Positions 1 through 34,425 of a DNA stretch of 34,425 nt are shown here, piece by piece (position 1 is the stretch's first letter; every line of letters begins with the position of its first letter). The position numbers were made by a program, and so were the translations under genes. The stretch covers positions 844,437 to 878,861 of the forward strand of contig NW_001865044.1 of assembly GCF_000002865.3 (NCBI RefSeq), read 5' to 3'. The notes beneath the pieces are model-generated. The model saw only the letters and a program-made list of their open reading frames with translations. It was not told where the DNA came from and did no database searches. The DNA is from Monosiga brevicollis MX1. Lineage: Eukaryota > Opisthokonta > Choanoflagellata > Craspedida > Salpingoecidae.

Positions 1-6
1 GTTTAA

Positions 7-32
7 CCCCCCCCCCCCCCCCCCCCCCCCCC
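7..32. repeat. poly-C homopolymer at the left edge
   Basis: An uninterrupted run of 26 C follows a GTTTAA hexamer. A second C run closes the window (34410-34425). Homopolymers this long at contig ends usually mark where assembly stopped. No telomere-like unit is present. Confidence 0.9.
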
Positions 33-140
33 AAACCCGCCAGCACCCGCCAGCACCGCAGACCTCCCGCCACTGCCGACGCACCGCCCGCCTTTGCCTC
101 GAAAAAAAACGTCACTCTCTCACTGATTTCGTGTGTTGTA

Positions 141-151
141 TTGTCAGACAA
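141..151. promoter_or_regulatory. TTGTCAGACAA near-palindrome upstream of gene 1
   Basis: Exact copy of an 11-mer that is palindromic except for its central base. It lies 134 bp upstream of the gene 1 start codon. Other exact copies are at 11365-11375 and 30088-30098. It is a candidate transcription-factor site; the binding protein is unknown. Confidence 0.4.
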
Positions 152-180
152 AATCACCCGCCTTGCGTTTGTTGGACCGC

Positions 181-247
181 GTGCTCTCTCTCTCTCGCTC
201 TCTCTCTCTCTCTCCCTCTCTCTCTTTTTTTTCTCTCTCTCTCTCCG
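181..247. repeat. CT microsatellite in the leader of gene 1
   Basis: An imperfect (CT)n tract with an internal T run sits 40-100 bp before the start codon at 285, with pyrimidines on the coding strand. Similar CT tracts precede the PHD gene (12391-12444) and the fumarate reductase gene (30349-30445). It may lie in the 5' UTR or core promoter. Confidence 0.8.
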
Positions 248-284
248 CATCGTTCTCGCTCACGCTCGCGGTTGGACGGCAAAG

Positions 285-1790
285 ATGGTTCAGCTACGCT
301 CAGCCAAATCCACGTCGCCCGGTGGTGATAAGGGGGCTGCTGCAAGCCAGGGTAACTCCACGCCACGTGGCGCAGGTCGTTCCAAGCCTGGCTCTGCTGC
401 TGCCACCCCCACACCCAGCCGGAAAACTCGAGCCGCTGCTCAGACCCCCAAGACCCCAAAGACCCCAAAGACCCCAAAGACCCCAAAGACCCCAAAGACC
501 CCGAGAACTCCTCGATCAAAGCAGGCACTCACTCCTCAGAACAACCAGACTGCTGATTCCAAGACGGCCTCTGCTCAAAAAACAACTTCGAAGACTGCCA
601 CCAGCCCCGCGGCCACGAACATTTCAGATGCTGGTCAAACCGCGCCCGCTCAGACGCCCAAGACGAGCAGCACACCCCAGTCTAGCCAGAAGAAGCACGC
701 CACCCCCAAGAACCGTAAGACCCCAACACATCAGAAGAAGCAGAGCACTCCGCAAAGTAATCGACCACAGCATGCGAAGAAGAGTGCCAAGCGCACCGCC
801 CCCGCGGAAATCAGCTTCAAGGCGAGCCGTGCCCAAGTCCTAGAAGCCCAGCAAGCCATCGAAGAAGCCTCTGCGGCCGCCGATGCTAGCCGTGCTGCGA
901 AAATCTCTGCCGCTGGCAAACGTCACGTCAAAGAGCGCAAGTATGTTCCGCCCCGGTGTCGCGTGGCCCTCCCCACAGCAAGACCAGTGCTCATCGACCC
1001 CGATGCACGCCTTGTCCCCTTTTGTAGGGCTGCTCTCAAGGCCAAGGCCAAGGCCCCGGATGGTGATGTGAAGCAAGCCTTTGCCGAGCTCGAAAAGACA
1101 GCACCCGTAGATGCCACAGAACCAGACATGGACATGGCCGATGACGGTCTGTGTGACTTGACATGACTTCCTTGAGACCTCATCTCAAGCAAAAGCTCAA
1201 CTTGGCTCACTCAATTTCGGGGTGTCGTGTGTTTCTGCCTGCTTGATTCTCACTTGTGTAGAAGACATTGAGGCTGGTTTCGAGGTTCCCCGACCGAAGC
1301 GTGCCAAACAGAGCCAAGGTTTGCACTTTCGACCATCCCTGTGCCTGTCTATGTACATGCCCTCACGTTCTCGTGTTGGATTCGAAATTGGCGTAGCCCG
1401 CCCGCCTACCCACCAGCGTGAGATCACCCGCAAGGTTGGCACCAATCTATCCGTTCAAGTTCTGAACAATGATGGCCCTGCGGCTCGTCAACCTAGTCGC
1501 AGCGCAGCCAAGTTTCTCGCCATGAAAAGTGGCAGCAACGTCAACCGCTCCCGTATGTCCACCCTCTCGACCGCTTTTATGAAATGTCTTCTTCAATCTA
1601 TACCGTGAGCCACCACACACCTCACACATGCGCTCGCTCGCTCTGCTCCTCTCTCCCGCCTTTCTGCTTGGCCTTGTTGTCTGTGACTTCAGGTGACATG
1701 GTAATGGTGGCGCGAGGTCGCCAGGGCTTGAGCCGTGATTTTGGTGCCAAGAAGCAACAACGCGTGGTTGCGCGGCCCAGTGGACTCTGA
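285..1790 (+). CDS. Lys/Thr/Pro-rich basic protein, unknown function
   Basis: Five-exon model: 285-940, 1028-1146, 1262-1318, 1397-1552 and 1693-1790, giving 361 aa. All exon phases agree. The start ATG at 285 has a good context (AAAGATGG) and ends the CT-rich leader. The first 200 residues are histone H1-like low complexity (Lys, Ala, Ser, Thr, Pro) with six or seven tandem PKT units, suggesting a nuclear or nucleolar protein. A probable helical Ala/Lys/Glu stretch follows around residues 185-250, then an acidic patch and a KRAK-type basic patch. The C-terminal 60 residues (NVNRSRDMVMVARGRQG and a following FGAKKQQR) look conserved. They faintly recall RNA polymerase I subunit A49/POLR1E, but too weakly to name. 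The introns of 87 and 78 nt are multiples of three and contain no stop, so retention would also give a protein. The gene is convergent with Zwilch, 272 bp apart. Confidence 0.6.
441..504 (+). repeat. 9-bp coding tandem repeat (PKT units)
   Basis: Tandem copies of CCCAAAGAC encode consecutive Pro-Lys-Thr triplets inside exon 1 of gene 1. Near-identity between units suggests recent expansion and likely length polymorphism. TP and KTP contexts are typical of proline-directed kinase sites, which is only a general expectation. Confidence 0.85.
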
Positions 1791-2062
1791 GAATCCATCT
1801 TGCAATAGAACAGAAGCTTGTGTACAATCGATTGAGCTATGAACGCGTCACACGAGGAAAGGCAGAGGATATCATTCATATCATTGTCTTGATGTCTTTA
1901 TCTTGTCTCTTTTTTTTGAGTCTTTCTCAAGCCAGCATCAGAGCTGCTCCATGTCGTGTTGGCCTTGTTGAAGTATCGTGGTTGCGTCACACAATGCACA
2001 CGGAGGACACCCAAAACCCCTAGGCCCATACTTGCCACTTGCCACTTGCCACCAGGACGGAA

Positions 2063-5000
2063 TTACTCGTAGATCGCCACGTGGAAATATTTGGCCTGGT
2101 CGTCCTCCTCCATAGGCATTTCGTCCATGGAATCAAGCGGTGTACCTGTTGGCGCACAGTTTCCACCAAGAGAAACAACAAAAGATGTTCAGCATTAAGC
2201 AAAGTTACGCCAATCCAAGATACACAGCCCTCATCAGGCGACTGTTCACCAGAATGAAAGCATTGACGTGTTGAGCAAAAATGATCTCAAAAATACAAGA
2301 AATTACAGGAAATTACAACAAAAACACCAAAAACCACCGACCAATACAACAGGGTCAAAGACGGGCTTCCCTGAACCGACGGGTAGAGGATGCTTCTTAC
2401 CAAGCAAAGCCATCATCTCCGCCGGGGCCAACACGTTAACGAAGAGATGTGCTTGGGATGGACGGCCGGGTCCGCTAAACACGACCATGCGTGTGGTCGG
2501 GGTCATTCCGTGGCAAATGCGCTTCAACTAGACGATCCGGGATCGAGATTCAGACCCTCGTCAGCATTCAGTCTTGTGCATCAACAATGATTATCCGGTT
2601 ATTAGCAGTATACCTGTGAGGCAGCGGCCGAAAAGTTGGCAATGGCCACCTTGTACAGAGGGTTGACACTGGCTGGTGCATGGCGAAAGTGCTCGAGTGC
2701 ACCCCTATCATATCCAGCCGCATCCATGCGTGAACAAGAACGAGATGAATCAGCTGACTTCAAGACTCCATGATTGCGCCCGCGCGTCGCTGCTGTTTTT
2801 GACAGCACTCACGTGACAATTTCTCGGAGCGTGATAACAGGAAGGTCGAGGTAGGACTTGCACAAAACGTAGACCTCCAAAACATTGAGAAGCTTGGTCA
2901 AGGCCTCAACCTGCTGTTCCTGCGTTTGATCAGCCGTAAAAAATTCCTCCAGCTGTGCACCCGTGGCTAATTCCGAGCCTACCCAGACACCGAAGCGAGT
3001 AAGAACGGGGGATGTTTGTCAAGAATTTAAGGCCAGCATCATCCCTTGCGACCGTATGGGCCGTTCATACCGATAAAATGATGCATAAAGTCGCGCTGCA
3101 ATTTGAAAATACCCAGCTCAACAGCACATTCGGCCGTGCGACGTGCTGGCGTGGCTACGAGAGAGCCAACACCAGAGACCACACGTGAGAGACTGCCCCA
3201 TGCGGAAGCACGGCGCTTACTATCAAAACCAACCAATATCTCGCATCATGGCTGCCAAATTGGCAGCATTGCCCGCAGAGTGAAAAGTACGCATGCACTC
3301 CAAAGCCACGGCGGCAATCTATCGAGCCCAGCATACCGCGATAGACCGCCACGAGCGGAATCGCATGTCAAAAAGAGGAGAACAAGTCCGCACAAGCGTG
3401 GGGCACATGTCACTTGCCGTTGTTTCGTTTCCGCGCTGGATCGGGTGGTTGACGTGGCCGCGACGAACAGCCATCAGCATGAAAGCAAGCACCTGGCGTA
3501 GCTCGTCGTAGCTCGATGCATCTGGCAAAGCAGGTCACACAAATGCGTACATCAGATGTTCAACATGAATAGACTTTGCGCGAGACCGTGCGGTATCGGA
3601 GCATCGAGGCTTAAGTTTTGGCGCGAAAACGTACGCTTTACAAAGTTCCAGAGTTTCTCGGTAAAGTCGAGGTCTGGCCGATCGGCCAGAATCGTTGCAC
3701 CAATGTTTGTCTCATCATCCTCATCGGCTGCACGCGGTGGAACAAACTAGCACGCATGGATTAAGAGGTAGCAGTCCAGTTTGTGAATGAGTTGCGCGCA
3801 TTTATTGCGAGTCACGCTCTTGAATGTGGGGCTGGCGCCGGAGGAGGTGTCGGTGCCTCATACTGCATCGATGAGAGCCGGAGGACATTGGGTGTCAACT
3901 CACGTAGGGTACAGTCGTTTCCTCCGAGCCCAAACTTTGCACAAAGCCCTCAACCTGCAGCCGGACACAGGACCATCAGGACAGGCGATGACCATGGTAG
4001 CTAGCGTGGGCATACTCAGGCAGGACGCGACTGACCATGTCCATCAAGTCATATGCCTGAGTGCCCCATGGCTAATAGAAGCAGACGAGCATGGGCATTG
4101 TGAGAACGGGGGAGGTTGGGGGCTCGAGCGTCTTCAGGACTCGAGGTACGGGGACTCCCGACTGCTTAAATGGCTGGTAAAACGATTAGGTACTACCTGT
4201 GCAGCATCGAAGCCTGGGGCCTCAGTGCCTTGCTTTGCCTCGAGAAGAAGCTTGAGCACGGCGAGGTCCTGGTACAATTTGTAAGTGCCACTGCGCACGT
4301 CGCCCGCCAACGCGCCTAGCATGTCCCGATACAGAGTGATTCAATGGCAATATTTAATATGAGTATCTCGTCCCGTGCATGTAAATAAAGCCGGCTGTGT
4401 GAAAGGTACATGCGTTGGGTCCTGCACGAACAACTCACGGATCTTCAATAGCGTATCGGCAGTGAAAGGGGCGTTGTTGTCCAATGAAAGACTCTCGGTG
4501 GACCAGCTGTATTGCACCTCGATGCCGCTCTGCATTGGGCACACCACCACGGAAGAGAGTGAGAAGGGGACGTCTCGTCAGTTTGGTCGGCCCGAGCGAT
4601 CTAAGCGTTTGGTTTCCAGCTGACCTCGGCAGCAACTTCCACACCCGTGCCACAGATGGTGTAGCCAACGTCAAAACTGATCTGCACCGGTTGCAGATTG
4701 CCGGCCAAAAGATGAGAGATGGCTCTCGTAGGAGGTGCTGGAGTAAGGGAACGGGGTAAGCCTGGTCGCACAGGGCTAACCGTGGTCTTGCGCGCATCAG
4801 AGGATTCGTAGCGTTGGACATAGTCTTGGTACAGCGTCTTGATGGGCATGAGCTTGGTGGCCGAAATGGCACGGGGTACTAAAACGTCCAAGCAAGCAGA
4901 TAGAGGATGCAAGAAGGGCCTGAATTGAAAACCTTGGGGAAGATCAAAGAGCTTCATTATCAACAAGAAACCGACCTTTTTGGCGCACGGAGTAGGGGCG

Positions 5001-6175
5001 AGCGGATTCGCCTGTAAGATCGTTGCATAGGAAGAGGACGCTGGCGTGCTGAATGGCGGCGACGAAAATGCCTATGGTTGAAATTTTTTTTTCTCAGATC
5101 AGGGTTGGCCTTGGGAAGAAAAAAACTGCAGAGCACGATCGAGGCAGGGCTTTACCGTCCAGCGGCTGCTGGGTGTGGACCAACGACGCAGCCGAGTTCC
5201 AAAGCCTAAAATCAGAACCAATGATGAGATATCCCAGCTCAAGTTGGCAAGAACAATGGCAATGCATGGCATGGACAGGTTGACATGACTCGTATTTGAA
5301 AAAATGCGGCATGGGTTTATGAGAAAGGGGGTGAGGGGTTCTGGGAGCTGCTCAAGCGTACCGCGCCTCGGACAAAGGCACCCCGGCCAAGGGATGAAGG
5401 AACTGGCGATATTCACGCATGCCAGCACGACGGCGCTCAGCAATCTGAGATTTCAATCCCGTCAGATCATTCGCAGTACGTTGTGTTTTACATGCAAGAC
5501 AAGAGAGTAGGCCAAGAGATCAGCCAGGGTGAGTGTTGGGCAGAGGCCGGCCTTGATCCGAACAACGATACAAACGAGCAAGGAGGGAGATGTGTGTCAT
5601 GGGAGTGAGCACGACAGACCAGGCCGGTAAAAGTCTGGCGCTCATTTTGAGAGTGCTGGTTGATAAGGACTTGACGAATGGTCGCAGGGGCGGTGACGTT
5701 TGCCGCCGAGGCTGCAGGCTCGTCGGTTCCTTCCTCTTCAGCGGTCGGACACAGCACGGGGTCAAATGCGTGCAGCAGGAAGATGCGCTGGTGTGGAGCC
5801 CCGATGGCCACTCGCAGACCAAATTGATCCTCGGCGCCAAGAGACGAGAGAAAAAGACCCTCACATCCTTCAACAGGTACACCCGTGGTGTGCTGGCTGG
5901 TTGTGCTGAGATTATGGGCGCAGGCGCGGGGAGTGTTTCATGGGTGGAGTGAGGCAAGCCAGGTGAACTGCAGCCAAAACTGGGCATCGTCTTCATTCTA
6001 TGCAAGGGTAAAGGGGGATGTTTCTTTACCTGCAGAATGTACGGAGCGTGTTCATGGCTTGGCGCACGCCAAAGCCCTCCTTGCTGGGTGTAGACGTGCC
6101 GTGGATGACGCTGCGCTGAGGCACGGCTCGCTCGCCCAATGGCGTACGCGTGGGAGCATTTTGTTGCACCACCAT
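2063..6175 (-). CDS. ZWILCH: Zwilch, kinetochore RZZ complex subunit
   Basis: Zwilch joins Rod and ZW10 at unattached kinetochores and helps recruit dynein/Spindly and Mad1-Mad2. Reading the minus strand, exons recover Zwilch segments in order: SYSVR-like (5071-4976), ISFDVGY (4878-4625), LYQDLAVLKLLLEA (4315-4197), a DLMDM/VEGFVQSL junction (4071-4036 to 3954-3904), LDFTEKLW (3746-3635), SYDELRQVLAFMLMAVRRG (from 3521), AVELGIFKLQRDFMHHFIG (ending 3071), VEALTKLLNVLEVYV (2978-2813), VNPLYKVAIANF (ending 2614), 2527-2401, and the last exon 2145-2063 ending HVAIYE. These match human Zwilch blocks such as LDFAEQLW and LLEIGLDKLKKDYISFFIG, compared from memory. N-terminal exons are 6175-6030, 5905-5620, 5444-5362 and from 5288. 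Boundaries near 5290-5200, 3440-3216 and 2813-2740 are unresolved. The start is uncertain: ATG at 6175, or at 6055. Confidence 0.85.
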
Positions 6176-6852
6176 TCTGCTGATAGTCCAGCTGTACGCG
6201 AGCACGCCAAAATGACCTTGTCGATGCAATGCCGGTCCGCAACAACGTCTGCAGCGATTCGAACCGCAAGGACAGCAAGCCAAAAGAAAAAAAAAAAAAA
6301 GAGAAAAAAGTCAGTCGTTGTTGATCGGTGAATTTGAATTCTGGCGGTAAGCAAATTGCAACACGACACACCAACGTGTTATAAACACAAAATGCTGACA
6401 TTATCTCAGAGCGTTTTGCCAGATCAGATCAGTACGTTCCGCGCGCTCTGTGTGTGTCTGTGTGTGTGCGCTCAGTGCTCGCTGTCGGTCGCGCTGTCGG
6501 TGTCTGTCTGTGTGCCTGCCTTTCTGTCTGTGTGCCTGTCTGTCTGTCTGTCAAACGCAGCAGGGTACGCCGAGTCTGCAAGGTCCTTGGCAAAGTTTTG
6601 TGCTGTGTAAAGTCAACGGGGCTGGCCGGCTGGCTTGAAATTGCCAGGACCACCAAGGGTTGGGAAAGAGAGCTGGTTTAGTGTTGCGCGCTCATCGGGG
6701 CTGGCTTGTTGGGTGCTGGTGTGCGGCAGGCAGCGCCACTCGAGTTGCTCCACTGGAACCCGCTGCGCAAATTGCGGGAAATCTGGATAACAGGGTTTGG
6801 CTTTTTTGCTTGCCACTTGGGGCGACTGCTTGTGCTTATCAAACTCGACGCC
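6176..6852. other. Divergent intergenic region between Zwilch and gene 3
   Basis: About 680 bp separates two divergently transcribed genes, so it should hold both promoters. It contains an A run near 6289-6306 and a TGTG/TGTC low-complexity tract (about 6446-6553). No TATA box or copy of TTGTCAGACAA was found. The reading frames across it are low-complexity or arbitrary. Confidence 0.6.
6446..6553. repeat. TGTG/TGTC compound low-complexity tract
   Basis: Degenerate mixture of TGTG, TGTC and CGCTGTCGGT units between the divergent Zwilch and gene 3 starts. It is purine/pyrimidine-alternating in part. Confidence 0.7.
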
Positions 6853-7733
6853 ATGGCGTGGGGTAGCAAGGGATCGGGTTCCGCCGTTGTGGCCGGTGGT
6901 ACGTATGACCACCTGGCTTTGCCGTTGATGGCTTTCCTTGGGTTGGTGGAACAGAATGTAAATTGCTCAGATACGAATGCACCGCAGGGCTACGCAAGCC
7001 AGCACAAGCAGCTCAAGGCCGGACCGGGCCCTCATCGGCACCGCCTGGCTTGCCTTCTGACCTCGTTGTTCCTCCTAACACGACGCAAAACTTCAATCGT
7101 GGAGAGCTTGAAGCTCACTTGGGCAAAGGTACGATGGCTTTTGGCTCGTGTGTTTGCGCAACCAGCCAGGGGTAGATAGAAGAACATGGTGCCTTTCTTG
7201 CTCCCCTCTCCCCGCGTGTAGGCACCGGTGATGCAGGTTGCCTGTGGGGGTCGTGGGAGTGTCGGCAGCAGTGCCCGGTACACGACTGACGCGCGCGCGG
7301 CTCTCCTCACTTTTGCCTTAGCCTACAAGCGCGATCTGCACGGCGCAGAGAAGTCACATAACAAATATGGTATTTAGGTCGCCTACCATGCCCTAGGTGT
7401 CTCGCCTCATTTCGATCTCTTATCTCTCACGTGTCCCTGCTCTCCTCGTCTATTTTTGCTGCTTGGGTGGTGTTCTCGCAAACGCAATGATGGCATCTTT
7501 GAAAATCAACCGGGGCTGTAACTTTGGGACAGAGCTGTACAAGCTCGATGTGGAGCCTCTGCCAAAGCCCAAGTCCGGTATGTTTGTGTTACAGCGCAAA
7601 GGCGAAGGCATGTATTGGTTACTTTGGCTCTCTCTGCCCCACCACTGCTTTTATCTAATTTGGTGCTTCTGGCCTCGTCCTGCTTGGGTGTGTTTTATCT
7701 CCAGGCTTTTCGAGCAAGGCGATCCGGCGCTGA
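6853..7733 (+). CDS. Unknown small protein, 113 aa
   Basis: Five exons join cleanly, all in phase 1: 6853-6898, 6955-7128, 7322-7369, 7533-7577 and 7705-7733. Each intron has GT and AG ends with a pyrimidine-rich 3' end. ATG at 6853 sits in a strong context (GACGCCATGG). The protein starts MAWGSKGSGSA, has a Gly/Pro/Ala-rich middle (GPSSAPPGLPSD), then a conserved-looking charged half (ELEAHLGKAYKRDLHGAEKS, then YELYKLDVEPLPKPKSGF) and ends SKAIRR. It has no membrane helix or signal peptide. I do not recognise the family. The perfect phase consistency is the main argument that it is real. Confidence 0.6.
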
Positions 7734-8438
7734 GCGCCGCTCCTCGCCTGTTCTGTCGCCCATGTGTTGTTGGGTCAGCGGCTCTCACGTCAAGTTATCC
7801 ACCCTCGGGCCCAGAACAGCCCATTAATCAGTCAGATGCGACAATTCACTCTTGATGATCTGCCCTTTGAGGCCTCCTCACGCATTGGACAACAGTGGCC
7901 CATGCCGCTGCCCACTAGCCCCTGTCCCATCAATTCAAAAGCAACAACAACAACACTGGTTCAGCCATCAAGCAACGCTCGCGCTTGTCTAATTAATCTG
8001 ACAATGTTGATTGCCTTGCATGCATCCAACCCGCTGCACCCACCCAGTGAACGGAGGCTAGGTCCATGGAGAGAGCAAGGGCTGGCTCGACTTGATTTTC
8101 CGTGTAGGTGCGCTGCTGTGGTAAGGCAGAGCCTGAAAGCCTTCCCTTTGGCGTTCAATGAGGGGATAGCGCGGTGAGGACGGTGAGGGTAGCATTTTGT
8201 TACAGGTGGAGAAAAGGAATCCGATGGCTCGTTGTGAGGGAGGGAAGGACGAGCAAATGAGGGAATGGCTGGCATCCATGCTCCTGATGTCGCCAGGACA
8301 GGAAGGGCAGATACAACTAAAACCGGCGGGAGTAGGCTTCGCTGCAGCACAGTCGACCACGGTGACTCACACCCCTGCTCAGGCGGGCCCCATTGTTCTC
8401 TCAAGTAGTTGACCCACCCCACCAAGCCTCCCAAAACC
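7734..8438. other. Intergenic region between gene 3 and the ankyrin gene
   Basis: About 700 bp between two same-strand genes: the 3' UTR of the 113-aa gene and the promoter of the ankyrin gene. I see no repeats, RNA genes or convincing coding sequence on either strand. Confidence 0.5.
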
Positions 8439-11306
<2,868 letters not shown>

Positions 11307-11364
11307 GCTCTAAGCTACACCTGATTCCTAAGCAAAGCAAAATTTGTCAGACGCCCATCACAAT

Positions 11365-11375
11365 TTGTCAGACAA
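11365..11375. promoter_or_regulatory. TTGTCAGACAA near-palindrome with a second partial copy
   Basis: Exact 11-mer. A partial copy (TTGTCAGAC) starts 21 bp upstream at 11344, two helical turns away on the same face. Both follow the ankyrin stop codon by about 40-60 bp, so they may serve an unannotated downstream transcript or act at a distance. Confidence 0.35.
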
Positions 11376-12387
11376 ACGACTGGACCCCAAATTTGCCAAT
11401 AAGCGACAGAACAAAAGTTTCGCTGAAATCTATTGACGCACGGACGACGATTACTGTATCTGTGTCAATAGTCACACTTCAAGCGTCATCTTACCGACGC
11501 AGCGGATCTGACAATTCAGTTGAATGGCAAAATGTGTGATGTAAAGTACACTTTGGCAACAAGCGGATCGGATTCGTCGAAGGCCAAATTTAACGAAGAA
11601 AAGGGCAGCGCCCACCGTGATGATGAAGCCGGACTAAGTGCCGGCATTCAGTGCCGCAGGGCGGTCAGGGCATGGATGATTTGGGTCAAAGGGGTATCGT
11701 GTACTCGATCAAACACTTTGGCCACCTTCAGCAGTATGGGAGGATTGAAAGGATGGGTTAATGTAATGTCCTCGGCTTTGAGCCCCAAACTGCATCCAGT
11801 GGAGCCCAATGGCGTCGGCGCAAGACCCGCCTCCTGCTGTTGGCGGCGTCACGATGGCCAGTCCATCCATCGACGATTTGCCGATTGACAACAGATCGCG
11901 GCTGCCTGCTGCCGTAGCTGGTCGAGTAGGCGTCAGTCAACAAGTGGCAGAGTCAAGAAGCCTCGAGAGGCTGAGAAGGCGCCGGGGAGGGGCTCGTTAA
12001 TGTGTCAAGAGGACAGACGTCTCCTGTTCTCTCATTCGATTGCGCCCTGAGCTTGGGCAACGGCCAGCTGGCAGATCCGGGTTGATGGGTTTCCAGCGTC
12101 AAATACATCTGCGCTACAGCGTCCCGTCAGGGCCAAGCTTTGGCGGCCAAGCCCAGGCTGCCATTTTCATTCCTGCCGTGTTCCCATTCGTCGTTGTCGG
12201 TTGTTGTTATTGTTGGATTGCGAGTGCACTCTAAAGCGCTTCTGGTTACTCCCTCTGAATTCAAACACCCATGGAATGTCGTCTCTGACTTGCCTTTGCA
12301 AACAAGCTTGACAGCGGGATTTTCAATCCTTCTCTCTCTGATCATTTCTCTGTTTCTTTTCCTCTCTCTTCCTCTCTCATGTCACAA

Positions 12388-12390
<3 letters not shown>

Positions 12391-12444
<54 letters not shown>
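12391..12444. repeat. (CT)n microsatellite upstream of the PHD gene
   Basis: About 27 CT units, preceded by a looser CT-rich stretch from 12330. It lies about 420 bp upstream of the PHD gene start, pyrimidines on the coding strand. Confidence 0.9.
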
Positions 12445-12448
<4 letters not shown>

Positions 12449-12865
12449 ACAAGTCAGGACGACTTTTTTTTTCTTTGGCTTTGGTCGTGAGTGACGAGGC
12501 AAAAGGGCAGCGCACTGGAAGCAAGTGCATTTGAAACGGGTAGAGGAGGGGTGTGTGATCAACGGGGGTTCTTGTGGTTGTCGGGTCAGTTGGTACTGGC
12601 AACGGACAGCTGGTGGCGCAAGCCGTGGACGTGACGGCCAAGCATCTGCTGCACGCTCGCTCGTGCGCCCTGCTTTTTCATTTCTGGCTCGCCATTCGCG
12701 GCAAGTGGGGCCAGGCAGCCCACCCGTCACTCGTCGCTGGCCTTTGCCTTTCTTTCTCAAACGGCGTGGCCCAGCACGTTTTGTTTACTGTACCTCAGGC
12801 GTCAGGCATCAATCAACCTTGACAGTGTCTGCCATCCTGTCGCTTGGCTCCAACGCGCGTTTGCA

Positions 12866-13907
12866 ATGGCTGGTCACGGCGTCGGGTTTGACGTCTTGAC
12901 TGGCGACTTGCTTCATGGCGGCTCGGGTGGTTTGGACGATATGAAAGTGGACATTTTGACTTTGTCCAACGATGAGCGCTTGGAGCCCGCGCTTCAGGGC
13001 GACGATGATGCGCAGCGTAAGCCACACCCGCTGTCCCAGCCTGCGCAGCCCGTTCCTGCCTGGACCTGCATCTCGTGCCGCGCGCGCGATACGCTCACAG
13101 GGCTAGCAGCACCTGTCGGTGTGCGCGTCTAGATTCGATTCGTTTTCTAACTGCCCTTGCAATCGACCGCAAAACTGTCCCCGATAGGTGCTGGCTCGCT
13201 GTCAGGCTCGGGCACCCTCTTCTCCTCAGCAGTCAGTAGGCGTTGCAACAGAAACAGACCTTCCGTGCCCATTTGCTTGCTTGCGTACACACTGCTGCCT
13301 ACTCATTCTTCGAAATCCAACCCGGCATTGGTACAGGACGAGACGAAATGGCGACGCAGCTCCTACTCCCACCGCTCCCCACATCGCCGACGGGGTTCAG
13401 CCTCCCTCCCCCGCCCGCGCAGCGTGAGCGTTAGCCCTTCAAAGCATGCTCTCATGCGTCATGAGGTAGGCCGGCTGTCCCTTTGCCCGCCACCACCACC
13501 ACCACGCCTACGCCCGCGCCCGCGCAAGCTTTGTGTTCATGAAATTGCAGTGAACATGCACCTGCACCTGCACTGGTTGCCCTTTTTTTAATCTATCCAT
13601 TTATTTTGTTCGTTCGTGCTCATCCATGGTACTGGGCCTCGTCACGTGTGCGACTGCTAAACAGCTGCGCCGCAGCACAGGATCGCCTCGCATTGGCTTC
13701 AACGACAAGGCCATCTCGCGTCGCTCTTCTTGGGTTGACGAAGATGACGAGGACGATAGTGACTGGACCTCTTACATTGACCGTGACGAGCCTCGCTTCT
13801 ACGTGTCTAACCACACCGTACGTTCTCTTCCTTCTCCTTGATTTTGTTTGCGTGACCCTCTCTTCTTCTCTTGTTCTTCTTGTTCTTCTCATTTTGATTC
13901 ATATTCT

Positions 13908-13943
<36 letters not shown>

Positions 13944-16770
13944 CCCAACCTCGCCTCCCCATCCCCATCCCACTCATCGCATTCTCCACCCAACCAACTA
14001 ACCGCACGATAGCCGGCCAGCCCTCCCAAGCTGAGCAAACGGCTCCATCACAGTCATTCCGACTCCAACCTGCGCTCCGCGCTCCGCTTCTCAGCGCAAC
14101 CACAGCAGTTCAACACGAGCGTGTCCCACCAAGACATCTCACAACCACAGCCGACGCGCGTCTCGGGCTCTCATCTACGCTCGGTCCTCAAAGCTGGTTC
14201 CTCTCCGACTGTGGCCTCCAGCCCATCCAGTGGCCCGCGCTCTGCCCCACCACCCCTGCACGTCACCATCCCCACGGGTCGGAAGACTCCAGATGACGTC
14301 ACTTCTCCCATCCCCTCACCCATGATGTCACCGACCGTGGTGCGCGCTGCACAAGCCTTGGCCATTTTGCCCGATGCCGCACGCATGTCGCCTCTTCGCT
14401 CTCCATTGGCGGCTCTCTATCAGCGGCCCACTTTTCCATCTTCGCGGCGTGCGTCCCCCCTTACTACCCAACTTTCGGCCTCGCAAGACTTGTCGGACAA
14501 TGAGGATGGCCTCAAGTCATGGCCCGGGAGTGCCCGCCATGTCAACAGCAGCGGGCGGCGAAGCACCCGGCGTGCCTCCAGCCGCAGCCGCCCAGGTTCA
14601 GCGCAGGACGATTTTCGCTGCCGCAAATGTGGATCTAATGATGATTATGACCTCTTGCGCTGCGATGTGTGCAAAACTTGCTTCCATGCGGTAAGTACAC
14701 CCCAACGGTGTGTGTTAATCTCGATGTCAATGGCTCCTTGCATCGTTGATCAGTCGATGGCTTCCCGGCCTCACGTACGATCGAATTGTCCTCGTCGTCC
14801 ACCTTTCATAGGGGTGCGAGTCGCCGCCGTTGAGCTGGATGCCGACCAAGGTTTTTTGCTGCTACAGCTGCTTTGCGCATTACAAGGCTTCGGAAGAAGG
14901 CCAGCGTCTTTTGCAAGAGTTTGCCTTGTTGGGAGCTGGCTACCTGCGTCGCCTTGACGCAAGCTTCAACAATGCCCAGCTTCGTCGCCTGAGCAATGCG
15001 CCTCTTGCCAAGCTCAGTGAATGGGAAACGCCGACTCCAATCCTGGAGACGGATATCAAGGTGTGCCGCTTGCCTCTGGTGAAAGCTCTGGTGAAGCGCT
15101 CAAACCGGGTGCTCTCTCACCTTCTCTATTACTCATGTGGACCTCATTATGTTTGTTTTCTCCCTTTCTTTGTGGCGCTTTGCTGGTCATGAATCTTTTT
15201 ATCACGGGTAGGCGGGTTCCGTCATCTCGTTGCGGGCGCAGCCAACGCGTGCAGATCCACGCTCCGAATGGCCGGCAGTGGTTCGTGCCGTGTACTATCA
15301 CCGCGCTGGATTACCCGTGCTTCTTGTGACCTGGCTCGAGCCCAATGGCCCCGATCGATACTTTGGCGAAGGTCTCGAAGATGCCGCCGATGTTTCAGGC
15401 GAAGAAGGTGCGTTTCCACCGATTCGGCATGGTCGTTTCTCGTCTGCCCGGTGCAAAGGGAATGTGTGGTCTTGCTGCCACGATCTGTGGAAGGAGGGCG
15501 CTTCAAGGCCAGATGGCATATCTCGGGCTGTCGCGATGGTCGCGATGGTCGCTCTTACAGTTGCACTCATTCTTTTTATTTTTCTTTTTGCTGCGCTGCT
15601 GCGTGCTCTCAAGGCTCACGCCCAGAGGTGCCGGAGCTCCCTCAGCCCGAGCCCGTGGTGACACCCGTCTCCGCTCCGGCAACGAGCGCAAACACTGGTG
15701 CGGCTGCACCTACACCTCCAGAGAATGACGACGAGGATGAGGATGATGAGGATGACAAGCCCAAAGACGAGTGGGTGACGTTGCCCAATGGCAAGAGGGG
15801 CATTCGCTGTACCTGCGGTCGAATTTTTAGCAGCGGCCAGGCCCTAGGTGGACATCGAGGCAAATGCAAGGTGCCACGCGAGCGCCAGCGTGATCGTGAC
15901 GCGCGTTCCAAGGCCACGTCCATGGGTCTGCCTTTCAAGTCTCCACCCAAGCAAACTGCGCCCGCTGCCCCGCCTCCAACTTCGGCGCCGGCGCCATCCT
16001 CTGCTACCGGCTCGGTTCCATCAGCAGCCACCAAGACGGCCACCCGCGTGCGCACTCGCGGTGTGGCGAACAACAACGGGTCGGGCATCAAGCGCCCTTG
16101 CATGGACGAGCTCGTGGCAGCTGATTATCGCTTATGTGATGATGAACCTCTTCCCCAGCCCTTGGCGGCCGTGGTCAAGGTAACGTCCTTTGCTGACGGC
16201 CTTTTGGCACTCTCGAGACCAAATCGCTTGGGATCGCAAGACCTGCGATGCACGTTCCGCCTGTTTAGCTGACTCGAAATCTGCATCTGCTTGCCGCTGG
16301 AAAATGGGGCCTCGCGCGCTGCAATCATAGGTTCATCGCTCAGCGGCCTTCAAGCTTCCACTCAGCGCCTTGCGCAAGCATCGCTATGATGCCATCACTC
16401 GCTTCTCTTATGCAGTCAGTCATGCTTTTATTCATACCCACCACGGTTTTCTCGCTTTGTATCACAGACATCGACTCACCTCTTGTCTTCTCGTCCGCTT
16501 GTCTTGCTTCAAGGCCTTGGACGAGACTTGCAACTCCCAGCAGTTGCATGGTGCCGTGGATGTGCCTGCCCGAGGCAATCCGAAGATGCCGTGCTTGAAC
16601 CACGACGGCGAAAGTCCACTGGCCAATCATGCTAAACGTCGCGCCGCACAAGTGCATGGTGCTGCAGGTATGTCTGGTATTTTACTCCGTTCATCTCTTT
16701 CTCGGGTTGCTTACACCTCATGCATTGCTCCGATTTTGCAGATGCAAACAAGCGTGCATATCTGCATTGA
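12866..16770 (+). CDS. PHD finger and QALGGH zinc-knuckle nuclear protein
   Basis: Eleven exons with fully consistent phases: 12866-13016, 13188-13231, 13337-13465, 13665-13817, 14013-14690, 14812-15060, 15212-15407, 15626-16179, 16331-16414, 16514-16667 and 16742-16770, giving 806 aa. The N-terminal half is Ser/Arg/Pro-rich. A C4HC3 PHD finger (about residues 376-425) reads CRKCG, LRCDVCKTCFHAGC, FCCYSCF and is split by an intron after FHA. It likely reads histone H3 tails, a family expectation. Exon 7 encodes a Tudor/chromo-barrel-like stretch (WPAVVRAVYYHRAG, VLLVTWLEP). Exon 8 has an acidic run, then a C-x-C...H-x3-C zinc site, CTCGRIFSSGQALGGH, whose QALGGH core is the plant EPF-type signature. 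The C-terminal exons are unrecognised. Likely a chromatin regulator. Confidence 0.8.
13912..13943. repeat. Poly-T tract in a PHD-gene intron
   Basis: About 32 consecutive T inside intron 4 (13818-14012), well before the acceptor at 14012. It is probably part of an extended polypyrimidine tract. Confidence 0.85.
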
Positions 16771-17174
16771 GAGCATCAAGCGGCGAGGCAGTGGGCGACA
16801 ACGTCTCGGGCGCACGTCTCTCGGACCTGCCAACAGCACCGGATTTTCCATGCCTGTTTCCATTTGTCATGTCTTGCGTCCTTGTGTTTGTATTGTAGGC
16901 CACATAGCCACCTCTGTTTGTTCTGCTTTTGCGTCAAAGGCTCACTTTTGGGAGCATGGCCATGATCATGAAGACGTAGAATTCGTTACATATCAATTTA
17001 ACGATGCTTTATCATAATATTATCTTTATCATGCCTCAGATTCTGACCACCCAAGACACAATCAGACCCGGCTGCGGCGCAGAGCTCACACACGAGATAT
17101 TGAGAAATGAATCCAGTAACAAAGAGACGCACTCCGCCAACACTTCCGCATATCGTGACTCGCTATTGTCACCG
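16771..17174. other. Convergent 3' intergenic region
   Basis: About 400 bp between the ends of the PHD gene (+) and the four-helix membrane gene (-). It holds both 3' UTRs. It is more AT-rich than its flanks (around 16980-17040). No coding or RNA feature was seen. Confidence 0.5.
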
Positions 17175-17750
17175 TCAAGCCAGCACATCTGGAACTTGAA
17201 CGGGGCGTGCCTGATCGTCCTGGTCGGCAAGCAAGGGGGCATCTTCCTCACGGGCTTTGACGAGGTAGAAAATGATGACCCCGTTGAGGGTGACGAGGCA
17301 GGCCATGACAGCGGCGATGATGGCAGCGATGCCTGGGTAGGTACAGTCATCGGGGTCGCTGTCGTCGTCATCATCGTAAAATATATCATCGTTGTCGTTC
17401 TGATCGCCACGGGCCAGCAGCATGCCCCCAAGCACGGCCAGCTCGATGGCAGCCATCAGGGTCAGGGCAGAGGCGATGAACAAGCCGGTGCGAACATCCC
17501 GCCGCTCCACCCCAAGAACAAGCCAGCTCGGATAGAGCGCACAGATGAGTTGTAGGCCCGACACGGCCGATAGGCTCAGAGCCAAGGGGACGCCAATCTT
17601 GTCAAAGCACACATTCTGCTGACCCAAGTAGTCGATTAAAACAGTGGCAACAACGCCTAGCAGCGCCACCACGTTGAAACCAAAGGAGTGCCGTGATCTC
17701 CGACGCAAATTGGCTGCGTTCTCCCACGAGATTCGATAGAAGAAGAACAT
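17175..17750 (-). CDS. Four-transmembrane protein, MARVEL/tetraspanin-like topology
   Basis: Single-exon frame of 191 codons plus stop. Four hydrophobic helices are visible: about residues 25-42 (VVALLGVVATVLIDYL), 52-78, 88-112 and 141-165 (AIIAAVMACLVTLNGVIIF). The loop between helices 3 and 4 is strikingly acidic, with five consecutive Asp and about fourteen Asp in 25 residues, plus one Cys. The C-terminal tail is charged and ends QVPDVLA. The topology suits MARVEL, claudin-like or tetraspanin proteins, but tetraspanin CCG and claudin W-GLW-C-C motifs are absent. The acidic loop could bind divalent cations (inference). The start ATG at 17750 lies about 100 bp from a long (CA)n array. Lacking introns is unusual among its neighbours. 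Confidence 0.7.
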   Translation of the reverse strand: MFFFYRISWENAANLRRRSRHSFGFNVVALLGVVATVLIDYLGQQNVCFDKIGVPLALSLSAVSGLQLICALYPSWLVLGVERRDVRTGLFIASALTLMAAIELAVLGGMLLARGDQNDNDDIFYDDDDDSDPDDCTYPGIAAIIAAVMACLVTLNGVIIFYLVKAREEDAPLLADQDDQARPVQVPDVLA

Positions 17751-18233
<483 letters not shown>

Positions 18234-21200
18234 CTACGCCACGTTATCATAGCTCTCCGTATCACGCGCCAAAGTAAGCGCGGGTGAGTCTCGGAGAGCA
18301 GGTCTTCGTCCACGACCATGTGACGAGGCGGCGTTGTTGGTCGGTGCGGCTGCACCATTCGGCGCGGAAGAGGCGGTTGCATCGGCATCTGGTAGCGGTG
18401 CCACGCGCCGCAAGCTTGAAGGCCCTGTGCTCACGCCACTAGCCTCCTCAAAGCGAAAGGGGGCAAAGCTGAGCTGCCGAAGCGAGGATCGTGCAGGTGG
18501 CTGGGCTGGGGATGCAGCTCGACTCTCGTCCGAGGAATACATGCCGCTGAGCGACGTCACGCTTGCCTGATGAGGGTGGCGCCCAGGGCCGGTCGCAAAC
18601 TTGGGTCCACGGCGTGGCGGTTTGTCAAAGCGCATGCCCACAGCCTGCCGGCTGAGCTGATGGACGCCGTCCACTGGCGTCTCCATCGTCGCACCTGTTG
18701 CCACGTCATATTGATGCTTGCTGGCTAGATCGTACGCAGCAGGGGGTTGCTGGCGCGGCAGCATTTCCACAAAGTATCCGTCAGCATCCGCCGTAGCCAG
18801 GTCAGTTCGAACATCACCATCGTTCTCTTGGGCGACGGCAAACATGTCACCCTGGCTCGTGCCAATGGAGATTCGGTCCATGTCATCGCTCGTGGTGTCT
18901 GAAGCGCTGACCGTCACCAACACCGAGTCAGACCGGGAGCGACGACGACGCACGACAATAAGAACAACAATCAAGATCAGTAGTACGAAAAGCACGGCCA
19001 GGCCAATCAACAGCGTCCACGAAAAGGTGGTGCCACCAATTGTGTAGCCGGCCCGGCCGTTGTCTCCGCCCTCCACCTGTTGACCAACGTTACCATTCGG
19101 ATTGATGGTGGTGGTGGTGGTGGCATTGGTTGTGTTGAGCTCGGCGGTGCAGTACACCTTGGCCATGAAAAGGACGCAAAGTTCATGATCAAAAAGAAAG
19201 TTTTGCATCTGCCACGCGCTCGCATAGTCGCTGAAGCCGATGATGGCTTTGTTGTGCTCTGCGTCAATGACAATCGCGCCAATATCTTCAAACGCCACGA
19301 TGGCTTGGCCAATTGACTGCCGACCCGCAAGACGAGCCCGGAGCGTTTCTGCAAACGCCAATGCCAGGGTCGTGTCACTGCCACCAAAATCTGCCTCAAA
19401 GTCGGTGCCTACAAGTATGCCACACATAAAAAAGAGATTGCAAAAGGTGTCAGGCCAGCAGCGAGCTGAACGGCCTGGTTAATGCAGGGTGCTTGCCGCG
19501 AGTGATGCATAGTGAGTACTAACCTGCAAAGTGTGCGTTTACAAGAACGGGACGTTCTTCCTCGGTTGTGGGTTCCGCTTCTCTGCTCGTGGTGGTAGGT
19601 GAGGTGGAGCTCATGGTTGTTGTGGGCACAAGTGGAACACAGCGACAAACAATGCAGCCAGCCAAGTTGCGATGGTAGGCCTTGTACGCGTCATCTTTGC
19701 AGTTGCAATCTACTGGCGAGCACGCTTGGGAAGTGGTTGCCGGCGGGTTTGTGGAGGCCGAGGTGGTGACCGGGACTTGCACGCCACTGGTTGTGGTAGA
19801 GCTGGTGGTGGAACTGGAAGTGGAACTGGAAGTGGAACTGGAAGTGGAGCTGGTGGTGGAGCTGGTGGTAGAGCTGGTGGTAGAGCTGGTGGTAGAGCTG
19901 GTGGTAGAGCTGGTGGTAGAGCTGGTGGTAGAGCTGGTAGTGGAACTGGAAGTGGAGCTGGTGGTGGAGCTGGTGGTGGAGCTGGTGGTGGAACTGGAAG
20001 TGGAGCTGGTGGTGGAGCTGGTGGTGGAGCTGGTGGTAGAGCTGGTAGTGGAACTGGAAGTGGAGCTGGTGGTAGAGCTGGTGGTAGAGCTGGTGGTAGA
20101 GCTGGTGGTAGAGCTGGTGGTAGAGCTGGTGGTAGAGCTGGTAGTGGTGGAACTAGTAGTGGAACTGGTGGTAGAGCTGGTGGTGGAGCTGGACATTGTT
20201 GTTTCTCTTCGAGAAGTAGAAGAGACTGTGGTTGTTTGAATGACTGAAGCAGGCTGAGTCGTCGTGGTCTTTACACAAGCACATGTCTCACATCCCAAAC
20301 CCTCATCGTAGTAGATGATCATGGTAGCGTCGGCCTTGCAATTGCAAGAAACGGTGCAAGGATTGCGAGTAGTGGTGGTGGCCTGCTGTGCTGTGGTGAT
20401 GGTGGTTGCAGTAGTAGTCGATGCTGGGACTCTTGTTGTTTCCATGGCGGTGGTGGTCACAGGGCGGTTTGTGCTTTGTAAAGTTGTTGTAGCCTCTGCG
20501 ACGCACGTACACGTATGGCATTGCCGAACTTCATCATAGTAGGGGTGCGCAAGCGCGCCCGGTTTGCAATTACATTCTGTGGGACAGGCGCTTCTGGTCG
20601 TGGCCGGTGGCAAGGAAGTGGTGGTCGGGGCGCGTGAAGTAGTAGTCGAGGTGGTGGTGGTCGGAGCGCGTGTAGTCGTGGTCGAGGTGGTGGTGGTCGG
20701 GGCGCGTGTAGTAGTAGTCGTGGTCGAGGTGGTGGTCGGAGCGCGTGTAGTCGTGGTCGAGGTGGTGGTGGTCGGAGCGCGTGTAGTGGTGGTTGAATCA
20801 CTGACGCACCTGCAGGTATGGCACTGGTACACTTCGTCATAATGATCAACAGCCGTGGCGCCTGGTTTGCAGTTACACACTGTTTCGCAGGGCTCGGGGT
20901 CGGGAGCATGGGTTGTTTGCACAACGGAAGAGGTGACATGGTCGCTTGTTGTCAAGGCCATGGTGGTAGTTGTAGAGATGCGAGCTGTTGTGGTTCCTGG
21001 TGCCTGTGTTGGTGCTCGAGTAGTCTGGGGCACGCAGTAGCACTGGTAGCATCGGGTATCGGCATCCCACCGATAAGCAGTCAACTCGCCCATCTGGCAA
21101 TTGCAATTCCGGATGATGNNNNNNNNNNNNNNNNNNNNNNNNNNNNNNNNNNNNNNNNNNNNNNNNNNTGGTAGTGGTAGTGGTGGTGGTGGGACGAGAG

Positions 21201-22156
21201 GTTGTCGTCGTAGTGGTGGTAGGGCGAGTGGTAGTAGTAGTGGTGGTGGTAGGACGAGTGGTGGTGGTCGAGGAGGTTGTGCTCGAGGTAGAGCGAGATG
21301 TGGAGCTTCGGGAAGAGGTGGAGGAAGCACTGGAGGAAGCGCTGGCGGCGCTTGAGCTAGACGAGTGAACAGAGCCCGTGACGGGGACTACAGTGGAGCG
21401 TGTATCAGAGCCACAGGTGTAAAAGTGAACTTCCATGCGATGAATGAAAAAGACACTGCCGTCAGCCAACCCCGATGTGGCACGCAGTCGCAGGGTGGTG
21501 CTGGCCGACGCCAAGGCGAGGAGATTGGCGGTGACCTATGCCGGGGAGAACATCCAGTGAGTTGGGAAGTTGTCGTTGCCCGCTTTGGCCAAGCTCATGC
21601 CAAAACAGAAGAGACAGTGCTTTTGAAAAGACGAGCGTACCGTGACCGTGCCGTGCGAGCTTCCCGTGAGGGTGCTCAAGTGGGTGTAGGCCTGGTTTTG
21701 AGCGGCTGCTTCCAAGACGACCGAGTCCTGTGCGGTGTGAGGGCCATTGAAGCTGTATATCACAGAGAGCTGGGCGGCAACTGCACCGGTCAGGTCAAGG
21801 GAACGGGAAATGCTTGGGTCATTTGCTGAGCCCGTGCGACGCGCAAGCTGCAGACCATCAGCGAATAGAAGGATGGTGTAGTCTGGATTGAAAAGCTGCC
21901 ACTTGTCGAGGAAGGGGATGTTCCCAGTGTTGCCGGAGAGCGAGCCCCGAAGCGGGTCAATGGCAGTGTAAGAATAGCAGTCGTTGGGCACGCTGAGGGT
22001 GGCGGCCGTAGCGGCTTGTGTGGTGCTGCTGGAGGAGTGGTGTGAAGACGTGGAGCTCGTGGAGGTGATTTGAGTGGCCAGGGCTGCCGACGTCAGACTG
22101 AGCAGAGCCACCAAGGCTAGGCGCGTCGTGCTCGGGGGAGTGTGTCGCAGCATCAT
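18234..22156 (-). CDS. Mucin-like type I membrane receptor with Cys6 repeats
   Basis: Exons: 22156-21641, 21535-19524 (containing a 50-N gap) and 19408-18234, joining in phase. It begins MMLRHTPPSTTRLALVALLS, a clear signal peptide, followed by a Ser/Thr linker. A roughly 170-residue beta-rich jelly-roll-like ectodomain follows (KWQLFNPDYTILLFADG, LSVIYSFNG, TLRLRATSG). Ser/Thr/Pro mucin linkers then carry five cysteine modules of pattern C-x3/4-C-x-C-x14/15-C-x2-C-x-C, such as CETVCNCK...CHTCRCV. An SEA-like segment (VNAHFAGTDFEADFGG...) precedes a single membrane helix at about 19019-18951, an RRRR stop-transfer and a 238-residue tail ending DTESYDNVA. The frame differs across the gap because the N run is an arbitrary size. 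It is likely a cell-surface adhesion or signalling protein. Confidence 0.8.
19795..20190 (-). repeat. Coding minisatellite encoding Ser/Thr mucin repeats
   Basis: About 33 tandem 12-bp units (variants of GAGCTGGTGGTA on the + strand) read as TTSS and TSSS on the minus strand, inside the receptor ectodomain. Unit variants are arranged in higher-order blocks, suggesting unequal exchange. Dense O-glycosylation is expected of such sequence. Confidence 0.9.
20630..20795 (-). repeat. Coding minisatellite, TTTRAPTTT units
   Basis: About six longer units alternate TCG/GTGGTGGTCGG and GCGCGTGTAGT segments and encode Thr-rich stretches with a recurring RAPTTT. They link two of the cysteine modules. 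Confidence 0.85.
21119..21168. other. Assembly gap (50 N)
   Basis: A round-number gap inside the Thr-rich coding repeat of the receptor. The receptor frame changes across it, as expected if the true gap length is not a multiple matching 50. The first cysteine of the first Cys6 module is probably within it. Confidence 0.95.
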
Positions 22157-22359
22157 TGTTGGTGCGGGGTTTCTGGGACGGGGAGAGGTACGGGAAAGGC
22201 CGGGGCTTGGGTGCTGCTCTACCGGCAAGCACTTGAACGATGGCCTACGAAGCGTGTCGATGCTGTCTGGACCACACACAAGGGTCTGGGCTTTCCGGCA
22301 AACGAAGCAGCGGGGGTCGCAAGGTCAGGCAGCTGTTAATAATGTTGGGGCGCTCAGTC

Positions 22360-22830
22360 AGCGATGGTGGGTCGGTGACAGGTGTTGGTGAGTTTGGGTG
22401 GGGCTGGATACAGCGCGTGTCGACCCTCGATGGTCGAGACGACGTCTGTACGGGCGGTGGCGCAAGATGCCGGCTGATGGCAGCGCGGTGGAAATGCGCT
22501 TCGCCAGTAGGCGCCACGCCGAAGCAACACCCTCCTGTTTGCATGTTGATGTTTGATGCTGCGTCGCAGGGGAAGGCTTGGTATGTAGGAGCAAGAGCGG
22601 CATCAATGAAAAGGGAATCAGAGAGGCGTGGACTTGGCAAAGTACAAGTTGCTTGGCTAAGCAGGTATTGAAAGGTGCAAGCGGTCGCGGTCACCATGCC
22701 TGCACGTCGAGCTGAGCCACACGAGTAGACCAGCAGATCATCCACAACAGAAGCCAAGTCAGCAAGGAAGCCAAGTCCAACAGCCAAGTCCCGGACATTC
22801 CAAAGTGTGCCCGTGCCTGGGCGACCCGTG
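22360..22830 (-). other. Possible orphan coding block, unknown
   Basis: The minus-strand frame stays open from an in-frame stop just above 22830 to 22245. It contains LWNVRDLAVGLGFLADLASV, VYSCGSARRAG, a run of spaced cysteines and TGGCCFG, resembling an extracellular protein piece. ATG candidates are at 22787 and 22697. The 3' part is Pro/Ser-rich and less convincing. It lies just upstream of the receptor start on the same strand, so it could be a small separate gene, an unspliced upstream exon or a remnant. I cannot assign a family. Confidence 0.25.
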
Positions 22831-22879
22831 GTATTATCAGCATGTCAGACATCCGTGGGCGCTGTGCCAGGCGACGGAA

Positions 22880-22889
22880 TGTCAGACAA
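22880..22889. promoter_or_regulatory. TGTCAGACAA motif, with TGTCAGACA at 22843
   Basis: Two near-copies of the TTGTCAGACAA element, 37 bp apart, in a block that also has three GTTTTGAC octamers (22931, 23014, 23077). They lie 55-100 bp upstream of the ATG candidate at 22787 and about 700 bp upstream of the receptor start. Confidence 0.35.
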
Positions 22890-25430
22890 ATTCTTGGCGG
22901 TGAGGGGGGTGAAGGTCACTGTTTTCGCGGGTTTTGACCTGCGGCATGTCAAGGGATGTAAGACGTAACTGACATTGACCGGCATGATCGATATGACAAG
23001 ATTGCTCCGACGGGTTTTGACTCGTGACGTAAAAGTCATCTAGCTCCTTCCACCTTGAAATTGCCGTGTTTGTGGCGTTTTGACCTGTTACGTGATGAAT
23101 TTCAGACGCCAACCTATGCGAGCGAGGAACCATGGAGACACAACCAATCCAAGCGTGTGCGTGTGCGAGATGGTGGTTATGATAAGCGAAAAACATACAG
23201 TCAGTCATGATTTTCTCAGAGGTGGTGTATCAAAAACCTGGTGTTCGATCCACTCCAGTAGCCCTTTTGTACCTCCCGACATCGCCACTCCTCTCCATGG
23301 ACCCATTCAACTTCCTCCAGATTACCGTGCAAGGTGTGGGCTTTTTTTTTGAGAGGAGCGCCCAACCGTCGGGTGGTGTACTCTTCTGGGTCGGGTGCAC
23401 GCTACCAACCGGCCTTGACAGATTTCTACCTTGACTCTGTCAGTGTTGTTGTCTGGCCATGGTGATAGAAAAGTCTGGGAATTTGACGTGTTGTCTTCGG
23501 TGGGGACACGTGCGTCCTGAGCTTCGCGCCCCTGCTACTGGCACATGACACGACTCGTTGGCAGTATGCCAGACCCATACCAAACCCACAAGTTTGGCTC
23601 TGAAGAGAGATGAGGTGGCAGCTTGTGCCAGGTGTCGTCCGTGTATGAGGACGGGAGCCGAGTGGCTGATTTCGAAATCGTCGCGGGTGTCGCTCTGCTG
23701 CCACATGCTGCTAATGGAGCGGGCGGGAGGCCCGCCATGGCTTATCGTCCCGACCGTCATGGGGCAGTCTCGGGCAGTGCCGCATTGAGACAGACACGGT
23801 CGGTTTGTTGGGCGACAACGAGCTGGCGACGATCCGACGCGGCTGTGGCCAAACGCGATGCAGTCGCCGCTGAGTGACAGTCCCAGTCTATCTGGCCTGT
23901 ATGTAAAAAAAGGAAATCGTCTTGACGTCATGGAGACTTGTGGGTAGTCTCATCTGTCCGTCCTCACCCCTAAAGTTACCACTGGTCACACAAACGTGCC
24001 GTCGTATCACCACAGAAACCCCCCAACAGACATGTATTGTTTACTATCCCACGTACACACCCATGAACCCACATTCCTCCTTACCATAATGGCAGCTCGT
24101 GGTTGTTGGTGGTCGACGCGAATAGATGGGTGAGGCAGACAAGGACCAAACCCGGGGGAATTTGGCCCTGTATTCGCATGCTGAGGTCGCACTCTACATC
24201 ACACTCCTCTCCCTCGACGTTTCCCACCCCCTTTTCCGACGGTTGGTGTTTCTACCCAAGGGTGTGTGTGTGGGATCCATCCACCATCGTCAATACCTGC
24301 GCGGACAGCACGCGAAGGGTTAAACAAAGTTTGCCACCCACGCCACACAGCACAAAAACCTCAAAACAAGACACCACTACTCTAGACAATCCACCCACCC
24401 ACACTCTGCCTAACAAGAATGTTAATGAGGGCGAAGGACTATGGCCTGTGGTTGGGGTTGTCATGTGTCATGTGTCATGTGTGGCTGGCTGGCTGGCTGC
24501 CTGCCAGCTCCCGCCTAACCCACATGTGCGAAATCTTGCACGAGTGACCTTCACGATGATGGTGCAAACGGTTCACGTCCGGGCAAACGTCACAAGCCAT
24601 CTATGAGCCTTTCCTGCTCCTCCTGTCGACCCTGCGCTCCTTCACAGCTGTGGGTCAGCGACGACGGCGGCGGCGGCCAGATCAGGGCAAGTGCAAGCAT
24701 CCTCGCATCCGAAATCGCACACCGATCGTGCGACAACTCGAGGTTTATTGTTCCCATCAATGCAGATCATGGCTGTTTTTCTTTTTACTTTTCTCCAGCG
24801 TTTCAGCTGTAAGAGGAGTTGTTCTCTAGCAAATCCCATCTTTTTTCCACCCCCCCCACCACTTCACATCATGACCATCATCATCATTCCTCGGGGTTGC
24901 ATGCGTCCGTCACTGTGCCTTTATCCACCCTTTGGACGCAATCGCGCCTTGACCACTTTGCCACCCGTCCGTCCGTATTTTCTTCCTACTCCTCCTCCTT
25001 GCCATCATTATCCATCGTCCTCACCTTTCGCTGCGAACCGACGATCCTCTTCGCACTCGCTGCCCGCCCTCTACCTCCTCCCAAGCATCTTTTTGACACA
25101 CCCACCAACTCGGTAAGTCACCGCTCTGTACCTCTGTGTCAGCTCCGATAGATGATGGTGGTCAATCCAGAGTGCCATCGTTTGATTTGCCCATATCCTT
25201 ATTTCTTGTTTGGTTTTTGTATTACCCGCCCGCACTCCTCCTTACCCTTCTTCTGTCTGTGTATGTGTGTGTGTGTCATGCTGTGGTTTCTTTTGTTTCC
25301 ACCTCGACCACCCACCCTGATCCATCCGTTGTGATTGATTGAGAGATTTTGGCCCACTCTCTTTTCTTTTTTTTTTTTTTGTTCCAACCACCACTGTGTA
25401 TGTGTGCACCACTATCCTCCTCTGTTTTTG

Positions 25431-25474
<44 letters not shown>

Positions 25475-26666
25475 GGCTACTGCGCCCACATCCATTGCAG
25501 TGGCTTGGGTTTGCGTCATTTTCCCACCTCGGAGCAGCGAGTGAGGGTGCGCGCGCGTGTGTGAGCGAGTGAGCGAGCCTCTGATCGCGTATCGCCGTCT
25601 CTGCTTTTAGTTTTTTTGGACCGCCACCGGGTCGACGGTTCTCTGCTTCTCGTGCTATCGTGACATGCGCCACGCGCAACAAGTTTAGCCATTCTTCCCC
25701 CACATTGAACGCTTCTTTTCCCAACCTCCTCGCTCCACCGTTGGTTCGTTTCAGGATTAGGTATGTCCGTTCGTCGCTTGTCATCCTTTGATCTCCCTGG
25801 CCTGCTCAGCCGTCCAGCCATCCAGCCTTCCAACATGCACAAAGACTCCAACTTGCCACTCTCTCATCCACACACACACACATCATCATCATCGTCGTCA
25901 TCATCATCATTCAGCCAGCCAGCCACATTCGCCAACAACGATGCCGATTTTTTTTCTTCACATTGGCACATCCTCTCAAAACATTCAGTGTCTCGTGCCA
26001 GCACGACAGCCTTGTTTGCAACAACAAACATATTGATACCATCACACCATCCCATCGTGTAACGGCGCATGCGCCCCTTTCCCCCCCCTTCCTCCTCGTC
26101 CTTCTTCTCGTCCTCGTCCTCCTTCTCGTCCTCGTCCTCCTCTTCTTCTTCCACCTAGCCGTGTCCGGCCCATCTCCCCATCTTTCCCTGACGTGTCCAC
26201 AACGACTGCCGTTTGGTTTGAATCTGCGCATGGCCACCGCCAACACCTCCCCTCTTTCCCTTGCCCCGCTTTGATTGCTCTATTGCGTATTGCAACCCTC
26301 CTCTTCTCGAGCTTCCCAACTCACACCATTCCGCGCCACCTGTCAACAACCAAACGTCCTCAATCTCGTGCCATCGTTGACCTCTGCATGCACTGCTTGC
26401 TGCTCTTGTCCCCACGTCCAACTTTCTTGTCACCACTGCATTTCCTTTTCATCCACTGGCTCCACCTTTTTCCTGTCGTGCCCGTTTTTTTCTTCTTTTT
26501 TGGTTGGCCTGCCACCACACACACACGCACACACACACGGACAGCACCACCACCCTGGCACCACCGCTCATCATCACCACCATCACTGCCAATGTTCCCA
26601 CTCAATCCTTTGGCTTCATTTGGTTTGCTCGCTCTTTTCTTTGTGCGCTATCAGTGATTGGCCAGC

Positions 26667-27827
26667 ATGGCCTCATACTCAACCACCATCGCGCTCATTC
26701 TCGAGTCAAGCCCGACGCCCTTGACCACCAAGCAGCTCTGCTCCATCATCGAAAGCCATGCTGATCACATTCCCATTGTTCGAAAGAGCAAGAACTGGCG
26801 TAATGGCATCCGACACACTCTCTCCGGTCATGCCGGCTTTTACAACAAGGTCAAGGGTAGCACCCTCCAACCATGGCACGTGGATATGGACGCTCTCCCC
26901 CGAGCCACCCGCAATGCCGTTCATCTCTACCGCCGCCTACGCCAGCAATACTCTACAGAACCCGAGGTAACCCTTGCTCCTCCCGGCCCTCTTCCCGATT
27001 GAGAAAGCTTGGGCATGCTTTGACTTGTTACCTGAAGGCTGAGAAAGAAGCTGCCAGTCCCCACTCCACTCAATCGTCGTTCAGCTCACCCCATGTGGCC
27101 TCGCTGGCAAATGCAGTACGATTCCTTGCAACGCGTCTTCGTGCACCTGATTGACGGTCGCGACCCCCACACCGCGCTGGACAAGGATGGTTCTACCATG
27201 CTCTCAAGCGGATCGAGGCTCGCGCCTTCCATGAGCCAGGGCACTCAAGTTCCCGTCGGCCTCCCCTCCGGCTCTACCAGCGACAATGCAGCCCTGCTGG
27301 CCTCGGCCGCCCGCTTTCTCAGCACCAATAACACCACCGGCCAATCTCCCAACAGCGGCATGATCCCCAACTCGGCCATGGTCGGCGCCTTCCCCATGCC
27401 CACTCAGTTTGGCCACATGGCCAACCTGCTGTCCCTCATGAGCAACCCCGTGCTGCAACAGCTTGCTCAAGCCCAATTACAAGCACAAGTACAGGCTCAG
27501 TCCCAACCAAGCTCAGGACTCGCACAGAACACCCTTCCCCACGACAGCATGCCCGACCGTAGCCCCACCCTAACCACCTCAATGCCACACTTGTCAAGCA
27601 TGCCCTCGGCATCACTACCTCCCCATTTATCCACCTCGGCCGCTGCTGCCGCCGCTGCTGCTGCTGCTGCTGCCGCCGCCGCTTCCCAGGGCGTTGGTCC
27701 CATGACCACTGCCGCTCAACACAATGGACTGCAACAACACTCCCAAAGTCATCCCACTTTGGGCATGGGCTGGAACGTCAATCCTCTCACACTGGCAGCC
27801 TATTCAGTTGGTGCCTCGCGTAGCTGA
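26667..27827 (+). CDS. Forkhead (FOX) transcription factor
   Basis: Three exons in phase: 26667-26966, 27038-27115 and 27186-27827, giving 339 aa. The forkhead domain starts almost at the N-terminus (residue 2) and fills exon 1: YSTTIALILESSP, LTTKQLCSIIE, then recognition helix WRNGIRHTLSGHAGFYNKV and a PWHVDMDAL end (FOX usual: WQNSIRHNLS...GKGSYW). The recognition-helix Asn-to-Thr change (IRHNLS to IRHTLS) and loss of the usual Trp-2 strand spacing make it divergent. The C-terminal 210 residues are Ser/Gln/Met-rich with a run of about 15 Ala encoded by mixed GCC/GCT codons, typical of transcriptional regulatory regions. The ATG has a good context (CAGCATGG). It is a nuclear DNA-binding protein; targets are unknown. 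Confidence 0.85.
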
Positions 27828-28883
27828 GAGTGGCTACGACAGGCGCCAGTCGCCGCACTGGTTTTCGACATCCCGCCCTCCTTAGTTTTCTTACGGGCAG
27901 TGTCTCTTTTTCTATGTCAAATGTGTTTCCTCCGCCAGTGTGTGGTCTGATGTGTACACCCGATGCGAAGGGTTCTTCCGACTCCAGCACCCTTCACCTT
28001 GTGTTTCCAGGAGGAGGGGGCGCAAACAGTTGGACTTGAGGCCGAGCCTCAGCTGACTGTCATCTTCAGAGCAAGTGTTTTGAATGGCCTCCTCCTCTTT
28101 TTGTTTTGTGCTTTTATGCTTTTGTGCTTTCTCTTTTGATTTTCTTTCCGGGAATACAAGCTACGCTGAAACGAGCAATCGGCAGCCCTCCGTATCGAGG
28201 GCCATACTTATTTCTCTTTTTCACGGTTGTTTGTCGTCTTCCTCAAGAGTGTCTTTTTGTCGGACACGGCTGCTAGATATCTACTCAGCTCATTGTCCGT
28301 TGTTTTCTTGGCTTTGGCTTAGCCAAGCCTTGTCTCTTTATATGTTTTTGCCGTCTTGCAATTTGTGCCGGGGACTCGTGTGTTGTTTTACCTTGTTTAC
28401 ACGCAGCTTGCTCTCACCACCCTGGGCGTCTAGGGCATTCTTTTTTCTTTTTTTTTCTTTTTAGCTTGGTACAAGTTTCTTTTACTGCTTTCCTCCCCTT
28501 GTTTTTTCTTGAGTTGGCTTGAGCCTCTTGTGTTGTTGACATCATACGCATGTACTTGATCTCTTTACTTGGACCCTTTCTTCTTGAAGAAGTTTGAGCC
28601 ATTATCCAGGGAATGGTGTAGCCCACGCACACTCATCCCCAGTGTTGCATCCTGGCACCGAGCTCCTGATAGCTGGCTCGAGTCGCCACGATACAATTGA
28701 CACGCATCATTTCATCAATTCTGATCGGAATACCTCGAGCATTATTTGTTTTTTTCACCAATTCTGAAACCACCTCTGCTGTGACCGAGGAGACGGGAGC
28801 AAACTTGGGACATGAAAGGGCCCTCTCCACACACGTGGCTGCCACTTTTTGGTCCGGGTTTGAGCACCTGTCACGCTTGAAGA
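27828..28883. other. Convergent 3' region, T-rich
   Basis: About 1.05 kb between the ends of the forkhead gene (+) and the NOL12 gene (-). It is T-rich on the + strand (for example 28436-28465) and probably holds two 3' UTRs. I saw no canonical AATAAA signal, RNA gene or coding sequence. Confidence 0.5.
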
Positions 28884-30031
28884 CTAGTCAAAGTGCTTCA
28901 TGGAACGACCGCGTCCTCTAGATTCGATGATGGCGAGCGAGAAATCACAACAGGCAATATTGAGACACTGCGTTCGAGGTGACGCAGTCCTCGTTGGTGA
29001 ACCGCTCGAGCAGAAGTCAACGTACCGGCCACCCCCTCGTCCGCCACGGCCACGGCCACCGCGACTGCCTCGGCCTCGCCCTCCGCCGCGACCACTGCCG
29101 CCGCGACCTCTTCGGCCTCCGCCGGCTTGTTTAGACTTGTTACGATCCACGAGCTTCTGTGCCTTGGCAAACTTGGCTTTCTTGGCCTTTTCCTGCTCAG
29201 CACTTGCCTTGCCACGCTGAATGTTGAGTCAAGAGGTGGTGAGTTGGCTGAACATTGCCCATGGCGATGGGGAGGCTGCCCGTTACCCACCTTGCCACCA
29301 GAGCTAGCTCGCCCTGCAGGCTTGGGCGCCTCGGCCTCGAGATCCTCGCCAGCGGGTGGTCCATCTGCCAACTCGAGCGGCGTGACCTGCACGGTTACCT
29401 TGGACTCGGCAGTATCAAATCGGCTCGTTTCGCTATCGCCCGCAACTGGGGCCGACTCGGCTGGTCCGTGGACGCGTTTATAGGGCATGGATGCATCGAG
29501 TCCTCATGAGCTAGAGTAGATGAGAGGGCGAGGGCAGGACAGGCAAGCGTGCTTGGGTGAACGGAAGAGGAGCAGCAGTTTACATACTCAGAATGGCGGG
29601 GAGTTGAGGCAGCTTCTGTAGGCGCTTTTCACGCTGCGCGCGCTTCTACAGAACCCAGACAGATACACAAGCAGTTTGAGTCGAGACTCCGAGCCTTTCT
29701 GAACCAGGCATGGCCTGTTTGAGCTCATCAAGCTTTACAAGCGAGCGAACGGTTGGGCGCGCACCTCTTGGCGCGCCTGACGGCGAGCTTCCTGGACCAG
29801 CTTTTCAGCTTCATCCTTTGCAGCCTGCTTTCGCTCGAGCTTGCGTTTGTGAAAGCCGGTGATAAACTCGCGCCGACTTTCGGAATCAAAGTTCACGACC
29901 AACTTGTTGCTTCGATTGATACGCTTACGATGCCGCAGTGCAGCGCGGTTCGCCTCATCGGTCGGGGCCTCGTGCGTCGGCACCCGGCCGCCACCCCCGC
30001 GGCCCTCGTCGTCGCTGTTCCAATCGCTCAT
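28884..30031 (-). CDS. NOL12: NOL12/Rrp17 family ribosome-biogenesis protein
   Basis: Five exons in phase: 30031-29765, 29645-29588, 29502-29291, 29216-29026 and 28917-28884, giving 253 aa. The family signature is clear in exon 1: NKLVVNFDSESRREFI followed by FITGFHKRKLERKQAAK and a Glu/Arg/Lys coiled coil. NOL12/Rrp17 proteins act in the nucleolus in pre-rRNA processing; yeast Rrp17 is linked to 5'-3' trimming of large-subunit rRNA. Exon 3 is an acidic linker. Exon 4 carries KASAEQEKAKKAKFAKAQKL and then an RGG-rich tail of about 13 RG or RGG units, ending SMKHFD after a tiny last exon. RGG tails bind RNA and are arginine-methylation targets. This extension is not typical of NOL12. The gene is divergent from the fumarate reductase fusion (751 bp). 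Confidence 0.85.
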
Positions 30032-30087
30032 GCTGCCGCTTTCCTCGTCGCGAATAAAAATGCTGACAACGCTCCGTCACGCTCGAT

Positions 30088-30098
30088 TTGTCAGACAA
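30088..30098. promoter_or_regulatory. TTGTCAGACAA near-palindrome upstream of NOL12
   Basis: Exact 11-mer 57 bp upstream of the NOL12 start codon, in the region shared with the divergent fumarate reductase gene. This is the copy best placed to be a core-promoter element. Confidence 0.45.
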
Positions 30099-30287
30099 GA
30101 GAATGTTATGGTCACTGCATGCGTCGTTTATCGCAGCAGTCGCTGTTTTGGTTGGCAGGGGGCTTGAAGGTAGCGCAGGGGTAAATTGATTTGCTGAAGA
30201 TTTATAGGAAAGCTTAGTTGAAACTTGTGCGTCAATAAGTTGACTTTCTGCAGCAGCCCCGGCGCTTGCATAGGAGCCAACACGCAA

Positions 30288-30307
30288 AATGTGACAACAG
30301 TCACATT
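30288..30307. promoter_or_regulatory. 8-bp inverted repeat in a divergent promoter
   Basis: AATGTGAC-AACA-GTCACATT: perfect 8-bp arms with a 4-nt spacer, between the divergent NOL12 and fumarate reductase starts. It is consistent with a dimer-binding site or a small hairpin. Confidence 0.35.
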
Positions 30308-30348
30308 ACAGCTTCGGCGCTGGCGCCGCTGCTGCAACAACAACAACA

Positions 30349-30363
30349 CTCTCTTTCTCTCTC

Positions 30364-30445
<82 letters not shown>
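30349..30445. repeat. (CT)n microsatellite upstream of the fusion gene
   Basis: About 45 CT units with GTCTGTCTGT interruptions, about 340 bp upstream of the fumarate reductase start, pyrimidines on that gene's coding strand. Confidence 0.9.
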
Positions 30446-30451
<6 letters not shown>

Positions 30452-30782
30452 ATTTTTGTCGCGCGCGCTGTGCGGTCAAGTGTCGATTTCAGGTACCACA
30501 CATCATCACAAGAAGGACCTTTGATGCTGGCGGTGGGTGTTGGGTGGCCAGGGCATACGGAGAGGAATGCGGGGCGAGGCTTGTTTGTGGTACACGTACC
30601 CCGACCTCGCTCGGGGTTGGCTACAGGGTAATGTGCGAGTGTGGGCTGGTCACTGCACGTGACTGCCTGTGGCCGTAGCGACTGAGCGCGTGGCTCGAGC
30701 TGACTGCTGTTCTTGACCTGAACTGCCAAACAGGCAGGCAAGTAGAGAACACGTCAACCGTCATCCCGGGCGCTCCATCACC

Positions 30783-33700
30783 ATGAGCAGTACGTTGTTT
30801 GTGCTTCTGCTTGTGCCGCCGTGTTGTGTTGACGGTGACAGGCTACCCTGTCCGTCGCCAGCAATGGCCTCGTGCTCGGGCTCATTCATGCGTGCCATGT
30901 CAGATCAAGTCATCGTGGTGGGCGGTGGCCTGGCCGGTCATGCCGCTGCCCATACCGTGCTTGAGGCCGGTGGTGCTGTACTGCTTCTGGACAAGTCTCC
31001 ATTTTGCGGTGGCAACTCCACCAAGGCCACCTCGGGCATTAACGGTGCTGGCACACGTGCGCAGCGTGCCGCCAAAATTGACGATTCAGCTGAGATCTTT
31101 GAGCAAGATACCCTCAAGTCTGCCGCAGCTGGTGTGTCAAGCTAGGCCGCTTGTTTTGGCACGGTTGCCACAAAAGTTTGAGACACGCGCCCCTCGCCTC
31201 GATGCTCACAAGCCAAATGAATCTTCTTCACTCAGGCGCCCGACCCGAATTGATCCGCGCCCTGACGCACCAGTCCGGCCCGGCAGTCGAATGGCTGAGG
31301 GATGCATTTGGCCTGAAGCTTGACCTAGTGGGCCAAATGGGGGCCCACTCGCGCCCTCGCACCCATCGTGGTGGCGAGCGCTTCCCGGGCATGATGATTA
31401 CCTATGCCTTGATGGAGCGCTTCGAAGCCACGTGCAAGGCCTTGCCTCACCGCGCGAAGCTTGTCAACAAAGCTACCGTCACCAGCCTGTTGACCAACCA
31501 AGCCGGCGAGGTGTGTTCAATGCACACGCCGTCGACTCCGTGATCGACCCACCTGACTGTGCGATGAACTTAATTGCGTAGACCATTGGCTGCGAGTACA
31601 AACTGGATGGCAAAATCTACAAAGCTCACGGTGCCGTTATTCTGGCCACCGGTGGCTTCGCCGCTGATTTTGGCAATGCCTCACTGTTGGCAGCGGTGCA
31701 AGACAAATGGAGGTGTGTATGCCGAGTGGACACCATGAAAGTACACTTTGCATCACGCCCACGCCTCCACAAACTTGGATCCGATTTCTTTCAAACAATG
31801 CGCTCTCCTTGCACCTTGTCTGGTCAGCCAACTCCCAATGTGGAAGTCGATCCCCAATTTGCCCAAGCTCAATGACATGCCCACCACAAATGGACCACAC
31901 TGCACGGGTGACGGCATCAAGGTGCGGCAATTTGCTTACGATCTGCTCGAGACCTGGACGATGGGTGATTCTGATACTGCTTGGTGCGGCACAGCTGGCC
32001 CAAGCGCTGGGTGCCGAGCTGGCAGACATGGAGTTTGTGCAAGTGCACCCGACCGGCCTGGTGGACCCTCGTGAACCTGATGCCAAGGTTCGTAATCAAA
32101 GTCTACTGCGGGCAGGACCATTATATGTTCGCTCCATATGCCCACCAAACCTCGTCCTTTGTGACGTGTAGGTCAAGTGGCTTGCCGCCGAAGCACTGCG
32201 CGGCTCTGGTGGTTTGCTTCTTGACGCTCGTGGTCAGAGGTTTTGCAACGAACTTGGCAAGCGCGACTATGTCAGCGGCCGCATGTTCCAGTCAGTGCTG
32301 CGCCCCGACTGCTCCAGCACTTTGTTTTATTTTTTGAATTTCTATTCTGTTTACTGACTCCCAGTTTTGCAACCCTCCACGAATGAACAGAAATGCGGGT
32401 CCGTTTCGCCTTGTGCTGAACAGCCGCCAAGCCGCCGAGTTTGAATGGCATTGCCATCACTACGTTGGCCGCGGAGTTATGCGCAAATTTGCCAGTGGCC
32501 ATGAGCTGGCTCGAGACATGGGCGTATCTATCGATACTCTTCGCGCCACGTTTGATGCATACAATGCTGCAGCCAGCAAGCAAGCTGATCCCTTTGGCAA
32601 GACGATCTTCAACAACGTTCCATTCCGCGTGGATGACGTCTACCATGTGGCTCAGGTGACCCCGGTGGTGCACTATACCATGGGTGGCTTGGCTTGCAAC
32701 GACCAAGGGCAGGTGCTGGGCAAGGCAGGTCAGGCCTTGCCCGGCCTCTTCGCCGCTGGTGAAGTCATTGGCGGCATCCATGGGCATAATCGCTTGGGTG
32801 GTTCTAGCCTTCTGGACTGTGTCGTCTACGGCCGCTTGGCTGGCAGTGCTGCTGCTCGCTTTCTCCTGGAACGCGCAGTGACGCAGGCAGGTCAAGGTCA
32901 AGGTGGCACGACTTCGGGTAAGAACCTGGTGGAGATTGACTGGCAGCACCGCACCATCACTTTGCATGCTGGCAATGCCACCGGGGTGGGCGCGGCCATG
33001 GGCGCAGACGAAGCCCCTGCTGAAACCAGTACACCTGGCCCAGAGGCGCCGCCTGCACCGCCAAAGGAGCTCAAGACGTACACCATGGAAGAAGTGGCCA
33101 AGCACAACACTAAAGGCGACTGTTGGGTGGTGGTGCACGACAAGGTGTATGACCTCACCACCTTTCTAGAGGACCACCCTGGTGGTGCGGCATCCATTGT
33201 GGCGTATGCGGGCAAGGAAGCCACCAAGGCGTTCGACATGCTGCACAGCGCCGACATTTTGGACAAGGTAAGACCATGATTGTTGCTGACAGTGGCGTTG
33301 GCAGTGGTGCCGGTGCTATTGGCTCTGTTATGAACGATGGTGGCTTGCTCGTGCCTGGGTGCTATCTAGTATGCGGCCGACTTTTTGGTGGGCGAAATTC
33401 GCAGTGTCAGTCGACGACCGGCCGCGTCCACGGTCGAGCTCACTATGGAGGAGGTGGCTAAGCACAACACCAAGGAGGATTGCTGGATGGCCATTCATGG
33501 GCGCGTCTACGATCTGACCAGCTTCCTGAATGTACGTTGACAGGGCTCAAGTCGCAACTCATACCCCCAGGCCAGCGACCGTGTCAGATGCACCCGACTT
33601 TTAATTTTGGGGACGCGGCCGTGCGTATATAGGACCATCCGGCGGGCTCTAAGATCTTGCTCAAGTATGCCGGCCAGGATGGTACGGCTGCCTTTGACGC

Positions 33701-34425
33701 AGCAGGTCATCCGCCGGACATTGTACAATCCCTCGGTCTTGATCATCTCCACATTGGTGATGTGGCGGGGTGCGTCTTGTCGAGACACACTTTCGCCCCC
33801 ATCTGCTGTTTTTTTTTGTTTTGTTTTTTTTTCCGGCGCAGCCATGTCGCACCGATGCCAACCAACTCCACTGAAGCATTGGGATGGGTCTGGTCTCATA
33901 AATGCCTGTCTTTCTTCACTGGGTGCATCGTCGCGATTGCAGCTATGCCAAAGCTTCATCGGGCACCACGGAACGCAAGGCCCTCGGCGGCGAGCATCGT
34001 GATACACAGGTGAGAAAGCCACGGCCATGACCAAAGGTGCTTCAAAGATTTGGCCGCTCACTCCACACTTGACTTTTCAAACTTGGTTGCTCACATTGTT
34101 TTGCTTCTCTAGATTGAAGGTATTCCACCCCTCGAGGCCATCTTGGACTTGTGGGACTTTGATGCCGTTGCGCGCAAAGTTCTGTCACAACAGGGCTGGG
34201 CCTACTACTCCTCGGGCTCGGATGACGAGGTCACGCTGCGCGAGAATCAAAATGTCTTTGCTCGCATCTGGATGCGCCCGCGAATTCTGGTATGGTCAGC
34301 ATGTCCAGGTTTCGATTCTTGGCTTTTCTTCGCTCGGCCTTGTTTGCTTGTGTGTACTTGCTACGTGTGTGACCTAGCTTGCATGTGCTGTCTGTGGCTC
34401 AACCAAGCGCCCCCCCCCCCCCCCC
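30783..34425 (+). CDS. Fumarate reductase-cyt b5-cyt b5-FMN dehydrogenase fusion (partial)
   Basis: Exons: 30783-31131, 31236-31510, 31582-31712, 31828-31921, 31995-32087, 32172-32290, 32391-33267, 33370-33531, 33633-33769, 33943-34009 and 34113-34289, all in phase, 827 codons so far; the 3' end lies beyond the window. FAD domain: [20 protein letters not shown], then substrate motifs [29 protein letters not shown] and [16 protein letters not shown] of soluble fumarate reductases (Osm1/flavocytochrome c type). First cytochrome b5: DHPGG with the second heme His in DMLHS. Second b5: DHPAG and AAGHPP. Then the N-terminus of a flavocytochrome b2-like FMN dehydrogenase: [19 protein letters not shown], including the active-site Tyr. 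Electrons could pass from lactate or another 2-hydroxyacid to fumarate. The first start (ATG 30783) gives a hydrophobic leader if a 72-nt in-frame intron (30790-30861) is retained. Confidence 0.85.
34410..34425. repeat. poly-C homopolymer at the right edge
   Basis: The window ends in 16 C inside an intron of the fusion gene, mirroring the C run at the left edge. Confidence 0.9.

Follow-up and report, generated by a model that had tools for sequence, protein, structure and literature searches.

A fumarate reductase-cytochrome b5-cytochrome b5-FMN dehydrogenase gene in Monosiga brevicollis: a possible single-chain lactate:fumarate oxidoreductase

In the choanoflagellate Monosiga brevicollis, one gene appears to join a fumarate reductase flavoprotein domain (FRD), two cytochrome b5 domains (b5-1 and b5-2) and a flavocytochrome b2-type FMN dehydrogenase (FMN_dh), in this order. 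All the heme ligands and the six residues of the fumarate site are present, and FMN_dh is visible at both ends and followed by a stop codon. From these domains and residues, we lean towards a single-chain L-2-hydroxyacid:fumarate oxidoreductase, most likely working with L-lactate. In such an enzyme, the C-terminal FMN_dh would strip two electrons from lactate to give pyruvate, its FMN would pass them singly to the heme of b5-2 and then to that of b5-1, and b5-1 would hand them to FAD in the Osm1-type domain at the N-terminus, where fumarate would be reduced to succinate. The fusion protein may work as a soluble redox-balancing route at low oxygen.

Gene model and fumarate reductase domain

The gene lies at the end of the window, that is, the whole stretch of DNA analyzed (34,425 nucleotides of M. 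brevicollis MX1, contig NW_001865044.1, positions 844,437 to 878,861). In line with this species, a Munc18 exon of the genome agrees at 57/57 residues with PDB 2xhe, an UNC18 structure from M. brevicollis, while two PDZ exons had no identical counterpart among solved structures, and of two pieces of an SM gene on C56, one matched Vps45 and the other nothing. The locus is a real gene: the spliced 11-exon model (30783-34289) keeps an open frame through 827 residues, using ten GT-AG introns, picked by reading frame and homology, and one further donor (the eleventh), and all residue numbers within the gene refer to this model. Its features, assigned from the splice model and Pfam, are the following.

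30783..31131, + strand: exon 1, N-terminal extension and start of the FAD-binding Rossmann fold ([10 protein letters not shown])
31236..31510, + strand: exon 2, fumarate reductase flavin domain
31582..31712, + strand: exon 3, fumarate reductase; alternative donor after 31695
31828..31921, + strand: exon 4, fumarate reductase, motif [11 protein letters not shown]; alternative acceptor, start at 31847
31995..32087, + strand: exon 5, fumarate reductase, His301 (Osm1 H281)
32172..32290, + strand: exon 6, fumarate reductase, Glu321, Arg324 and Arg345 (Osm1 E301, R304 and R326)
32391..33267, + strand: exon 7, end of fumarate reductase (His448 and Arg488, Osm1 H435 and R477), linker and most of b5-1 (heme His616 and His639), in a single unspliced frame
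33370..33531, + strand: exon 8, final residues of b5-1 and first half of b5-2
33633..33769, + strand: exon 9, second half of b5-2 (heme His702 and His726; HPAG replaces HPGG)
33943..34009, + strand: exon 10, linker between b5 and FMN domains
34113..34289, + strand: exon 11, start of FMN_dh (profile positions 1-40; Tyr800 aligned with the second Tyr of the flavocytochrome b2 motif WAYYSSG)
34290..34425, + strand: intron start (GTATGG), then a poly-C run leading into an assembly gap
C51:880003-880212, outside the window: C-terminal part of FMN_dh and the -SRL end, placed by order, strand and profile fit

The exon 3/4 junction has two in-frame options, 31712/31828 or 31695/31847, the latter dropping 12 residues (815 vs. 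827) and being nearer to Osm1 in that loop by eye. In-frame Met codons at model residues 1, 28, 36 and 39 are all candidate starts. A signal peptide at the N-terminus ([11 protein letters not shown]...) would be possible if translation started at 30783, and it was set aside, as this stretch is not part of the conserved domain and would be at odds with the C-terminal SRL.

By profile and active site, the N-terminal domain belongs to the soluble fumarate reductase family (flavocytochrome c/Osm1), and fumarate reduction is the predicted activity. In the spliced protein, the Pfam FAD_binding_2 profile covers residues 43-494 (E 5.9e-77, 260 bits against a cut-off of 20.4), and the NCBIfam flavocytochrome c model TIGR01813 scores 360.7 bits, above its cut-off of 285.45. 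The best solved match is PDB 5glg, “Fumarate reductase 2” (E 1.3e-86), which we take to be Osm1, followed by Shewanella Fcc3 entries at E about 1e-61 to 1e-58, and the six catalytic residues of Osm1 (H281, E301, R304, R326, H435 and R477) are all kept, as H301, E321, R324, R345, H448 and R488.

Cytochrome b5 and FMN dehydrogenase modules

Pfam finds Cyt-b5 twice in the spliced protein (E 1e-50 for both together). The joining of FRD to b5 is independent of splicing, because the unspliced exon 7 alone, read directly from genomic 32392-33267, scores for both FAD_binding_2 (81.9 bits) and Cyt-b5 (79 bits). The 827-residue model and Pfam bear out what a sequence-only reading of this DNA had claimed, namely, the order FRD-b5-b5-FMN_dh in one splice-consistent gene with both heme His pairs kept, His616/His639 in b5-1 and His702/His726 in b5-2. 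The spacing of these pairs is 23 in b5-1, beside FRD, which is the flavocytochrome b2-like value, and 24 in b5-2, beside FMN_dh, so that the two spacings depart from the simple picture of an “FRD-b5 plus flavocytochrome b2” fusion; b5-1 is identical to flavocytochrome b2 at 34/64 positions. These spacings and the HPAG of b5-2, in place of HPGG, count against the proposed function.

Profile positions 1-40 of FMN_dh fall at residues 788-827 (Pfam, E 7.6e-7), after which the window runs out at a gap in the assembly (1139 N). On the far side of the gap, the FMN_dh profile is picked up again at positions 260-348 (116.4 bits) in a frame that ends in -SRL followed by TAA, and from their order, strand and profile fit, we infer that both flanks belong to one gene and one transcript. 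Profile positions of about 42-258 fall inside the gap, and with them the catalytic His, Arg, Lys and Asp (the catalytic residues of flavocytochrome b2 are His373, Arg376, Lys349, Tyr254 and Asp282), which counts against the proposed function, as the FMN domain may be inactive. The possibility that the missing core lies elsewhere in the genome was rejected, given that an exon-by-exon search with PF01070, with 5/5 candidates scored, gave two FMN_dh matches, both of them the flanks of this gene.

Among solved structures, yeast flavocytochrome b2 is the closest to the C-terminal FMN piece (E 1.3e-33 to 2.4e-33; 58/103 identical), followed by an L-lactate oxidase entry (5.1e-25) and then glycolate oxidase (1e-20), and it also ranks first among solved structures for the N-terminal b5-b5-FMN piece, with 30/56 identical residues in the FMN N-terminal part. 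The position of b5 on the N-terminal side of FMN_dh, as in flavocytochrome b2, is favorable to the proposed function. The earlier expectation that the gene runs on past the window into FMN_dh is supported, as both the C-terminal part of the domain and its stop codon are found there; the earlier interpretation also holds in its module order, heme His pairs and b2-like FMN end, while the reaction itself we still infer.

Related enzymes and rival explanations

The fusion resembles several well-described enzymes in part. The sequence-only reading also named fungi as having a putative fusion of fumarate reductase with a single b5. In its FAD domain, it is like Osm1/Frd1 (PDB 5glg, 6ku6), with 40% identity in the alignment and the six active-site residues, although Osm1 has no heme domain, whereas the fusion adds two b5 hemes and FMN_dh. 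With Shewanella Fcc3, it shares a soluble heme-bearing chain with an FAD fumarate site, but Fcc3 has an N-terminal four-heme cytochrome c domain, while the fusion has two C-terminal b5 domains and a donor flavoprotein in the same chain; Pfam found no tetraheme cytochrome c domain, and the 827 residues that can be read lack a CxxCH motif. With flavocytochrome b2 (PDB 1fcb), it shares the order of b5 then FMN_dh and the bis-His heme ligands, differing in the FRD and second b5 that precede them; flavocytochrome b2 has a single b5, has no fumarate reductase domain and delivers its electrons to cytochrome c. The nearest analogue is the glycosomal NADH-fumarate reductase of Trypanosoma brucei, FRDg, which, according to the literature, likewise unites a soluble fumarate reductase with the flavoprotein that supplies its electrons and ends in a PTS1, with ApbE-like and cytochrome b5 reductase (NADH) domains, whereas the presumed donor of the fusion is a 2-hydroxyacid. 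Both of these domains are absent among the Pfam matches to the readable parts of the fusion. FRDg is, in addition, a precedent for an input module fused to a soluble fumarate reductase.

The hemes of the fusion need not feed its FAD, because Osm1 works without a heme domain and oxidizes free reduced flavins. It is thus conceivable, although rather unlikely in our estimate, that the halves are fused but uncoupled, with the b5-b5-FMN half sending 2-hydroxyacid electrons outside, whether to cytochrome c, to oxygen or to another b5 protein, and the FRD half being fed by free reduced flavins as in Osm1. This would agree with Osm1, which according to the literature has a second flavin site and reoxidizes free reduced FAD, FMN and riboflavin, in addition to the normal acceptor of flavocytochrome b2 being cytochrome c and the FRD-to-b5 linker being about 80-90 residues long and, by eye, rich in Ala, Gly, Pro and Thr. 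On the other side, the donor and acceptor modules stand in one chain with two hemes in between, and the activity of trypanosome FRD is reported to require its fused Cytb5R domain. It is improbable that the flavoprotein end acts on another unsaturated acid of the urocanate, acrylate or cinnamate type: the family is broad and includes the related urocanate reductase 6t85 (E 7.8e-51), and the NCBIfam vinyl phenol reductase model gives a match, at 94.6 bits far under its 600-bit cut-off, but Osm1 and Fcc3 match best and 6/6 of their active-site residues are present.

The locus could also hold two genes, FRD-b5 and a flavocytochrome b2-like gene starting from the in-frame Met at the beginning of b5-2 (ATG 33445, exon 8), which we consider very improbable given that exon 8 carries the end of b5-1 together with the first half of b5-2. 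With exon 8 spliced on to exon 7, b5-1 is complete at 73/74 profile positions (1-73, 91.2 bits), whereas with intron 7 retained the domain stops at 60/74 (83 bits) and a stop codon follows; moreover, exon 11 needs the upstream exons, because no Met precedes its FMN_dh start. Least probable of all is an FMN end that is degenerate, or that is an oxidase producing hydrogen peroxide, with no fumarate-linked oxidation: the assembly gap takes in the catalytic core, the 2-hydroxyacid oxidases of this family are found in peroxisomes, one PDB match of the b5-b5-FMN piece bears such a name and there is a catalase gene in the genome, but both visible ends are well conserved and most similar to flavocytochrome b2, a dehydrogenase.

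Peroxisomal ending, occurrence and significance

The C-terminal PTS1 consensus is [SAC][KRH][LM]. The fusion ends in -SRL before TAA, which fits it, with the chance of any such tripeptide being about 0.3% at the composition of the gene, and this is a hint that the enzyme may reside in peroxisomes and not in the cytosol; it comes from beyond the stretch that the earlier reading covered. A passage of PMC8172628 lists M. brevicollis among the species lacking most PEX proteins, and for Entamoeba, which that list also includes, peroxisomes have since been reported (PMC8629394). In the genome, we found a PEX19 homologue (first match 23.8 bits, cut-off 22.2, interrupted by one TAG; 85.2 bits for the pieces joined by eye; C-terminal CSVM) and a PEX11 homologue (107 bits, with the control Thermotoga matched below the cut-off). 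The Pex14_N and Pex2_Pex12 profiles gave zero matches in the genome, an absence which shows little because the controls, all prokaryotes, were likewise silent. The catalase frame, with its last exon assigned by reading, ends in EQEA before the stop, without a PTS1, which counts for a chance SRL or for peroxisome loss. Hence, regarding an M. brevicollis without peroxisomes and with a chance SRL, the PEX19 and PEX11 homologues speak against and the catalase end speaks for it, and the evidence points both ways.

The searches for homologues and for the architecture covered viral contigs and a genome contig collection; they say nothing on eukaryotes, and uniqueness is not claimed. The b5-b5-FMN piece matched nothing among the viral contigs, and a 3-row FRD alignment gave 80 pattern stretches at 5 loci in the genome contig collection (one Anaerocolumna and four Campylobacteraceae MAGs) with a best-segment identity of 25-33%, a measure that differs from that of the 40% of Osm1. 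Titles and abstract starts in open-licence PubMed Central, together with passages of PMC6472588, PMC10136121, PMC8887013 and PMC3155505, contain no description of this fusion; in the passages of PMC3155505, one Monosiga fusion of a different kind is verified and eight more are predicted, and neither fumarate nor lactate appears in the main text of the M. brevicollis HGT paper.

Oxygen-free electron disposal by soluble fumarate reductases recurs across lineages, with free or Ero1-bound flavin as the donor in yeast, NADH in trypanosomes and a heme chain in Shewanella. A 2-hydroxyacid dehydrogenase as in-chain donor would couple the oxidation of lactate or glycolate directly to the production of succinate, bypassing NAD, quinone and oxygen. 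We suggest, as a tentative possibility, that in the sister group of animals a lactate (or glycolate):fumarate oxidoreductase operates inside the peroxisome, needing no mediator and using fumarate in place of oxygen as the final acceptor. If so, no hydrogen peroxide would be formed and the peroxisome would stay functional at low oxygen. The enzyme would then parallel, independently, the glycosomal fumarate reductase of trypanosomes, with a 2-hydroxyacid instead of NADH, and a peroxisomal enzyme of this kind would bear on the low-oxygen survival of the relatives of early animals.

The fusion gene and its domains

The genome searched (39.5 Mb, eukaryotic, 57 contigs) holds the window at C51:844437-878861, and eleven spliced exons at window positions 30783-34289 give an open chain of 827 residues, the ten GT-AG introns (71-173 bases) being picked on frame and homology. 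The sequence-only reading had claimed one gene with a fumarate reductase flavoprotein domain (FRD), two cytochrome b5 domains (b5-1 and b5-2) with both heme His pairs, and the start of an FMN_dh domain, and this layout was borne out by Pfam and by the heme ligands, His616 and His639 in b5-1 and His702 and His726 in b5-2.

Pfam domains of the 827-residue model
Residues 43-494: FAD_binding_2
Residues 671-744: b5-2, second of the two Cyt-b5 domains
Residues 788-827: FMN_dh, profile positions 1-40

The protein also scored 360.7 bits with the NCBIfam flavocytochrome c model (cut-off 285.45). The two b5 domains are identical at 39/74 positions, which would fit an internal duplication; their His spacing is 23 in b5-1, as in flavocytochrome b2, and 24 in b5-2, that of ordinary b5. 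Yeast Osm1 residues H281, E301, R304, R326, H435 and R477 are described as completely conserved and common to Fcc3, the Shewanella flavocytochrome c3 (PMC6242907), and all six are kept in the aligned FRD as H301, E321, R324, R345, H448 and R488. At the column of R345, Osm1 structure 6ku6 has Ala and 5glg has Arg; by a numbering offset of 30, this column would be Osm1 R326.

At exon 3/4 (31696-31846), there are two GT-AG choices, the shorter dropping 12 residues from a loop that is short in Osm1, and alternative splicing is possible. A putative intron read by eye directly after the first ATG (30790-30841, GTACGT...GACAG) would shift the frame if spliced; possibly it lies in the 5' UTR, the start codon in use being a later one. 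Just upstream of the gene lie a Nop25/NOL12 (nucleolar protein 12) homologue (29738-30034, minus strand, 59.3 bits) and a long CT-rich simple repeat (about 30345-30446).

One gene or two, and the assembly gap

The fusion is unlikely to be an artefact, because exon 7, as unspliced genomic DNA (32392-33267), encodes the last part of the FRD (81.9 bits) together with the greater part of b5-1 (79 bits), exon 8 runs from the last residues of b5-1 into b5-2, and exon 11 reaches the FMN_dh start with no Met ahead of the domain. Two transcripts, the second starting at the in-frame Met at the beginning of b5-2 (33445), are a formal but unlikely alternative: with intron 7 retained, b5-1 is truncated at 60/74 profile positions (83 bits), whereas the exon 7-8 splice takes it to 73/74 (91.2 bits), and the missing Met in exon 11 also speaks against a separate FMN_dh gene. 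Beyond the fusion gene, a profile search of the contigs found no FMN_dh match in the 39.5 Mb.

At the window's end a poly-C run abuts 1139 N, and the full FMN_dh domain expected further on was recovered in part: the C-terminal frame picks up again past the gap (profile 260-348, 116.4 bits) and is spliced to a last exon ending in TTLSRL and a TAA stop, its acceptor being our pick among the AG sites there, but the catalytic core falls inside the gap. About 217 profile positions are absent, compatible with 1139 bases containing introns. The N- and C-terminal pieces are identical to flavocytochrome b2 at 30/56 and 58/103 residues, and in a search of solved structures with the C-terminal piece flavocytochrome b2 leads (1.3e-33 to 2.4e-33), followed by an L-lactate oxidase entry (5.1e-25), glycolate oxidase (1e-20) and hydroxyacid oxidases. 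The function first proposed for the enzyme is plausible; the sequencing gap covers the residues on which it turns.

Proposed reaction and known systems

We infer from the domains that the protein would work like a soluble fumarate reductase with its donor built in. FMN would be reduced by L-lactate or a related 2-hydroxyacid, single electrons would pass from FMN to b5-2, b5-1 and then FAD, and FAD would reduce fumarate; such a transfer would be downhill, because the standard potentials are about -0.19 V for lactate/pyruvate and about +0.03 V for fumarate/succinate.

The nearest design is FRDg, the glycosomal NADH-dependent fumarate reductase of Trypanosoma brucei, described as an ApbE-like domain, fumarate reductase and cytochrome b5 reductase domain fused, with a C-terminal peroxisomal targeting tripeptide (PTS1) (PMC8065229). 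The M. brevicollis protein falls outside this type because Pfam finds neither ApbE nor the reductase domain in its readable parts; it is not Fcc3, since the readable residues hold no cytochrome c domain and no CxxCH, nor is it a plain flavocytochrome b2. A review of cytochrome-bearing flavoenzymes places flavocytochrome b2 (1FCB) and Fcc3 fumarate reductase in separate subclasses (PMC6472588), and here both enzyme classes would share one chain. Our searches of open-access papers brought up no description of the protein; the genome has long been public, so a database entry for the predicted protein probably exists.

A second fumarate reductase and the cellular site

With 15 of 31 candidates scored, the genome gave at least 17 FAD_binding_2 matches, the strongest besides the fusion being a gene on C37, succinate dehydrogenase-like by reading, and an Osm1-like gene (G000:C43:1009000-1016500, minus strand) that matches the fusion FRD at 42% in one alignment and at 190/534 columns in another. 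The Osm1-like protein, its pieces joined by hand, starts with a hydrophobic stretch and ends in HDEL, the ER-retention signal, so that it would be an enzyme of the ER lumen, as yeast Osm1 is; the species therefore seems to have two separate forms, an ER Osm1 and the fusion. Elsewhere in the genome, a Munc18 exon on C47 is identical at 57/57 residues to PDB 2xhe_A (named UNC18), the M. brevicollis protein, and PDZ has at least 146 matches (150 of 197 candidates scored), as would suit a choanoflagellate.

The fusion protein ends in SRL, a tripeptide of the PTS1 type; at the gene's composition, the chance of meeting any tripeptide of this type is about 0.3%. One comparative study counts M. brevicollis among the species without most PEX proteins (PMC8172628). 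The genome has homologues of PEX19 (G000:C55:992939 region, joined pieces 85.2 bits, C-terminal CaaX-like CSVM) and PEX11 (G000:C40:313620-314228, 107 bits), whereas Pex14_N and Pex2_Pex12 gave no match in it, the prokaryote controls being also silent, and its catalase seems to end without a PTS1. Setting SRL, PEX19 and PEX11 against these absences, a peroxisomal site for the enzyme is therefore plausible. Finding PEX19 and PEX11 where most peroxins are listed as missing suggests that choanoflagellate peroxisomes are worth re-examining.
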